The notes below the pieces were generated by a model, which saw only the letters and a list, made by a program, of their open reading frames with translations, had not been told where the DNA came from and ran no database searches. Both the position numbers and the translations under genes were made by a program. Shown piece by piece: positions 1 to 64,000 of a stretch of 64,000 bases of DNA. Numbering within the stretch: position 1 is the first letter of the stretch; the number at the start of each line of letters is the position of its first letter. This DNA is from an uncultured Collinsella sp. (GTDB lineage Bacteria; Actinomycetota; Coriobacteriia; Coriobacteriales; Coriobacteriaceae), in contig CASEEV010000012.1 in assembly GCA_949287065.1 (NCBI GenBank), positions 1-64,000 on the forward strand, in the 5' to 3' direction.

Positions 1-1
1 C

Positions 2-796
2 TCTGTGGAGCACCTCTCCAAAACATACGGCAAGGGCGACGCCGCCACGCGGGCGCTCGACGATGTGAGCTTTACCGTCGATGCCGGGGAGTTCGTAGCG
101 ATCGTAGGATCCTCGGGATCGGGCAAGTCGACGCTTCTGCACCTTATCGGCGGCGTCGACCGCCCCAGCTCGGGAACCGTGCGTGTGCAGGGCGAAGACA
201 TCTTCTCGCGCACTGACGAGCAGCTCGCCGTGTTTCGCCGCCGCGAGGTGGGGCTCGTGTACCAGTTCTACAACCTTATCCCCGTGCTCGACGTGGTGGA
301 GAACATGACCCTGCCCGTTCAGATGGACGGTCGGCGCGTGAACGTTGACCGGCTCAACTACCTGCTGCGCACGCTCGGCCTCAACGGGCGCGAGCACCAT
401 CTGCCCAACCAGCTCTCCGGCGGCCAGCAGCAGCGCGTGGCCATCGGGCGCGCCCTTATGAACGCTCCGGCCATCGTGCTCGCCGACGAGCCCACGGGCA
501 ACCTGGACTCAAAGAACTCCGCCGACATCATGGGGCTTCTGCGGCGCTCCAACAAGGAGCTCGGGCAGACGCTCATCGTCATCACGCACGACGAGGACAT
601 CGCGCTCACCGCTGACCGCGTCATCGCGATCGAAGACGGACGCATCGCGCGCGACGAGCGGCGGCGACGCCAAGCCGGTGCGCGCAGCACGGAGCTCAGG
701 CGCGGCTCGCGCTTCTCGGGCGCCGTCTCGACGGGCGCACACGCAGGCACGCGCTTTGCGGCCGGCACGCACACTGCGGCCGAGGGGGTGCGCTGA
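2..796 (+). CDS. ABC transporter ATP-binding protein, MacB/LolD type (5' end cut by window)
   Basis: This is the nucleotide-binding subunit of an exporter-type ABC transporter; it hydrolyses ATP for the permease encoded just downstream. Counting from the GTG at base 5, the protein shows Walker [10 protein letters not shown] (35-43), a Q-loop VYQ (85-87), the signature LSGGQ (137-141), Walker B IVLADE (157-162) and the H-loop histidine in ITHD (about 195). The reading frame is open to the window edge, so the true start probably lies a few codons upstream. After the usual domain there is a 45-residue Arg/Ala-rich tail of unknown role. The stop overlaps the next start (TGATG), so the two are translationally coupled. 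The substrate cannot be told from sequence; MacB/FtsX pairs often handle peptides, antibiotics or lipoproteins. Confidence 0.93.
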
Positions 797-3723
797 TGGG
801 CATCTTCGGACGTTTTACCCTGAGGTCGCTTGCGCGCAACCGCGTGCGCACGGCCGTCTCGATCGTCGGCATCGCGCTCTCGTGCGCGCTTCTCACCGCC
901 GTGCTCACGAGCGTCGTGAGCCTGTCGACCATGCTGCTCGAGCGCACCGGCGCGGACGAAGGCTGGTGGTACGCCGAGGTGGCAGACGTCGGCAAGGACG
1001 GCTTGGACCGTCTCGCAGGCAAGCCCGACGTCACTGACTGGACTGGCATCGCCGATCTCGGCGCGGCGTCGCTGGGCGACAAGAACAGCGACGTCTTCGG
1101 GCGTTACCTGTACGCCAAGACCTGGCCTGCCGAGCAAGACGGCAGCGAGCCGCTAGTGCAGGAGCCCGAGCTCGTTGCCGGACGCGCGCCCGAAGCGGCA
1201 GGAGAGATCGTGCTCCCCCACTACCTGCAGAATGCCGAGCTCGAGCCCTGCGGCGTCGACACTGCGGGAGGCGGCGCCATCAAGCTCGGCAGCTCCGTCA
1301 CGCTCGAGCTGGGCACGCGCACCCTCACCGACGACAAGAGCGGCACGAGCCGTGTCGCGACGTCGATGGACGGCGACGTCATGGCCGACACCGCTCAAAG
1401 CGAGACCTACGCACAGAACCTCGGATCCGTCACGGGCACCGTCGTCGGCTTCTACCGCAGCTACGGAATCTCCTCCACGTACGCCATGCAGGGGAACTCC
1501 GCCTACGTCTACGACGACGGCACCGCGCTCGAACGCGTGCTGACCGACGGTTCCGACGCCACCTGGGTATCGGCCCTCTTCCGCACCGGCAACCCCGCCG
1601 ACGCCGAGCGCGCGGCGGACGACATCGTCCGAGAGACATCCTGCGGCCCGCATGCCGCCGCACGGGCGCACACGAGCCTGCTGCGCTGGATGGGCGTCAC
1701 GCCCGGCAACGCCATCTGGAACACGCTCTACTGGATCGCGGGCATCTTGGCCGCCGTCATCATCGTTGCCGGCGTGTCTCTCGTCTACAACGCGTTTGCC
1801 ATCTCGGTCGCCGAGCGTACCCGGCAGTTCGGTCTTCTCGCCTCGCTCGGCGCAAGCAAGCGCCAGCTGCGGCGCACCGTGCTCACCGAGGCGCTGGTCT
1901 TAGGGGCCGCGGGCATACCCTTGGGGCTCGCGCTCGGACTCGCCGGGTGCTATGCGGTCTTCTGGTTCACCGGAGAAGGGCTCGCATCGATGCTGGGGGC
2001 GGCCGAGGCAGGCGCCGCCGTCAACGTCCGCGTGGTCGTAAGCGCCCCGGTGCTCGCCCTAGCGGCGCTTCTCGCACTCGTTACGCTCTTGGCGAGCGCA
2101 TGGATTCCGGCGCTGCGCGCGGGCCGCGTGTCGGCCGTCGACGCGATCCGCCAGGCCCAGGACGTACGGCTGTCGCGCCGCGGCAGGCGGGCTTTGCGGC
2201 GCGCCGCACGACGCGGCAGGCGCGCAGGGACCGCCGGGCACCTTGCCGAGAAGGACGTGCGCCTGCGCGGCATCGCCGCACGGCTCTTCGGCGTGCCCGG
2301 GTTCGTGGCGCACCGCAACCTCACGCGCAGCACGAGCAAGGGGCGCGTAACGGTAGCGGCGCTCGCCGTGTCAGTTGCGCTTCTCATCATCTCGGGCAGC
2401 ATCGGCGCCACGCTCGAGTACGCGAGCGGCACCGCGCTCGACACCATGGAGGGCCAGGACCTTCTCCTCACCGTCGACGCCACCGGCGCAGGGGCTGACC
2501 AGTCGCTCGCCCTCGCCGACGGCAAGGTAGACGGCCCGGGCATGCAAAAGGCGCTCGCGCGCTTCTACGCAGACGCTAGGGGCGTTGCGGGTGCCGAGGC
2601 AAACGGCTACACCACGACGTACCTCGCCGAGATGATCCTCTCGGCAAACATGGCCTCCGACGACATGGGCAGCTTCGACCCCACCGGTGCGCGGTTGTCG
2701 GGCGGACGCTGGTACGGCAGTGCCTACGTTGAGTTCGTCGACGACGCGAGCTGGAACGACTACGTACGCGCGCGCGGGCTCTCGCGGGACGAGTTCTGCG
2801 ACCCCGCGCATCCCAAGGCCATTGCCGTAAACGGATACAACGCAAAAAGCGACGGGTCCTACGCCCACTGGAAGCCACTTGCCAAAACGGGTACCGCAGA
2901 GTCAATCGAGTTCGTCGACCTTGACGGCAGCTTCTTCTCCGCAGTGCAAGACGGGCCCAGCGGAGAGCCCGAGGCCAGCTACTGCGACGAAGACGGCAAC
3001 GAGCGCACCATGCCCCTGGACGAGGCGGTTGCTCGGAAAACCTCGATTGAGGTGGGCGCGCTCGCCGACTCTGCGCCCGCATGCGTTGACTCGTCCGACG
3101 GCACGCTTCAGATCATCCTGCCCGCCTCCGCCATCGAGCTTGCCGACACCATGGGGTACTCGTACGCCAACATGTCGTTCTTGACCGACGGCGACGTCGC
3201 CCGCGCCAGCGACGCTCAGGACGCCCTCGAGGCGATCTCCTTAGAGCACCCCGAGCTCGACGTCATGTACGTGAACGTTGCCGGCAGCAAGCTCCAGGCG
3301 CGCCTCATGACCGACACGATCAACACGTTCATCTACTGCTTCGCCGTGGTCTGCGGACTTATCGCCGTGGCCAACGTCTTCAACACGCTCACCAACTCGC
3401 TCATGCTGCGCCAGCGCGAGTTTGCCGTTCTCAAGTCCGTGGGCATGGGCAACCGCGCGTTCAGAGGCATGATCGCCTACGAATGCGCGAGCTATGCCGT
3501 GCGCGGCTTTGCGGTCGGGTTCGTTATCGCGCTCGCCGCCGCCGTCGGGCTCTACCATTCCATGGCGCTGTCGTACGCAACGTACGAGTTCGGCCTGCCC
3601 TGGCTCCAGATCGGCATCTCCGCCGCCGTGATCGTGGCGGTGATTCTCGCCAGCGTGGCCTTTGCCCTGCACCAGGCCCGATCCTCGAGCATCGTGGACG
3701 CCCTGCGCGCCGACGCGCTCTAG
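796..3723 (+). CDS. ABC transporter permease with two FtsX domains
   Basis: A 975-residue integral membrane partner of the preceding ATPase. An N-terminal membrane helix (about 18-40) is followed by a large outer domain, a first FtsX domain (about 310-460, with the typical [16 protein letters not shown] coupling segment), a second large outer domain, and a C-terminal FtsX domain (about 850-975, with [15 protein letters not shown]). The two copies of the E/R-x-FG/AxLKS-hGh motif are the coupling helices that touch the ATPase. Length and domain order match the two-component exporters common in Gram-positive bacteria. The start is fixed by the one-base TGATG overlap with the ATPase gene. The substrate is unknown and no adjacent two-component system is visible in the window. 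Confidence 0.92.
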
Positions 3724-3771
3724 GCGGCCCCTCCGGAAGGGCCCTCGGGCCAGCACGACCCGCGCAAAACC

Positions 3772-3870
3772 GCAAGACTACGCAGCAAAGCGGGGTTACC
3801 GACTCAATATTGCCGGTAACCCCGCACACCTGCGTAATCTTGCTGCAAAGCCGTGCGTCTGCGCAGTCTT
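3772..3870. repeat. Inverted word array GCAAGAYTACGCA around a nested hairpin
   Basis: In the gap between two convergent genes, GCAAGACTACGCA (3772-3784) is matched by its inverse TGCGTAATCTTGC (3831-3843), and a third partial inverse copy TGCGCAGTCTT sits at 3860-3870. Between the first two lies a 10-bp perfect stem, CGGGGTTACC (3791-3800) with GGTAACCCCG (3815-3824). The array could fold as a nested hairpin and may act as a bidirectional terminator, although no clear T tract follows. The same word recurs at 53768-53926. Confidence 0.75.
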
Positions 3871-3953
3871 TAGGACCGAGAAGAGCGGACGGCGAGAAGA
3901 ACGGACGGCGGGCGCGGGCGCTCCCGAACCTGACGCCGCAGCGTCGGCGCTCC

Positions 3954-4916
3954 CTAGATATGCTCCTCGACGAAGCGGGCCACCGTGCCCCAGTAGCGCT
4001 CGGGATCTGCGAACGCCGCAGCACCGTGGCTCGCGCCCTCGACGAGGAGCCTCTCTTTTACCGGAGAAGCGCAGGCCTCGTACAACGCGTCGAGCATGGC
4101 AGCCGGCACGAAGATGTCGTCGGCACCGTGGATGAAGAGCATGGGCACGCGAGCGCGGCGCAGCTGCCGCACCGCCGACGCCTCGCGAAAGCCAAAGCCC
4201 GCGCGCAGGCGGCACACCAAGCTCGCCGCGTCGAGCAGCGGATGCGGCGGCAGATGGAAGAGCATGCGCAGCTGCACGCAGAACTCGTCCCATACGCTCG
4301 TATAGCCGCAGTCCTCCACGATACAGCGCACTTGGCTCGGAAGATCGCGACCCGATGCCATCATGACCTCGGCGCCGCCCATCGAAACGCCGTACAAAAC
4401 GATGCGGGAGCCCGGATCGCGATGCACGAGCTCGCCCAGCCACTCCACCAAGTCGGCGCTGTCGCGCCAGCCCATCTGCACGTAGCCACGCCCGTTGCGC
4501 TCATGGGCGCGGGCGGCGGGCATGAGCACGGCAAAGCCGGCGGCATGAGCGTAGGATGCCGCAACCGCGTTGTCCGAAGGCCTCCCGGCAAAGCCGTGGC
4601 ACAAAACGGCGTACTTGCGCTGACAGGCGTCGGCGGGCTCGGGCGGCACGAACCACCCGAGAAGCTCCGTGCCGTCCGAGGCGCGAAGTGCGACGCTTTG
4701 CTTCGCGCGCTCGAACCACGCACGCGCCCCGTCGAGCTGCGGGTTGCCGTTGAACTGGTCGCTGTCGACGCCCTCGAGCTCGCCTGCGCGGAGCCTCCCG
4801 AGGATCGAGAACCGCGCCTGGGGATTGAGCGCGAAGTCAAACAGCAGGTTGCCCGCCAACGCGAGCAACCCCAGAACGGTTAACGCTGCGACTCCGAGAA
4901 TGACCAGGCTACTCAT
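3954..4916 (-). CDS. Alpha/beta hydrolase, membrane-anchored
   Basis: A 320-residue alpha/beta-hydrolase-fold protein. An N-terminal hydrophobic segment (about 3-28) predicts a membrane anchor or signal. The nucleophile elbow is GVSMGGAE (Ser in the G-x-S-x-G context, about 170-180), preceded by an oxyanion-region HGFAG motif (about 125). A late Asp in HGADD and a His in GASHG complete a plausible Ser-Asp-His triad. It resembles cell-surface esterase/peptidase-like hydrolases of Gram-positive bacteria; the substrate is unknown. The start overlaps the end of the upstream flippase-like gene by 8 bases, so the pair is cotranscribed and probably acts on membrane lipids or envelope polymers (inference). 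Confidence 0.87.
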   Translation of the reverse strand: MSSLVILGVAALTVLGLLALAGNLLFDFALNPQARFSILGRLRAGELEGVDSDQFNGNPQLDGARAWFERAKQSVALRASDGTELLGWFVPPEPADACQRKYAVLCHGFAGRPSDNAVAASYAHAAGFAVLMPAARAHERNGRGYVQMGWRDSADLVEWLGELVHRDPGSRIVLYGVSMGGAEVMMASGRDLPSQVRCIVEDCGYTSVWDEFCVQLRMLFHLPPHPLLDAASLVCRLRAGFGFREASAVRQLRRARVPMLFIHGADDIFVPAAMLDALYEACASPVKERLLVEGASHGAAAFADPERYWGTVARFVEEHI

Positions 4917-6213
4917 CGGACGGGCTGTTCTCGCCCTTGCGCTTGAGGCTGTGCGGGCTTACGGTGACGCCGCCCGGAGCGCGGGTCACCACGGTACCGG
5001 CGCGGCGCACCCGGCGCGTCTCCTCCTCTTGGCGCTTGGCGCGGTTGAACTCGGCCACCGGGTCGGGGGCGGGAGCGGCAGGCTTTTTGGAGCTCAGGCC
5101 AAAGCGGCGCATCAAGCGGTCCCAGCGCGCGTGTATGCTCGCATGGCGCGCCGACTTGAGGCCCAGCAGCGGGGCCGAGAGCAGCGTGGGCGCAAAGAAC
5201 GTCACGAGGCGCCACACCAAGAAGGCTGCCGTGGCCGATGGTCCGAACATGTGACCCAAGAAGAGCGCGAAGCCTCCCTCGGCGCCGCCGGTACCTCCGG
5301 GCAGGGGCACTGCGCTCGAAAGCAGCTGCACAAAGGCCGCAGCGGCGATGACCGTCACAAAGTCGCTCGCCTCGCCGCAGCCGAAGGCGTAGAGCAAGAA
5401 GAACGGCACCATGTAGAAGAAGAGCAGCTGCAGCATCGTAATGACCACGGTCAGCGCCATAGACGAGAAGTGCCCCGCGGAATGCTTGAACTTCTGCGAG
5501 AAGGAGTAGATCTCCTCGTCGACGAACTCGCGCCAGTTCTCGATCTTGTCCTCCTCCACGCCGAGACGCGCGAGGATCGAGATGAGCCAATGCGCGAGGC
5601 GCGTGACCCCGCGCGGGCAGAGGGCAACGGCAAAGATACCGATGAGGATGCAGACGTGGCCGCCGAAGCTAAAGGCGCAGAGAAGCACCATGTTGCCGTA
5701 GAGCCCCGTGAAGAACCCGAGGCGCGCCGCAAGCAGAATGGCGCCCCAGGCGCACAGGCCAAACTGATAGACGATGAAGCGCGTGAACTGGGTGGCGCCC
5801 GCCTCTCCGACGTTTTGGCCCGCCTTGGTGAGACGGTAGATCTGGGCCGGCGTGGAGCCCATCATCATGGGCGTAAGGTTGCCGAAGAAGATGCCCGAAG
5901 CCTCGACCGATATGAGGTCTCTGATGCCCACCGGCGAGTCGGGGTCGAGCCATACGGCAATGGCGTAGGCGATGATGCCGAACACCAGGTACAAAAGCAT
6001 GAAGAAGCACGCCACCAGAAGCCACGAGACCTTGATGTTGGCCATAGCGTCGACGAACTGAGCCACCTGGCCGCTCATCACGAGGTAGACCACGTAGACG
6101 ACCAGGACGCACCCGATGAAGATCGCGCCTCGACGCGCGCCCTTCTTGTCGTCTCCCGTCGACTGCGCGTCGACGGTGGGCTGGGGCGCGTTGCCGTGTG
6201 GAGTGCTCGACAT
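4909..6213 (-). CDS. YbhN/UPF0104 (lysylphosphatidylglycerol synthase TM-like) membrane protein
   Basis: A 434-residue polytopic membrane protein of the UPF0104/AglD2 family, related to the membrane domain of MprF. At least seven hydrophobic segments are visible (for example around 30-55, 70-95, 150-175, 190-215 and 260-285). Typical family patterns are present: the LTPMMMGSTPAQIYRL stretch near residue 115 and PLPGGTGGAEGGF near 310. Members move or flip lipids or are of unknown function. The charged N-terminus ends with an RRG before the first helix. The start at 6213 has a good ribosome site (GAGGAG, 7 bases upstream). The C-terminus (about 385-434) is a basic, probably cytoplasmic tail. 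It is coupled to the hydrolase that follows. Confidence 0.87.
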   Translation of the reverse strand: MSSTPHGNAPQPTVDAQSTGDDKKGARRGAIFIGCVLVVYVVYLVMSGQVAQFVDAMANIKVSWLLVACFFMLLYLVFGIIAYAIAVWLDPDSPVGIRDLISVEASGIFFGNLTPMMMGSTPAQIYRLTKAGQNVGEAGATQFTRFIVYQFGLCAWGAILLAARLGFFTGLYGNMVLLCAFSFGGHVCILIGIFAVALCPRGVTRLAHWLISILARLGVEEDKIENWREFVDEEIYSFSQKFKHSAGHFSSMALTVVITMLQLLFFYMVPFFLLYAFGCGEASDFVTVIAAAAFVQLLSSAVPLPGGTGGAEGGFALFLGHMFGPSATAAFLVWRLVTFFAPTLLSAPLLGLKSARHASIHARWDRLMRRFGLSSKKPAAPAPDPVAEFNRAKRQEEETRRVRRAGTVVTRAPGGVTVSPHSLKRKGENSPSDE

Positions 6214-6333
6214 GAAATGCTCCTCGGGTAAAGACTAAGGAATCGTTGCGCGGGAACAATGCAAGGCAAGCACACGCAAAGCGCCTGCATCGCGCCATGA
6301 CATCCCGCAAAGCGAACGCTGGCTTTACCCTCA

Positions 6334-7143
6334 GTGTACCCTAGCGGACCTTACGCACCGCAGAAAAACGGCGGGCGCCGCGTCCGTCAGGAAATCAACG
6401 GAAGGACCGTCTTGGGAGCGTTTCTCATACTTCTCGGCATCGCAAGCGCCGTGTACGGCGCAACCATCATGGCGGTCCGCTCCGGCACGCGCTTTTACGC
6501 CGTTTGGTACGGCATCGCCGCTGCTGCGCTCGCCTGCGGAACGGCGACGGTCGCGCTCGGCTGGGGCAACCTCCCGCTGCCCGTACACGTGGTAGCGTAC
6601 GCGCTTATCGCGGTGTTGGCCGTTGTTCTCGCGCTGTCGATCCTTACTGCGGCGGTTTCCAAAACGTCGGATCCGGGCGACCTCGACTGCATCATCGTGC
6701 TCGGCGCCCAAGTGCGCAGGCGCGGCGTGCCCTGCCAGGCGCTGAGGCATCGTCTCGACACCGCGGTCCGCTACCTCGCCGCGCACCCCGCGTGCCAAGC
6801 AATCGTCTCGGGCGGCCAGGGCCCCAACGAGCCGTGCTCCGAGGCGCGCGCCATGGCCAACTACCTGGTCAAGCACGGCGTCGAGCGCAGCCGCATCGTA
6901 CGGGAGGACCGCTCCACCTCAACGGTCGAGAACATCCGCTTCTCGCGGCCCCTCATCGCCGGCGTCAAAGCGGCAGGGCTTGTTACCAACGACTTTCATC
7001 TCCCTCGCGCCCTGGCTATCGCCCGCAAGCAGGGCCTCGCCCTCCGCGGCATCGCCGCGCCGTCGCACCCATGGTACCTGCCGAACAACCTCTTGCGCGA
7101 ATGCCTCGCCATCGTCAAGGGCATCATCCGCGGCACGGTGTAG
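6334..7143 (+). CDS. YdcF/DUF218 family membrane protein (ElyC/SanA-like)
   Basis: A 269-residue protein with three N-terminal membrane helices (about 25-47, 54-76, 82-106) and a C-terminal DUF218 domain (about 113-262). Diagnostic motifs are the IIVLGAQV strand start, RLDTAVRY, the SGGQGPNEPCSEA loop, ED-S-ST-EN (DRSTSTVEN) and TNDFHLPRA. Family members such as ElyC and SanA affect envelope polymer assembly, but the reaction is not settled. The GTG at 6334 has no clear Shine-Dalgarno, so a start a few codons downstream is possible. The gene is divergent from the flippase-like gene and is followed by the 30-nt repeat block. Confidence 0.85.
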   Translation: MYPSGPYAPQKNGGRRVRQEINGRTVLGAFLILLGIASAVYGATIMAVRSGTRFYAVWYGIAAAALACGTATVALGWGNLPLPVHVVAYALIAVLAVVLALSILTAAVSKTSDPGDLDCIIVLGAQVRRRGVPCQALRHRLDTAVRYLAAHPACQAIVSGGQGPNEPCSEARAMANYLVKHGVERSRIVREDRSTSTVENIRFSRPLIAGVKAAGLVTNDFHLPRALAIARKQGLALRGIAAPSHPWYLPNNLLRECLAIVKGIIRGTV

Positions 7144-7192
7144 AAGCGGACGGCCCTCCACAGCGTCAAAAGAGCAGTCGGCGGTGCTCCGT

Positions 7193-7560
7193 TGCGCAGA
7201 TTTGCGGTCGATACGGGCGCTGTGCGCAAAAAGGGCATCGATACTGACACGCTGCGCAAAAATGCCTTCGATACTGGCAAGGTGCCCCAATTCCGCCGTG
7301 CATCTTGGTCAAAACACTACGATAGGAGCTACGTTTCTCCACGGTTAACTCTATTATGTAGATCTTCTCGACAACAGGCTGAGAAGACGCACCCTTAGCG
7401 TACCAGATTTAGCGCAGACTGCCCGAACCGTGGCTTTTTCTGCGCAAGGCACCCGTACCGCGTTGGTAATGGCGCAGCCCGCCCGTATCGTAGGACATGC
7501 TGCGCGGCGCGCCCGTATCGAAAGGCTTTCTGAGCAGCGCGCCTGATCTGCGACGCGGCG
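7193..7560. repeat. Degenerate 30-nt periodic repeats in two inverted blocks
   Basis: Two blocks face each other in the gap after the YdcF gene. In block 1, TGCGCA-A words start at 7193, 7223 and 7253, and CGATAC words at 7209, 7239 and 7269, an exact 30-nt period. Block 2 has five contiguous 30-nt units starting at 7411, 7441, 7471, 7501 and 7531, with a core near TGCGCAGCGCGCCCGTATCG and a variable 10-nt remainder. The block 1 unit is the reverse complement of the block 2 unit. About 135 bases of unrelated, more AT-rich DNA (7276-7410) separate them. The blocks contain no open reading frame with coding character. This covers most of the 475-base gap between YdcF and the tRNAs. Confidence 0.85.
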
Positions 7561-7575
7561 CGCTAAGCCTACGCA

Positions 7576-7610
7576 TAACAAAACCCCCGCAGGCTCTTGC
7601 CTACGGGGGT
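7576..7610 (-). terminator. Rho-independent terminator of the tRNA operon
   Basis: A CCCCCG-x-AGGC / GCCT-x-CGGGGG hairpin (7584-7609) is followed, reading the minus strand, by a short T-rich run (TTTTG). It lies 8 bases past the CCA end of tRNA-Glu. Confidence 0.85.
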
Positions 7611-7618
7611 TGAACAGT

Positions 7619-7695
7619 TGGTAGCCCGTACCGGATTCGAACCGGTGATCTCCGCCTTGAGAGGGCGGCGTCCTGAACCGCTAGACGAACGGGCC
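7619..7695 (-). tRNA. tRNA-Glu (anticodon CTC)
   Basis: On the minus strand the cloverleaf is complete: acceptor stem GGCCCGT paired with ACGGGCT, anticodon arm CCGCC-CTCTCAA-GGCGG giving anticodon CTC, T arm with GGTTCGAATCC, and an encoded CCA end at 7619-7621. It is transcribed second in a two-tRNA operon after tRNA-Gln, about 19 bases downstream of it. Confidence 0.96.
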
Positions 7696-7714
7696 ACACT
7701 GTAAAGGAGCACAT

Positions 7715-7788
7715 TGGCTGGGATGGAGGGAGTCGAACCCCCATTGACGGAACCAGAATCCGCTGTCCTGCCATTAGACGACATCCCA
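7715..7788 (-). tRNA. tRNA-Gln (anticodon CTG)
   Basis: On the minus strand: acceptor stem TGGGATG paired with CATCCCA, anticodon arm GCGGA-TTCTGGT-TCCGT giving anticodon CTG, T arm GGTTCGACTCC, and an encoded CCA (7715-7717). It is the first gene of the two-tRNA operon. Tandem Gln-Glu tRNA genes are common in Actinobacteria. Confidence 0.96.
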
Positions 7789-7823
7789 ATGCACGCTTGC
7801 GCGGGGGTACCGCGCGAGAACAT

Positions 7824-7852
7824 ATAATATGGGAAGCCACCGAGAAGCGCAA
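7824..7852 (-). promoter_or_regulatory. Sigma-70-type promoter of the tRNA operon
   Basis: On the minus strand, -35 TTGCGC (7847-7852) and -10 TATTAT (7824-7829) are separated by exactly 17 bases. The predicted transcript start is about 7817, roughly 28 bases before tRNA-Gln. Confidence 0.8.
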
Positions 7853-7971
7853 GCCCCAAAGAGAACTTTTTTGTAACAGCCCTCAGTTGTGGGCACCTTA
7901 TGAACAACGAGCCGCCAAGCCTCTGTCCGGCCACAAGGCCACGGCCCTCGCGCAGCCAAAACCTCGCATGC

Positions 7972-9294
7972 TCACGCTTCCTCTTCCGGCAGCTCTCCCT
8001 CGGCAAGGTCGCGCGGCAGCCGTCGTGCCGCCCAGAGGCTGGCGAGCATCTTGGCCGAGGCAGCGTCAAACTCGTCGCGCGCCTCGGCGAGCGCATGCGC
8101 CGCCAAGCGTTCGGCGAGCTTTGGCACAGGCACCCCGTACGGCTCGGCTTCCCAGCCCTTCTCCTCGAGCGCGGCACGGGCGCGTTCGACGTCCTTCTCG
8201 CCAAGCGCCGCGCAGTCGATGCCGATACGCGCGCCGAGGTCGGGGCAGTACACGGCCGCGGCAACGAGGCTCGCGCACGCCGCTGCGAGCCGCGGCGGCA
8301 GCGCGTCCATCTCGCGGATCTCCACGAACCCTTTGAGGCGCACGTTGGGAAACACCATCGAGAACAGGTGGAGAAGCTCAGGCTTCTTAAGCGTGCGCTC
8401 CCCCATCAGCTCGGCAGCCGTAGCGTCGCCCGTCGGAACGCTATGCCCGGAGGCATCGGTAAAGAGGATGGGCCTCACGCACGCGACCCAGCGCGCGTAC
8501 TGCTCGAACGAGAAGGTGCTTGCGCCCTCCGCGTCGGCCTCCATGCTGCCCGGCACCGTACCGCACCGCTCCGCGTCGACCGCGCGCCAGATATGCGAGC
8601 GCGCCATAGCGGGCGCAGGTTTTCCGCGGAACACCGGCGCGTTGTCAAAGAGAAAGGCAAAGACCGGCCCGAGCACCGTGGCGCGGCGCACGAGCTGCAT
8701 GGCGTTGGCCTCGTCTACGTAGTCGAGCGACACCTGGGTGCTCGCGGTGGCGCGCATCATGTCGCGTGCATAGGCGCCGCGCTTGCTCAGATACGCGTCC
8801 ATCAGCGCATAGCGATCCTTGGGGATAAGCTCGAGTTCCTCGGGTGCGCACGCCTGCGGGTTGTAGCCGCGCGCCACAAAACGCGCGTCGAGTCCGAGCT
8901 CGCCGAGCGCGCAGGCGACCTCCTCGTCAAACCTCAGCAACGCCCGGTACAGAGCAGCAGCCGAAGTAGACGGCCCTGCCGAGATCTCCATCTGCGCCGC
9001 CGGCTCGAGCGACACGGTCACCGGAACTGCGGCATCGCCCGCATCGATGGTATAGGCGAGCCCCATGAGATGACCGTCAACGAACACGCGCTCCTCGGGC
9101 GCATGGTGCGCGGCGAGGGTCTCGAGAAGCGCGTGAACGCCCTTCTCGCCCGCATAGGAAACGCTTTTGCCCTCGGCGTCGATCAAGAACCGCTCGAGCT
9201 CCAGCCCGACCTTGCGCTCGCCCGGGCGCTTCTCTCCCCCGGCGAGAAGCGCGACCATTGCCGCGAGGTTCTCCTCGAAGCAGCCTCCTGCCAT
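7972..9294 (-). CDS. gshA: Glutamate-cysteine ligase, GCS2 family
   Basis: A protein of about 440 residues that joins glutamate and cysteine in an ATP-dependent step, the first step of glutathione or gamma-glutamylcysteine synthesis. Family features include GLELERFLID near the N-terminus (metal/ATP-binding Glu), SLEPAAQMEISAGP (the E-x-x-x-Q-x-E-I pattern), RGYNPQ and RDMMRATASTQVSLDY. The ATG at 9294 is chosen over a GTG 24 bases upstream because GGAAAGG precedes it at about 10 bases. No gshB is seen nearby, so the end product may be gamma-glutamylcysteine. The substrate could differ, since EgtA and carboxylate-amine ligases share the fold. It follows the CCA-adding enzyme gene by 93 bases and is probably cotranscribed. 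Confidence 0.82.
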   Translation of the reverse strand: MAGGCFEENLAAMVALLAGGEKRPGERKVGLELERFLIDAEGKSVSYAGEKGVHALLETLAAHHAPEERVFVDGHLMGLAYTIDAGDAAVPVTVSLEPAAQMEISAGPSTSAAALYRALLRFDEEVACALGELGLDARFVARGYNPQACAPEELELIPKDRYALMDAYLSKRGAYARDMMRATASTQVSLDYVDEANAMQLVRRATVLGPVFAFLFDNAPVFRGKPAPAMARSHIWRAVDAERCGTVPGSMEADAEGASTFSFEQYARWVACVRPILFTDASGHSVPTGDATAAELMGERTLKKPELLHLFSMVFPNVRLKGFVEIREMDALPPRLAAACASLVAAAVYCPDLGARIGIDCAALGEKDVERARAALEEKGWEAEPYGVPVPKLAERLAAHALAEARDEFDAASAKMLASLWAARRLPRDLAEGELPEEEA

Positions 9295-9387
9295 GTGACA
9301 CGACCTTTCCCGGCACACGCCGCGATCGTCAAATGTTTACCGGGGCTTATACCCATTTGCGCGGGAGGCGCACACAACCTCTACGGT

Positions 9388-10881
9388 TTATGCAGACTCG
9401 GAAGGCGCGTCAGCGCCCTCGGAGGGGGCCCAGGCTTCAAGGCGCAGGTAGGCGAGCAGTGCCTCGCGCTCGTTGGGGACCTTGCCCTTGAGCGTGGCCG
9501 AAAGCGCGCGCTTGAGCAGCTGGCCTACGTGCGGACCGGGCTTGATGCCGCGCTCGATGAGGTCGGAGCCGCCAATAGCCAGGGTCTTGACGCTGTAGGC
9601 CGCCCCCTCGTCCAGCAGGTCGTGGATCTGCGCGCGCATCTCCTCGATCTCGTTGGCAAAGTCAAAGCACCCGGGAGCCTTGCCGAGCGCGTCGGCGCGT
9701 TTGAGGTCCATGAGCTCGTCAGCGAGCCGCCGGGTGTCGATCCCTTCTGCCGAGAAGTTCGCGAGCATCTTGAGAAGCGCCGTGCGGTCGGGCTTCACCG
9801 GCGTGTCGTGATAGCGGATGAGCAGGCAGCTCTCCTCCACCAGACGGGCCGGAAGCCCCAGCCGCCGCATGACCTTGCGCGCGATGCGCTCGCTGGCCGC
9901 CGGATGCCCGTAAAAGTGGCCGCGCCCGTTCTCGTCAACGGTAAAGGTCTCGGGCTTACCCACGTCGTGGAGAAACGCCGCCCACATGAGCGAGCGCGAC
10001 GGGCGCTCGCCGGGGCAGGCGTCAGCAAGCGCGAGCTCGCCCGCCACCGTGAGCACGCGCATCACGTGCGTGTACACGTCGTAGGCATGGTAGGGCGTGC
10101 GCTGGTCGAAGCCGCGGCAGGGCTCGAGCTCGGGCACCGCCGCGCAGATGACCTCGGGGCAGTGCGCCATGGCGTCGCCGCCGTGTCCGGTGGCGAGGAT
10201 ATCGTCGAGCTCATGGCCGATGCGCTCAAAGGCCACGTTGCTCAACAGCGGCGCGCAGGCAGCGAGCGCTCCTGCGGTGTCCTTCTCGATTTTGAAGTCC
10301 AAACGGCAGGCAAAGCGCACGGCGCGCAGCATCCTGAGGGCGTCCTCCTCAAAGCGCCGGCGCGGGTCCCCCACCGCCCTGATCAGGCGCGCGCGGATGT
10401 CGTCGGCGCCGTGGTACAGGTCGAGCAGCCCCCGCTCGGGGTGCCAGGCCATGGCGTTGACCGTGAAGTCGCGCCTGCCGAGGTCCTCCTCGACGCTCGA
10501 GGCGAACCGGACCTCGTCGGGATGGCGGCCGTCGCTGTAAAAACCGTCGACGCGGTAGGTGGTGACCTCGATCTGCTCGCCGTCGGCGATGGCCGTGATG
10601 CCGCCGAACCGCGTGCCCGACTCAACGACCTTGACGCCCGCCGCGCCGAGCACGCGCTCCGCCTCCTGCCAAGGCGCCGAGCACGTAAGGTCGATGTCGT
10701 GGTCCGGGAGGTCCATGAGGGCGTCGCGCACCCAGCCCCCTACGATCCACGCCTCGTACCCGGCGTCCTCGAGGATCCGCAGAACTTTGATCGCGGCCGC
10801 ACTCGGGGCGTGTCCGTTGAGAGAGGCGCTGGGCTCAGCCGCGCGCGCCTCGGCGGCCCTGCTCGTATCGGCAGCTCCCAT
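9388..10881 (-). CDS. CCA-adding enzyme / tRNA nucleotidyltransferase with HD domain
   Basis: A 497-residue enzyme that builds or repairs the CCA end of tRNAs. The nucleotidyltransferase signature GGWVRD (about 47-52) and the metal-binding DHDIDLTCS (about 58-66) are present, followed by RRDFTVNAM and the RMLRAVRFA motif of the neck region. The C-terminal half carries an HD-domain HDVGKPETF (about 315-323) with a downstream HP and HD pair (YRYHD), typical of actinobacterial CCA enzymes. The N-terminal 30 residues are Ala-rich and probably disordered. GGGAGGAGG precedes the ATG. The gene is divergent from pepC, sharing a 190-base intergenic region. Confidence 0.9.
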   Translation of the reverse strand: MGAADTSRAAEARAAEPSASLNGHAPSAAAIKVLRILEDAGYEAWIVGGWVRDALMDLPDHDIDLTCSAPWQEAERVLGAAGVKVVESGTRFGGITAIADGEQIEVTTYRVDGFYSDGRHPDEVRFASSVEEDLGRRDFTVNAMAWHPERGLLDLYHGADDIRARLIRAVGDPRRRFEEDALRMLRAVRFACRLDFKIEKDTAGALAACAPLLSNVAFERIGHELDDILATGHGGDAMAHCPEVICAAVPELEPCRGFDQRTPYHAYDVYTHVMRVLTVAGELALADACPGERPSRSLMWAAFLHDVGKPETFTVDENGRGHFYGHPAASERIARKVMRRLGLPARLVEESCLLIRYHDTPVKPDRTALLKMLANFSAEGIDTRRLADELMDLKRADALGKAPGCFDFANEIEEMRAQIHDLLDEGAAYSVKTLAIGGSDLIERGIKPGPHVGQLLKRALSATLKGKVPNEREALLAYLRLEAWAPSEGADAPSESA

Positions 10882-10960
10882 GGGCCTCCTCCCGCCGCAG
10901 GCCTGTATCCCTATGCTTTCGTTACGCTGCAGTATACCTCAGACGCGCCGTACGGCTCCT

Positions 10961-10989
10961 TTGACGGTGCGCCGCGGCCGCGGTAGGCT
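10961..10989 (+). promoter_or_regulatory. Promoter of pepC
   Basis: -35 TTGACG (10961-10966), a 17-base spacer and -10 TAGGCT (10984-10989). The predicted start is about 10996, giving a 75-base leader before pepC. Confidence 0.65.
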
Positions 10990-11071
10990 GTTCTCGACCT
11001 GCAGCCGCGCTCGCCTGAAGCCCGCGCAACCGCGGCCGGCGCGAGCGCACGAGACTAAAGAGGTACCGCAT

Positions 11072-12421
11072 ATGGATGAGAGCCAGCTCATCACGCCCTC
11101 TCGCATCGCGCGGGCGCACGACGCCTTCGTAGCCGACCGCGCCAACATCGTTGCCAAGAACGCCGTCTCGGCGGCAGACGTGCGCCAGGCCGCCCGCGCC
11201 CCCGAGGCCGCGGCCCTCGCTACGACCGTGTTCGACGTGCAGCTCGAGCAGGGCGACGTCACCAACCAGCTCCGCTCCGGCCGCTGCTGGATGTTCGCGA
11301 GCCTCAACACCATGCGCTTCCGCGTCATGAAGAAGCTCGGCCTCAAGACCTTCGAACTGAGCCAGGCCTACCCCCTCTTCTGGGACAAGTACGAGCGCGC
11401 CAACTGGTTCTTCGAGAACATCATCGCCACCGCTCGCGAGCCCCTCGCCTCGCGCGAGGTGGCCTACCTGCTCGACGCGCCCATGGGCGACGGCGGTCAG
11501 TGGGACATGTTCCGCGCCATCGTGAAGAAGTACGGCGTAGTGCCCAAGGAGGCCATGCCCGAGACCTACGCCTCGAGCCACACCGCGCACATGAACGGGT
11601 ACCTCACGCGCTGGCTGCGCGCCGGCGCCAAGCAGCTGCGCGAGCTTCTCGCCCAGGGCGGCACCGCCGAGGACGCCGAGGCCAAGAAGACGGAGCTGCT
11701 GGAGGGCGTGTACCGCATCCTCGCCATCTGCCTCGGCGAGCCGCCCAAGACCTTTGAGGTGCGCATCCGCAACGACAAGAACGAGCTCAAAGCGCAGGGC
11801 ACCTACACGCCCCAGGCGTTCTTTGCCGAGTTCGTGGGCATGGAGCTCGACGACTACGTCTCGCTCATCAGCGCGCCCACGTCCGACAAGCCCTTCATGC
11901 GCTCCTACACGGTCAAGTTCCTCGGCAACGTGCGCGAGGCCGGCGGCGTGCGCTACGCCAACCTACCCATCGCCTCGCTCAAGCGCGCCGCCGTGGCGCA
12001 GCTCAAAGACGAGCTGCCCGTGTGGTTCGGTTGCGACGTGGGCCAGGCGTCGCTCGGCGCCGACGGCATCATGGACCAGGCGGCCGTGGCGACCGACGAG
12101 CTCTTCGGCCTGCCCATCGAGGCCGGCCTCGACCGCGCGGCGCGCCTCGACTACGGCGAGTCCCTCATGACCCACGCCATGACGTTCCAGGGCGTCAACC
12201 TCGACGACGCGGGCAACCCCACGCGCTGGCGCGTCGAGAACAGCTGGGGCGACGACCGCGGCAAGAAGGGCTACGACATCATGAGCGACGCATGGTTCGA
12301 CGAGTACGTCTACCAGGTGGTCGTAGACAAGAAGTACCTGACCGACGACGAGCGCGCCGTCCTTGACACCGAGCCCGTTGAGCTCGCCCCCTGGGATCCC
12401 ATGGGCTCGCTCGCCCGCTAA
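11072..12421 (+). CDS. pepC: Aminopeptidase C (bleomycin hydrolase family)
   Basis: A 449-residue papain-fold (C1B) cysteine aminopeptidase that trims N-terminal residues from peptides in the cytoplasm. The catalytic triad is visible: Cys72 in the SGRCWMFA motif, His at about 368 in THAMTFQGV and Asn at about 390 in VENSWGDD. The preceding oxyanion Gln lies in VTNQLRSG. Family members form self-compartmentalised hexamers. The ATG at 11072 has AGAGG upstream and matches the family N-terminus; the frame stays open upstream but that extension has no coding character and contains the promoter. A HAD phosphatase gene follows after 51 bases. Confidence 0.95.
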   Translation: MDESQLITPSRIARAHDAFVADRANIVAKNAVSAADVRQAARAPEAAALATTVFDVQLEQGDVTNQLRSGRCWMFASLNTMRFRVMKKLGLKTFELSQAYPLFWDKYERANWFFENIIATAREPLASREVAYLLDAPMGDGGQWDMFRAIVKKYGVVPKEAMPETYASSHTAHMNGYLTRWLRAGAKQLRELLAQGGTAEDAEAKKTELLEGVYRILAICLGEPPKTFEVRIRNDKNELKAQGTYTPQAFFAEFVGMELDDYVSLISAPTSDKPFMRSYTVKFLGNVREAGGVRYANLPIASLKRAAVAQLKDELPVWFGCDVGQASLGADGIMDQAAVATDELFGLPIEAGLDRAARLDYGESLMTHAMTFQGVNLDDAGNPTRWRVENSWGDDRGKKGYDIMSDAWFDEYVYQVVVDKKYLTDDERAVLDTEPVELAPWDPMGSLAR

Positions 12422-12472
12422 CCGCCCGAGACCAGCAACCGCGCCGCGCGGGCACTCAGCAAGGAGGCCATC

Positions 12473-13093
12473 ATGGCAAACGCCATCCGCAACATCGTGT
12501 TCGACATGGGCAACGTGCTGCTCACGTTCGACGGCATGCGCTTCAGCCGCATCTTCACCGAGACCGAGAAGGACGCCGAGCTCCTCAACCGCGCGCTCTT
12601 TGCGAGCCAGGCTTGGGCCCTGCGCGACGCCGGCGCCCTCGACGACGAGACGATCCTCTTTATGGCTGCCCACGAGCTCCCCGAGCGGCTCCGCCCCGCG
12701 CTCGAGCGCGCCTTCGCAGGCTGGCGCGCCTACTCCGAGCCCATCGAGGCCACGAACCAGATCGCCCTCGACGCGCACCGCGCGGGCTACGGCGTCTACG
12801 TCCTGTCAAACGCCGGCATGTGCTTCCCCCGGCAGATCGCCAACGCCCCGGCACGCCCCGTCTTCGACGGCCTCATGTGGTCGGCCGCCGAGCGCATCAT
12901 GAAGCCCGATGCGCGCATCTACCGCAGGTTCTGCGAGAAGTTCGTTCTCGATCCCGCGAGCTGCGTCTTTATCGACGACAACGAGCTCAACGTCCTGAGC
13001 GCCGAGCGCACCGGCATGAAGGGGTGCCTTTTTACCGGCGACGCGAGCGAGCTGCGCGCAGCGCTCGAGAGCCTCGGCGTCAAGCTGGGCTAA
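12473..13093 (+). CDS. HAD-superfamily hydrolase, subfamily IA variant 3 (YihX-like)
   Basis: A 206-residue cytoplasmic phosphatase-like protein. Motif I is FDMGNVLL with nucleophile Asp11; the second Asp of the usual DxD is Gly, as in the YihX glucose-1-phosphatase group (FDLGNV). Motif II is SNAG, motif III is the Lys in MKPDARIY, and motif IV is FIDDNELN. The substrate is unknown, possibly a sugar phosphate. AAGGAGG precedes the ATG. It is cotranscribed with pepC and ends before a strong terminator. Confidence 0.88.
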   Translation: MANAIRNIVFDMGNVLLTFDGMRFSRIFTETEKDAELLNRALFASQAWALRDAGALDDETILFMAAHELPERLRPALERAFAGWRAYSEPIEATNQIALDAHRAGYGVYVLSNAGMCFPRQIANAPARPVFDGLMWSAAERIMKPDARIYRRFCEKFVLDPASCVFIDDNELNVLSAERTGMKGCLFTGDASELRAALESLGVKLG

Positions 13094-13115
13094 GCCCCTG
13101 GGCATCCGAACACGC

Positions 13116-13167
13116 GAGCCCCGCTCCGGGGCGCCCAGGCGGCGCACCCGGAGCGGGGCTCTTCTTG
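13116..13167 (+). terminator. Terminator after pepC-HAD operon
   Basis: A 15-bp perfect stem, GAGCCCCGCTCCGGG (13116-13130) with its complement at 13147-13161, followed by TTCTTGT. It can also serve the convergent yitT gene. Confidence 0.85.
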
Positions 13168-13208
13168 TCGTACGAGCCGTCTTGCGGCAGCGGCGCCCGC
13201 GAGCGCGC

Positions 13209-14309
13209 CTAGTTGACGCCGCGGAACCCGCGCCCGATGATCTCGGAGCTGTTGACGATGGTGATGAAGGCGTTTGGGTCGATCTTGCGCACGAAGAGCC
13301 TGAGGCGCATGGCCTCCTTGCGCGTGAGCACGCTCATGATCATCGTGACCTGCTTGCCCGTGTAGGCGCCGTAAGCGTACTGGACGGTAGCGGTGCGGTT
13401 GAGGTCGCGCACCACGAACTCCTCCACCTTAAGCGGGTACTTGCAGATGACCGTGCAGACCTTGCGCAAATGAAGGCTCTCGATGGCCCCGTCGACCACC
13501 ATGGTCTTGGCGAGGAGCCCCAAAATGCAGTAGAGGCCGACGCGCGGGCCGTAGATAACCGCCGCGCAGCAGACGATGCCCACGTCGACCAGCATGAGCG
13601 CCTTGCCGATCTCGAGGCTCGTGCGCTTTTTGAGAATCATGGCGAGAATGTCGGTGCCGCCCGTAGAGGCGCCGATGTCGAAGACGATGGCGCTGCCGAG
13701 CGCCGGCAGAAGCACCGCGAAGCACAGGTCGAGCCACATATCGCCGGTGATCGAATCCGTAGTGGGCATCACCAGCTCAAACAGCGACACGTACGCCGAG
13801 AGCGCGAACGACGCGTAGGCGCTCCAGATGACCGCGCGCCGCTCGAGGAAGATGAAACCGAGTGCCACGAGCACGATGTTGAGGATCCACATGAAGGCGC
13901 CCACCGGAAGCCACGGCACCAGTGCCGACAGCACGATCGAGACGCCCGAGGTGCCGCCGAAGGCGAAGCCGTTGGGCGATTTGAAGACGACAATCGCGAG
14001 CGCCGTGAGGATAAGACCTGCGTTGAGCATGGCGAAGAACTTGATCGAGCGCGGATCCTCACCGCGCTTGCGCGAGACGCGCTCGCTCGTGCGCGCCTCG
14101 TCGGGCGTCTGCAGGCGCGAAACCGGCGCCACCGCCTCGCCCTCGTACGCACGGCCGGTCTCGCAGACGCTCGCCGCCGCATCCGGCGCCGCAGGCGCAG
14201 GGGCAGCCCCTGCCGCACCATTCCGCACGCGACTGCGCTGCGCCCCTAGGCGCGGCGCGCGTTTCTCGACGTCGTTACCTTCCGGACCCGCTGCGGTCCC
14301 CGTGCCCAT
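13209..14309 (-). CDS. YitT family membrane protein (DUF161 plus DUF2179)
   Basis: A protein of about 366 residues. After a long Ala/Pro-rich, probably disordered N-terminus (about 1-85) come five or six membrane helices (about 90-280) with the family motifs NGFAFGGTSGVS and STGGTDILAMIL, and then a soluble DUF2179 domain (about 285-365) containing VTMIMSVLTRKEA and DPNAFITI. YitT proteins are of unknown function, possibly transport or ligand-binding. The ATG at 14309 is chosen because GGGGAG lies just upstream; an in-frame start 66 bases earlier is possible. The unusually long N-terminal extension compared with Bacillus YitT is notable. It lies downstream of yigZ. Confidence 0.85.
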   Translation of the reverse strand: MGTGTAAGPEGNDVEKRAPRLGAQRSRVRNGAAGAAPAPAAPDAAASVCETGRAYEGEAVAPVSRLQTPDEARTSERVSRKRGEDPRSIKFFAMLNAGLILTALAIVVFKSPNGFAFGGTSGVSIVLSALVPWLPVGAFMWILNIVLVALGFIFLERRAVIWSAYASFALSAYVSLFELVMPTTDSITGDMWLDLCFAVLLPALGSAIVFDIGASTGGTDILAMILKKRTSLEIGKALMLVDVGIVCCAAVIYGPRVGLYCILGLLAKTMVVDGAIESLHLRKVCTVICKYPLKVEEFVVRDLNRTATVQYAYGAYTGKQVTMIMSVLTRKEAMRLRLFVRKIDPNAFITIVNSSEIIGRGFRGVN

Positions 14310-14407
14310 GGGCTCCCCTTCCCTCGGCAGATGGCGCGTCGGGCAACAGGATACCCCCCGCGTAAGGCGTGTCAACAGGCCTGCGGCAAACGGCGCTCAG
14401 CAGCGCG

Positions 14408-15061
14408 CTAAAACTCGGCGAAGTGCGCCTCTTCAACGAGCGCATCGGGCTCCCCGCCAAAGGCCTCGGTCAGCGCGGAGATAAACGCCTGCTCTTCTCC
14501 CGAGCGAAACACGAGGTTAAGTGTCACATCGGCTGCGAAGTCGGCGGGCAGGTCGTGCGCCCCGGCGTCTCGGGCCATGCGCAGCGCCGTCTCGTAGCGC
14601 GCGTACGAAACAGCAACGTGCACCGGCGTGACCGAGGTCATCTCTACGAGAAGGCCGCGCACCCGCGCATCGTCGATCGCCGCGCGGGTCGCCGCCGAAT
14701 AGGCTCGGACCAAGCCGCCCGGACCGAGGAGCGTCCCGCCAAAGTAGCGGGTAACCACGCAGCACACGTCTTTGAGACCGGCGCCGCGCAGCACCTCGAG
14801 CGTGGGCATGCCGCTCGTGCGCGACGGCTCCCCGTCGTCGGACTGGCGCTCGCGGCCGTCGAGCAAGATCCAGGCGGGCACGTTGTGCCGCGCGTCGTAG
14901 TGGCGGGCGCGTACCTGGGCGATGTGCCGGGCGGCGTCCTCCTCACTTGCCACGTGCACGAGCTGCGCGATGAAGCGGCTCTTGCGATCGACGAACTCGC
15001 CTGCGGCCTCGGCGCCCTGTCGCATGGTGATGTAGCTCATCTGAGCCCCGTCTGCTGCCAT
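14408..15061 (-). CDS. YigZ/IMPACT family protein
   Basis: A 217-residue protein. The UPF0029 N-terminal domain shows the family pattern DRKSRFIAQ, ARHYDARHNVPAWIL and a DDGEPSRTSGMPTLEVL segment (the usual DDGEPxGTAG), followed by VVTRYFGGTLLGPGGLVRAYS. A C-terminal ferredoxin-like domain starts at about 138. The bacterial family's role is unproven; the eukaryotic IMPACT relatives touch translational control. The ATG at 15061 has GGGGAG upstream. The gene precedes yitT on the same strand. Confidence 0.9.
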   Translation of the reverse strand: MAADGAQMSYITMRQGAEAAGEFVDRKSRFIAQLVHVASEEDAARHIAQVRARHYDARHNVPAWILLDGRERQSDDGEPSRTSGMPTLEVLRGAGLKDVCCVVTRYFGGTLLGPGGLVRAYSAATRAAIDDARVRGLLVEMTSVTPVHVAVSYARYETALRMARDAGAHDLPADFAADVTLNLVFRSGEEQAFISALTEAFGGEPDALVEEAHFAEF

Positions 15062-15132
15062 GGCGCTTCTCCCCTCGCCGAGCCGCCCTCTCCCAACGCG
15101 ACCATTATACGGAGCCGTGGGGCTTATGCGAG

Positions 15133-15173
15133 CAAAACAAAAGCGCCTTGCGGCGATCAGAGCCGCAAGGCGC
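15133..15173 (-). terminator. Terminator after pit-DUF47 operon
   Basis: A 12-bp perfect stem, GCGCCTTGCGGC with its complement (15143-15173), followed on the minus strand by TTTTGTTTTG. Confidence 0.88.
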
Positions 15174-15223
15174 CCAAAGCAACCGCGCAGGAGGCGGAAA
15201 GCTCCTGCTCCCCACGGAGCCGA

Positions 15224-15847
15224 TTAGCTGTTCTTCATCACAATGCTGTTGACCGTGTCGGCTACATGCTCGCAGCTGTCGACGCAGTACTCGAGGAAGG
15301 TGTAGACCTCGTGCCAGGCAAAGACCTCGCGGAAGTCGTCGCAGGTGGTGTGCAGGGTGCGCATGGCCTCGATGTAGGCCGCGTCGGCCTCCTCCTCGAT
15401 TGAGTTGAGCGCGATGACGTGCTGACGCAGCGTCTTGGAGCGGCGGAACTGCTGCAGCTCGCCGAGAAGCGCGCACATCTCGGTGCACGCGCGCTCGATC
15501 ATGTCGACGAGCTCGAGGGAGTCGGGGCGGATGGTCTGGATGTTGTCGAAGTACAGGCGATGGAGCACGCCCTCGATGCGGTCAGTCACGGTGTCGAGGT
15601 TCTCGCTCATGAGCGCGATGTCCTCGCGCTCGATGGGAGTCACGAAGGCGGTCACGAGCGCGTCGTTGATCTCGTGCTTCTTCTGGTCCGCCTGCTCCTC
15701 GATCTCGTGCATCTTGGTGATGGCCTCCTTGATGCGCGAGGGGTCGTAGGCGCGCATGACCTCGCCCAGCAGGTTGGCGGCGCGGCACGAAAGCTCAGCG
15801 CAGGCAGAGAAGGTCTCGAAGTAGAACGCGTCGTTTTTCCTAGCCAT
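15224..15847 (-). CDS. DUF47 / PhoU-like accessory protein of Pit transporter
   Basis: A 207-residue, all-helical PhoU-like protein. DUF47 proteins are regularly paired with Pit-type phosphate carriers and are thought to regulate them. Family features include the helical repeat with EIEEQADQKKHEI and TPIEREDIALMSENLDTVTD (metal-binding acidic motif E/DxxxD) and the mirror motif NSIEEEADAAY. The ATG at 15847 is chosen because GGAGG lies 8 bases upstream; an in-frame ATG 33 bases earlier lacks this. It follows the pit gene by 75 bases, which supports joint regulation of phosphate uptake. Confidence 0.9.
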   Translation of the reverse strand: MARKNDAFYFETFSACAELSCRAANLLGEVMRAYDPSRIKEAITKMHEIEEQADQKKHEINDALVTAFVTPIEREDIALMSENLDTVTDRIEGVLHRLYFDNIQTIRPDSLELVDMIERACTEMCALLGELQQFRRSKTLRQHVIALNSIEEEADAAYIEAMRTLHTTCDDFREVFAWHEVYTFLEYCVDSCEHVADTVNSIVMKNS

Positions 15848-15922
15848 GGTAATGCCTCCAATTAGGTAGGGGTTCAGCATGAGCCCGCGGGTTCGCCTCC
15901 GCGGAAGGCAGGTCGTTTGAGC

Positions 15923-16975
15923 TTAGAAGGCGAGCATGAAGAGCTTCGCCATGATGAAGCTGATGAGGCCGCAGCCCGGGAACGTGAAGATCCAGGTGAG
16001 CACCATGTCGCGCACGACGGTGAAGTTGATGGCCGACAGGCGCTTGACCGCGCCCACGCCCATGATGGCGCTCGTCTTGGTGTGGGTCGTAGAGACCGGG
16101 ATGCCGAAGACCGTCGAAAGCAGGATGCAGATAGCGCCCGCGAGGTCAGCCGAGAACCCCTGGAAGCGCTCGAGCTTGACCATGTCCATGCCCACGGACT
16201 TGATGATCTTCTCGCCGCCGACGCTCGTGCCCACGCCCATGACCGTAGAGCAGAGAAGCATGAGCCAAATGGGAATGACGGCGCCCGCGACGTCGGGCTG
16301 GCCGTTGCAGAAGGCCACGCCCAACAGCAGTACGCCGATGAACTTCTGACCGTCCTGCGCGCCGTGCATGAAGCTCATGAAGGCTGCGCCGAAGATCTGC
16401 GCGCCGGTGAAGAAGCCGTTGGCGCGACGCCGGTCGACGTTGTGACAGGCAACGGTAATGAGCTTGCAGATGCCCCAGCCGAGCGCGAATCCGATGGCAA
16501 GGCTCAGCACGAGGCCGTAGAGAACCTTGACCCACTCGTTCATGTTGACGCCGCCGAGACCGCCGTGGATGGCGAGCGCGGCGCCCGTGAGGCCGGCGAT
16601 GAGGCTGTGGCTCTCGGAGGTGGGAATGCCGAAGATCGAGGCACCGACGCTGTACACGACGATCGAGAACAACGCGGCGCAAAGCGCTACCAACGCCTCG
16701 TGGGTGTTGGACCCGAAATCGACCATATTGGAGATTGTCGAGGCAACTGATGCGTTGAGGTGCGTCATGATGAGCACGCCGAGGAAGTTGAAGATGGCGC
16801 TCATGATGATCGCGGCTCGTACGTTCATGCATCGCGTTGTAACGCAGGTAGCGATTGCGTTTGGCGCGTCGGTCCAGCCGTTCACGAAGATGACACCCAA
16901 GGTGAGCAGCACCGTGATCGCCAAGAGCGGATTCGAAAAGACCTGCTGCACGAACAGAGCAAACGAAACGTCCAC
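15923..16975 (-). CDS. pit: Inorganic phosphate transporter, PiT family
   Basis: A 350-residue PHO4-family membrane carrier driven by an ion gradient. Two inverted PiT signatures are visible: GWTDAPNAIATCV (about 32-44; the usual GxND is GWTD) and SFMHGAQDGQKFIG (about 198-211). Ten or so membrane helices are spaced along the protein, and the FGIPVSTTHTKTSAIMGVG motif occurs near the C-terminus, with an earlier FGIPTSESHSLIAG copy. The start is a GTG with GGAAAG about 11 bases upstream. The substitutions in both GANDVANA boxes (ANDV to TDAP, AQDG) are seen in other Gram-positive members. The DUF47 partner lies downstream. Confidence 0.92.
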   Translation of the reverse strand: MDVSFALFVQQVFSNPLLAITVLLTLGVIFVNGWTDAPNAIATCVTTRCMNVRAAIIMSAIFNFLGVLIMTHLNASVASTISNMVDFGSNTHEALVALCAALFSIVVYSVGASIFGIPTSESHSLIAGLTGAALAIHGGLGGVNMNEWVKVLYGLVLSLAIGFALGWGICKLITVACHNVDRRRANGFFTGAQIFGAAFMSFMHGAQDGQKFIGVLLLGVAFCNGQPDVAGAVIPIWLMLLCSTVMGVGTSVGGEKIIKSVGMDMVKLERFQGFSADLAGAICILLSTVFGIPVSTTHTKTSAIMGVGAVKRLSAINFTVVRDMVLTWIFTFPGCGLISFIMAKLFMLAF

Positions 16976-17442
16976 TGATGACCGCTTTCCGTAAGGAGAG
17001 CCTAAGCTCCCTGAGAGCGACGAGGTTCCCGAGCCAGGACTCAGGAGCGCGCACGACCAGCGACACTGCCCCTCCCGGGCGAGCCGCGTCGTGCTCCGCG
17101 TTGACCTTTACATTCGTCTGACTCTCTGCTTACAAATCCTCGGCTATTGTAACGCGTTTGCTAAGAGCAGAAGACGAGACTGTAAAGAAATGTCGTGGTC
17201 AGACGTCCTTTTTTGGATCCTTTTAAGATACAAGAACGATACAAGGCAGCTCTTTCGCGCGCATGACCGTGCAAACATATGCATCGGTGCGTCTTTTCTC
17301 AATGGCTCGCTAAAAAACACGCCGCGGCAGCATCAGGCGAGCGAACCCCGGGCGCGCCGGCCCTGCTCGCCCCTGCTGCAAGGGCAGGGCGTGGAGAAGA
17401 TCGAGAGAGCCCATGCGCAGCCGCTTGGCGGGCGAGACGTGC
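16976..17442. other. Intergenic gap between pit and rnpB
   Basis: No gene is visible in these 467 bases. The segment 17100-17280 is AT-rich compared with its surroundings and should hold the pit promoter on the minus strand; a TACAAT -10-like word lies at about 17148-17153 (minus) but its -35 is weak. Several TTTACA/TTACAA words nearby could be Pho-type sites, but their spacing is not regular enough to call. A direct repeat GATACAAG lies at about 17226-17245. Confidence 0.4.
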
Positions 17443-17448
17443 TACAAT
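17443..17448 (+). promoter_or_regulatory. -10 element of rnpB promoter
   Basis: TACAAT ends 8 bases before the first base of the P1 stem of RNase P RNA. No convincing -35 is seen at 16-18 bases upstream. Confidence 0.6.
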
Positions 17449-17456
17449 ACGTGACC

Positions 17457-17816
17457 GCGAAGCGGGCCAGACGGCCGCGCGACGGGCGCTTACGCGCTCG
17501 CGTGAGGAAAGTCCGGGCTCCGCAGGGCAGGATGCTGGCTAACAGCCAGGCGGGGCGACCCGACGGAAAGTGCCGCAGAAAAGAAGACTCCCACCTGCGC
17601 TCAGGCGTAAAGGGAAAAGCTGAAACGGTGGTGTAAGAGACCACCAGCGTCGCGGCAACGCGGCGGCTTGGTAAACCCCATCCGGAGCAAGCGCAAATAG
17701 GAGCGCGATGGGTCGGCCCGGCCCGCGCTCGGGTAGCGTGCGAGGAACTTGGCGGTGACGCCAAGGCAAGATAAATGGCCGTCCTCGACAGAACCCGGCT
17801 TATCGGCCCGCTTCGC
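17457..17816 (+). ncRNA. rnpB: RNase P RNA, bacterial type A-like
   Basis: The catalytic RNA that removes 5' leaders from tRNA precursors. The 5' end GCGAAGCGGGCC (17457-17468) pairs perfectly with GGCCCGCTTCGC at the 3' end (17805-17816), forming P1. The universally conserved P4 5' strand GAGGAAAGTCCGGGCTCC occurs at about 17504-17521, and the matching conserved 3' region ACAGAACCCGGCTTATCGG at about 17788-17806. The internal conserved AGGGTGAAA-type region and the GGTAAACCCC loop are also present. Length about 360 bases, normal for type A. It is followed by its own terminator. Confidence 0.97.
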
Positions 17817-17831
17817 CCCTTTGCTTTACGC

Positions 17832-17869
17832 AAAACGCCTGGCACGGTCTCCCCTGCCAGGCGTTTTTT
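17832..17869. terminator. Bidirectional terminator between rnpB and divIVA
   Basis: An AAAACGCCTGGCA arm (17832-17844) pairs with TGCCAGGCGTTTTTT (17855-17869). It has a T tract on the plus strand and a shorter one on the minus strand, and so serves both rnpB and the convergent divIVA. Confidence 0.9.
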
Positions 17870-17890
17870 GCTTGCGTATGTCGCTCGGGA

Positions 17891-18601
17891 CTAGTCGAGG
17901 TCGTCAACGTCGAAGCTCGGAACCGGAGCAAACGGATCGGAGATCACGTGCGACTGCGGATCCTCGGGAGCGGAAGCGCCCGGAAGCGTCACGACGGGAG
18001 CGGCAGTGTGAATGGGAGCGGGGTCGCTCGAGAGAGAGCTCGAGGACGTGGACTTGAGCAGGTCGGCCGGGAAGGAGTTCTGCGCGTCGTCCATGAAGTG
18101 CTGGAGGAGCTTGAGGTACTCGGCACGGAAGTCCTCGCGGGACGTCTTGAGGCGGTCGATCTCCTCGAGCTCGTTCTGCTTCTCCTGCAGGGCCTGGCGG
18201 ATGACCTCGCGCGCCTTGGCGTCAGCCTCGTTGCGGATGCGCTCGGCGTTGGCACGAGCCTCCTCGACGATACGGTCAGCGGACTGCTGGGCGGTGATGA
18301 GCGCAGCGGAGATCTGGCGCTCGGTGGCGCCGTACTCGGACTGCGTGGGGGCCGGAGCCTGGGTCTGGGCAGCCTGGGCTGCCTGCGCCGCCTGAGCCTG
18401 GGCCTGAGCGGCCTGGGCCTGAGCCTCGTCGCGCTGCTGCTCGGCAGCGGTCAGGCGGTTCTTGAGGTCAACGATCTTGGACAGCATGGCGTCGACTTCG
18501 CTAGCGAGCTGCTCGAGAAAAACGTCGACCTCGCCGGGATCGTACCCGCGCTTGGCCTCGGAGAACGTCTGGGCCTGGATGTCAGCAGGGGTGATAGCCA
18601 T
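17891..18601 (-). CDS. divIVA: Cell division protein DivIVA (Wag31-like)
   Basis: A 236-residue coiled-coil scaffold that binds curved membrane at septa and poles. The N-terminal lipid-binding domain (about 1-55) has the family pattern ITPADIQAQTF, RGYDPGEVDVFLEQ and EVDAML. A long coiled coil follows, interrupted at about 78-100 by an unusual run of AQA repeats (Ala/Gln-rich, about 25 residues). A second helical domain with the DRIVEEARANAERIRNEAD pattern (about 128-146) and a Pro/Ser-rich tail complete it. AAAGGA lies 9 bases before the ATG. It is the last gene of the pgeF-ylmE-sepF-yggT-divIVA cluster, the classic Gram-positive arrangement. Confidence 0.95.
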   Translation of the reverse strand: MAITPADIQAQTFSEAKRGYDPGEVDVFLEQLASEVDAMLSKIVDLKNRLTAAEQQRDEAQAQAAQAQAQAAQAAQAAQTQAPAPTQSEYGATERQISAALITAQQSADRIVEEARANAERIRNEADAKAREVIRQALQEKQNELEEIDRLKTSREDFRAEYLKLLQHFMDDAQNSFPADLLKSTSSSSLSSDPAPIHTAAPVVTLPGASAPEDPQSHVISDPFAPVPSFDVDDLD

Positions 18602-18672
18602 GGTAGTGTTCCTTTCATCGGTTCGGGGATCCGGGCCGCGCCCGCTGCGCGGGCCCTAGGTCGCCTTATTGC

Positions 18673-18951
18673 CTAAAGTATACCAGCGAGAATCCGAATG
18701 AGCAGGTTGCCGATGAGCTGCAACGCAATTATTGCAAGCACCGGCGAGAAGTCGATCCCGCCCATCGGAGGAAGCAGGCGTCGGAAGATGTTCAGATACG
18801 GACCGCACACGCGATCGAGCACGGTGCGGATATCGTCGGCAAGGCCGCCCGGCCGCAGCGGAAACCACGTCATCAGGCAGTACACGAGGACGAGGAAGCT
18901 GTAAAAGCGGATCAGACTGCCTATGAGCTGCACCAAAGTGTAGTACGTCAC
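18673..18951 (-). CDS. yggT: YggT family membrane protein
   Basis: A 92-residue protein with two membrane helices (about 8-28 and 68-90) flanking a conserved loop DRVCGPYLNIFRRLLPP, the family hallmark. The GTG start has GGGGAG immediately upstream. Its place between sepF and divIVA is conserved in Firmicutes and Actinobacteria; a role in division or envelope ion balance is proposed, not proven. Gap to sepF: 9 bases. Confidence 0.93.
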   Translation of the reverse strand: MTYYTLVQLIGSLIRFYSFLVLVYCLMTWFPLRPGGLADDIRTVLDRVCGPYLNIFRRLLPPMGGIDFSPVLAIIALQLIGNLLIRILAGIL

Positions 18952-18960
18952 GTCTCCCCT

Positions 18961-19653
18961 TTAGCGCTTCAGGAAGCCCTCGGAGCGGAGCTTGGCAAGA
19001 TCCGACTCCTTGACCTCGCATCCCTGAGGCAGCACGATGAAGACGCGGTCGCCGACCTCCTTGACCGAGGCGCCGAGGCCGCAGGCAAAGCCGTAGCTGA
19101 AGTCGAGCACGCGCTTGGCAACGTCGGTCTTGACGTTCACGAACACGAGGGCGACGGGCTGCTTGGTGCGCACGCGACGCACCACGGTCTCGACGTCGTC
19201 GTAGCTCTCGGGGCGAAGGATATAGGCAGGAAGCTGCGGAACGGAGTTGACAACCGCGCCAACGCGACGATCGGGCGCCGGAGCCGGAGCTCCCTGGGCA
19301 CGGCCGCGCTCGGCATAGCTCGAGGGCGTGTCGTACGCGCCGGGGCGATGCTGGTCGATGGAGCGTGCCGGCGGGTTGAACGTAGAGGCGTGACGGTCGA
19401 CCTCGCCCACCGGCTTGCCAGAGCGGGTGTACACCGCAACGGACTCAGCCTCGCCGCGATGCGTCTGGCCCAGGACGCCCATAGAATGCTGCTCTTCGCG
19501 CGCGGACTCTCCGTAAGAGTCGTTGTACGAGTCGGACGAAGGACGGTACGTGGGCTCGTCCGCGGCCTCCTCCTCGTCGTAGTACTCCTCTTCCTCGCGA
19601 CCGAAGTCACGGGTGAACGGGAGCCGGCTCTTGATGTCATCTAAGATGCTCAC
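18961..19653 (-). CDS. sepF: Cell division protein SepF
   Basis: A 230-residue protein that anchors FtsZ to the membrane and bundles its filaments. It has an N-terminal amphipathic membrane-targeting helix (SILDDIKSRLPF), a long disordered acidic linker (about 15-140), and the SepF core (about 145-230) with RPESYDDVETVVRRV, LVFVNV and GDRVFIVLPQGCEV. The start is a GTG with GAGAGG upstream. In organisms without FtsA, such as this one appears to be, SepF is the main FtsZ membrane anchor. The linker is longer than in Bacillus (about 150 residues total there) but similar to that of actinobacteria. Confidence 0.95.
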   Translation of the reverse strand: MSILDDIKSRLPFTRDFGREEEEYYDEEEAADEPTYRPSSDSYNDSYGESAREEQHSMGVLGQTHRGEAESVAVYTRSGKPVGEVDRHASTFNPPARSIDQHRPGAYDTPSSYAERGRAQGAPAPAPDRRVGAVVNSVPQLPAYILRPESYDDVETVVRRVRTKQPVALVFVNVKTDVAKRVLDFSYGFACGLGASVKEVGDRVFIVLPQGCEVKESDLAKLRSEGFLKR

Positions 19654-19710
19654 GATACCAACCTCTCTGCCTCCGTGTGATTACCAGTGCGTTTTTGGCA
19701 CGAGCTTAGA

Positions 19711-20460
19711 TCATTGTAAAACAAAACCCGGGTTAAACACCACTCTACCTAGTCTAACGAGGGTTGAGCCTTCCTCGAGCGCAGCCTCGAAGTCCTCGCT
19801 CATGCCCATCGAAAGCTCATGGAGCTCAACGCCCGCTGAGAGCGACAGCTCGTCGCGCAGCTCGCGCAAGCCGGCGAACGTGGCGCGGGCGCGCGAAGCA
19901 TCTCCTCGGGGCGCCATGGTCATGAGGCCCTCGATGCGAATGCCCGGCAAAGCGAGCAGCGCGTCAAAGGCACGCCGCAGCTCGTCGGGCGCAAAGCCCG
20001 ACTTGCTCTCCTCGCCCGAGACGTTCACCTCGAGAAGAACGGGCTGTACCTCAACCGAACCGCCGGCCTCGTGGGCACGCACCACGCGGTCCGAGACGGC
20101 GCGGGCGAGCTTCTCGGAACGTACCGAATGAATGCGCGCGGCGCGGCCGATGGTCATGTTGATCTTGTTGGTCTGCAGGTTGCCGATCATGTCGAACGAG
20201 TACGGACCCGGGACCTCGTCCGCGCGCGCACCGAGCGCATCGAGTTTGCGCACGAGCTCCTGGGGGCGGTTCTCGCCGAAGAGTCGGTACCCCGCTCTCA
20301 TAGCGGCGAGGACCTCGTCGGTGCCCACGGTCTTGGAGACCGCCATGACCTGCGCCTCGTCCGCACGCCTGCCCGCGCGCGCGAGCGCGTCTTCCACCTT
20401 GCCCATGATCTGGTCGCGCCGCTCGGCTACCGCGGCCTCGTATTTCTCGTCAACTGCCAT
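19711..20460 (-). CDS. YggS/YlmE family PLP-homeostasis protein
   Basis: A pyridoxal phosphate-binding protein of about 249 residues that buffers PLP and amino-acid pools. The PLP lysine sits in the MAVSKTVGTDEV motif, and FGENRPQEL and the HSVRSEKLA and SMGMSEDFEAAL signatures match the family. The start is uncertain. ATG at 20460 gives a typical N-terminus about 40 residues before the Lys; ATG at 20514 and GTG at 20526 are in frame and would add 18-22 residues. It is the second gene of the pgeF to divIVA cluster. Confidence 0.9.
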   Translation of the reverse strand: MAVDEKYEAAVAERRDQIMGKVEDALARAGRRADEAQVMAVSKTVGTDEVLAAMRAGYRLFGENRPQELVRKLDALGARADEVPGPYSFDMIGNLQTNKINMTIGRAARIHSVRSEKLARAVSDRVVRAHEAGGSVEVQPVLLEVNVSGEESKSGFAPDELRRAFDALLALPGIRIEGLMTMAPRGDASRARATFAGLRELRDELSLSAGVELHELSMGMSEDFEAALEEGSTLVRLGRVVFNPGFVLQ

Positions 20461-20559
20461 AACCCTCGCCGTGTTTCTTTTGCCGCGCTCGGCGGCCTTG
20501 CCGTCTGAATCCATATACCCCTGCACGCTGGTGGCATACCGCGTTACCTAAAACGGTGG

Positions 20560-21351
20560 CTACGCGGTCATATACGCGACCGCAGCGTGGCGCCCCGTTG
20601 TTCCGTGCTCGGCGCGGTACGAGAAGAACCGGTCGTTCAGGCGCACGGTCGAAAGCGCGGGATCCTCGATGTTTGCCGGATCGACGCCAGAGGCGGCAAG
20701 AGACTCGACAATGGCGCTGGAAAGATCGAGCAGGCGCTCCGGATTGGGCGTAATCGATGAGAACCGCGCAGCAAAGCGCTCGACGAGCTCCTCGGACACT
20801 TCGTACTCGTCGCCGAGGATATGCGGGCCGATGTAGGCGCGCAGGCAACTAGGAGAAACACCGAGCTCGTCAGCGAGGATGCGCGCAGTCTTGCCGGCAA
20901 TGCCTGCGTACGTGCCGCGCCAGCCCGAATGCGCCACGGCAAACCCGCCAGGACCCGTGATGATCACCGGAACGCAATCGGCAAACATCAGCATGACCGG
21001 AACGCGCGGAGCCACGCACACCACGGCGTCGGCGCCCTCGGCGGCACGCGCGCGCACCGCATCGAGCTCTGCGGGGCCCGCGCTGCGCACCACCTGAACG
21101 ACGTCGCCGTGGACCTGGTTCGGCACAACGAGGTTTCGAGCAAACTCCCCGGCACCCACCGCAGCAAGAACTCTGCGGCGATTCTCCTCAACCGCAGCAG
21201 GGTCATCGTTCACATGCGACCCTAGGTTCAACGAGGCATACGGCTCGCTCGACACGCCTCCCGTCCGCTCGGTAAACCCAAAGCGAACCGAACCGTCAGC
21301 ACCGCCCACCAGCGTCACACCGCCGTGCGTCACACGCTCCAGCCTGCTCAT
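20560..21351 (-). CDS. pgeF: YfiH/PgeF/LACC1 family protein (peptidoglycan editing factor / purine nucleoside phosphorylase-like)
   Basis: A 263-residue cytoplasmic protein of the former DUF152 family. The conserved metal/active residues are present: NQVHGD (His), ADCVPVII (Cys) and AVAHSGWRGT (His). Family members show purine nucleoside phosphorylase or deaminase activity, and in E. coli PgeF edits misassembled peptidoglycan precursors, which suits a division-gene cluster. The ATG at 21351 is preferred because GGAGGG precedes it; an in-frame ATG 51 bases upstream lacks a site. The gene opens the five-gene cluster and has a 750-base gap with repeats upstream. Confidence 0.92.
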   Translation of the reverse strand: MSRLERVTHGGVTLVGGADGSVRFGFTERTGGVSSEPYASLNLGSHVNDDPAAVEENRRRVLAAVGAGEFARNLVVPNQVHGDVVQVVRSAGPAELDAVRARAAEGADAVVCVAPRVPVMLMFADCVPVIITGPGGFAVAHSGWRGTYAGIAGKTARILADELGVSPSCLRAYIGPHILGDEYEVSEELVERFAARFSSITPNPERLLDLSSAIVESLAASGVDPANIEDPALSTVRLNDRFFSYRAEHGTTGRHAAVAYMTA

Positions 21352-21659
21352 ACCGCCCTCCTGGCTATCTCCGTTTCGTATGTTCCTCAGCTTACCCCAC
21401 ACGCGTCGCGCTACACCACCGCGCCTCGATCAACCGAACAGTTAACCAATCTCACAGAACCGTGTCATTGAGCAGGCGGCGACGAGCGTACTCGGCTCCC
21501 CTCCCCTCAACGGCCCGGACCTCTGGGCAGACCCTGCCCGACATGCCACCATGATCCCATCGGGCGGGCGCATGGCCTCCGGGCGGAAGCGCCGCACATG
21601 CCCGCTGTCTTCGGATCCCAATATCGGCCCCGTGCGGATCCGCCCTGCGGCTATGCGCC

Positions 21660-21913
21660 CGGCCCTTCCGCAAACCGCGTTCGGGTTGTCATTGAAAAAC
21701 GGGGCCGGGTTCGGCGTTTCCCCAGGTGCTTCTGCAAACCGAGCCCGCTTTTCAGGTGCAACCCGATTTCGGTTTGCAGAAGGACCCCGCCAGCGTCTCA
21801 CCGGGGGAAGAAGGGCTGACTTCCGATAACGAAAGTTCACGAACTATCGCACCCTCCCCAGGCCCGATCCTGGGGTTTCCCGACTTTTGTCGACGAAAGT
21901 TCATGAACTTTCG
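21660..21913. repeat. Two inverted-word sets upstream of pgeF
   Basis: This is part of the 798-base gap 21352-22149. Set 1: TTCTGCAAACCGA (21730-21742) has an exact inverse at 21769-21781, and a relative, TTCCGCAAACCG, lies at 21666-21677. Set 2: CGAAAGTTCATGAACTTTCG (21894-21913) is a perfect 20-base palindrome, and GAAAGTTCACGAACTATCG (21831-21849) is a decayed copy. A CCCCAGG/CCTGGGG stem (21857-21875) lies between the copies. The rest of the gap, apart from the hairpin at 21956, shows nothing recognisable. Confidence 0.75.
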
Positions 21914-21943
21914 GATGAGTACGCCCGCCAGCCAGGACGCCTA

Positions 21944-21984
21944 AAACAAAGCAAAGCCGGCTCCCCCGCCAGAGGGGAGCCGGC
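21944..21984 (-). terminator. Hairpin terminator downstream of ftsZ
   Basis: GCCGGCTCCCC (21956-21966) pairs with GGGGAGCCGGC (21974-21984). Reading the minus strand, a T-rich stretch (TTTGCTTTGTTTT) follows. It lies about 165 bases beyond the ftsZ stop, so it may end the ftsZ transcript. Confidence 0.75.
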
Positions 21985-22149
21985 CGATGCGGTGCAGGTT
22001 GCCTGCGCGAAAGCGAGGGCGTCCCTGGCGGAGCAGGTCGGCCCGAAGGAGGAGGGCATTGGCCTTGTGGCCATGCCCGACGAGTGAGGGCCGAGATGCC
22101 CGCCAGGGGCGGCCGCAGCGTCGGACCCGAAAGGCCGCAGCGTCAACCC

Positions 22150-23262
22150 CTAGAATTTGCCGCGCTTGAGAAAATCCGGGAGATCGAACTGCTCGTTGCC
22201 GAAGTTCGGGAGCTGGGTACCGCCGACGTTGCGGGTCGGAGCAGACTGAGCAGCCGAACGCTTGACCGTGGTGGAACCAGAGGAGAACAGGTCGCCCTGC
22301 TGGCCGTTGTTGTCCATGAAGCCGGTCGCGATGACGGTAACGCGGACCTGGTCGCCCAGGGACTCGTCGATAACCGTACCGAAGATGATGTTGGCCTCGG
22401 GGTCGACCGCGTTGGCAACGAGGTCGGCGGCGTCGTTGATCTCCTGCAGGCCGAGGTCCTTGTTGCCGGCGATGGAGAGCAGGACGCGGGTGGCACCGTC
22501 GATGGAGCTCTCGAGCAAGCGGCTGGAGATGGCCTCCTGAGCAGCGTCGACCGCGCGGGTGTCGCCCGAGGCGGTGCCGATGCCCATGATGGCGGAGCCG
22601 GCCTGGCTCATGATCGTCTTGACGTCGGCGAAGTCGACGTTGATGATGCCGGGGACCGTGATGAGGTCGGTGATACCCTGGGTGCCCTGAGAGAGGACGC
22701 CGTCGGCGATGGAGAAGGCCTCGAGCATGGAGGTCTTCTTCTCGGCGATGTCGAGCAGGCGGTCGTTGGGAATGACGATGACAGTGTCGACGCACTGCGA
22801 AAGGGTCTCGATGCCGTCGGCGGCAACGGAGGCGCGCTTGCGGCCCTCGAAGCTGAAAGGCTTGGTAACGACGGCGACCGTCAGGGCGCCCACATCGTTC
22901 TTGGCGATGTCGGCAACAACCGGGGCAGCGCCCGTGCCGGTGCCGCCGCCCTCGCCGCAGGTGATGAACACCATGTCGGCGCCAGCAAGCGCCTCCTTGA
23001 TGTCGTCGCGGCTCTCGTCGGCAGCCTTGCGGCCGATCTCAGGCTGAGCGCCAGCGCCCAGACCGCGCGTGATGTCAGTACCGATGTGCACCTTGATGTC
23101 GGCATCGGAGACGGCGAGCGCCTGAGCGTCAGTGTTGATGGCAACGAACTCGACGCCGCGGATGCCCTCCTCGATCATGCGGTTAACGGCGTTGGTGCCG
23201 CCGCCGCCCACGCCAACGACCTTGATGACGGCAAGATAATTGTTGATCTCTTCCTCGTGCAT
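22150..23262 (-). CDS. ftsZ: Cell division GTPase FtsZ
   Basis: A 370-residue tubulin homologue that forms the division ring. GTP-binding motifs include [14 protein letters not shown] (about 13-26) and the tubulin signature [13 protein letters not shown] (about 101-113), with T7-loop residues [11 protein letters not shown] (about 204-214). The C-terminal peptide is [10 protein letters not shown], the conserved tail that binds SepF/FtsA-type anchors. The ATG at 23262 is chosen over an upstream GTG-like codon because GGAGG lies 8 bases before it. Gaps with repeats on both sides (23263-23612 upstream) suggest its own promoter apart from ftsQ. Confidence 0.98.
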
Positions 23263-23339
23263 ACCGTTCCTCCGAACATCCGTGTTGATGCACCTTTGCA
23301 AACATTAAACCTCAAGCTGAACTTAAAGTCCGAGGTAAA

Positions 23340-23590
23340 TCGTCCTATCTTTGCACAAGTCTCTACTAAAGGTCAAACAAAAGTACCCAATTGATAAAAA
23401 TTCCTGCGTATCCTACTAAAGTTCAACTTGAAGGTTAGCACGTTTCTTCAAGTTGCATTCATAATTCCCCGCCTTTGACAATGCTCGTCGCACTGCAAGC
23501 GTTCACAGCCGATTCCATAACCTTAAATGCAGGCTTTAAGGTTGAGGTCAGAGCTTCAACCTTAAAGCTCAACCTCAACCTTATAGATGC
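23340..23590. repeat. AT-rich repeat region upstream of ftsZ
   Basis: In the 350-base gap between ftsQ and ftsZ, GCTTTAAGGTTGA (23533-23545) has an exact inverse TCAACCTTAAAGC (23556-23568), with further AACCTTAA and CTCAACC words at 23519, 23570 and 23575. CTACTAAAG-TCAA occurs twice (about 23363 and 23413). CAACTTGAAGG (about 23424) has a near inverse CTTCAAGTTG (about 23447). The DNA is far more AT-rich than its surroundings and probably contains the ftsZ promoter and operator sites. Confidence 0.7.
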
Positions 23591-23612
23591 GTAAAAACGA
23601 CTGCCAGGCTCG

Positions 23613-25025
23613 CTAGAGAGAAACCTCGCGCCAGGTAGGCGAATCAGGGTTGCGCGCGTTGATGTACGTCACGCCTTGGCGCTCCTCGAGAATCTTGTCG
23701 ACGACCTTCTCCTTCTTACGGATGTCGGTGGCGTCGCCTAGGGACACCTCGACGCCGTCGGTAAGATACACCGAGATTGCCTCGGTGGAAGAAGCGGAGA
23801 AGCTCGAGATGCGCTCACGAAACTCGGACGAGAAGCCGTTGATGTAACTGAGAACGGCAACGAGCGCGTCATCGGAAACGGGCTCGCCGCTCTGAGGATC
23901 GATATCGCTACCCACGTCAGTCACGAGAATCGCACCGAGGTCGCTCGCAAGCTGAGCCGCCGCCTCGCGACCCGAGGCATCCTCGGCACTCCCCTCCTGA
24001 GACTCGCCATCCTGAGACTCCTCCCCAGATGCCTCGTCTTCGGCAGCGGTATCTTGGTCCTCGGTATCGCTTGCAGAAGCATCGTCGTCTTCGGCCCCGG
24101 CATCCGAAGCTGTGCCAGAGCCGAGCGCCGTCGGCGCGATCCACTTGCCCTCGTCGTCGATCGCCCACGAGATGTCGCCAGCGCCGATGTAGACCAACGC
24201 AGCGGCCGTCTTCTCGACGGGCGTGATCACCAGCGTATGGGGAAACCGGCGCTCGATCGAGACGGTCTTTACCCACGGGTTCTCGAGAAGGCTCTCGGCC
24301 AGCTGGTCTTCGCTGACGTTGAGCAGCGTCGCGTTGTCGGGAATCTCGAGAAGCTTCTCGGTCGTCTCGGTCGGCACATGCGTCGTGGACGCGATCTCCA
24401 CGTCGGTCACCGCAAAGAGACCGGTGTTGGCCACAACGGCGAAGATCGCAAAGCCGAGAAGCGCTACGAAGAGCGCCGCGGCAGCAATGATGCCGGCACG
24501 GGTCAGCACGCCTCGCGCCGGAACGCTCGTGCCGATGTGCGCGGGTCCCGATGCGGCGGCAACGGCCTGCCTGGGCTCTGCGAGGCCCGCGGCGTTTTTG
24601 ATCGTGGTTCGGCTTTTCTGAATGCGCTTGATCAGGCCGCCCGAGGCCGTGCGCGGGCGGATAGTCGGCTTGATGGTCGGAGCGGCGTCTGCCGTCAGAG
24701 CGCGCCGCGAAACGGGCTCCGGGCTCTTGAGGCCGCGCGCGCTCGGCTGTTGCGCTGTGCGCTTATGGGGCTTGAGGCCTCCCGCAGCGACGGTCTTGCG
24801 GGCAACGGGCCTCTGCGCAGGCGCGCCTGCAGCCGACGCCTTGCGCGGCGCCGCGCCCTTGAGCGAGATGCGCCCGCCTGCTTTGGACTTGCGGGGCTTC
24901 TCGGCCTTTTGTTTAACGGGCCGCGGCGCCTTGACCGGAGCGGCGCCCCTCCCCGCTTTGCGATACGTAGGCTTCGGCCGGCTAGAAGCCGAGGAACTTG
25001 ACTTCTGGTTGTAGCTCGACGCCAT
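23613..25025 (-). CDS. ftsQ: Cell division protein FtsQ/DivIB
   Basis: A 470-residue single-pass membrane protein of the divisome. A 175-residue basic, Pro/Ala/Lys-rich cytoplasmic N-terminus comes first. The membrane helix follows (about 177-200), then a POTRA domain (about 203-275: FAVTDVEIASTTHVPTE, LLNVSEDQLAESL, WVKTVSIERRFPHTLVI) and the beta domain with VEKTAAALV. An acidic low-complexity insert (about 310-355, rich in Asp/Glu/Ser) splits the beta domain, which is unusual. The start overlaps the end of murB by 44 bases in another frame. DivIB usually has a shorter cytoplasmic part. Confidence 0.9.
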   Translation of the reverse strand: MASSYNQKSSSSASSRPKPTYRKAGRGAAPVKAPRPVKQKAEKPRKSKAGGRISLKGAAPRKASAAGAPAQRPVARKTVAAGGLKPHKRTAQQPSARGLKSPEPVSRRALTADAAPTIKPTIRPRTASGGLIKRIQKSRTTIKNAAGLAEPRQAVAAASGPAHIGTSVPARGVLTRAGIIAAAALFVALLGFAIFAVVANTGLFAVTDVEIASTTHVPTETTEKLLEIPDNATLLNVSEDQLAESLLENPWVKTVSIERRFPHTLVITPVEKTAAALVYIGAGDISWAIDDEGKWIAPTALGSGTASDAGAEDDDASASDTEDQDTAAEDEASGEESQDGESQEGSAEDASGREAAAQLASDLGAILVTDVGSDIDPQSGEPVSDDALVAVLSYINGFSSEFRERISSFSASSTEAISVYLTDGVEVSLGDATDIRKKEKVVDKILEERQGVTYINARNPDSPTWREVSL

Positions 25026-25896
25026 ACGTTTCCTTAACTGTTGCGTACACCTTCTGCATGACCTTCACGACGTCTGCTGCCGTGGCAGATCCCGTGTTGA
25101 CGATAAAGTTACCGTGAACTTCGGACACTTCGGCCCCTCCGACCGAAAAACCCTTCAATCCACAGTCCTCGATCATCTTTCCTACACTCCGCTCAGGCGG
25201 ATTTTTGAACACGGAGCCGCACGAAGGCATGGCAGCCGGCTGCGAACGGCGGCGACGACGAAGGCTGCGCTCCATACGCTCGGTAATGGTGATCTTGTTG
25301 CCAGGACGCAGGCGCAGCTTCACCTCGAGCACGATGTCACTCTTAGGAAGGCTCGTCGTGCGATAGCCCCACTCGATCTCGTCGTAGCGGTAATGCTTGA
25401 GGCGCTCCTCGGTGGGCGCGTACACCGTGACCTCTTCTATGACCTCGCTCATCCAATCGGAGCGCGTGCCCGCGTTCATCGACACGGCGCCGCCGAGCGT
25501 GCCCGGCACGCCCACCGCGAACTCCATGCCGGCGAGCGAATGGTTGAGCGCCTCGTTGACCACGCGCGAGAGCATGGCTCCGGAGCCGGCGGTCATGCAG
25601 GCGTTCTCCTCGTCGACCACGACGCGGCGAAACTCGCGGCCGAGCGTGAGCACGGCGCCGTCGTAGCCCTCGTCGGCAACGAGAATGTTCGTGCCCCTGC
25701 CGAAGATAGCCCATTCGACGTCTTCGCGGAGAAGCACCTTGATGGTGCTGCGCAGGGCATGGTAGCTGTGACAGGTAATGAACAGCGCGGCCTTGCCGCC
25801 GATGTGGTAGCTCGTGCGATGGTCGAGACGCTCGTTCTCGACCACCTCGACATCCTCGATGGCAGAAAGCGCCTGTACGGCGTTGGACGTGCTCAA
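24982..25896 (-). CDS. murB: UDP-N-acetylenolpyruvoylglucosamine reductase
   Basis: A 304-residue FAD enzyme that reduces the enolpyruvyl group to make UDP-MurNAc, using NADPH. Motifs: RTSYHIGGKA, GRGTNILVAD (FAD phosphate binding), FAVGVPGTLGGAVSMNAG, and SCGSVFKNP with the proton-donating Ser; the C-terminal Glu lies in the VELQPEVKFLG motif. Length is typical of Gram-positive type II MurB. It lies 24 bases after murC, and its 3' end overlaps ftsQ. Confidence 0.95.
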   Translation of the reverse strand: MSTSNAVQALSAIEDVEVVENERLDHRTSYHIGGKAALFITCHSYHALRSTIKVLLREDVEWAIFGRGTNILVADEGYDGAVLTLGREFRRVVVDEENACMTAGSGAMLSRVVNEALNHSLAGMEFAVGVPGTLGGAVSMNAGTRSDWMSEVIEEVTVYAPTEERLKHYRYDEIEWGYRTTSLPKSDIVLEVKLRLRPGNKITITERMERSLRRRRRSQPAAMPSCGSVFKNPPERSVGKMIEDCGLKGFSVGGAEVSEVHGNFIVNTGSATAADVVKVMQKVYATVKETYGVELQPEVKFLGF

Positions 25897-25920
25897 AGAA
25901 GCCTCCTCGACGCCCAGAAG

Positions 25921-27324
25921 CTAGGCGTTCATAGCCGCGATAAAGTCGGGTCCGACCGTCGTGACGTCACCCGCGCCCATGGTGATGAGAAGGTCGCCCT
26001 CCCGGCACAGCCCCGCGAGCTCGTCGATAACGCCGGGGCGCGAGTCGACGTAGCGAACGTCCTTGCCCGGATGGGCCTCGCGGATAGCGTCGGCGAGCAG
26101 CTTGCTCGTGACGCCCGGGATGGGCATCTCGCCCGCCGGGAACACGTCGATGAGAACCACGACGTCGGCATCGGCGAAGGCGTCGGCAAACTGGTGCAGA
26201 AGCGCCTGAAGGCGCGAGTAGCGGTGCGGCTGGAAGACCGTGACCACGCGGTCGAAGTGCAGGCTCTTGGCAGCGGCGAGCGTGGCCTTGACCTCGGTGG
26301 GATGATGGCCGTAGTCGTCGACGACCGTGATGCCGCGGACGTCGCCCACATGAGTGAAGCGACGGCGCGCACCCTCGAACGTCGAGAGCGCACGGGCGGC
26401 CTCGGCGCGATCGAAGCCACACGCCTGGGCAACGGCCATGCATGCGGTGGCGTTGAGCATGTTGTGGGCGCCCGGGTTATGGGCGATGGTCACGTCGTAC
26501 GACGCGCCGTCGGCAAAATGCACGGTCATGCGGCTCTCGATGGAGCGCTCGACCGGATGGCCCTCGCACACCACGTCGCAGGAGGGGTCAAAGCCGTAGC
26601 TCAGGACCTTGCGTCCGGTGGAGCGGGCGAGCTCGACCAGATGCGGGTCGTCGCCGCACACGACAACGGTGCCCTCGTTGCCGACGAGGCCCATGAACTT
26701 GGCGAACGTCTCCTCGATCTCCTGAAGCGAGGAGTAGTGGTCCATGTGGTCTTCCTCGACGTTGGTGACCACGGCGATCGTGGGCTCGAGGTACAGGAAG
26801 GAGCCGTCGGACTCGTCTGCCTCGGCCACGAAGTAGTCGCCCGCGCCGTTCTTGCCGTTGGTGCCGTAGCCCTCGACGATGCCGCCGATGAGGAAGCTCG
26901 GCTCGAGGCCCATGCGGTCGACCATGGTGGCGCACATAGACGAGGTCGTCGTCTTGCCATGAGTGCCCGCAACGGCGATCGTGGTCTTGCCGTGGCCAAG
27001 GTACGAGAGCATCTTGGCGCGCGGCCAAACGGGAATGCTCAGCTCACGGGCGCGAATAAGCTCGGGATTGGACTCGGGAATGGCGGAGGAGATGACGACG
27101 ACCTCGGGGCGCACCTCGTCGATCGTGCGGGCCTCATGGCCCACGCGGACGTCGACGCCGGCGCGCGTAAGCTGGCGCACGTAACGAGAGGTCTTGAGGT
27201 CGGAACCCGAAACCTGGTAGCCGCGCTCATGAAGCACGAGCGCGATGCCGCTCATGCCGGCTCCGCCGACGCCGATAAAGTGCACGCGCGTAAAGTCGCG
27301 TTCGTTCTCTGCCGTAGCCGTCAT
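25921..27324 (-). CDS. murC: UDP-N-acetylmuramate-L-alanine ligase
   Basis: A 467-residue Mur ligase that adds L-Ala to UDP-MurNAc with ATP. Motifs: HFIGVGGAGMSGIA (UDP-binding loop), the P-loop AGTHGKTTTSSM, EADESDGSF, ATACMAVAQ and YGHHPTEVKATL. The ATG has GGAG about 8 bases upstream. Gene order murG-murC-murB-ftsQ is typical of actinobacterial dcw clusters. Confidence 0.96.
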   Translation of the reverse strand: MTATAENERDFTRVHFIGVGGAGMSGIALVLHERGYQVSGSDLKTSRYVRQLTRAGVDVRVGHEARTIDEVRPEVVVISSAIPESNPELIRARELSIPVWPRAKMLSYLGHGKTTIAVAGTHGKTTTSSMCATMVDRMGLEPSFLIGGIVEGYGTNGKNGAGDYFVAEADESDGSFLYLEPTIAVVTNVEEDHMDHYSSLQEIEETFAKFMGLVGNEGTVVVCGDDPHLVELARSTGRKVLSYGFDPSCDVVCEGHPVERSIESRMTVHFADGASYDVTIAHNPGAHNMLNATACMAVAQACGFDRAEAARALSTFEGARRRFTHVGDVRGITVVDDYGHHPTEVKATLAAAKSLHFDRVVTVFQPHRYSRLQALLHQFADAFADADVVVLIDVFPAGEMPIPGVTSKLLADAIREAHPGKDVRYVDSRPGVIDELAGLCREGDLLITMGAGDVTTVGPDFIAAMNA

Positions 27325-27424
27325 ATCGAAAGTCTCCTTATATCGAGCTAGTGTTGGCGCAAGGCGTGCCCGCGCGATTTTTTGTCCTTAGCCAGTAACT
27401 TTACCGCAAACGAGAGCGCATGCG

Positions 27425-28546
27425 CTAGGCGAGCGCAAGAAGCGCATCGGCGAGGCGAGCCGCCGCCCCCGCCTGCCCCAGGCCCTCCGCCGCTAAGCGC
27501 ATGCGCTCGCGCTCATCGGGGTCCTTGAGCAGCTCGACGAGGCCAGAGCCGAACGAAGGATCGTCGAGCTCATCGTCGCGCACCAGGCGCGCCGCCCCGG
27601 CATCAACCAGAAGATGAGCGTTTGTCGTCTGATGGTCCTCGGTCGCAAACGGGAAGGGCACGAGAACCGAAGGGACGGCAAGCGCGCTGATCTCGGCCAC
27701 CGACGAGGCGCCCGAGCGCGAGAGCACGAGGTCTGCTGCGGCGAGCGCATCGCCCATGTCGGAGATGTAGGGGCTCACGATCCAGCGCTTCTGCTCCTCG
27801 GACGTGAGGGCCAGGCGCGCCACCGTGTCGTCGTAGTCGTCGGCGCCCGTTGCGTGTACCACGTAGACGCCCGGAATGCCGAGAAGCGCGCCCTTGAGCG
27901 AGGCCACCGCCTCGTTGAGGTGCTTGGCCCCGAGCGACCCGCCGAAGACGAGAAGCACCGTGGCGTCGGCAGGTATGCCGCGGGACGCGCGGCCCTGGCT
28001 GCGGCTGCCCTCGAGCACCGAGCGGCGCACGGGGTTGCCCGTCATGACGATGCGGGTGCCCTTGCCCTTCTTCGCCTCGAACACCTGCTTGACCGCCGGG
28101 TGCGAGATGGCGATGAGGCTCGCCAGGCGAGCCGACTCCTTGTTGGCAAGGCCGGGAACGGAGTTCTGCTCGTGAAGCGCCACGGGCACGCCGATCTTGG
28201 CCGCGGCGCGCACGAGCGGAAGCTCGAGGTAGGCGCCGAAGCCGATGGCCACGTCAGGGCGCGCCGACGGATCGTCGCGGAAGCGCTTGACGAGGCGCTT
28301 CTCCTCGTGGTGCAGGTGCATGAGGGCCGTCACAAGCGTCCAGGGACGCGAACGGTCGAACCCCGTCACATGGACCGGAAAGAACGGGAAGCCCGCCTCG
28401 GGAACGAGCCTTCCCTCGAGCCGGCGCTGCTCCCCGTAAAACTCGACCGCGCAACCACGGTCCTTGAGCTCTTGCGCAAGCGCCAGCGCCGGATTCACGT
28501 GGCCGGCGGTACCGCCCGCCGCAATCGCAACCTTGACTGCTGCCAT
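27425..28546 (-). CDS. murG: UDP-GlcNAc:undecaprenyl-PP-MurNAc-pentapeptide transferase
   Basis: A 373-residue GT28 glycosyltransferase that makes lipid II on the inner face of the membrane. Motifs: AAGGTAGHVNPALALA, the helix-loop HEQNSVPGLAN, FGGSLGAKHLNEAV, and the C-terminal LSRSGASSVAEISALAVPSVLVPFPFATEDHQ donor-binding region split across the last domain. The ATG at 28546 has GGAAAGGA upstream and starts the family-conserved sequence; a 14-residue upstream extension is unlikely. It follows ftsW. Confidence 0.96.
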   Translation of the reverse strand: MAAVKVAIAAGGTAGHVNPALALAQELKDRGCAVEFYGEQRRLEGRLVPEAGFPFFPVHVTGFDRSRPWTLVTALMHLHHEEKRLVKRFRDDPSARPDVAIGFGAYLELPLVRAAAKIGVPVALHEQNSVPGLANKESARLASLIAISHPAVKQVFEAKKGKGTRIVMTGNPVRRSVLEGSRSQGRASRGIPADATVLLVFGGSLGAKHLNEAVASLKGALLGIPGVYVVHATGADDYDDTVARLALTSEEQKRWIVSPYISDMGDALAAADLVLSRSGASSVAEISALAVPSVLVPFPFATEDHQTTNAHLLVDAGAARLVRDDELDDPSFGSGLVELLKDPDERERMRLAAEGLGQAGAAARLADALLALA

Positions 28547-28600
28547 GTCGCGTCCTTTCCGTCTTATGCAATCGCGGGCGCGCCGCATGCGCGCCTCTTG

Positions 28601-30241
28601 CTATCTATCGTACCGCGAACGGCGCGTCGTGCGCGTTGCGCCGCGCCCGCCTCCGCGCGGACGAGAAGCGCGGTCGTCTTCGGCGCGCCCCGCATTCCGC
28701 AGGCGGTCGGCGGCCGACGGCCCGAGATCGATACGGCCCCAGCCGCTGCCCGTATCAGCGCTGCCCCGCCGCGCAGCACGGGGTCGCGGCCTCGGAGACG
28801 CGGTGGCGCGCCCGCCGTAGCCCGAGCCATCCCATGACGTCGGAGGCATCTCGTCCTCCGCCGTGTATGCGCTGCCGTTGCCGCGCGGACGGCCTCCGTC
28901 AACGACGGTAAAGCCGCCGCGCCGCTCGGAGCGCCTGTGGGGCTCCCCCGCCGTGCTCTCGTCGACCACGGCCAGGCGCGAGCGCAGCTCCCCGGAGGTG
29001 CCGGGCACGTTGCTCTCGAGCGAAACGCGGACGATGAGCCCGATGAGCATGAGCGAGGCGATCATGGACGAGCCGCCGTAGCTGATGAGCGGCATGGGCT
29101 TGCCCGTCATGGGCGCCACGCCGATGATGCCGAGCGCGTTGACGATGAACTGCACCATGAGGATCACGCTGCACGCGGCGGCGATGAGCCTGCCCTGAAG
29201 CGTAGGAGACTGCTTTGCGATCTTGAGGCCCGCGTACACCATGACGGCAAAGACGACGAAGAAGAGCGCCGTGCCCACGAAGCCGAGCTCCTCGCCGATA
29301 ACCGCGAGGATGTAGTCGTTGTGCGCCTCGGGCAGGTAAAGGTACTTCATGGTGGAGTTGCCGATGCCGCGGCCAAAGAGCCCGCCCGAGGCAAACGCCA
29401 TGATGGCGCGCGTAGCCTGGTAGCCCGAGCCGTAGAGGTCCTCCCACGGGTCGGACATCAGGCGCTCCATGCGGTAGGGCTCGGCGATGACGAGGGCCGC
29501 GCCCGCCGCCAGCAGCGCCAGGAGCACGCCGCCGATGATCTTGTACGAGAACCCCGCGAAGTAGCACATGAGAAACACGGTTGAGACGATGATGATCGAC
29601 GAGCCCAGGTCGGGCTCGGCGAGGATCAGGAACACCGGAACGAGCACGACCGCCGCAAGCAGCGCGAGAAACCGCACCGTGTCGATCGAGTACTCCTCGT
29701 AGTAGTCCTTGAAGACCTTTGCCACCGCGAGGATGATGACCGGCTTGGCAAACTCCGACGGCTGGATCTGCTGGCCCGCAATAACGAACCAGCGCGTCGC
29801 GCCGTTGACGTTGACGCCCGCAACGAGCGTGAGCGCGAGAAGCACGACGATGACGATCCAGGGAACCCAAACGGTGTAGCCCTCCCACGCCCTCAAGGGT
29901 ATGCGGGAGGCACACACGGCGCAGACCAAACCGAAGGCGATGAAGGCGGCCTGACGCACCAAGAAGTAGGTGGAGTCGCCGTTTTCCTTGAGCGCCTCGA
30001 CCGACGAGGCCGAGTACACCATGAGCAGGCCGAAGCCGAGAATTGCTGCCACGCACACGAGAAACACCAGGCGCGGCCGCATGATGCGCGCCGGCACGCC
30101 GGCGATGAGCCGCTCCGAGAGCGTGTCGGGCTTGGAGCCGCGGCGCAGGCTGCCGAGCTTGCCGCGCCCGCGCTCGGGTGCGTTGTCGGCAGGGCCGCGG
30201 CGCCTGGAGGGTCGGGCGGTATGTGAGGTCGATGTGGCCAC
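28601..30241 (-). CDS. ftsW: Septal peptidoglycan glycosyltransferase FtsW
   Basis: A 546-residue SEDS-family membrane polymerase that links lipid II, working with FtsI. Ten membrane helices span about 54-410. SEDS marks include the catalytic-loop Asp region ILAEPDLGSSI (about 195-205), GLFGRGIGNS, LPEAHNDYILAVIGEE and MPLISYGGSSMI. The N-terminus (about 1-50) is basic, and the C-terminal 135 residues are an Arg/Gly/Pro-rich cytoplasmic tail, longer than usual. The start is a GTG with AAGGA upstream. Confidence 0.96.
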   Translation of the reverse strand: MATSTSHTARPSRRRGPADNAPERGRGKLGSLRRGSKPDTLSERLIAGVPARIMRPRLVFLVCVAAILGFGLLMVYSASSVEALKENGDSTYFLVRQAAFIAFGLVCAVCASRIPLRAWEGYTVWVPWIVIVVLLALTLVAGVNVNGATRWFVIAGQQIQPSEFAKPVIILAVAKVFKDYYEEYSIDTVRFLALLAAVVLVPVFLILAEPDLGSSIIIVSTVFLMCYFAGFSYKIIGGVLLALLAAGAALVIAEPYRMERLMSDPWEDLYGSGYQATRAIMAFASGGLFGRGIGNSTMKYLYLPEAHNDYILAVIGEELGFVGTALFFVVFAVMVYAGLKIAKQSPTLQGRLIAAACSVILMVQFIVNALGIIGVAPMTGKPMPLISYGGSSMIASLMLIGLIVRVSLESNVPGTSGELRSRLAVVDESTAGEPHRRSERRGGFTVVDGGRPRGNGSAYTAEDEMPPTSWDGSGYGGRATASPRPRPRAARRGSADTGSGWGRIDLGPSAADRLRNAGRAEDDRASRPRGGGRGATRTTRRSRYDR

Positions 30242-30277
30242 AGAGATCCTTTGCGAGCGGAATCGGCGGTCTGGTTG

Positions 30278-31681
30278 CTAGGCGCGCGCGGCGATCTGCC
30301 CGACGAGCTCCTTGAAGCGCTCGCCGCGCTCCTCGAAGCCGCTGAACTCGTCGAACGAGGCGCACGCCGGCGAGAGCAGCACGACCTCGCCCGCACGGGC
30401 AATCGAGCGGGCCACGTCGAGCGCGTCGGCCAGGTGGTCGGCTGCGGCGATCTCGACGCCCTCGCCCGCGGCAGGCTCCGAGAAGGCCTCGAGGAAGCGC
30501 GAGCGCGCATCGCCGAAGCAAACGACGGCGCGCACGTGGCGCACCACCTCGGCCGCAAAGTCCTCGAGCGCGGTGCCCTTGTCGGCGCCGCCCAAGAGAA
30601 GGACCACGTTGCCTGCCGGGAAGGCGGTGAGCGCTTTGAGCACGGCGTCGGTGTTGGTTGCCTTGGAGTCGTTAACGTAGGCGATGCCGTCGATCTTGGC
30701 CACCGGCTCGATGCGGTGCTCAAGCGGCGAGAACGAGCGCAGGCCGTGGCACACGGCGTCGGCCGAGACGCCCACGAAGAGCGCGGCGGCCGATGCGGCG
30801 AGCGCGTTGGCCACGTTGTGCGCGCCGGGAATGAGCAGCTCGTCGGTGCCGACGAGCGTGACTTTCTCGCCTGCCAGGCGCACGCAGAGCTTGCCGTCCT
30901 GCACGAAGGCGGCGTCGTCGGTGCGCGGGTCCTCAGCGCTCAGCACGCACAGGCGCGTGCCGAAGGCGCGGATGGCGTCCATGCGCTCTGCCACGCCCTC
31001 GTCGTCGGCGTCGACGATCGCGAGGTCGCCGGCGTCCATGTTGCGGAACAGGCGCAGCTTGGCATGCGCGTAGTTCTCGTGGCTGCGATGCCACTTGAGA
31101 TGGTCGGGCGTGATGTTGAGAAGGATGCCCACGTGCGGGTGAAGCTCCTCGGTGGTGGCGAGCTGGTAGCTCGAGAGCTCGGCGCAGAACCACTCGCCGT
31201 CGCGGCGGTCGTTCACGCGCGAGGTTGCCACGGTGCCGATGTTGCCCACCGCAGAGGCGTCGAGGCCGCCGGCGAGCAGCAGGTGGTTGAGAAGCGACGT
31301 CGTGGTGGTCTTGCCGTTGGTGCCCGTGACGGCGCACCAACGCTCCGGCGAGAGCCGGTAGGCAAACTCGGGCTCGCCCATGATCTGATCGGACGCGGCG
31401 CGCGCCGAGGCAAAGAAGTCCGAGAACTCCGAGATGCCGGGGCTCGCCACGCAGACGTCGTAGGAACCGTCGACGGTCTCGGTGCCGAAGACAAACGACA
31501 CGCCCTGCTCCTCGAGGGCGCGCGTCTCGTCGTTGGGACTCGACTGGCCGCCGCCGTACACGGTAACCGAGGAAACGCGGCACCTATCGCCGGAGCCCAG
31601 ATGCGGAAGCGCCCAGCGCACCACGTCGAGGCCGGTCTTGCCCTGGCCGAGGACCAGAAGGGAGAAATGCTCAGGAAGCAT
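30278..31681 (-). CDS. murD: UDP-N-acetylmuramoylalanine-D-glutamate ligase
   Basis: A 467-residue Mur ligase adding D-Glu to UDP-MurNAc-L-Ala. Motifs: VLGQGKTGLDVVRW, the P-loop TGTNGKTTTTSLL, ELSSYQLATTEEL, NITPDHLKWHRS (catalytic His), LIPGAHNVANALAA and YVNDSKATNTDAVLKAL. The ATG lies 16 bases after the mraY stop, and the order is mraY-murD-ftsW as in most bacteria. Confidence 0.96.
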   Translation of the reverse strand: MLPEHFSLLVLGQGKTGLDVVRWALPHLGSGDRCRVSSVTVYGGGQSSPNDETRALEEQGVSFVFGTETVDGSYDVCVASPGISEFSDFFASARAASDQIMGEPEFAYRLSPERWCAVTGTNGKTTTTSLLNHLLLAGGLDASAVGNIGTVATSRVNDRRDGEWFCAELSSYQLATTEELHPHVGILLNITPDHLKWHRSHENYAHAKLRLFRNMDAGDLAIVDADDEGVAERMDAIRAFGTRLCVLSAEDPRTDDAAFVQDGKLCVRLAGEKVTLVGTDELLIPGAHNVANALAASAAALFVGVSADAVCHGLRSFSPLEHRIEPVAKIDGIAYVNDSKATNTDAVLKALTAFPAGNVVLLLGGADKGTALEDFAAEVVRHVRAVVCFGDARSRFLEAFSEPAAGEGVEIAAADHLADALDVARSIARAGEVVLLSPACASFDEFSGFEERGERFKELVGQIAARA

Positions 31682-31697
31682 GCGGAATCGCCCTACC

Positions 31698-32729
31698 CTA
31701 ACCCATAGTGAAGTACATTGCCAAACCGAGCGCGCCGAACGCGGCGGCGATGATCCAGAAGCGGATCACGACCTTGGTCTCCGCCCAGCCCTTCTTCTCG
31801 AAGTGATGGTGGATGGGCGCCATGAGGAAGACGCGCTTTCCCGTGGCCTTGAAGCTCGCGACCTGGATCATGACCGAGAGCGCCTCGACGATGAAGAGGC
31901 CGCCCACGACGAGCGAGATGACCTCGGTGTTGGTGAGGATGGCGAGCGAGGCAAAGCCGGCGCCGAGGGCGAGCGAGCCGGTGTCGCCCATGAAGATGCT
32001 CGCGGGATAGGAGTTGTACCAGAGGAAGCCCACGCACGCGCCGGCGCAGGCCGCGGCAAAGACCGCGAGGTTGCTGTCGCGCGCCAAAAACGAGATGCCC
32101 GCCATGATGAGCATGGAGGTCATCGACGTGCCGCCCGCGAGGCCGTCGAGGCCGTCGGTGAGGTTCACGGCGTTGGACATGCCCACGAGGAGCAAGAAGA
32201 CAAACACCAGGTAGAGCCACGGAACGACGAGCTCCACGCCGCCGATGGCAAACGTGGAGGTGATGACGCCGAGGTCGATGGTAAAGCCGCCCGGGAAACG
32301 CACCTCGGGCGCCACGCCGCAGAAGCTCACCGCGCACACGCAGAACACGACGCAGATGGCCGTGAGGCCGATCATCTTGGCGTGGGGCGTGAGGCCGAGC
32401 GAGCGCCCGTGCGTAACGGACGTGACGTCGTCAACGAGACCGAGCAGCCCCGTGGCAAGCGTTGCCCCGAGCGCGAGCATGAGCTCGAAGGTGGGCTTGG
32501 CGATGAGCAGGCACGCGATGACCATGCCGACGAGAATCACCACGCCGCCCATGGTCGGGGTTCCCTGCTTCACCAGGTGGCGCTGGGGACCGTCGGCGCG
32601 AACCTGCTGGCCGAAGTGCTCGACCTTCATGAGCTTGATCCAGAACGGCATGAGGATCAGCACGGCGGCTGCGGCGACAAAGATCGCCAGGAAGATCTGA
32701 AACGTCGGGTACGCCGGATTGCCTAGCAT
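31698..32729 (-). CDS. mraY: Phospho-MurNAc-pentapeptide transferase
   Basis: A 343-residue membrane enzyme that transfers phospho-MurNAc-pentapeptide to undecaprenyl phosphate, giving lipid I. About ten helices. Conserved motifs: KQGTPTMGGVV (about 55-65), LLGLVDDVTSV, AVNLTDGLDGLAGG (catalytic Asp cluster), FLWYNSYPASIFMGDTGSLALG and PIHHHFEKKGWAETKVVIRFWI. The ATG at 32729 overlaps the murF stop by 7 bases. The frame stays open further upstream inside murF, but the family begins here. Confidence 0.97.
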   Translation of the reverse strand: MLGNPAYPTFQIFLAIFVAAAAVLILMPFWIKLMKVEHFGQQVRADGPQRHLVKQGTPTMGGVVILVGMVIACLLIAKPTFELMLALGATLATGLLGLVDDVTSVTHGRSLGLTPHAKMIGLTAICVVFCVCAVSFCGVAPEVRFPGGFTIDLGVITSTFAIGGVELVVPWLYLVFVFLLLVGMSNAVNLTDGLDGLAGGTSMTSMLIMAGISFLARDSNLAVFAAACAGACVGFLWYNSYPASIFMGDTGSLALGAGFASLAILTNTEVISLVVGGLFIVEALSVMIQVASFKATGKRVFLMAPIHHHFEKKGWAETKVVIRFWIIAAAFGALGLAMYFTMG

Positions 32730-34168
32730 GATGCGCAAACCCCTTCCACAAATCGGTCGAGACCAACAAAACGAGAGCCCTTGACGAGCACGACGTCGCG
32801 CGCGGCAAGCGCCGGCTTGAGACGGGCGAGCGCCTTCTCGGCCGTGGGGACCACGCGCACGCGGTCGTCGTGCATGCCCATGACGCGGGCGGCGTCGGCC
32901 ATGCACTGCGCCCCCTCGCCTCCCACGCAGACGAGAAGCCCGAGCTTCTTGGCGGCGGCGTACGCGCCCACAAGGCCGTGCAGGCGCGGCGACTCGTCGC
33001 CGAGCTCGCCGATCTCGCCGAGCACGGCGATGCGGTCGCCCTCGCAGGGCAGCGAGCAGAGCAGGTCGAGCGCCGCGGCCGTGGAATCGGGGCTCGCGTT
33101 GTAGGAGTCGTCGATCACGCGGGTGCCCGCGGGAGTGACGCGCTGCTCCTGCCTCATGTGGGCGCTGCGCAGCTTGGGCAGCGTCTCGGCGATAACCGAG
33201 GTAGGCACGCCGAGCTCGCGCGCGCAGGCGCAGGCGAGAAGCGCGTCGGGCACCGCCTGAGCGCCGGTGATGCCGAGCTCGACCTTGATCTGGCTGGCAT
33301 CCTGCAGCTCGAGGTCAAAATGGGCGCGGCTCTCGGCGTCGAGCTCCACGTTGCGGCCCGACACGTCGTCGTCGGCGCTCATGCCGCACAGCACGCACTC
33401 GACCCCTGCGGGACGTGCGAAGTTCTCGATGATGAAGGGAGTGAAGTCGTCCTCGCCGTTCAGGAACAGCCGCGCATGGTGCCCCTCGAAGTTCTCGGAC
33501 GACGGCGGCATGCCCGCGACGATCTCGGCCTTGGCGCGGGCGATGTTCTCGCGCGAGCCGAGGAGCCCGATATGCGAGGTGCCGATCTTGGTGATGATGC
33601 CGTAGGTAGGCTGGGCGATGCTCGAGAGCGTCTCGATCTGCCCCGGGCCGTCCATGCCCATCTCGAGCACGAGCACCTGCGTGTCGGCGGGCGCCGCAAG
33701 AATGGTGAGCGGCAGGCCGATGAGGCTGTTGAAGTTGCCCTCGGTGGCGTGCACGCGGTAGGTCGTGGCGAGCAGGTCGCGCAGGATCTCCTTCGTGGTG
33801 GTCTTGCCCACCGATCCGGTGATGCCCACGACCGTGCAGCCCATGCGCGCGCGGTAGCCCTGCGCGAGGCGCTGGAGAAAGACCTCGGAGTCGTCAGTGC
33901 GGAACACGGCGCACTCGTGCTCGTCGGCGAGCTTGACGAGGCTGCGGCTCGGCTCTTCGGTGAGAACCACGCAGGCAGCCCCGGCGCGCACCGCCTGCGG
34001 CGCAAAGTCGTTTCCGTTGACCTTCTCGCCCGCAAAGGCGACGAAGATGCTATCGCGCTCAACGGCGCGCGAGTCGATCACGCACCCCCGGCAGACGCGT
34101 TCGGCGTTGCCGGTGTACGGCACCGCCCCCGTGACCGCCTCGAGGTACTTGGTTGCGATCTCAATCAT
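32723..34168 (-). CDS. murF: UDP-MurNAc-tripeptide D-alanyl-D-alanine ligase
   Basis: A 481-residue Mur ligase adding D-Ala-D-Ala. Motifs: DSRAVERDSIFVAFAGEKVNG, the P-loop GITGSVGKTTTKEIL, TEGNFNSLIGLPLT, GMDGPGQIETL and DDSYNASPDSTAAALDLL. No murE is seen in this cluster between ftsI and murF, where it often lies, so murE must be elsewhere. Coupled to mraY. Confidence 0.95.
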   Translation of the reverse strand: MIEIATKYLEAVTGAVPYTGNAERVCRGCVIDSRAVERDSIFVAFAGEKVNGNDFAPQAVRAGAACVVLTEEPSRSLVKLADEHECAVFRTDDSEVFLQRLAQGYRARMGCTVVGITGSVGKTTTKEILRDLLATTYRVHATEGNFNSLIGLPLTILAAPADTQVLVLEMGMDGPGQIETLSSIAQPTYGIITKIGTSHIGLLGSRENIARAKAEIVAGMPPSSENFEGHHARLFLNGEDDFTPFIIENFARPAGVECVLCGMSADDDVSGRNVELDAESRAHFDLELQDASQIKVELGITGAQAVPDALLACACARELGVPTSVIAETLPKLRSAHMRQEQRVTPAGTRVIDDSYNASPDSTAAALDLLCSLPCEGDRIAVLGEIGELGDESPRLHGLVGAYAAAKKLGLLVCVGGEGAQCMADAARVMGMHDDRVRVVPTAEKALARLKPALAARDVVLVKGSRFVGLDRFVEGVCASC

Positions 34169-34305
34169 AAGTATGCTGAACCCCTTACCGGGCGCGGGGC
34201 GCGGGCACGCTGAGCGCCCGCCGTCGGCGCGTCCGACAGCTTATGCGACAACTGACAATTGTATCGTGCCGCCGTGGGAGCGTGGTGCAGGGTGTGTGAA
34301 CACTT

Positions 34306-34356
34306 AACGAACGGAGAAGAGCCCGCGCACCGGTTCCGTGCGCGCCCTCGTTCGTT
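34306..34356 (-). terminator. Possible hairpin between ftsI and murF
   Basis: Outer arms AACGAACG (34306-34313) and CGTTCGTT (34349-34356) enclose a GCGCAC/GTGCGC stem. There is no T tract, so it may be an attenuator or processing site in the 200-base gap rather than a full stop. Confidence 0.4.
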
Positions 34357-34371
34357 CCGCGAGTACCGCGC

Positions 34372-36168
34372 CTACGCCGTCGGCGTGACGCCCATCGTTT
34401 GGAAGGCGGTGGACTCGACCGTGCGGAACACGTCCTGCGACACCGTGACACCCGCCGTGCCGTAGAGCGTCACGTACGTGAGTACCTTGGGATCCTTCGT
34501 GGGGCCGAAGCCCAGGAAGGAGGTCATGTACGTGTCGTCGAGGTAGCCGCCGGTCTCGGAGGCGATCTCGGCGGTGCCCGTCTTGCCCGAGATCTCGTAG
34601 CCCTCGATCGCGGCGTCGGTACCCGTGCCCGACTCCACGACGTCGGTCATGATGTCGGCAACGTCCTCGGCGGTCTTCTTGTCGATGACGCGCTTCTCCT
34701 CGTCCTCCCATTCGGCCTGCTCGCCGCCCTTGGCGAGCAAGAAGTGCGGAGTCGTGGCCACGCCGTCGTTGGCGACGGTGGCACCGGCACGCGCCATCTG
34801 GATGGGCGGCACCGACACCGCCTGGCCGAACGCCATGGTCGAGAGCGTGGAGCCGTCGTAGTCGTCGCGGTCGGTCACGATGCCCTCGATCTCGCCCGGG
34901 AAGTCGATGCCGGTCTTCTCACCGATGTCGAAGAGGTCGAGGTACTTCACGTAGTCGTCGGCGCCGATCTCGGCACCCACGAGGGCAAAGCCGGTGTTGG
35001 AGGAGCGGCGGAGCATCTCGCGCAGCGACATGTCCATGGTCTCGCTGCGCCCGTCGGCGTCGGTCACGTAGTCGTCGCCCACCTTGACCGCGCCCGGCAC
35101 CGAGATCTCGGGCTTGTCGGTGTCCATGATGCCGAGCTCGATGGCAATGGCCGAGGTGATGATCTTGAACGTGGAGCCCGGCTCGTAGGAGTCGGTCACC
35201 ACGCGCAGGTTCATGTCCTCGCTCGTTGCGGACTCGAGGTCGTCGGGGTCGTAGGTGGGGTTGGAGCACGCGGCGAGGATCTCGCCGCTGCGCGGGTCGA
35301 GAACCACCACCGACCCGTTCTCGGCCTCGCTGTCCTCCACCGCAGCCGCGAGGGAGTCCTCGGCCGTTGCCTGGATGTTCACGTCGATGGTGAGCACGAT
35401 GTCGGTGCCGTCGACGGCCGGCTCCTCGAAGTACGCGCCGCCGGCGATGTAGCTGCCGTCCATGGAGCGCTCGCGCATGAGCGAGCCGTTCTCGCCGGAA
35501 AGCAGGTCGTTGTAGAAGAGCTCGATGCCGGTGAGGCCCTGGTTCTCGTTGTTCACAACGCCGAGCACCTGCGAGGCGAGGCTGCCGTAGGGGTACACGC
35601 GCTTGACCGCCTGCTCGAAGCCCACGCCGGGAAGCTCCAGTGCCTCGATCTCGTCGGCGAGCTCCTGGTCGACCTGGCGCTTCACGTAACAGAACGCGCC
35701 GCCCTGGTCGATGATGGCGCGCACGTCCTTCTCTTCCATGTCGAGCTTCTCGGCAAGCGCCTCGGCGGTCTCTTTGGGATCGTCGACGAGCTCGGAGTTC
35801 ACGTAGACGTTCACGCAGTCGACGCTCACGGCGAGCACGTTGCCGTTGCGGTCGTAGATGGTACCGCGCTTGGCGTAGATGGTCTCGGACGCCAGACGGT
35901 ACATGTCGGCGCGGTCGCGGTAGGTCTGGGCGTTGATGATGTCGTAGTCAACGAGCTTGAGAAGGCCCGCGCCGAGAAAGACCGCAAAGACGATCGGCAC
36001 GATGAGCCAACGCGAGAACTTCTCGCGGTCGAGATCGGTGTGAAACAGGTCGTTGACCACGCGCGCAGAGCGGCGCGAGCCCTGAGGCCCGCGCCGCCGA
36101 GACGAATCGCGGTATGAGTTGTACGGAGAGCGGCCGCGTGAGCAGCCGCGCCGGTCGTCGTAAGCCAT
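34372..36168 (-). CDS. ftsI: Septal penicillin-binding protein FtsI (class B PBP)
   Basis: A 598-residue transpeptidase that crosslinks septal peptidoglycan with FtsW. A charged cytoplasmic start and one membrane helix (about 55-75) are followed by the PBP dimerisation domain and the transpeptidase domain, with the active-site serine in GSTFK (about 320-324), SSN in RSSNTGF (about 377-383) and KTG in SGKTGTAE (about 530-537). No PASTA repeats are seen at the C-terminus. AGGAG lies just before the ATG. It follows the FtsL-like gene by 24 bases. Confidence 0.96.
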   Translation of the reverse strand: MAYDDRRGCSRGRSPYNSYRDSSRRRGPQGSRRSARVVNDLFHTDLDREKFSRWLIVPIVFAVFLGAGLLKLVDYDIINAQTYRDRADMYRLASETIYAKRGTIYDRNGNVLAVSVDCVNVYVNSELVDDPKETAEALAEKLDMEEKDVRAIIDQGGAFCYVKRQVDQELADEIEALELPGVGFEQAVKRVYPYGSLASQVLGVVNNENQGLTGIELFYNDLLSGENGSLMRERSMDGSYIAGGAYFEEPAVDGTDIVLTIDVNIQATAEDSLAAAVEDSEAENGSVVVLDPRSGEILAACSNPTYDPDDLESATSEDMNLRVVTDSYEPGSTFKIITSAIAIELGIMDTDKPEISVPGAVKVGDDYVTDADGRSETMDMSLREMLRRSSNTGFALVGAEIGADDYVKYLDLFDIGEKTGIDFPGEIEGIVTDRDDYDGSTLSTMAFGQAVSVPPIQMARAGATVANDGVATTPHFLLAKGGEQAEWEDEEKRVIDKKTAEDVADIMTDVVESGTGTDAAIEGYEISGKTGTAEIASETGGYLDDTYMTSFLGFGPTKDPKVLTYVTLYGTAGVTVSQDVFRTVESTAFQTMGVTPTA

Positions 36169-36192
36169 GGCGCTCCTTGGGGAGGGTCCTCG

Positions 36193-36675
36193 CTACTCTG
36201 CCGACGCCTCCTCGGCGCCCGCTGCGGCGCTCGCATCGGAGGAGAAGTCGAGAATCACGCGCTGATCGGGCTCGACCATGCCGAGAGAGCCGGTGGCGAT
36301 GTCGCGAATGCGCGAGTCGGCACCGTACACCGAGTTCATGACCTCGAGGTTCTCGCCCGCCTCGCGGACCTCCTCGATCTCCTGGCTGATCTGCGCGTTG
36401 TCGTTCAGCAGAGCCGTCGTTGCACTAGCAATGGTAACGCGGCCGAGGCCGATGGCGCAGAACAGAACCGCAAGCACCGCGAAAACTTTAACAACGTGAA
36501 GAAACGCCGGGCTCACGTCTTGGTCTGCCTGACGGCCGGCGCCCGTGTACACGTCGAAGCGCGGGGCGCGCGTCTCAGCGGCGCGACGGCGGCGCTCGGC
36601 ACCGTAACCGTAACTCGCCTGCTCCTGAGCCGTATAGTCATAGGCATATGCCGCGCTTGTGTACCTGCTGGCCAT
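36193..36675 (-). CDS. FtsL-like septum formation protein
   Basis: A 160-residue single-pass protein: a Tyr/Ala-rich cytoplasmic N-terminus, one membrane helix (about 55-77), then a short coiled coil (LNDNAQISQEIEEVREAGENLE) ending in MNSVYGADSRIRDIATGSLGMVEP, which matches the FtsL/DivIC pattern of leucine-zipper then a conserved GM-x-P motif. Position between rsmH and ftsI is the standard ftsL locus, so the role is inferred with good support. The ATG at 36675 has a GGGG-rich stretch upstream and is preferred to one 30 bases earlier. Confidence 0.82.
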   Translation of the reverse strand: MASRYTSAAYAYDYTAQEQASYGYGAERRRRAAETRAPRFDVYTGAGRQADQDVSPAFLHVVKVFAVLAVLFCAIGLGRVTIASATTALLNDNAQISQEIEEVREAGENLEVMNSVYGADSRIRDIATGSLGMVEPDQRVILDFSSDASAAAGAEEASAE

Positions 36676-36716
36676 GATCTGCCCCGCCCCTTGCGTTAAC
36701 GTCAATGAGTAGATAC

Positions 36717-36786
36717 CGATACGTTGCTGCTGCGTTTAAGCTGCGTTGGTAGTACGTTTATCGTTCGTTTGAAGCTGCGTTGGTGC
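36717..36786. repeat. Short direct-repeat words between rsmH and ftsL
   Basis: AAGCTGCGTTGGT occurs at 36738-36750 and 36772-36784, each preceded by CGTTT-like words, with a related GTTGCTGCTGCGTTT at about 36723. Spacing is 34 bases. The segment lies in the 160-base gap inside the dcw cluster. Confidence 0.6.
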
Positions 36787-36833
36787 TGCGCGTAAGCGAG
36801 TGAGCGGATGCCCGCCCGCGCTCGCGAAGCGCC

Positions 36834-37799
36834 TCAGAGCTTCTCGGCTACACGGGTCTTTGCAGACCGTGCCCGAGGGTTGCGCTCAACCTCTGCGGCC
36901 GAGGCCGTGAGCGGCTTGCGCGTGATGACTTTGAGCACCGGCACCTTCCCGCACACGCACACCGGAAGCTCCGGCGGGCACGTGCACCCCTGGCTCATCT
37001 CTTGGAACGCACGTTTGACGATGCGGTCCTCGAGCGAGTGGTAGGAGATCACGCAGATGCGCCCGCCCGGGTTGAGCCACCGTATGGCTGCCTCGAGGCC
37101 GCTCTCCAGCGCGTCGAGCTCGTGGTTGACCTCGATGCGAATGGCCTGGAAGCTGCGCTTGGCCGGATGGCCGCCGTGTCGGCGCGCGGCGGCGGGTATC
37201 CCCGCCTTCACGCACTCGACGAGCTCGCCCGTCGTGACGATCGGCGCCTTCTCGCGCCGGCGCACGATCTCGCGGGCAATGCGGGACGCGTACTTCTCCT
37301 CCCCGTAGACGCGCAGTACCCGAGTGAGGTCGGCTTCGGTGTAGGTGTTGATGACCTCGGCTGCGGTTAAGGTGTGATCCTCGGGATTCATGCGCATGTC
37401 GAGCGGGGCGTCCTCGTGGTAGGAGAAGCCCCTTCCGGGAATATCGAGCTGAGGGGACGAGACCCCCAAGTCGAAGAGAAACCCGTCGACGCCGGGCACC
37501 TCGGCCGAGCAGAGCAGCTCATCGAGGTTTCCGAAGTTGCCTTTCAGAAGCTTGTGCGACACGCGCGGAGCCTCGTGGTCGAGCCTCTGGGAAGCGGCTG
37601 CCAGGGCCATGTCGTCCTGGTCGATGCCGATCAAGAGGCCCTCCTCGCCCACCTCGGCGGCCATTCTCACCGAATGGCCCGCTCCGCCCAGCGTGCAGTC
37701 GCACACAGTGGAGCCCGGTTTGAGCGCGAGGCTCGAGAGAACTTCCTCGAGCATGACGGGTTCGTGTCGGTATGCTGGTGTCAAGGTCTGGTCTGCCAT
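36834..37799 (-). CDS. rsmH: 16S rRNA m4C1402 methyltransferase
   Basis: A 321-residue SAM-dependent enzyme (formerly MraW) methylating C1402 of 16S rRNA. Motifs: YRHEPVMLEEVL, the SAM loop CTLGGAGHS, FLFDLGVSSPQLD, GRGFSYHEDAPLDMRM and HSLEDRIVKR. It is the second gene of the mra operon, with mraZ 30 bases upstream and a GGAGGA site before the ATG. Confidence 0.96.
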   Translation of the reverse strand: MADQTLTPAYRHEPVMLEEVLSSLALKPGSTVCDCTLGGAGHSVRMAAEVGEEGLLIGIDQDDMALAAASQRLDHEAPRVSHKLLKGNFGNLDELLCSAEVPGVDGFLFDLGVSSPQLDIPGRGFSYHEDAPLDMRMNPEDHTLTAAEVINTYTEADLTRVLRVYGEEKYASRIAREIVRRREKAPIVTTGELVECVKAGIPAAARRHGGHPAKRSFQAIRIEVNHELDALESGLEAAIRWLNPGGRICVISYHSLEDRIVKRAFQEMSQGCTCPPELPVCVCGKVPVLKVITRKPLTASAAEVERNPRARSAKTRVAEKL

Positions 37800-37829
37800 G
37801 TACGGGTCCTCCTCGGGCGTGCCAGAAGG

Positions 37830-38264
37830 CTAGTTGAAGAAGTCTGCCAGGACGCTCTCCACCGTGGCCTGGCGCGCGTCGTAGGTGGCGCGGTCCCAGA
37901 TCTCGAGGCGGTCGCCGTCGCCGACAACCGTTACCTCGTGGTCCAGGTGGGCCTTGGCGCGGTTTGCCTCGGGGAGGCTGATACGGGCGGCGGAGTCTAT
38001 GTCAAGTGTGGTTGCCGCCCCGTTCAGCGCTGCCTTGACCAGGCGATGCTGTCCGTTGGTAGGGTCGTAACCGCCCTTGGCATCGAACACATCGTCCAGC
38101 CACTTCTCGAACATGTCCTTGGTGAACACGTACAGAGCGTCGATCTCCTTTTCAGGAGCGGGAAGCACGCGCACTTGGTCACCGAGCTCCTTGCGGAATG
38201 CAGGCGGAAGAGAGAGACGGCCCTTGGCATCGAGATTTCGATTGTAGGTACCGGTCAAGTACAA
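37830..38264 (-). CDS. mraZ: Transcriptional regulator MraZ (TTG start)
   Basis: A 144-residue protein with two SpoVT/AbrB-like halves, RNLDAKGRLSLPPAFRK at the N-terminus and AARISLPEANRAKAHL in the second half, forming a ring that binds repeated DNA boxes and represses its own operon. The family start lies at a TTG codon (38264): the residues that follow (YLTGTYNRNLDAKGR) match the family and a run of Gs lies about 11 bases upstream. It is the first gene of the mra-dcw cluster, with its likely operator 85 bases upstream. Confidence 0.94.
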   Translation of the reverse strand: MYLTGTYNRNLDAKGRLSLPPAFRKELGDQVRVLPAPEKEIDALYVFTKDMFEKWLDDVFDAKGGYDPTNGQHRLVKAALNGAATTLDIDSAARISLPEANRAKAHLDHEVTVVGDGDRLEIWDRATYDARQATVESVLADFFN

Positions 38265-38331
38265 CCGCGAGCACCCCCCCTTAGGCTATTCGGTGGTGAG
38301 TGCGGGAGCCACCCCGCTGTCGACGCTTTCT

Positions 38332-38383
38332 ATAATACTGTTTTCTCTCCCACTTTGCCCCCTCATTCCCCACTTTCCCCCAC
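38332..38383 (-). promoter_or_regulatory. MraZ operator: four boxes at 10-nt spacing, with adjacent -10
   Basis: On the minus strand, GTGGG boxes occur at 38379-38383, 38369-38373 and 38349-38353, with a variant AGGGG at 38359-38363. The spacing is exactly 10 bases throughout, the arrangement known for MraZ binding sites. A -10-like TATTAT lies at 38332-38337, close downstream, so bound MraZ would cover the -35 region; the -35 itself is poor. Confidence 0.85.
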
Positions 38384-38599
38384 CACCTACCCCGGAGGTC
38401 CCCTACCTCCTCGGGTCGGCTCATGCCTCAGATACGGTAAACCACAAGATATTGTGTTGTAATGGGTTTGTAAGCCCCTGTACTTGATAGGGATTCAAGC
38501 TCAGGTCGAACGTTACGCGTATTCAACTATTTGTTGGCACCTTGTGAACCAAACGCTCCCCGCGCGTTCCCACGAACATGCGTACGAGATAAATAATGG

Positions 38600-38635
38600 C
38601 ATCTACCTGCGGTTTTATAAAAGCGCAGGTAGATG
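38600..38635. repeat. Near-perfect 36-base palindrome
   Basis: Bases 38600-38617 are the inverse of 38618-38635 at 17 of 18 positions. The arms start CATCTACCTGC and the centre is TTTTATAAAA. It lies in the 525-base gap between xerD and mraZ and lacks a T tract, so a simple terminator is not the obvious reading. Confidence 0.8.
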
Positions 38636-38645
38636 CGGGGCGGTG

Positions 38646-38674
38646 GTGGGAGCGGGTGGGAAGCACGTGGTGGG
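38646..38674 (+). promoter_or_regulatory. Second cluster of GTGGG boxes, opposite strand
   Basis: GTGGG occurs at 38646-38650, 38656-38660 and 38670-38674, with GTGG at 38667. The first two are 10 bases apart as in the MraZ operator, but the third is 14 away. It may be a secondary MraZ site or chance in GC-rich DNA. Confidence 0.4.
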
Positions 38675-38731
38675 AGCTTGGGGCAAAGCCGCAGCCGGCG
38701 CGCCCTGCTCGCCAAGCGCGTTCTCCCCCAT

Positions 38732-38747
38732 CACCTATATATAGGTG
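38732..38747. repeat. Perfect 16-base palindrome CACCTATATATAGGTG
   Basis: A perfect dyad located 44 bases beyond the xerD stop. It resembles a repressor operator or a cruciform-prone site. No gene starts nearby on the plus strand, so its role is unclear. Confidence 0.6.
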
Positions 38748-38790
38748 TACCGACGAGAACCCCTGGGCATCGGAGGACGCAAGCAGTTTG

Positions 38791-39714
38791 CTACGCCCGG
38801 GCGCGCGGGTGCGCCTCGCGGTAGATCTGCGTCAGATGGGTCCGGTCCACGTGCGTGTAGATCTGCGTGGTCGAGACGCTCGCGTGCCCCAGGATCTCCT
38901 GAAGCACGCGCAGGTCGGCTCCTCCGGCAAGCATATGCGTGGCGAACGAATGGCGCAGCGTGTGAGGATGGAGCCCCTCGATCCCGGCGATCCTGCCGTA
39001 GCGCTCGCACACCGCGTGCGCCGTCTGCCGGCTGATGCGCCCGCCGTTCTTGTTGAGAAACACCGCCGGCGCGCCCCGCGCCACACGGGCATGCGCGGCG
39101 AGCTCTCCCCGAGGTCCCGCAAGGTAGGCGCGCAGGCGCTTGAGCGCCGTGCCCCCTATGGGCACGAGGCGCTCCTTGGACCCCTTGCCGAACACGCGCA
39201 CAAAGCCCTCGTCGAGGTACAGGTCGCGCAGGTCGAGCCCTACGAGCTCGCTCACGCGCAGACCGCACCCGTAGAGGACCTCGAGCATCGCGCGGTCGCG
39301 CTCTCCTGCCGCCGTCGGCGGGAACGGCTGGTCGAGAAGCGCCTGCGCCTGCTCGACGGAGATGTAGTCGGGCAGGCGCTCCTCTTTCTTGGGCAGGCGC
39401 ACCGCCGCCGTGGGGTGGTTTTTGGCCGTGCCCTCCGACACCATGAACCGATGGAAGCCCTTGACGGCCGAGAGCGCCCGCTCGATGGATGCGGAGGCGA
39501 ACCCGGCGTCGCGCTTCTCGGCCGCAAAGGCCTCGACGTCGGCGCGCGTCACGCAGTCGGGGTCGACTATGTTGCGCTCAGACAGAAACGCGAGGTAGGC
39601 AGCCGTGTCGCGCGCGTAGGCGGCAACGCTGTTGGCAGCGAGTCCGCGTTCGACCTGCAGATAGTCGAGGTAGTCCTCGCGGGCGCGGGCAAGCGGAGAC
39701 TGCGCTTCGGGCAC
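38791..39714 (-). CDS. xerD: Tyrosine recombinase XerD/XerC-like
   Basis: A 307-residue site-specific recombinase for chromosome dimer resolution. The N-terminal SAM-like core-binding domain (about 1-100) precedes the catalytic domain with Arg in YGCGLRVSELV (about 152-162), Lys in GKGSKERLVPIG, HTLRHSFATHML (His-x-x-Arg), the His in LGHASVSTTQIYTH and Tyr in QIYTHV. The start is a GTG with GGAGGAG upstream. It follows pyrG by 22 bases. XerC versus XerD cannot be settled by eye; the dimer-resolution role is inferred from the family. Confidence 0.93.
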   Translation of the reverse strand: MPEAQSPLARAREDYLDYLQVERGLAANSVAAYARDTAAYLAFLSERNIVDPDCVTRADVEAFAAEKRDAGFASASIERALSAVKGFHRFMVSEGTAKNHPTAAVRLPKKEERLPDYISVEQAQALLDQPFPPTAAGERDRAMLEVLYGCGLRVSELVGLDLRDLYLDEGFVRVFGKGSKERLVPIGGTALKRLRAYLAGPRGELAAHARVARGAPAVFLNKNGGRISRQTAHAVCERYGRIAGIEGLHPHTLRHSFATHMLAGGADLRVLQEILGHASVSTTQIYTHVDRTHLTQIYREAHPRARA

Positions 39715-39736
39715 GGCTCTTCTCCTCCGAACGGCC

Positions 39737-41425
<1,689 letters not shown>

Positions 41426-41432
41426 TCAGAAC

Positions 41433-41456
41433 CAAAAGCCGCGCCGCGGCGCAGCC
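41433..41456 (-). terminator. Possible attenuator in pyrG leader
   Basis: On the minus strand a 7-bp GC stem with a 4-base loop (41438-41455) is followed by TTTTGG, 35 bases before the pyrG start. Many Gram-positive pyrG genes are controlled by leader attenuation; that this one is so is an inference. Confidence 0.4.
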
Positions 41457-41534
41457 GCTCTTTACGGGTCTTTATCGTAGCACTCCCCAAAGGCGCGTTT
41501 TGCCAAAGAGGCGAATTCATGGAAGCGAAACGCG

Positions 41535-41560
41535 AAGGGGCCCGCGTGCGCGGACCCCTT
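41535..41560 (-). terminator. Terminator after DUF1846 gene
   Basis: AAGGGG-x-CCGCG arms (41535-41546 and 41549-41560) form a 12-bp stem with one mismatch, 9 bases past the stop. The T tract on the minus strand is weak (GTTT). Confidence 0.5.
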
Positions 41561-41568
41561 GAAAAACC

Positions 41569-43050
41569 TTAGCGATGGTAGTAGCCGCTGCGCTCGAACT
41601 TGGGCTCGCAGCAGACGTTGATGCCGAGCCGCTTCAAGAGCGACTCGTCGGACGAGGAGATGATGACCGAGAAGAACGCGTCGCAGCCGCGGAGCTTGTC
41701 GAGCCCGCTCATAACGCGCGCCGCCGTCTCGCTCGTGGCCGAGGTGATGGAGAGCGCGATGAGGGTCTCGTCGGGATGCAGGCGCGGGTTCTTGCTGCCG
41801 AGCTGCTTGGTCTTGAGCCGGCTGATGGGCTCGATGGCCTCGTTGCTGATGACCTCGAGTTCCATGTCGACGCCGGCGACGGCCTTGAGGGCGTTCATGA
41901 GCAGCGAGCTCGCCGCGCCGAGGCGCGTGGAGGTCTTGCCCGTCACCACCCGGCCGTCGGGCAGCACCATGGCGCCGGCCGGCTCGCCCGTGGTCTCCTC
42001 CTTGAGAAGCGCCGCGCTGCGTGCCGGCGAGAGGTCCTTGTCGACGCCGGCCTTCTTCATGATGACCTTGAGCTTGTCGACGTGGTCCTGGCCGGTGCCC
42101 GTGCGCTTGACGTTGACCGCGGCCGTGAAGTAGCGGCGCACGATCTCCATGTTGGCGGCGGCGCGGCAGGCGTCGTCGTCGGAGATGGCAAAGCCCACCA
42201 TGTTGACGCCCATGTCGGTGGGGCTCTGGTAGGGGCTCTCGCCCATGATGCGTTCCATGAGCTCCTTGACCACGGGGAACGCCTCGACGTCGCGGTTGTA
42301 GTTGACCGTGGTCTTGCCGTAGGCCTCGAGGTGGAAGGGATCGATGATGTTGGAGTCGTCGAGATCGACCGTCGCCGCCTCGTAGGCGATGTTCACCGGG
42401 TGCTTGAGCGGGAGGTTCCACACGGGGAAGGTCTCGAACTTTGCGTAGCCGGCCGCCACACCGCGGCGGTGCTCGTGGTAGACCTGCGAAAGGCAGGTGG
42501 CGAGCTTGCCCGAACCGGGGCCGGGGGCGGTCACCACGACGAGCGGGCGGTTGGTCTCGACGAACTCGTTCTTGCCGTAGCCGTCGTCCGAGACGATGAG
42601 GTCGATGTCGTGCGGGTAGCCCGTGATGGGGTAATGCAGCTTGCAGGTGATGCCGAGCATCGAGAGGCGCTTGCGGAAGGCGTCGGCCGCGGGCTGGCCG
42701 GCGTACTGCGTGAGCACCACCGCCGCTACGGCGAGCCCGTTGGTGCGGTAGATGTCGGCGAGGCGCAGCACGTCCTCGTCGTAGGTGATGCCCAGGTCGC
42801 CGCGGGCCTTGTTCTTCTCGATGTCGTTGGCGTTGATGGCGATGATGATCTCGACGTCCTCGGCGAGGCTCTTGAGCATGCGGAACTTGACGTCGGGGGC
42901 AAAGCCGGGCAGCACGCGCGAGGCGTGGTAGTCGTCGAAGAGCTTGCCGCCGAACTCGAGATAGAGCTTGCCGCCGAACTGGTCGATGCGCTCGCGGATA
43001 TGCTGCGCTTGGAGCTGGATGTACTTGTCGTTGTCAAAACCAACGCGCAT
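41569..43050 (-). CDS. DUF1846 (UPF0371) family protein
   Basis: A 493-residue soluble protein that matches the DUF1846 family along its whole length. Recognisable stretches include GFDNDKYIQLQ at the N-terminus, LYLEFGGKLFDDYHASRVLPGF, VTAPGPGSGKLATCLSQVYH and PVWNLPLKHPVNIAYEAATVDL. The loop GPGSGK is P-loop-like. The family is widespread in Firmicutes, Fusobacteria and Coriobacteriia and has no proven function; structures suggest a nucleotide-related fold. The ATG at 43050 has AGAGGA upstream and the downstream sequence begins at the family start. Confidence 0.92.
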   Translation of the reverse strand: MRVGFDNDKYIQLQAQHIRERIDQFGGKLYLEFGGKLFDDYHASRVLPGFAPDVKFRMLKSLAEDVEIIIAINANDIEKNKARGDLGITYDEDVLRLADIYRTNGLAVAAVVLTQYAGQPAADAFRKRLSMLGITCKLHYPITGYPHDIDLIVSDDGYGKNEFVETNRPLVVVTAPGPGSGKLATCLSQVYHEHRRGVAAGYAKFETFPVWNLPLKHPVNIAYEAATVDLDDSNIIDPFHLEAYGKTTVNYNRDVEAFPVVKELMERIMGESPYQSPTDMGVNMVGFAISDDDACRAAANMEIVRRYFTAAVNVKRTGTGQDHVDKLKVIMKKAGVDKDLSPARSAALLKEETTGEPAGAMVLPDGRVVTGKTSTRLGAASSLLMNALKAVAGVDMELEVISNEAIEPISRLKTKQLGSKNPRLHPDETLIALSITSATSETAARVMSGLDKLRGCDAFFSVIISSSDESLLKRLGINVCCEPKFERSGYYHR

Positions 43051-43180
43051 AGAGGCGTCCTCTCTTGTCTTTGGCCGAGGGCGCAAGCGCCGCACGGGCT
43101 CGTTTCCGCTCCCCATTGTGCCACAACGCGCGCCCGCCCCGGGACCCCGATTGGCCCGCGGGCCCGCGCTCCCCGTTCCC

Positions 43181-43275
43181 TACGCAAAATGCGAGCCTAC
43201 GCATTTTGCGAATTTAGATCGCCGGTAAAACGTTTCCGCAAGAATCTAAACGCGCATTTTGCGTAGGCTCGCATG
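43181..43275. repeat. Long imperfect inverted repeat with CTACGCAAAATGCG word
   Basis: Arms 43189-43219 and 43244-43274 (31 bases each) are inverse with about six mismatches, four of them in the central ATTTTG/AAAATG word. Within the left side the word TACGCAAAATGCG (43181) recurs as TACGCATTTTGCG (43199). It lies between the DUF1846 start and the nadE stop, so on a minus-strand transcript it would follow nadE. Confidence 0.75.
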
Positions 43276-43362
43276 TGCCGCCGCGCCAAGCGCGCGCAAA
43301 CGGCAGGTTCGGACGATACGGTCGGGCGCGCAGGACGAGACGACCTGCCGCGCGCCGCTGCG

Positions 43363-45387
43363 CTACTCCTCGGGCGCGGGCTCGAGGGCGTCGATCTCGG
43401 CGAGCCACAGCGTGCTCGCGGCGTCGCTCGGCATGCGCCAGTCGCCGCGGGGCGACAGCGTGACCGAGCCCACCTTGGGCCCGTCGGGCAGACAGCTGCG
43501 CTTGAACTGCTGCGCGAAGAAGCGCCGGTAGAACGTGCGCAGCCAGGTCCACACGGTGCGCGCGTCAAAGGCCTCGCCCGTGCCGGCGCGCCGCGCCGCC
43601 TCGCCGGTCGCGGGCTTCTCGAAGGTACGCCGCGCCATGCGGTAGATCTTGCCGGGCGCAAAGCCAAAGCGCAGCACGTAGTACAGGAAGAAGTCGTGCA
43701 GCTCGTAGGGCCCCACGAGGTCCTCGGTCCTCTGGGCGATCTCGCCGTCCTTGGGCGGGAGAAGCTCCGGGCTCACGGGCGTGTCGAGAACGTCGAGCAG
43801 GATCTGCTCGGCTGCGCGGCCGCGCCCGTCGGTACCGCCGAGCTCGCCGGCGGCGTAGCGCACGAGATGGCGCACGAGCGTCTTGGGCACACTCGCGTTG
43901 ACGCCGTACATGCTCATATGGTCGGCGTTGTAGGTGGCCCAGCCGAGCGCGAGCTCCGAGAGGTCGCCCGTTCCCACCACGAAGCCGCCGACCTCGTTGG
44001 CGACGTCCATGAGGATCTGGGTGCGCTCGCGCGCCTGGCTGTTCTCGTAGGTCACGTTGGTAACGGACGGATCGTGTCCGATGTCGGCAAAGTGCTGCTT
44101 CACGGCAGGTCCGATGGGAATCTCGCGCACGGTCACGCCGAGGGCCTCTGCCAGACCGAGCGCGTTGCTGCGCGTGCGGCTCGTGGTGCCGAAGCCCGGC
44201 ATCGACACGGCGGTGATGCCCGCGCGGTCGAGCCCGAGGCGGTCGAAGGCGCGCACGCACACGATGAGCGCGAGCGTTGAGTCGAGGCCGCCCGAAACGC
44301 CGATCACCGCGGCGCGCGAGCCGGTGTGATGAAGGCGCGTGGCCAGGCCCTCGGTCTGCAGGCCCAGGATGACCTCGCAGCGCTCGCGCAGGTCATCGGT
44401 GGCGGCGGGCACGAAGGGGGCGCGCTCGAACGTGCGCGTCATGTGCCTCTCGTCAAAGACGTAGCCGAGCTCAAAGTCGGCGGCGAGGCAGGCGCACGGG
44501 TCGTCGGGGCTGGGGCGCCAGGTGGTGGAGCGGCGGCGCTCCTGGCGCAGGCGCTCGAGGTCGACGTCGGTAGCCGCCATGCCGTGCGCAAAGAGCGGCG
44601 TCTGCGCGAGCAGCGCGCCGTTCTCGGCCACGATGCTGTGACCCGAGAACACGAGGTCGGTGGTGGACTCGCCGAAACCGGCGTTGGCGTAGGCGTAGGC
44701 GCAGTACAGGCGGGCGCTCTGGTTGGAGACGAGCTGCCTGCGGTACGCCGCCTTGCCGATGACCTCGTCGGATGCCGAGAGGTTGAGGATGAGCGTGGCG
44801 CCGGCCTCGGCCATGTGCGTGCTCGGCGGGTCGGCCGCCCACAGGTCCTCGCAGATCTCGACGCCCACCACGAGGTCGGGCACGTCGAGCGCCTGGTACA
44901 CGAGCCCCGAGGCGAGAAGCGCCTCCTGCCCGGCGCAGGTCACGAGCAGCGGCTCCGAGGCGCTCGGCGCCGAGCGGAACCAGCGCTGCTCGTAGAACTC
45001 GCCGTAGTTGGGCAGGTAGGTCTTGGCCGTGAGGCCCATAAGCTCGCCGCGCACGCACACCGCGGCGCAGTTGTAGACCGCGTCGCCCGCGCACACGGGC
45101 AGGCCCACGGCAAAAAGGATCGGCAGGTCGGCCGTCTCGGCGAGAATATGCGCAAGAGCGCGCTCCGCCGCAGCGAGCAGAGCGCGGTCGTGGAAGAGGT
45201 CGCCGCAGGTGTAGCCCGTAAGGCAGAGCTCGGGCAGAACGAGCGCGCCCACGCCGTCCGCAGCCGCCTCGCGCACGGCGCCGAGCACGGCCGCCGCGTT
45301 GTTCTCGACGTCGGCTACGCGCAGCCCGGGCGCGGCAGCCGCCACGCGGAAGAAGCCGTCGTTGGTCGTATCGGTCCGGGAATTCAT
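43363..45387 (-). CDS. nadE: Glutamine-dependent NAD+ synthetase
   Basis: A 674-residue two-domain enzyme that amidates deamido-NAD with ammonia released from glutamine. N-terminal nitrilase-type domain: catalytic Glu in LPELCLTGYT, Lys in TAKTYLPNYGEFYE and Cys in GVEICEDLWA. C-terminal synthetase with the PP-loop GVSGGLDSTLALI (about 370-382), followed by PGFGTTSRTRSNA and EIPIGPAVKQHF. Length fits the long actinobacterial class. The ATG has GGCGAGG upstream. Confidence 0.96.
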   Translation of the reverse strand: MNSRTDTTNDGFFRVAAAAPGLRVADVENNAAAVLGAVREAAADGVGALVLPELCLTGYTCGDLFHDRALLAAAERALAHILAETADLPILFAVGLPVCAGDAVYNCAAVCVRGELMGLTAKTYLPNYGEFYEQRWFRSAPSASEPLLVTCAGQEALLASGLVYQALDVPDLVVGVEICEDLWAADPPSTHMAEAGATLILNLSASDEVIGKAAYRRQLVSNQSARLYCAYAYANAGFGESTTDLVFSGHSIVAENGALLAQTPLFAHGMAATDVDLERLRQERRRSTTWRPSPDDPCACLAADFELGYVFDERHMTRTFERAPFVPAATDDLRERCEVILGLQTEGLATRLHHTGSRAAVIGVSGGLDSTLALIVCVRAFDRLGLDRAGITAVSMPGFGTTSRTRSNALGLAEALGVTVREIPIGPAVKQHFADIGHDPSVTNVTYENSQARERTQILMDVANEVGGFVVGTGDLSELALGWATYNADHMSMYGVNASVPKTLVRHLVRYAAGELGGTDGRGRAAEQILLDVLDTPVSPELLPPKDGEIAQRTEDLVGPYELHDFFLYYVLRFGFAPGKIYRMARRTFEKPATGEAARRAGTGEAFDARTVWTWLRTFYRRFFAQQFKRSCLPDGPKVGSVTLSPRGDWRMPSDAASTLWLAEIDALEPAPEE

Positions 45388-45598
45388 AAGGGCCTCGCCT
45401 TCCCTCGGTCCGTTTTGCTCCCCTATGCTTGCTGCTCCCCACTCTATCAGAAGATACGGAGCAAGACGCAGCCGACGCGGCGCAGGAGCGCCTGGCCTGT
45501 TTTGGTGTCCGCGCCAAACCGCATACTCAAACGGGGCCCAAACGGGTATAGTTGCACAATTACGCGGTTCTTCGCGCGCCGAACGAAGAGGGGATCAC

Positions 45599-46402
45599 GT
45601 GCTCAAAGCCATCGCCTTTGATATGGACGAGACGCTGCTCAGCATCAACCTGAGCGTGTTTTGCTACGTGTACCTGCGCGACGAGGCGGGCCTTCTGGCC
45701 AGCATCGCCCGCAAGCACCCGCTTGCGTTTTTCGTGCCGTTCTCGCGCGCGTTTCTCGCGATGTTCGATGCCGACCGCACCGACGACCTCACCAACCGCG
45801 CGCTCTTTGACGCCGAGATCGAGCGCCGCTGCGGCGTTCCGCTCGCCGACCCCGTGATCGCCGACGCGCTGCGCTATTACGAGGAGTCCGTGCTGCCCGA
45901 GCTCAACGACCGCATGATCAACGCCCGCCCGCGCGAGGGCGCGCGCGAGGCGGTCGAGGGCGCGCTCAGCCGCGGCCTGCGCGTGGCGCTTCTCACCAAC
46001 CCGAGCTGCTCTGACGCTTGCATCCGCACCCGCATGAGGTGGGGCGCGATCGACGACCTGCCGTTCGAGGTCGTAACCACCATGGAGAACAGCACGCGCT
46101 GCAAGCCCAGCGCGCGCTACTACCGCGAGGCGCTTGCCCGTATGGGCCTCGAGCCCTCGGAGGTCATGATGGTGGGCAACGATCCCAAGCGCGACTTTGC
46201 CCTTCCCGACTGCGGGCTCGAAACCGCCTATGTTGGCTCCGGCTCGCCCGACCGGGCGTTTTGGCGCGGCCCCATGGCCGAGTTCTCCAAAAACATGGAC
46301 CGGGTCATTGAGCTCTGGGAGACCCGCGCCGCCGAGAAACTCAGCTCAAACGAGAGCGCGGGGCCAGGTGCCAAGCGCCGCGACGCGGCAAACGGCGACT
46401 GA
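45599..46402 (+). CDS. HAD-superfamily hydrolase
   Basis: A 267-residue phosphatase-like protein. Motif I is FDMDETLL (about 7-14), motif II LLTNPS (about 124), motif III Lys in CKPSARYY (about 166) and motif IV VGNDPKRDFALP (about 188). A cap domain lies between motifs I and II (about 25-110). The start is a GTG with AGAGGGG about 6 bases upstream; frame openness upstream lies inside nadE's control region. The substrate is unknown. It is convergent with the oxidoreductase gene and divergent from nadE. Confidence 0.88.
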   Translation: MLKAIAFDMDETLLSINLSVFCYVYLRDEAGLLASIARKHPLAFFVPFSRAFLAMFDADRTDDLTNRALFDAEIERRCGVPLADPVIADALRYYEESVLPELNDRMINARPREGAREAVEGALSRGLRVALLTNPSCSDACIRTRMRWGAIDDLPFEVVTTMENSTRCKPSARYYREALARMGLEPSEVMMVGNDPKRDFALPDCGLETAYVGSGSPDRAFWRGPMAEFSKNMDRVIELWETRAAEKLSSNESAGPGAKRRDAANGD

Positions 46403-46448
46403 CCCCGCAGCAAAAGCAGATAATCGCGCAACCAGGTGCTGCGCGCGC

Positions 46449-47429
46449 CTACGCCTCGTCTGCCGGGAAGCGCACCCCGGCGCTGAGGCGTCCCTTCGTC
46501 ATAACGCGCGACACCGCGACGCTGTGATCGAGCGCGCGGTAGCACGCCTCGAGGTCGCCCTTCTCCATGCCTTCGGCAAACGCGCGGAACTCGGGCTCAA
46601 AGCGAATGGGAGGGTTGGCGTCGTAGCGCTCCTCGGTGCCGTCGTTTAGATGCAGCAGCACCTCGCCGCACACGCCCGCGGGCGTGGTCTGCAGGATGTA
46701 GCCGTCGGTGCCCTGGATCACGTTGGTGAGCGGGGCGGCGCAGTCCTTGGCGGCAATGCACACGGCCTTGAAGGCGCCGTAGTCAAGCGAGAGCACGCCC
46801 GAGGTGTCGATGCCGCGCTCGACGTTGGCCGCGTACGCCACCCCTTCGGGCTCTCCGAACAGCCCGAGCGCGAACTCCACGTTGTAGAGCCCGAGGTCCA
46901 TGAGCGCGCCGCCCGCCTTGGTTGCATCAAACGCGGGGAGCACCGTGCCCGCACGGAAGGCGTCATAGCGGCTCGAGTACTGGCTGTAGTTGAGGCTCAC
47001 GATCTTGACCGTGCCGATGCGCGGCAAGAGCTCTTGAATCTTGATAAAGTTCGGCAGGTAAAGCGTTGTGATTGCCTCGTACAAGAAGAGCTTGCGCTCG
47101 CGCGCCAAGCGACTGAGCTCCTCGGCCTCCGCCACATTGCTCGCAATGGGCTTCTCGAGAATCACGCTCTTGCCCGCCTCGAGCGCCGCCTTGGCGTGCG
47201 AGAAGTGCACGTAGTTGGGAACGGCAACGTACACGGCGTCGATGTCGTCGCGCCCGAGCATCTCCGCGTAGTCGGTATAGACTGCGGCGCCGTACGGGTC
47301 GGCGATCTCGTGCGCCTTGTCTGAGCTCCGGGGCGTCGAACAGACGGCGACAACGTCCCAGCCCCACTCCCCTACATGCGGCACCACGTCGTGGGCAATC
47401 ATTCCTGTTCCGACGACTCCGAGTTTCAT
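46449..47429 (-). CDS. Gfo/Idh/MocA family oxidoreductase
   Basis: A 326-residue NAD(P)-dependent dehydrogenase-like protein. Rossmann start KLGVVGTGMIAHDVVPHV (GxGxxA/G), the EKPIASN motif (the family EKP, about 94-100) and a C-terminal alpha/beta domain with GGALMDLGLYNVEFAL. The substrate is probably a sugar or inositol derivative; it cannot be told. The ATG at 47429 has AGGAGA 6 bases upstream; an upstream extension of 30 residues is not family-like. Confidence 0.9.
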   Translation of the reverse strand: MKLGVVGTGMIAHDVVPHVGEWGWDVVAVCSTPRSSDKAHEIADPYGAAVYTDYAEMLGRDDIDAVYVAVPNYVHFSHAKAALEAGKSVILEKPIASNVAEAEELSRLARERKLFLYEAITTLYLPNFIKIQELLPRIGTVKIVSLNYSQYSSRYDAFRAGTVLPAFDATKAGGALMDLGLYNVEFALGLFGEPEGVAYAANVERGIDTSGVLSLDYGAFKAVCIAAKDCAAPLTNVIQGTDGYILQTTPAGVCGEVLLHLNDGTEERYDANPPIRFEPEFRAFAEGMEKGDLEACYRALDHSVAVSRVMTKGRLSAGVRFPADEA

Positions 47430-47454
47430 GGATCTCCTCTCTCCGAGGCATAGC

Positions 47455-47492
47455 AAAGCGACGGGCACATCATAGAGATGATTGCCCGTCGC
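47455..47492 (-). terminator. Terminator after argH and desulfidase remnant
   Basis: GCGACGGGCA-x-ATCAT and its complement (47458-47492) form a 15-bp stem with one mismatch and a 4-base loop, followed on the minus strand by TTTGC. Confidence 0.65.
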
Positions 47493-47558
47493 CGTCCGGT
47501 CTATTCCTTTGTGCTGCACGGCGGCCCAAAAAGCCGCGCGGCCCTGTGCCCGCTTCTC

Positions 47559-47718
47559 TCAGCAGCCCACCTCGGTCTTGCCGATCATGATGTTCAGGAT
47601 TTCGCGGTCCGTGGGCTGCATGCCGACACGGCCCACATAGGTTGCCCGAGCCGCAGACGATAACCACAGGCAGCGCGCAGCCGTTCATGCGCGCGGCGGC
47701 GCTGGCTGCATCGGGCAT
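47559..47718 (-). pseudogene. Remnant of L-cysteine desulfidase / UPF0597 (CyuA-like) gene
   Basis: Two pieces of one family remain, in different frames. The first (from the ATG at 47718) reads AAARMNGCALPVVIVCGSGN, the conserved substrate-loop region found in the middle of these roughly 430-residue proteins. The second, one frame over, reads YVGRVGMQPTDREILNIMIG, matching the family's C-terminal end, and stops at 47559. Everything before, and about 100 or more residues between, is missing. So this is a decayed gene with a large internal deletion ending in a frameshift. It sits 6 bases after argH and before a terminator. The family identification is from memory of conserved motifs. Confidence 0.75.
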
Positions 47719-47723
47719 CGTGA

Positions 47724-49151
47724 CTACGCTTCCCTCCCCATCTCGACCACCGGCGTGAGCGCGGCGAGCGCGGCCTCGTCGGCGGCATAGGCGGCCTCGG
47801 CCTTCTCGGACTGCTCGGCTACGCGCACAGGCGCGGTTCCGCCCTGCGTGGTGCGCGCCGCCGCAACGGCGTCGAGGTCGAGCGCGCCCGTGATGTCGGG
47901 CTCAAAGAGATCGCTCGCGGCCTTGAACTCCTCAAAGGGCAGGTCGGCGATATCGACGCCGCGCTTCTCGGCGGTAAGCACCAGATGCCCCACCACGGCG
48001 TGCGCCTCGCGGAAGGGCATGCCGCGCTTGGCGAGGTAGTCGGCCACGTCGGTCGCGGCGAGATGTCCCTTGTGCATCACGGCACGCATGCGGTCGGCGT
48101 TGACGGTCCAGGTGCTCACCATGCCGCGCATGACCGTCAGGCACTGGCTCAGGGTATGGGCGGCGTCGAGCGCACCCTCCTTGTCCTCCTGCATGTCCTT
48201 GTTGTAGGCGAGCGGCAGGCCCTTCAAGGTCACGAGCAGCTGCACGAGGTCGCCCACCACGCGGCCGGTCTTGCCGCGGATAAGCTCGGCGAAGTCGGGG
48301 TTCTTCTTCTGCGGCATGATCGACGAGCCCGTGGAGAACGCGTCGGAGAGCGTGATGAAGCCGAACTCCTGACTCGACCACAGCACGATCTCCTCAGACA
48401 GGCGCGAGAGGTGCACGGCCATGACCGAGCAGGCGTACTCGAGGTCGAGTAGGAAGTCTCGGTCCGAGACCGCGTCGAGGGAGTTCTCGATCACGCGGGC
48501 AAAGCCGAGGTCGCGCGCGGTCATCTGGCGGTCGAGCGGATAGCTCGTGCCGGCGAGCGCCGCAGCGCCGAGCGGGTTGGCGTCGGCGGCATCGAAGGCG
48601 GCGGCAAGGCGCGCGAAGTCGCGCTGGAGCATCCAGGTGTAGGCCAGCAGGTGGTGCGCAAAGAGCACCGGCTGCGCGTGTTGCAGGTGCGTCATGCCGG
48701 GCAGCACGGTCGTGCCGGCAGCCCGTGCGGCATCGAGAAGCGCGCGGCGCAGGCCCAGGTTCTGCTCCATGAGGTGCTTGGCGAGCGCCTTGGCGCCGAG
48801 GCGCGTGTCGGTGGCCACCTGGTCGTTGCGGCTGCGTCCGGTGTGCAGGCGCGCGCCCGCGTCGCCGATGCGGCGCGTGAGCTCGGCCTCGATGGACATG
48901 TGGATGTCCTCGTCGTTGATGTCGAAGGTAAAGTTGCCCGCATCGATGTCGGCCTGGATGCCCAGGAGCCCCTCGCGAATGGCGTCGGCGTCCTCTTGGC
49001 TGATGACGCCCTGTGCCGCGAGCATGGCCGAGTGTGCGATGCTCCCCGCGATGTCCTGGCGGTACAGCGCCTTGTCCACCGGCAGCGACGCGCCGAACTC
49101 CTGCGTGAGCTCGTCGACGCCCTCCTCAAACCGTCCACCCCACAGCGCCAT
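47724..49151 (-). CDS. argH: Argininosuccinate lyase
   Basis: A 475-residue enzyme of the fumarase/aspartase superfamily that splits argininosuccinate into arginine and fumarate. Motifs: ALWGGRFEEGVDELTQEFGAS, HTGRSRNDQVATDTRL (catalytic region), HLQHAQPVLFAHHLLAY and the signature GSSIMPQKKNPD. The ATG has AAAGGAG upstream. It lies downstream of argG, from which a terminator-like hairpin separates it. Confidence 0.97.
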   Translation of the reverse strand: MALWGGRFEEGVDELTQEFGASLPVDKALYRQDIAGSIAHSAMLAAQGVISQEDADAIREGLLGIQADIDAGNFTFDINDEDIHMSIEAELTRRIGDAGARLHTGRSRNDQVATDTRLGAKALAKHLMEQNLGLRRALLDAARAAGTTVLPGMTHLQHAQPVLFAHHLLAYTWMLQRDFARLAAAFDAADANPLGAAALAGTSYPLDRQMTARDLGFARVIENSLDAVSDRDFLLDLEYACSVMAVHLSRLSEEIVLWSSQEFGFITLSDAFSTGSSIMPQKKNPDFAELIRGKTGRVVGDLVQLLVTLKGLPLAYNKDMQEDKEGALDAAHTLSQCLTVMRGMVSTWTVNADRMRAVMHKGHLAATDVADYLAKRGMPFREAHAVVGHLVLTAEKRGVDIADLPFEEFKAASDLFEPDITGALDLDAVAAARTTQGGTAPVRVAEQSEKAEAAYAADEAALAALTPVVEMGREA

Positions 49152-49239
49152 GGCGCGCTCCTTTCGTGACTGTGCGCCAGCGGGCTCCGGGACACGGGGC
49201 CAGCGCGGCGCGCGTAAGCAGTTGATCTTCTTATCCTAC

Positions 49240-49271
49240 AAAAAAGCGCGCCCGGATGGAGCCGGGCGCGC
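49240..49271 (-). terminator. Terminator between argG and argH
   Basis: A 10-bp perfect stem (49246-49255 with 49262-49271) followed on the minus strand by TTTTTTGT. A good terminator, so argH may need readthrough or its own promoter. Confidence 0.88.
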
Positions 49272-49317
49272 CCTCTTCAAAACCGTTTCTCCGACCGGTG
49301 GCCGAGAAATTTAAAAG

Positions 49318-50547
49318 CTAGTGCACGGGCTGGAGGCCGGAGCCGGGGCCCTGAACGCGAGACCAGGTCTTGGACTGCAGGCCGTGCAGGTCGATGAAGC
49401 CGCGGGAAGCGGTGTGGTCGAAGGTGTCGTTCTCGTCGTAGGTGGCGAGGTTGTAGTCATAGAGGCTGTAGGGGCTGCGGACGCCGTCCATGAACAGGCC
49501 GCCGCGGCAGAGCTTCATGCGGACCTCGCCCGTGACGAACTGCTGGGTATAGGCGTTGTACGCGTCGATGGCGTTGCGATTCTGGCTGAACCACAGGCCG
49601 CGGTACACGGTGGAGGCCCACTCAACGTCGAGCTTGGCCTTCTCCTTGAGGGTCTCGGCGTCGAGGCAGAGGGTCTCGAGGGTGTGGTGCGCCTCGATGA
49701 GCAGAAGCGCGGCCGGGCACTCGTAGCACTCGCGGCTCTTGATGCCCACGACGCGGTCCTCGATCATGTCGAGACGGCCGTAGCCGTTTCGGCCGGCGAT
49801 CTCGTTGGCCTTGATGATGAGGTCGAGAAGCGGCATCTTCTCACCGTTGATGGAGCAGGGCACGCCCTTCTCGAAGCCGATGACCACGGTCTCGGGCTCG
49901 GCCGGGCAGTCCTCGGGGTTGGCCGTCATGGTCCAGATGTCGTCCGGCGGGGTGTTCCAGGTGTCCTCGAGCACGCCGCACTCGATGGCGCGGCCCCAGA
50001 GGTTGTCGTCGATGGAGTAGGGCTTCTTCTTGGTGGTGGGCACCGGCACGCCGTGCGCCGCGGCCCACTCCATCTCGGACTCGCGGCTGGTCAGATCCCA
50101 AATGCGCACGGGCGCGATGATCTGCAGCTCAGGGTCGAGCGCGCGGATGGAGGTCTCGAAGCGAACCTGGTCGTTGCCCTTGCCGGTGCAGCCGTGCGCG
50201 ACGTACTTGGCGCCGTACTCGTGGGCGATGTCGACGAGGTGCTTGGAGATCAGCGGGCGGCTGAGCGCGGAGAGCAGCGGGTAGACGCCCTCGTACTTGC
50301 CGTTGGCCCAGATGGCCTTGGTGAGGTACTTGTCGGCGTACTCGGCGCGCATGTCAACGGCCTCAGAGGCGTACGCGCCCATGTCGAGCGCCTTCTGCTT
50401 GATCCAGCTGAGGTCCTTCTCGTCCTGGCCCACGTTGCCGCAGATGGCGATGACGTCGAGGTTCTTCTCGACCTGCAGCCACTTGACGATGACGGACGTG
50501 TCGAGGCCGCCGGAATACGCGAGTACGACCTTGTCCTTCTCTGCCAT
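49318..50547 (-). CDS. argG: Argininosuccinate synthase
   Basis: A 409-residue enzyme joining citrulline and aspartate with ATP. The N-terminal PP-loop VLAYSGGLDTSVIVKWL, the HGCTGKGNDQVRFE aspartate/citrulline motif and VVGIKSRECYECPAALLL are typical. AGGAGG lies 6 bases before the ATG. A promoter with a TATAAT -10 and an ARG box lie upstream. Confidence 0.97.
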   Translation of the reverse strand: MAEKDKVVLAYSGGLDTSVIVKWLQVEKNLDVIAICGNVGQDEKDLSWIKQKALDMGAYASEAVDMRAEYADKYLTKAIWANGKYEGVYPLLSALSRPLISKHLVDIAHEYGAKYVAHGCTGKGNDQVRFETSIRALDPELQIIAPVRIWDLTSRESEMEWAAAHGVPVPTTKKKPYSIDDNLWGRAIECGVLEDTWNTPPDDIWTMTANPEDCPAEPETVVIGFEKGVPCSINGEKMPLLDLIIKANEIAGRNGYGRLDMIEDRVVGIKSRECYECPAALLLIEAHHTLETLCLDAETLKEKAKLDVEWASTVYRGLWFSQNRNAIDAYNAYTQQFVTGEVRMKLCRGGLFMDGVRSPYSLYDYNLATYDENDTFDHTASRGFIDLHGLQSKTWSRVQGPGSGLQPVH

Positions 50548-50661
50548 GGTTCCTCCTTTATGCTCTCCTGCCGAAGACCTGCGGGTAGTGCCCCGTGTGC
50601 CAAGACGCGCCCGGCGCTCGGCCTTGGGCAGGATCAGCCTCTTGGGTACGTGCTGCGCTGC

Positions 50662-50667
50662 ATTATA
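50662..50667 (-). promoter_or_regulatory. -10 element of argG promoter
   Basis: A consensus TATAAT on the minus strand, about 115 bases before the argG start; the -35 is weak, which would suit an activated or repressed promoter. Confidence 0.65.
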
Positions 50668-50725
50668 GCGCGGATTTGCATAACCTGCTATCGTTAACTC
50701 ATTCGCAACGATATTTGTTCGTGCT

Positions 50726-50743
50726 TATGCATTTTTGTGCATA
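50726..50743 (-). promoter_or_regulatory. ARG box (putative ArgR site)
   Basis: On the minus strand, TATGCACAAAAATGCATA fits the 18-base ArgR consensus TNTGNATWWWWATNCANA at all but one fixed position. It lies about 60 bases upstream of the argG -10. One further partial box may lie at 50676-50690. ArgR regulation is inferred. Confidence 0.7.
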
Positions 50744-50772
50744 CTTTAGGTTGATGTTCTCATATGGTTGAA

Positions 50773-50805
50773 TATCGGCGCGGTTATCGGCGCTTTTATC
50801 GGATA
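50773..50805. repeat. TATCGGCGC direct repeats in the argG-polA gap
   Basis: TATCGGCGC at 50773 and 50785, with a partial TTATCGG at about 50796, at 12-base spacing. The remaining bases of the 408-base gap 50548-50955 hold the argG promoter, the ARG box and the polA hairpin, and nothing else recognisable. Confidence 0.5.
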
Positions 50806-50898
50806 CGCAGAAGATGTGGACGTTCCGTCGCGACGGCGCCGCAACCCGCCGCCTGCGCACGATCCTTAAGCGCTCGCGCCGTGCTCCGGCCGTACGAG

Positions 50899-50940
50899 CC
50901 TGCGCCTGTGCCCGCATATCGAGCGGGGCGCAGGCGCAGG
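50899..50940 (-). terminator. Hairpin after polA
   Basis: CCTGCGCCTG and its complement (50899-50940) form a long stem with small bulges, about 16 bases past the polA stop. There is no T tract. Confidence 0.45.
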
Positions 50941-50955
50941 TTGCGAACCACTTCC

Positions 50956-53643
50956 CTACTTGGCGTCTGCCCAGGTAACGCCGGTTGATGCCTCGGCGAT
51001 GAGGGGCACGCGCAGGCGCACGACGTTCTCCATTGTGTCGCGCACGAGCGCGATAAGCGCGTCGACCTCCTCCTCGGGGCACTCGAAGTCCAGCTCATCG
51101 TGAATCTGCAGGATGAGGTGCGCTTGGAGCCCCGCCTCGCGCATGCGGTGCGGCACGTCGACCATGGCGAGCTTGATGATGTCGGCCGCGGTGCCCTGCA
51201 TGGGGTGGTTCATGGCCGTGCGCTCGCCGAAGCCGCGCTGCGCCGGGTTCTTGAGCTTGAGCTCCGGGATGGGGCGCTTGCGGCCGAACATGGTCTGCGC
51301 GTAGCCCGTCTGCTTGGCGTCGGCCACGGTCTGGTCGAGGTAGCGGCGCACGCCGGGGTACACCTCGAAGTAGCGGTCGATCATCTCGCGCGCCTCGGCC
51401 ATGGGAATGCCGAGCGACTGCGAGAGGCCGTACGCCTGCTGGCCGTACACGATGCCGAAGTTAACGGCCTTGGCGCGGCTGCGCAGCTCGCGCGTGACCT
51501 CCTCGACCGGCACGCCGAAGACGCGCGAGGCGGTCTCGGCGTGAAAGTCCTCGCCCTCGTTGAACGCCGCCACCAGGTGCTCGTCGCCCGAGAGGTGCGC
51601 GAGCAGCCTGAGCTCGATCTGGCTGTAGTCGACCGCCACGAACACCTTGCCCGGGCCCGCCGAGAACGCCGTGCGCACGGTCTTGCCCAGCTCGGAGCGC
51701 GTGGGGATGTTCTGCAGGTTGGGGTTGGACGACGAGAGGCGCCCGGTGGCGGTGACCGTCTGGTTGAACGTGGTGTGCACGCGCCCGTCGCGGCGGCGCA
51801 GGCCGCCCAGCGTGTCGAGGTACGTGCTCTTGATCTTGGCCTTCTCGCGGTACTCGAGGATGAGGCGCACGATCTCGTGGTCGCGCGCAAGCTCCTCGAG
51901 CACGCGAGCGTTGGTGGAATAGTAGCCGCGCTGCGTCTTCTTGAGGCCGCGCGTGGGCAGGCCCATCACGTCGAAGAGCACGTGGCTGAGCTGCATAGGG
52001 CTCGCGATGTTGAACTCCTCCCCCGCGAGCTCGTGAATGCGCGCGGCGAGCGCGTCGATGTCGGCCCCGAGCCCTTCCGAGAGCGCATGCAGGCGCTCCG
52101 GGTCAACGAGCATGCCGTTGCGCTCCATGAGGGCGAGCACCGGCACGAGCGGCATCTCCATCTCTTCCATGAGGCGCAGGCTGCCGTCGTTCTCGAGCGC
52201 GGCGCGCAAGGGCTCGTGGGCGCGTTGGGCAACCACGGCGGCAACGGCTGCGGGGCGTACGTCGTCGTCTTCTGGCAGCATGAGGCCCAAGTAGCGGTCG
52301 GCCAGGTAGCCGGGCTCAAAGCCCGTGCGAATGGAATCGAGCAGGTACGCGGCGACCGTGGTGTCGAAGATGCGGGACGGGTCAACGTCGAGCAGATCGA
52401 TCTGCGCCGGGTCGGCGGAGTCGACCGGCGCGAGCTCGTGGAGAAGCTCCTTCACGTCGGGCGACACCACGCGCCCGGCTGAGAAGAGCTCGCCGAGCAC
52501 GCCTGCGATCTCGGCCTCGTCGAAGCGCATGAGGGACTTCTCGGACGCCACCCACAGCTGGTGGGTCGTCGCGAAGAGCGCGCCCTCCTCTTGGTCGTCG
52601 TCGAGCACGCAGGCGAGCCACTCGTCTGCTGCCATGGCGCGCACGAGCTCGGCGAGCGCCGCCGAGCCCTCGACGGACGCCGGCACCTCGAGGGCAGAGG
52701 TGCCCGAGCCGGCGGCGTCGCCGCCGTCGACGAGCGCGAGAAGCCGCGTGGCGAGCGTGGTGATGCCGAGCGCGCCGAGCGCGGCGCGGGCCTCGGTCGC
52801 GTCGAAGCTGGGGAAGCGCACCGCGTCAAAGTCGCAGCTCACCGGCGCGTCCTTGCGGATGATGGCGACCTGCTTGGAGATGCGCGCGTCCTCGATGTGC
52901 GCGCGGAGGTTCTCGCCCATCTTGCCCTTGACCTCGTCGGCGTGCTCGATGACGCCCTCGAGGCTGCCGTACTGCGCGATAAGCGCCGCCGCCTTCTTGG
53001 GGCCGATGCCGGGAACGCCGGGAATGTTGTCGGAGGTGTCGCCCTTGAGGCCGTAGAAGTCGGGGATAAGGTCTGCCGTGACGCCGTTGTAGGCCTCAAC
53101 GACCTCCTCGGGCGTGACGATCTTGACCTCCGAGAGGCCGCGCTTGGTGCCGACGATCTTCACGTGGTCGGTGGCGAGCTGGTACATGTCGCGGTCGCCG
53201 GTGACGAGGTACATGTCGTAGCCGGCGGCCTCGCCCTGTGCGCCGAGCGTGCCCAGGATATCGTCGCCCTCCCAGCCCTCGCACTCCTGAATGGGCACGT
53301 TGAGAGCGCGCAGCACGTCGTGGATCATGGGGAACTGCTGGCGGAGCTCGTCGTCCATGGGCTTGCGCTGGGCCTTGTACTGAGTGAGCATCTCCATGCG
53401 CACGCGCGGCTTGCCCTTGTCGAACGCGCACACGATGCCGTCAGGATGGAAGGCGTCTACGAGCTTGAGCAGCATGTTCAAGAAGCCGAAGATGGCGTTG
53501 GTGGGCCGGCCGTCGGGCGCGTTCATGGTAGGCGGCACGCCGTGGTAGGCGCGGTGCATGAGCGAGTTGCCGTCGATAACGGCGATGATCTTGCGCGCGG
53601 CGTCCTCGGCGGCGGGTGCGGCGGGTGCGGTGGCGTCAGGCAT
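50956..53643 (-). CDS. polA: DNA polymerase I
   Basis: An 895-residue polymerase for repair and Okazaki fragment processing. The N-terminal 5'-3' exonuclease (about 20-300) has DGNSLMHRAYH, YKAQRKPMDDELRQQ and GLKGDTSDNIPGVPGIG. The central 3'-5' exonuclease-like domain (about 315-500) lacks the usual DxE motif (VLDDDQEEG instead of FDTET), so proofreading is probably lost. The polymerase domain has motif A VAVDYSQIELRLLAHLSGD, motif B RAKAVNFGIVYGQQAYGLSQ and motif C IHDELDFE. AGAGGA lies just before the ATG. Confidence 0.96.
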   Translation of the reverse strand: MPDATAPAAPAAEDAARKIIAVIDGNSLMHRAYHGVPPTMNAPDGRPTNAIFGFLNMLLKLVDAFHPDGIVCAFDKGKPRVRMEMLTQYKAQRKPMDDELRQQFPMIHDVLRALNVPIQECEGWEGDDILGTLGAQGEAAGYDMYLVTGDRDMYQLATDHVKIVGTKRGLSEVKIVTPEEVVEAYNGVTADLIPDFYGLKGDTSDNIPGVPGIGPKKAAALIAQYGSLEGVIEHADEVKGKMGENLRAHIEDARISKQVAIIRKDAPVSCDFDAVRFPSFDATEARAALGALGITTLATRLLALVDGGDAAGSGTSALEVPASVEGSAALAELVRAMAADEWLACVLDDDQEEGALFATTHQLWVASEKSLMRFDEAEIAGVLGELFSAGRVVSPDVKELLHELAPVDSADPAQIDLLDVDPSRIFDTTVAAYLLDSIRTGFEPGYLADRYLGLMLPEDDDVRPAAVAAVVAQRAHEPLRAALENDGSLRLMEEMEMPLVPVLALMERNGMLVDPERLHALSEGLGADIDALAARIHELAGEEFNIASPMQLSHVLFDVMGLPTRGLKKTQRGYYSTNARVLEELARDHEIVRLILEYREKAKIKSTYLDTLGGLRRRDGRVHTTFNQTVTATGRLSSSNPNLQNIPTRSELGKTVRTAFSAGPGKVFVAVDYSQIELRLLAHLSGDEHLVAAFNEGEDFHAETASRVFGVPVEEVTRELRSRAKAVNFGIVYGQQAYGLSQSLGIPMAEAREMIDRYFEVYPGVRRYLDQTVADAKQTGYAQTMFGRKRPIPELKLKNPAQRGFGERTAMNHPMQGTAADIIKLAMVDVPHRMREAGLQAHLILQIHDELDFECPEEEVDALIALVRDTMENVVRLRVPLIAEASTGVTWADAK

Positions 53644-53767
53644 GGCGGGTTCCTCTCGATTGTTCTGCTGCCCACCAGTCTACCCGCCCGCGCGGACACG
53701 CGCCACGCCCAATGCCGCGCAGCTCCCAAGTCCCACGAGAAGCCCCGCGCCGGCGCTGCGCGCCCCT

Positions 53768-53926
53768 GCAAGATTACGCATCCCGGCGGACCTGGCCGCT
53801 AGATTACGCATCCGTGCGTTTTAACCGCAAGATTACGCATCCTGCCGTATTTATCGGCGTCGCTAGATCGGATAAACCGTTTGGGTGCGTAATCTTGCGG
53901 CACATCCGACGCGCTGCGTAATCTTT
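53768..53926. repeat. GCAAGATTACGCATCC array, both orientations
   Basis: Direct copies at 53768-53783, 53798-53813 (GC-TAGATTACGCATCC) and 53827-53842, at 30 and 29 base spacing, and inverted copies at 53883-53898 and 53915-53926. It lies just upstream of polA. The same core word occurs at 3772-3870. It holds no open reading frame of its own. Confidence 0.85.
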
Positions 53927-54001
53927 CGGACAAACTCGGCGCGCTCAGCAAACTCGCGGAAACGTCAACGTATCAATTAGTAAGAAAGAGAGTCGCGAGA
54001 T

Positions 54002-54165
54002 AAAAAACAGGGGCTCGCCCGCGTCTTCGGCAGGCGGAGCCTGAACCTGAAGGCGCGTTCGCCGTGGCGAGCCCCTCAACGTGGCGATGCCGGTAATTTC
54101 GCCCGGGAAAGGATTGGGCGCTTGTCCGGATCAGCAAAGGATCTGCTTCGTTCCTCATCACGTCG
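54002..54165 (-). ncRNA. Candidate small RNA with strong terminator (unrecognised)
   Basis: A long terminator-like hairpin on the minus strand has outer arms GGGGCTCGCC and GGCGAGCCCC (54010-54019 and 54067-54076), an inner imperfect stem and a T tract (TGTTTTTT) at 54002-54009. No minus-strand gene lies upstream for 3.4 kb (the nearest is at 57443), so it would end an independent short transcript. A -10-like CATAAT on the minus strand (54172-54177) predicts a transcript of about 160 bases. I do not recognise it; SRP RNA, tmRNA and 6S RNA motifs were not seen. This also describes part of the 676-base gap 53644-54320. Confidence 0.5.
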
Positions 54166-54250
54166 CCTGTGATTATGCCCGCGACAGATGGACATATCTT
54201 GAAGATACGCAGCAAACACCTATGAGGTTCCCGTCAAAACACAGAGACAC

Positions 54251-54290
54251 CATACTTGCCCCCGTCGAACAGCATACTTGTACGTACAAT
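54251..54290 (+). promoter_or_regulatory. Candidate promoter and operator of the AraC-family gene
   Basis: CATACTTG occurs at 54251-54258 and 54273-54280, 22 bases apart (two helical turns), just upstream of a -10-like TACAAT at 54285-54290. AraC-type proteins often bind direct half-sites spaced this way, so self-regulation is suggested. Confidence 0.5.
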
Positions 54291-54320
54291 ATGAGATATC
54301 CGCCAAAGAAGGGTCTTTCT

Positions 54321-55205
54321 GTGACAAAAACCGTCAGCAACACCGCCGTGAGCGCAGACGGGCTCGAGCTCGTCCCGCACGGCACCGAGCCTTTTCCCGT
54401 GGAGGTCTACGAACTCGACCTCCCCACCTATACCGTGCCGTGGCATTGGCACGGAGACTGGGAGTACGTGCTCTGCACCGGCAACCGCACCCTGTGCCGA
54501 ACGCCCGAAGGCGACATCGTGCTCGATCCCGGGTACGGCCTGTTTATCGGACCGCGCATGATCCACGAGGTCACCGCCGCAAGCACCCGTTCGAGCATCC
54601 GCTCGATCGTGTTTGACCCCCGGTTCGTCGCGTCCGAGAGCAGCATCATCTGGGAGAAGTACGTGTCGCCTGTTGCCGGCATGGGCACCGTAAAGCTCCA
54701 TCCCGATAACCCCTGGCAGTGGGACGTGATGCACGAGCTCTGCAACGCGTGGCATTATATGGACCAAGAAGCGCCCGGCTACGAGATCAAGTCGCGCCAG
54801 GCCCTCGAGAACGCCCTGTACCTGCTGTCTGGCCACACCGAGCTAACCCGTACGAGCACGTCTGAGAAGGCGCGCCGCTCAACCGAGCGGCTCGAGCTCA
54901 TGCTGCGCTACATCGAGCGTCACTTTGGCGAGCGCCTCACCGTTGCCAAGATCGCGGCGAGCGCCTCGGTGAGCGAGAGCGAGTGCCTGCGCTGCTTCAA
55001 GTCCGTGCTGCGCACCACCCCCAACCGCTACCTGCGCGAGTACCGCCTGCTCAAAGCCGAGGAGCTTTTGGTTTCGACCACCGACACCGCGGCCGACATC
55101 GCGGCTGTCTGCGGGTTCTCGGACGCCGCGTACTTCACCAAGCTCTTCCGCGAGGCAAAAGGCGCCACGCCCATCGAGTACCGACGCGACGCCAGCCGCG
55201 CGTAA
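54321..55205 (+). CDS. AraC-family transcriptional regulator
   Basis: A 294-residue DNA-binding regulator. The N-terminal cupin domain (about 20-160) includes PWHWHGDWEYVLCTGN and VLDPGYGLFIGPRMIHEV. The C-terminal double helix-turn-helix (about 190-290) shows RYIERHFGERLTVAKIAASASVSESECLRCFKSVLRTTPNRYL and GFSDAAYFTKLFREAKGATPIEYRR in parts. The GTG at 54321 is chosen because AAGAAGGG lies 8 bases upstream and it gives the normal family N-terminus; the frame is open for 80 codons further upstream. It is 37 bases ahead of the alcohol dehydrogenase gene and probably regulates it. Confidence 0.9.
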   Translation: MTKTVSNTAVSADGLELVPHGTEPFPVEVYELDLPTYTVPWHWHGDWEYVLCTGNRTLCRTPEGDIVLDPGYGLFIGPRMIHEVTAASTRSSIRSIVFDPRFVASESSIIWEKYVSPVAGMGTVKLHPDNPWQWDVMHELCNAWHYMDQEAPGYEIKSRQALENALYLLSGHTELTRTSTSEKARRSTERLELMLRYIERHFGERLTVAKIAASASVSESECLRCFKSVLRTTPNRYLREYRLLKAEELLVSTTDTAADIAAVCGFSDAAYFTKLFREAKGATPIEYRRDASRA

Positions 55206-55242
55206 CCCCTGCAAGGCCCCGGACCCCCAGAAAGGAACCCAC

Positions 55243-56484
55243 ATGAACGACTTCAGGTTTTTCTCCCCCACCCGTTTCGTCTTTGGGCGCGGAGCCTGCG
55301 ACCGCACCGGAGAAGAGCTCGCCGCGCTCGGCTACAAGCGCGCGCTCATCGTGTACGGCCAGGGGTCCGTGGTGCGCACGGGCACGCTCGACCGCGTAAA
55401 GGCATCGCTCGACGCCGCGGGCGTGGCCTACGAAGAGCTCTCCGGCGTGCGCCCCAACCCCGAGATCACCTCGGTGCGCGAGGGCGTCAAGCTCGCGCGC
55501 GACTTCAGCGCCGACGTGGTGCTGCCCGTGGGCGGCGGCTCGGCCATGGACGCGGCCAAGGCCATCGCGCTCGGCGCGACCTACGACGGCGACGTGTGGG
55601 ACTTCTGGCGCAAGCGCGCGGTACCCGCCGACCGCCTGCCGGTTGCCTGCGTGGTCACCATTCCCGCCTCGGGCTCAGAAGCCTCCAACTCCAGCGTCAT
55701 CTCAAACGACGAGGAGCACCTCAAGTGCGGCCTCGGCACCGACCTCAACCGCCCCGTGCTCGCCGTCAATGACCCGGAGCTCACCTTCACGCTGCCGCCC
55801 TACCAAACGGCCGCCGGCGTGACCGACATGATCGCCCACATTATGGAGCGGTTCTTCTCGGGCCAGCCGGGCGTGGCGGTGACCGACAACATCGCGCTCG
55901 GCATGATCCGCGCCGTAATGGATGCCGCCCCGCGCGTGATGGAGAACCCCGAGGACTACGATGCGCGCGCCAACATCATGTGGGTCGGCACGCTCGCGCA
56001 CAACGGGCTGGCGGGCCTGGGACTCGGCAACCCCGGCGGCCGCGACGGCGACTGGACCTGCCACGGCATGGAGCATGAGCTTTCGGCCTTTGACACGAGC
56101 ATCACGCACGGCGCCGGCTTGGCCGTGATCTTCCCCGCGTGGATGCGCTACGTATGGCGCGAGCACCCCGAGCGCTTCCTCGAGTTTGGCCGCCAGGTCT
56201 TTGGCATAGAGCCCGTTGACCCCGCGGTCGACGACCTCAGCGGCATCGACGAGGAGATCACGCCCGAACGCGCCGTTGCCGACGCTGTTGAGGAGACCAT
56301 CGACGAGCTGCAGGAATTCTTCGTGAGCCTCGGCATGCCCCGCACGCTCTCGGAGTTTGGCATGACGGCCGAGGACGTTGAGAAGCTCCTCCCCGGCCTC
56401 AAGATCAACCGCGGCGAGAAGTTCGGCTCGTTTATGCAGCTGACCTTGGACGACGCCCGCCAAATCTACTTGAGCGCGCTGTAG
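55243..56484 (+). CDS. Iron-containing alcohol dehydrogenase, YqhD/BDH type
   Basis: A 413-residue group III dehydrogenase that reduces aldehydes, probably with NADPH. The nucleotide loop is GGGSAMDAAKAIAL, the metal ligands are carried by AGVTDMIAHIMERFF (Asp, His), GDWTCHGMEHELS (His) and ITHGAGLAVIFPAWMRYV (His). Substrate range is probably short aldehydes such as butyraldehyde or methylglyoxal (family inference). GAAAGGAA lies 6 bases before the ATG. Downstream of the AraC gene, it completes a regulator-enzyme pair. Confidence 0.92.
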   Translation: MNDFRFFSPTRFVFGRGACDRTGEELAALGYKRALIVYGQGSVVRTGTLDRVKASLDAAGVAYEELSGVRPNPEITSVREGVKLARDFSADVVLPVGGGSAMDAAKAIALGATYDGDVWDFWRKRAVPADRLPVACVVTIPASGSEASNSSVISNDEEHLKCGLGTDLNRPVLAVNDPELTFTLPPYQTAAGVTDMIAHIMERFFSGQPGVAVTDNIALGMIRAVMDAAPRVMENPEDYDARANIMWVGTLAHNGLAGLGLGNPGGRDGDWTCHGMEHELSAFDTSITHGAGLAVIFPAWMRYVWREHPERFLEFGRQVFGIEPVDPAVDDLSGIDEEITPERAVADAVEETIDELQEFFVSLGMPRTLSEFGMTAEDVEKLLPGLKINRGEKFGSFMQLTLDDARQIYLSAL

Positions 56485-56585
56485 CTGCAAGTTTGCCCGC
56501 GGCTCGCTCGTACGGCGGCGGGTCGCGGGCGCGAGCGCGGGATATTGACGGGCGCGGTGCTGCGGACGAGGGGCTGCGGGAAGGT

Positions 56586-56666
56586 GCGGACCCAAACGGA
56601 CGTTTCGCATATTGGTACGGACCCGAACAGACGCTTCTGCCTGTAAAACCGTCCGCTTGGGTCCGC
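56586..56666. repeat. GCGGACCCAAACGGACG array, both orientations
   Basis: Copies at 56586-56602, 56617-56633 (one-word drift) and an inverted copy at 56649-56666, at about 31-base spacing. It fills most of the 269-base gap between the alcohol dehydrogenase and the SRAP gene. Confidence 0.75.
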
Positions 56667-56753
56667 ATCAAGAGGGCAAGGTCCGATGAATCGGGAGAAG
56701 GTCCTGCCGAGCGCGCCAGCTGAGCCTACGATCGGGACAAGAACGGAGGAAGC

Positions 56754-57374
56754 ATGTGCGTAAGGATGAGTCCGCTCACCGTTGCGGAAGCGCAGGCAGT
56801 GCTCGACAAGCGCGGGCAAGCCGGCGCGCACGCCATCGAGCTTGTCGAGAAGCCCGACCCGCTCTACGACGCGCACCCGGGATCCACCGTGCCGGTGTAT
56901 GTGCCCGATCAAAACGGGCGCCTAGCAGTTGTCACCCTGAACTGGGGCTTTGCGCTCAACGGCAAAGAGAACGCCGTCTTTAACACAAGGCTCGAGTCCG
57001 CGCTCGAGCAACTCGAACGCGGACGGCGCGGCATGTGGGCTGAAGCCATCCAACACGGGCGGTGCCTGGTACCGGTGCGCGCGTTTTACGAGAGCCACGC
57101 CACCGAGCGTGTGGAAAGCGAGCGCACCGGCAAGCCCGTACGCCGCCAGTACCGCTTTCGTCTTGCCGGCGCACGGGCGTTTTTGCTCGCCGGGGTACAA
57201 GCGGAGGGCAGGTTCTCGGTTGTCACCACAAGCCCCAACGCGAGCGTGGCGCCGGTGCACAACCGCATGCCGCTCGTGCTCGGCCCCGGCGAGTCGGGCA
57301 TCTGGCTCGGCGCAGACTTTGCCCGCCTCGCCGACCGCAGCGCCATCCGCCTGATTGCAGAGCCGGAACGATAA
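56754..57374 (+). CDS. SRAP/HMCES-family protein (YedK-like)
   Basis: A 206-residue protein of the SOS-response-associated peptidase family, which shields abasic DNA sites through a covalent link made by Cys2. The conserved residues are in place: Met-Cys at the start (Cys2 after Met removal), FNTRLES (Asn), CLVPVRAFYES (Glu) and HNRMPLVL (His). The start is MCVRM rather than the usual MCGRF, a small deviation next to the nucleophile. GGAGG lies 5 bases before the ATG. Convergent with the HIRAN gene. Confidence 0.9.
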   Translation: MCVRMSPLTVAEAQAVLDKRGQAGAHAIELVEKPDPLYDAHPGSTVPVYVPDQNGRLAVVTLNWGFALNGKENAVFNTRLESALEQLERGRRGMWAEAIQHGRCLVPVRAFYESHATERVESERTGKPVRRQYRFRLAGARAFLLAGVQAEGRFSVVTTSPNASVAPVHNRMPLVLGPGESGIWLGADFARLADRSAIRLIAEPER

Positions 57375-57442
57375 AAACTGCCAGTGACCAGGTCAGCAAG
57401 TTGACCAAAACCTGCACTCGGAGTTCTGAAGCCTCGATGGGC

Positions 57443-57778
57443 TTATTTGCTCTTGCGAGCGTCAGTCACGAACACGCCAACGCGGACCTGATGCCACGGG
57501 CTGCGCTCGGGCGCAACCTGCTGGACTATGCACTCGAACGCGTTAGCGTGCCCGAAGAAGAGCATGGTCGCAAAGGGCTCGTTGCCGTCTTCGGGAACAT
57601 AGCCCAGTCGCTTGCCCTCATAGTACAGAGCGATGGCCGACGGATCGTGCGGGTTGTCAGGCTCGGCAACCATCTCAAGATGCACGCCCGGCTTGAGCTT
57701 ATCGAGCACCAGGGCGCCTTCTCCAAACTGAAACCCTGCAATACAAAACGAAGCAAGAACGCGCGACGGCTGATACAC
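57443..57778 (-). CDS. HIRAN-domain protein
   Basis: A protein of about 111 residues made up almost wholly of a HIRAN-type domain: VLASFCIAGFQFGEG, the DKLKPGVHLEMVAEPDNPHDPSAIAL stretch in two parts, and GKRLGYVPEDGNEPFATML. HIRAN domains bind DNA ends or damaged DNA and usually sit in helicases; here the domain stands alone, as in some bacterial and phage proteins. A GTG at 57778 is chosen because GGGAGG lies 6 bases upstream; the frame continues to 57841. The function is unknown. Confidence 0.72.
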   Translation of the reverse strand: MYQPSRVLASFCIAGFQFGEGALVLDKLKPGVHLEMVAEPDNPHDPSAIALYYEGKRLGYVPEDGNEPFATMLFFGHANAFECIVQQVAPERSPWHQVRVGVFVTDARKSK

Positions 57779-58024
57779 AACTGCCTCCCAACCTCGCTCG
57801 GCCCCGGCAGCCGCAAACGCTGCCAAGAGGGCCGAAACCACCTGTCAGAGAGAGCGTAAACCCCGGCGCGGACACGAATACGGAGCTTATGGTGCACTCC
57901 AGATGCCTGCTTGGCACTCTATGTGTTGGAAAAGCTGTTATTGGCGATTCAGAAGGAAGATCGCTCCCAAGGGAACAAGCAATGGAAAACCGTAAAAGAC
58001 CTTATGCATCTAGCGCACAGTCTT

Positions 58025-59227
58025 TCACACCTTCTTTAACGAAAGTAGCCGCTTCATGAGAATGCCAACGGAAGCTTGATGCGGAGACTCAAGAAAAAAC
58101 CGGGCTTTATACGAGAGGAACTCGAAAGGATCCGGCTCTGGAGATATTTTCTCTAGGGACTTGCCCGCGTACACGGCCCTCTGTGTTTTTACATCCATCA
58201 GAACTTCAATCCGCCAACTAACTATTGTTCTGTTGAACTCATTTCCGCTGTCGAAAAAACCGCACGAATAACTAAAAGAGAAGCGCAGGAACCTACCGAA
58301 CTTTCGGACGCAAACAGGCTGTCCACCGCCAAAACCACCGCCCAGTTTTTCCCTATACAAACGGCCAAGAGACTTTGCAGCACATTCCGTATTCCGCCAA
58401 GAGCACTCGTGCGCCTTTGAGCTAAGTTCATCAAAGTGATCAATCTTCGCTCGCCATCTCTGCAGATTTCCCTCGGCTATCTTCCGAGTAGGTTCGTATT
58501 TCTCCCTCTCATCATCCACTAGCTGTCGAAAATAACCCTGTAGAACCGTCTGAGAAGTTTCACGCTCGCAATAAACCTCAGATTCTGGCGATAGAAAAAC
58601 GACGTGACCGTCCGTGTGCCTTGATGCAAAGCCGTGATATAGCTGCCAGTACGTATTGTTGAGAACATCCCGGTATCTTAGAACACAGTAAAAGCTGAGC
58701 TCGCCATCACTTGCCCTATAAACTTTGCTAAGATCTCCTTCTTCAAGATATTCGAAGAGGTCCCAAACGGTAAATTCTTCGATCTGGAACGGTTCAGTAC
58801 TCAGCAACCACTTTCGGTAAAACAGTGAATAGCAGCCTGAAAATGAGACGTCACGATATACTTCTAAACTAACCTCTTTAGCGGGGTTCTCGCCAATTAG
58901 TTTTACCCATACAACGGAGTCATGTCCCGACTCCTCCCGACCTTCTTTGCAATCAAGTCCGCATACCTCTATATCAAGAACTGGCATCTTGTCGGTCCGC
59001 TGAATGCGCTCAGCGCTCTTTTCACTACGCTCAATTGCCTTGTCGTTTGCCCTGGCACTTGCCCGTATGGTCAAAACGACACCAATAAAAGCAACGGTCG
59101 TGCCAAATACAGGGGCCATGAAGCTCGCATATGCAGCCAAATGGCTGCTCGAATCTCCGCCCGAGACACAATAAACAATGGTATAGGCTACAACAAGACC
59201 AATTGTAAAGAGAGCAGCTAGGACCAT
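58025..59227 (-). CDS. Membrane protein of unknown function, lower GC
   Basis: A 400-residue protein I do not recognise. Two N-terminal membrane helices (about 3-24 and 33-55) are followed by a short coiled coil (about 60-78, RSEKSAERIQRTDK) and a soluble domain of about 320 residues rich in aromatic and charged residues. Its codon use is plainly less GC-rich than the neighbours, so it is probably acquired. GAGGAG lies 6 bases before the ATG. Its start overlaps the preceding small gene by 10 bases, so it is the third gene of the restriction-modification operon. A defence or effector role is possible but not shown. Confidence 0.8.
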   Translation of the reverse strand: MVLAALFTIGLVVAYTIVYCVSGGDSSSHLAAYASFMAPVFGTTVAFIGVVLTIRASARANDKAIERSEKSAERIQRTDKMPVLDIEVCGLDCKEGREESGHDSVVWVKLIGENPAKEVSLEVYRDVSFSGCYSLFYRKWLLSTEPFQIEEFTVWDLFEYLEEGDLSKVYRASDGELSFYCVLRYRDVLNNTYWQLYHGFASRHTDGHVVFLSPESEVYCERETSQTVLQGYFRQLVDDEREKYEPTRKIAEGNLQRWRAKIDHFDELSSKAHECSWRNTECAAKSLGRLYREKLGGGFGGGQPVCVRKFGRFLRFSFSYSCGFFDSGNEFNRTIVSWRIEVLMDVKTQRAVYAGKSLEKISPEPDPFEFLSYKARFFLESPHQASVGILMKRLLSLKKV

Positions 59228-59430
59228 GCCGACTCCTCGCTTCGATTGGCACTCGCCTTGCCAAACCTAAATGACGTCACACCGCGAAGCAACTTTCTCA
59301 CCATCAGGAGATTGGCAATTGAGAGCCTTCCTGATCTAGAGTCAATAATGATCACCCCACTACAGTCATTCTCGAGTAATTCAAGCTTCACGATGAAACG
59401 CACTCCATCAAGAATCCCTCGAACCCTCAT
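59218..59430 (-). CDS. Small protein of unknown function in R-M operon
   Basis: A 70-residue protein, MRVRGILDGVRFIVKLELLE at its start, which I do not recognise. The ATG at 59428-59430 overlaps the stop of the restriction-modification gene (TAATG) and has GGAGG 6 bases upstream, and its end overlaps the next start. Such tight packing argues that it is real. A start four codons earlier is also possible. Hydrophobic-to-basic composition, no membrane helix long enough to span. Confidence 0.65.
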   Translation of the reverse strand: MRVRGILDGVRFIVKLELLENDCSGVIIIDSRSGRLSIANLLMVRKLLRGVTSFRFGKASANRSEESAWS

Positions 59431-62400
59431 TAAGACCTCCATGCCAAGGGCCAATTGGCTGGCTGGGGCTTTTCGTGGAGCGGTGGGAGCATATTGACGA
59501 TGCTGAGCGTCTCCATAGATACCGTGACGACGCTCTTCACGAGATTCACGATATAGCGCGGGTCGTCGGAGTAATTGTTGGGGTCGTTCACGATGCCTGA
59601 AGCCTTGTCCGTGCGCACTTGATAGCGGTCCATGAGCCACTCGATGGCAGAGCGGCCGTTCACCACGTAGCCGTAAGCCTCCTCGGGGATACCGCGCAGT
59701 GTCAGGTTCTCCGAGACGTGAAGCACCGTACGATCGACGCCTTTGCGATTCTCCTCGGTCTTCTTGCACTTGCCGAAGCGCATCTTGACGGTGCGCCCGA
59801 GATTCTCGGAGTCTCCGTCCTCTTCAATCGTGCCCCATGGCTCGACTGTCTCGTAGTTGAGGTGCAGCTTCGCAAGCGCACGACCAGCACGCGAGAACGC
59901 CGCGAAGTCCTCAGCCAGCGGGATGCGCGGCAGCTCCTTCTTGAGATTGGAAGCAAATCTCTTACGATACTCGGGCGAGTGCAGGATGCCATAGATGTAG
60001 TAGAAGATGTCCTCCTTGGAAAGCTCCTCCCCGCCGTCCTTCTTGTATCGGCTGAGAAACGCATGAGGGTATGCCCCGCGGAAGACTGCGAGCGCCTCGT
60101 CGGTAATGGCGTCGTGACGCACAAGACGCTTCTCCGTTTGCGTAGCGCCGTTGCCGAAGAGCGACGTCTGACCGCCTTCGCCGACGTAATCATTGGCATC
60201 GAAGAGCGCCGTACCAACATCCTCCTCTTCGTACCAGTAGAGAGGGAAACATTGAGAATCGCCAACAAAATGAAGGTCTGGAAGGCAGCTGCTAATGAGA
60301 CAACTCGGGTTGCTTCCATCGGTTACAGCAATCACAAAGTTAGGTGAGCACTTGAGCACACATTGCTGCGACGGTATTTCGCCGCTTTTTCCCACCATCT
60401 CGATATTTGCTGTGCGTCGTACACCACTGCTCGCGGAAGGGGTGCTGCGACGGTCTTTCGCCCGCTCGCCTGTGGCGAGCGGGAAAAAGCGGGGGTGCTG
60501 CGACGGTCTTTCGTTCATCAACTGATCGAAATACACCCATTGCTTGCAAAACGGTCGATACATCCCTATCACAGTATGGTCAATGTTAAACTGGATAGGC
60601 TCTTCCTTGGCAGCCCTGTCAACAAGTCGACGCGTCCAGCTGCACTTTCTTGAGTCATATGTAAGTTTATTGCAGTCGCCGTGAGCTTGAGCCATATCGG
60701 CGTTCATGTTGCTGATGAGCGTTCTCATATTCTCGCTCACGGTACCGCGCGAATACCCCCAAGCCCATGCATCGCGCTGCGTTTTAAGGCCAGTTGCATA
60801 AGTAAGAAACAAACCGTGTGGAGGCTTGTATTTCGGCTTCATGCCCATAGGCGCAAACTGATAAAACGAGTCGTCGCGCTGGTCGAGCCAGTCATCATGC
60901 ACATCGGGAGTGATGGTCGCCCAATCAACATACCCTGACTGGGCAACACCACTGACGATGGTAAGTTTGTCTTCGCGTGAGAGGAAGTCTCCAACGTCCT
61001 GGTAATGAATGCTACCAGTATGGGCTTCGCCCGCCCGTTTCACGAGCAGCGTTATAGAGACCGGAGTGCGCGAACCCGAGCCGAATACTTTGCCACCCTC
61101 GCGTCTCGACTCCTCGCCCTGCGTGCGCTGGTTCCCCCGCAGGTCAAACACGTAGATATCGTCGAACTCCTCGGCCAGACACTTCCTCATGCCGCTCATG
61201 GCGGCACCACGCAGCCATCCAGCGTTGGATACGAAGCACACCACACCCTGTTCGCCGATGCGGTCACTCGCCCAGCGGAAAGCCCGTACATAAGAATCGT
61301 AGAGGGCTCCCTTCAGCGTTGCATTTGTCTTGGCGGCATAGGTCTCTGCAATGCGCCTATCGAGCGTAGGATAGCTCTCGTTCTGATTGTTATCGTTGGC
61401 ACTCCGCTGTCCTACTGAATATGGCGGGTTGCCCACGATAACGCGGATAGGAAGTTCGTTCTGCTTGCGCACGCGCTCCGAATTCTCCGCAAAGACGCGC
61501 TCATCCAAGGTGTCATTAGCCTCGGTCATCTGGAAGGTATCCGTGAGCACTCCGCCCTCGAAGGGTACGTAGTCTCCGCCCATGCGCTCGTGGTAGGCGT
61601 ACTCGATGTTGATGGTCATGATGTAGTAGGCCAGCAGCAGAATCTCGTTGCTGTGCATCTCATGACGGTACTTGTGCTCGAGCTTATCGTCGGGGATGAG
61701 GTCGCTCTCGATGAGGTGCGCCATGAAGGAACCGGTTCCCGCGAACGGGTCCAGGATGTGGACGCCCTCGTCGGCGAGCGATTTACCGAACTCGCGTTTG
61801 AGCACGCGGTCGGTCTCACGCAGGATGTAGTCGATGATCTCCGCGGGCGTGTAGACGACGCCCATCTTCTGCGACGTCTTCTCGAATGCGACCTTGAAGA
61901 ACTGCTCGTAGAGGTCGCGGATGAGCTGCTGGCGTGCCGTGTCCGTGCGCACCATAGCGGCGCGGCGCCGGACGCTCGCGTACACGTCGTCGAGAACGGC
62001 GGCGTCGGAGGCCTCCTCGATGCGGTGTTCGTCCAGCGAGGAGAGAAACCCATCGATCGCAACGGAGACGGGGTTCGACTTGGCGAACTGGAAGTCTCCA
62101 AAGAGCGCGTCAAATACGGGCATCGTGATCATGTGCTGGGCGATCATCTCGACGGCGTCCGCCTCGGTGATGCCCGGGTTGAGTGAGTCGCGCAGCCCCT
62201 TGAGAAATACCCGGAACTCAGACCCGACCCTCTCGTCGCTATCGATCAGAGCAGTGATGCGCTCGATGTGACGCTCCGCTATGCGCGCGACATCGGCGGC
62301 CCACGTATCCCAATAGATGCGCGTGCCGCACTTCTTGACGAGCGTGGTGTGGATGGCCTTCTCCCAGCGCTCCACCGGGAAGAGCGAGAGGCGCATCTGG

Positions 62401-64000
62401 ACACCTTGGGCGATCTCCGCCGCGGTCTCCTCCTCGAGCTCCTTCTTGGACTTGAGGCTGTCGTTCCAGCCTTTATGCTGGTCTTTGTTCGGGTCGTCGG
62501 GCCTCTTGCTGGCCTTCTGCTCAAGGGCGAGCGCGTTGACGCGGGCCTCGATGCGCTCGTCGTGGCTGCGAAGCGCCTGCAGGATGCTCCAGACGTTCGC
62601 GAACACCTTTGAGTCGTCGAGCGCCTGCTCGGGCGTCATGCCCGAGGGCACGAAGATGGGCAGGATGATGTAGCCGAACTGCTTGCCGGCGGCCCTGCGC
62701 ATGACGCGGCCGACCGCCTGCACCACGTCGACCGTGGAGTTCTTGGCGTTGAAGAAGATGACTGCGTCGAGCGTCGGCACGTCGATGCCCTCTGCGAGGC
62801 AGCGGGCGTTCGTGAGGATGCGGCACTCGTCCTCGGCCACCTCCCCGCCGAGCCAGGCGAGCTTCTCGTTGCGGTCGGCAGAGTTCATCGCGCCGTCCAC
62901 GTGGTCGAGCCGGCACCTCAGGTCGAAGTCGTCCCCGCCGTTCTCCTTGTACTTCTCGACGACGCGCGTGAACGCCTCGCAGATGGTCTTCGAGGCGTTG
63001 ATGGTCGAGCAGAAGCCGACGGCGCGGTGGAGGGGCTGGATCTCGTACGCGGGCTCGGCGTTCATGTCGTCCACCACGAGCATGTCGCCGATGCCGAGCA
63101 CGTCGACCGGGGCGTTCTCGCCGTGCTCGGCGAGGCCCTTCCAGCAGCCGATGATCTTGCCGATGTCGTCCGCGTCGAGCGAGCGGGCGTCGACGCCCTC
63201 GTCGTCGGTCGCGGGGAGTTTCTCGCGCAGCGCGTCCTCCTCGACGGTGAGCACGACGACCTTGTAGTCGGTCAGAAGCTTCCGCTCCACCGCCTCGCCA
63301 AACTTAATTTGGTAGGCGACGGGGCCGTAGATCGACTCGTCGTCCATCGAGGCGATGGTGTAATCCTCCTCGGCGCCCCTTCTCTTGGCGGTCTCGCCGT
63401 AGATGCGCGGGGTCGCCGTCATGTAGAGGCGCTTCCTGCCGCGCACGTTCTCGTCGTAGTGCACCTTCATGAAAGAGGACGCCTCCGCCTTCGGAACGCC
63501 GGGGAGAGCGCTTCCCGTAGTGCGGTGCGCCTCGTCGCACACGATGAGGTCGAAGTCGGGCAGGCCCATGGCCTGCGCAGCATGGATCACGTCGATGGAC
63601 TGATACGTGGAGAAGACGACCACCAGGCCATCGTTGCCGCGGCACGCCTCGTACGCCGCGATGAGGCGGTCAGGCCTCGTTGTCGCCGGGTACTCAAAAC
63701 TCGCAAGCGTCATGGGCACCGCGTCCTCTCTGCGCGATGCCTTAGAGTCGGAGCAAACAACAAGGGGCGCGAGGGGGACCTTGGACTGGGAGAGCCACTC
63801 GCGCATCGACTGGCCCACCAGCGATATCGAGGGAGCGCAGAACAGAACGAGACCCCTGCCCTGCAGATACTCCTCTGCCAGCCGCAGGGACATGAGCGTC
63901 TTGCCTGTGCCGCAAGCCATGACCGCCTTGCAGCGGTCGTGCCCCTCGAAAGCCTCCTCAATCCCGTCCATGGCCGCGCGCTGGTGAGGCAAAGGATCGT
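59430..64000 (-). CDS. Single-chain restriction-modification enzyme, Type ISP-like (5' end beyond window)
   Basis: At least 1523 residues of a fused helicase-methyltransferase. SF2 helicase domain: Walker A ACGTGKT (about 26-32), DEAH (about 153-156), MTATPR (about 191-196), and VVQAVGRVMRR (about 425-435). Methyltransferase: motif I DPFAGTGSF (about 747) and motif IV NPPYS (about 854), so N6-adenine methylation. A target-recognition C-terminus follows. This order fits Type ISP enzymes such as LlaGI, which also carry an Mrr-like nuclease at the N-terminus, here outside the window. The TTG at 63992 is not the start because the frame runs to the edge. The recognition region has a repeat insertion (60364-60513). 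Confidence 0.9.
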   Translation of the reverse strand, partial: DPLPHQRAAMDGIEEAFEGHDRCKAVMACGTGKTLMSLRLAEEYLQGRGLVLFCAPSISLVGQSMREWLSQSKVPLAPLVVCSDSKASRREDAVPMTLASFEYPATTRPDRLIAAYEACRGNDGLVVVFSTYQSIDVIHAAQAMGLPDFDLIVCDEAHRTTGSALPGVPKAEASSFMKVHYDENVRGRKRLYMTATPRIYGETAKRRGAEEDYTIASMDDESIYGPVAYQIKFGEAVERKLLTDYKVVVLTVEEDALREKLPATDDEGVDARSLDADDIGKIIGCWKGLAEHGENAPVDVLGIGDMLVVDDMNAEPAYEIQPLHRAVGFCSTINASKTICEAFTRVVEKYKENGGDDFDLRCRLDHVDGAMNSADRNEKLAWLGGEVAEDECRILTNARCLAEGIDVPTLDAVIFFNAKNSTVDVVQAVGRVMRRAAGKQFGYIILPIFVPSGMTPEQALDDSKVFANVWSILQALRSHDERIEARVNALALEQKASKRPDDPNKDQHKGWNDSLKSKKELEEETAAEIAQGVQMRLSLFPVERWEKAIHTTLVKKCGTRIYWDTWAADVARIAERHIERITALIDSDERVGSEFRVFLKGLRDSLNPGITEADAVEMIAQHMITMPVFDALFGDFQFAKSNPVSVAIDGFLSSLDEHRIEEASDAAVLDDVYASVRRRAAMVRTDTARQQLIRDLYEQFFKVAFEKTSQKMGVVYTPAEIIDYILRETDRVLKREFGKSLADEGVHILDPFAGTGSFMAHLIESDLIPDDKLEHKYRHEMHSNEILLLAYYIMTINIEYAYHERMGGDYVPFEGGVLTDTFQMTEANDTLDERVFAENSERVRKQNELPIRVIVGNPPYSVGQRSANDNNQNESYPTLDRRIAETYAAKTNATLKGALYDSYVRAFRWASDRIGEQGVVCFVSNAGWLRGAAMSGMRKCLAEEFDDIYVFDLRGNQRTQGEESRREGGKVFGSGSRTPVSITLLVKRAGEAHTGSIHYQDVGDFLSREDKLTIVSGVAQSGYVDWATITPDVHDDWLDQRDDSFYQFAPMGMKPKYKPPHGLFLTYATGLKTQRDAWAWGYSRGTVSENMRTLISNMNADMAQAHGDCNKLTYDSRKCSWTRRLVDRAAKEEPIQFNIDHTVIGMYRPFCKQWVYFDQLMNERPSQHPRFFPLATGERAKDRRSTPSASSGVRRTANIEMVGKSGEIPSQQCVLKCSPNFVIAVTDGSNPSCLISSCLPDLHFVGDSQCFPLYWYEEEDVGTALFDANDYVGEGGQTSLFGNGATQTEKRLVRHDAITDEALAVFRGAYPHAFLSRYKKDGGEELSKEDIFYYIYGILHSPEYRKRFASNLKKELPRIPLAEDFAAFSRAGRALAKLHLNYETVEPWGTIEEDGDSENLGRTVKMRFGKCKKTEENRKGVDRTVLHVSENLTLRGIPEEAYGYVVNGRSAIEWLMDRYQVRTDKASGIVNDPNNYSDDPRYIVNLVKSVVTVSMETLSIVNMLPPLHEKPQPANWPLAWRS
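60364..60513 (-). repeat. Three-copy repeat within the restriction-modification gene
   Basis: The word GTGCTGCGACGGTCTTTCG (plus strand) occurs at 60443 and 60495, and a variant TGCTGCGACGGTATTTCG at 60364. A perfect 23-base palindrome of CCCGCTCGCC and its complement lies between copies, at 60461-60483. The coding frame stays open through the region; the copies are read in two different frames. Confidence 0.8.

Follow-up and report, generated by a model that had tools for sequence, protein, structure and literature searches.

A putative small RNA gene ending at an orphan terminator upstream of polA in an uncultured Collinsella

What does a strong transcription terminator serve where no gene leads into it? 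The question is raised by the 680 bp gap between polA and an AraC-type regulator gene in a 64,000-nucleotide stretch of DNA (the window) from contig 12 of a draft genome of 2.08 Mb. The terminator is on the minus strand of this gap and is termed an orphan because a minus-strand gene upstream is absent for 3.4 kb; the closest gene-like minus-strand open reading frame is at 57443-57841. The original prediction had pointed to the terminator, to the empty 3.4 kb and to a CATAAT box resembling a -10 element, and all three are borne out here. It had also proposed a small regulatory RNA of the AraC unit. The features of the locus are listed in Table 1, and the minus-strand sequence in the gap reads AGGGGCTCGCC...GGGCGAGCCCCTGTTTTTT. 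On balance, these features point to an independent minus-strand small RNA gene of ~165 nt, most likely a trans-acting regulator and not one that acts in cis on AraC or polA. Judged by its gene content and polA relatives, the bacterium would be a gut Actinobacterium of Coriobacteria type. Small RNAs in this group of gut bacteria seem little described, and dedicated work on them was not found in the open literature searched.

Table 1. Features of the polA-AraC region and its flanks (positions in the window; G002 is a sister species)
Feature	Position	Strand	Remarks
polA	50956-53643	minus	
-10 box of polA, TAGACT	53677-53682	minus	downstream of the terminator; GTAGACT upstream of polA in 29/30 family loci
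Terminator U-tract, TTTTTT	54007-54002	minus	6 T here; 7 T in G002
Terminator hairpin, a single long stem with internal loops and no branches	54009-54076	minus	-42 kcal/mol, z -4.0; 0 differences to G002
5′ structured domain, closing stem CGACGUG/CACGUUG and two inner arms	54077-54165	minus	fold z -2.2; same in G002
Predicted small RNA, ~165 nt	54002-54167	minus	ends predicted from the -10 box (start) and the U-tract (end)
-10 box CATAAT	54172-54177	minus	5/6 to TATAAT; conserved in G002 with preceding GGG; rare in the window
Conserved 10-mer CAAGATATGT, holding -35-like AAGATA (54195-54200)	54192-54201	minus	identical in G002
Probable -10 box of the AraC gene, TACAAT	54285-54290	plus	consensus match only
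AraC-type regulator, HTH_18 and AraC_binding domains	~54321-55205	plus	
Iron-containing alcohol dehydrogenase (Fe-ADH)	55243-56484	plus	after the AraC gene

The full terminator hairpin was obtained by folding; a simple pattern scanner picks up only a poor inner version of it. The outer 5′ arm begins at 54075 (GGGGCTCGCC) and the 3′ arm finishes at 54010 on the minus strand. The fold consists of an outer helix of 11 bp and an inner one of 15 pairs, with an energy of -42.2 kcal/mol, and none of 200 shuffled sequences, relative to which the z value was calculated, was equally good. Of the 25 hairpins with a trailing T-run detected across the window, only one has a better stem energy than this one. 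No T-run is present on the plus-strand side, and the structure is therefore a one-way, minus-strand terminator. With this hairpin and the U-tract, both conserved, the RNA unit has an intrinsic terminator of its own. The genome has a single copy of the hairpin, which rules out a repeat family.

The CATAAT box (54177-54172) lies 96 bases ahead of the outer arm of the terminator. The exact hexamer is found in only four copies in the whole window, on either strand, and -10 boxes of CATAAT grade number 34 on both strands (128 kb of strand), which corresponds to an expectation of 0.035 per 130 nt. AAGATA, spaced exactly 17 nt from CATAAT, matches TTGACA at three of six positions and is a weak -35 element by consensus. 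Seven of the 17 bases of the promoter spacer differ from those of the sister species G002, while the 10-mer (0/10) and the -10 box with GGG (0/9) do not differ at all. A drifting spacer between two kept boxes would be the expected mark of a promoter in use.

The RNA has two predicted domains, one that begins at the predicted start and the terminator that follows directly after. Comparative folding across relatives, which had been put forward as a check, gave the same fold in G002, the one sister genome compared, and all 53 pairs common to the two RNAs are kept. Of six differences within the RNA, a single one affects a pair, where G-U is replaced by A-U, and the rest are in unpaired columns. 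The retention of pairs is compatible with the fold but is far too little as proof, and the comparison of these two closely related genomes displayed no covariation at all. A small protein was also considered as the product and ruled out: an 80-amino-acid frame that crosses the RNA (54215-53973) continues past the terminator hairpin; in G002 its start codon ATG reads AAA, and the frame is shifted by a single-base indel in the T-run.

Stepwise substitution counts relative to G002 place the onset of conservation at the promoter boxes rather than at the AraC gene. The transcript together with the -10 box differs at 7 of 187 positions, compared with 17 of 52 in the stretch upstream of the -10 (Fisher P 6e-8). 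The terminator plus 18 nt (53994-54098) has no differences in 105 positions, against 14 of 78 at polA fourfold sites (P 3e-6). Considered separately, the 5′ part of the RNA (7/73) does not evolve significantly more slowly than the polA fourfold sites (P 0.16), and good conservation is seen in intergenic DNA nearby as well (3/117 before polA, and an identical repeat element of 141 bp). A stand-alone non-coding RNA is nevertheless supported because promoter boxes, structure and terminator are conserved while the spacer and the upstream DNA diverge.

The main rival explanation is that of a lone terminator that insulates polA. It would halt transcription, antisense or leaky, that runs leftward from the side of the AraC and alcohol dehydrogenase genes, or would be the remaining tail of an ancestrally lost gene, and a short RNA would be a by-product. 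That the hairpin is the best-conserved part of the unit and the 5′ part only moderately conserved favors this explanation, as does the position of the terminator, which in both genomes has polA on one side and a divergent promoter region on the other. It leaves unexplained, however, the conserved -35-like and -10 boxes at their 17-nt spacing with a diverged spacer between them, as well as why conservation sets in at the -10 and why the 5′ fold has been retained. We regard a lone terminator as unlikely, if an alternative of some weight.

The RNA unit is present in two of 67 family genomes, this one and that of G002. It was not found in the remaining 65 by BLAST or with a covariance model, which was built from the two sequences and run against all 67. 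Among three other species of the genus, G002 alone has the unit, and the remaining two have unrelated DNA ahead of polA. A BLAST search of 399 genomes of the order detected, outside this genome and G002, only pieces of 17-50 bp, mostly of the GC-rich arms, which would be the chance level given the number of genomes. Exact patterns of the unit were absent from viral contigs.

That polA occurs without the unit elsewhere in the family also speaks against a second alternative, a polA leader with a conditional terminator. In such an attenuator or riboswitch the closing stem and the terminator would sense a signal and allow read-on into polA. The unit is on the same strand as polA, whose start is 360 bp downstream, and a closed, aptamer-like domain with a terminator immediately after it would suit this role. 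Yet no Rfam riboswitch matches, and a repeat element is situated between the terminator and polA. The polA promoter box, based on consensus and on the conservation of GTAGACT, is 0.3 kb past the terminator and not upstream of it; because of this the RNA unit is not a needed polA leader. A role as leader is very improbable.

The repeat element before polA is a copy, at 53766-53930, of a dispersed palindromic repeat that is also found at 3775-3840. It consists of AAGATTACGCA units with a 29-nt period that run in one direction and are then inverted around a loop. Exact units number 59 here and 59 in G002; two further species of the genus and a reversed control yielded none. The spacers vary between copies, but within one and the same copy they look complementary to each other (e.g. 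L095), which would suit retention of the hairpin rather than of its sequence, in a REPIN-like manner. The copy at 53766-53930 includes the 141 bp that are identical to G002. A second short intergenic repeat with two orientations, CGGACCCAAACGGACG, is represented by three units after the alcohol dehydrogenase gene (56587-56665). In another sister species (G003), the locus upstream of polA (L035) has a third repeat family of similar layout with another key sequence (about TATCTGTCGAGAAGAA), and it also has an apparent CRISPR-array end (TGCTCCCCGCGCCAGCGGGGATGATCCCC).

The gene order in G002 is polA, RNA unit and alcohol dehydrogenase, with the AraC gene missing. Regulation of the AraC unit in cis, suggested by the divergent and adjoining position of the RNA in this genome, is the least credible of the alternatives, as the RNA is kept in G002, whose corresponding locus has no AraC gene, no overlap is predicted between the two transcripts, and a BLAST search of the Firmicutes loci of AraC relatives detected no such sequence. 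The predicted RNA start and the likely AraC start are divergent, with >100 bp between them. Of the regulatory RNA that had been proposed, the small RNA is supported, with promoter boxes, structure and terminator all conserved in G002, and its assignment to the AraC unit is not.

The AraC gene itself (54321-55205) has its best relatives, of those found, in Firmicutes metagenome-assembled genomes, with 60-63% identity. These relatives adjoin an apparent sugar O-acetyltransferase gene and not an alcohol dehydrogenase. Because the G002 locus is without the gene and the closest relatives are in Firmicutes, a recent horizontal gain is suggested. A perfect 12-bp palindrome, TTGTACGTACAA, at 54278-54289 covers the presumed AraC promoter and is a possible operator.

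The reading that we prefer is thus that of a small RNA gene, probably lineage-specific. The hairpin and the box spacing are both present in this genome and conserved in one sister species; transcription, the RNA ends and any regulatory role are what we infer from them. RNA polymerase with the housekeeping sigma factor would start at ~54167, 5-7 nt past CATAAT. The 5′ domain would be transcribed first and would close on itself via CGACGUG/CACGUUG, the 68-nt terminator hairpin would be made next, and release at the U-tract near 54002 would leave an RNA of ~165 nt. This RNA might pair with mRNAs made elsewhere or bind a protein. Action in trans is the default inference because a cis role suits neither of the flanking genes. 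With its boxes and ends placed, the candidate is a ready probe, and the locus also illustrates that an orphan terminator and one sister genome can distinguish an independent RNA gene from a leader or a regulator acting in cis.

Comparison with known RNA families yielded no credible match in Rfam at the gathering threshold or at a relaxed one. A weak match to BjrC68 (RF02353; E 0.026, 18.9 bits against a cutoff of 39 bits) was taken as chance, since it is far below the cutoff and is carried by the generic GC-rich terminator. 6S RNA (RF00013) is likewise an intergenic RNA of similar length, but it folds into one long hairpin with a bubble, whereas the RNA described here has two domains; it was ruled out, the only 6S-like match of the genome being on another contig (C83).

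In its general design the unit resembles the intergenic small RNAs that sRNAPredict and sRNAscanner predict from an orphan promoter and a terminator, i.e., lone boxes 12-18 nt apart, a terminator 40-350 nt downstream and no open reading frame (PMC2916834). For the present candidate, one sister genome provides a footprint in addition. With respect to location, the closest likeness is to Spot 42, alpha-r7 and sX13, which are small RNAs of other phyla found next to or downstream of polA (PMC3771888). They too are stand-alone structured RNAs that adjoin polA and are restricted in lineage (PMC3771888). They are downstream of polA, whereas the present unit is upstream and limited to 2/67 family genomes, and no sequence or Rfam match between it and these RNAs was detected. 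The likeness in position serves as a lead, not as evidence of kinship. A bolder reading, which we consider doubtful, is that the unit encodes a lineage-specific regulatory RNA that acts in trans and is, at the polA locus, an independent counterpart to Spot 42, sX13 and alpha-r7, one whose long hairpin would be kept letter for letter by the binding of a partner, beyond its function in stopping transcription.
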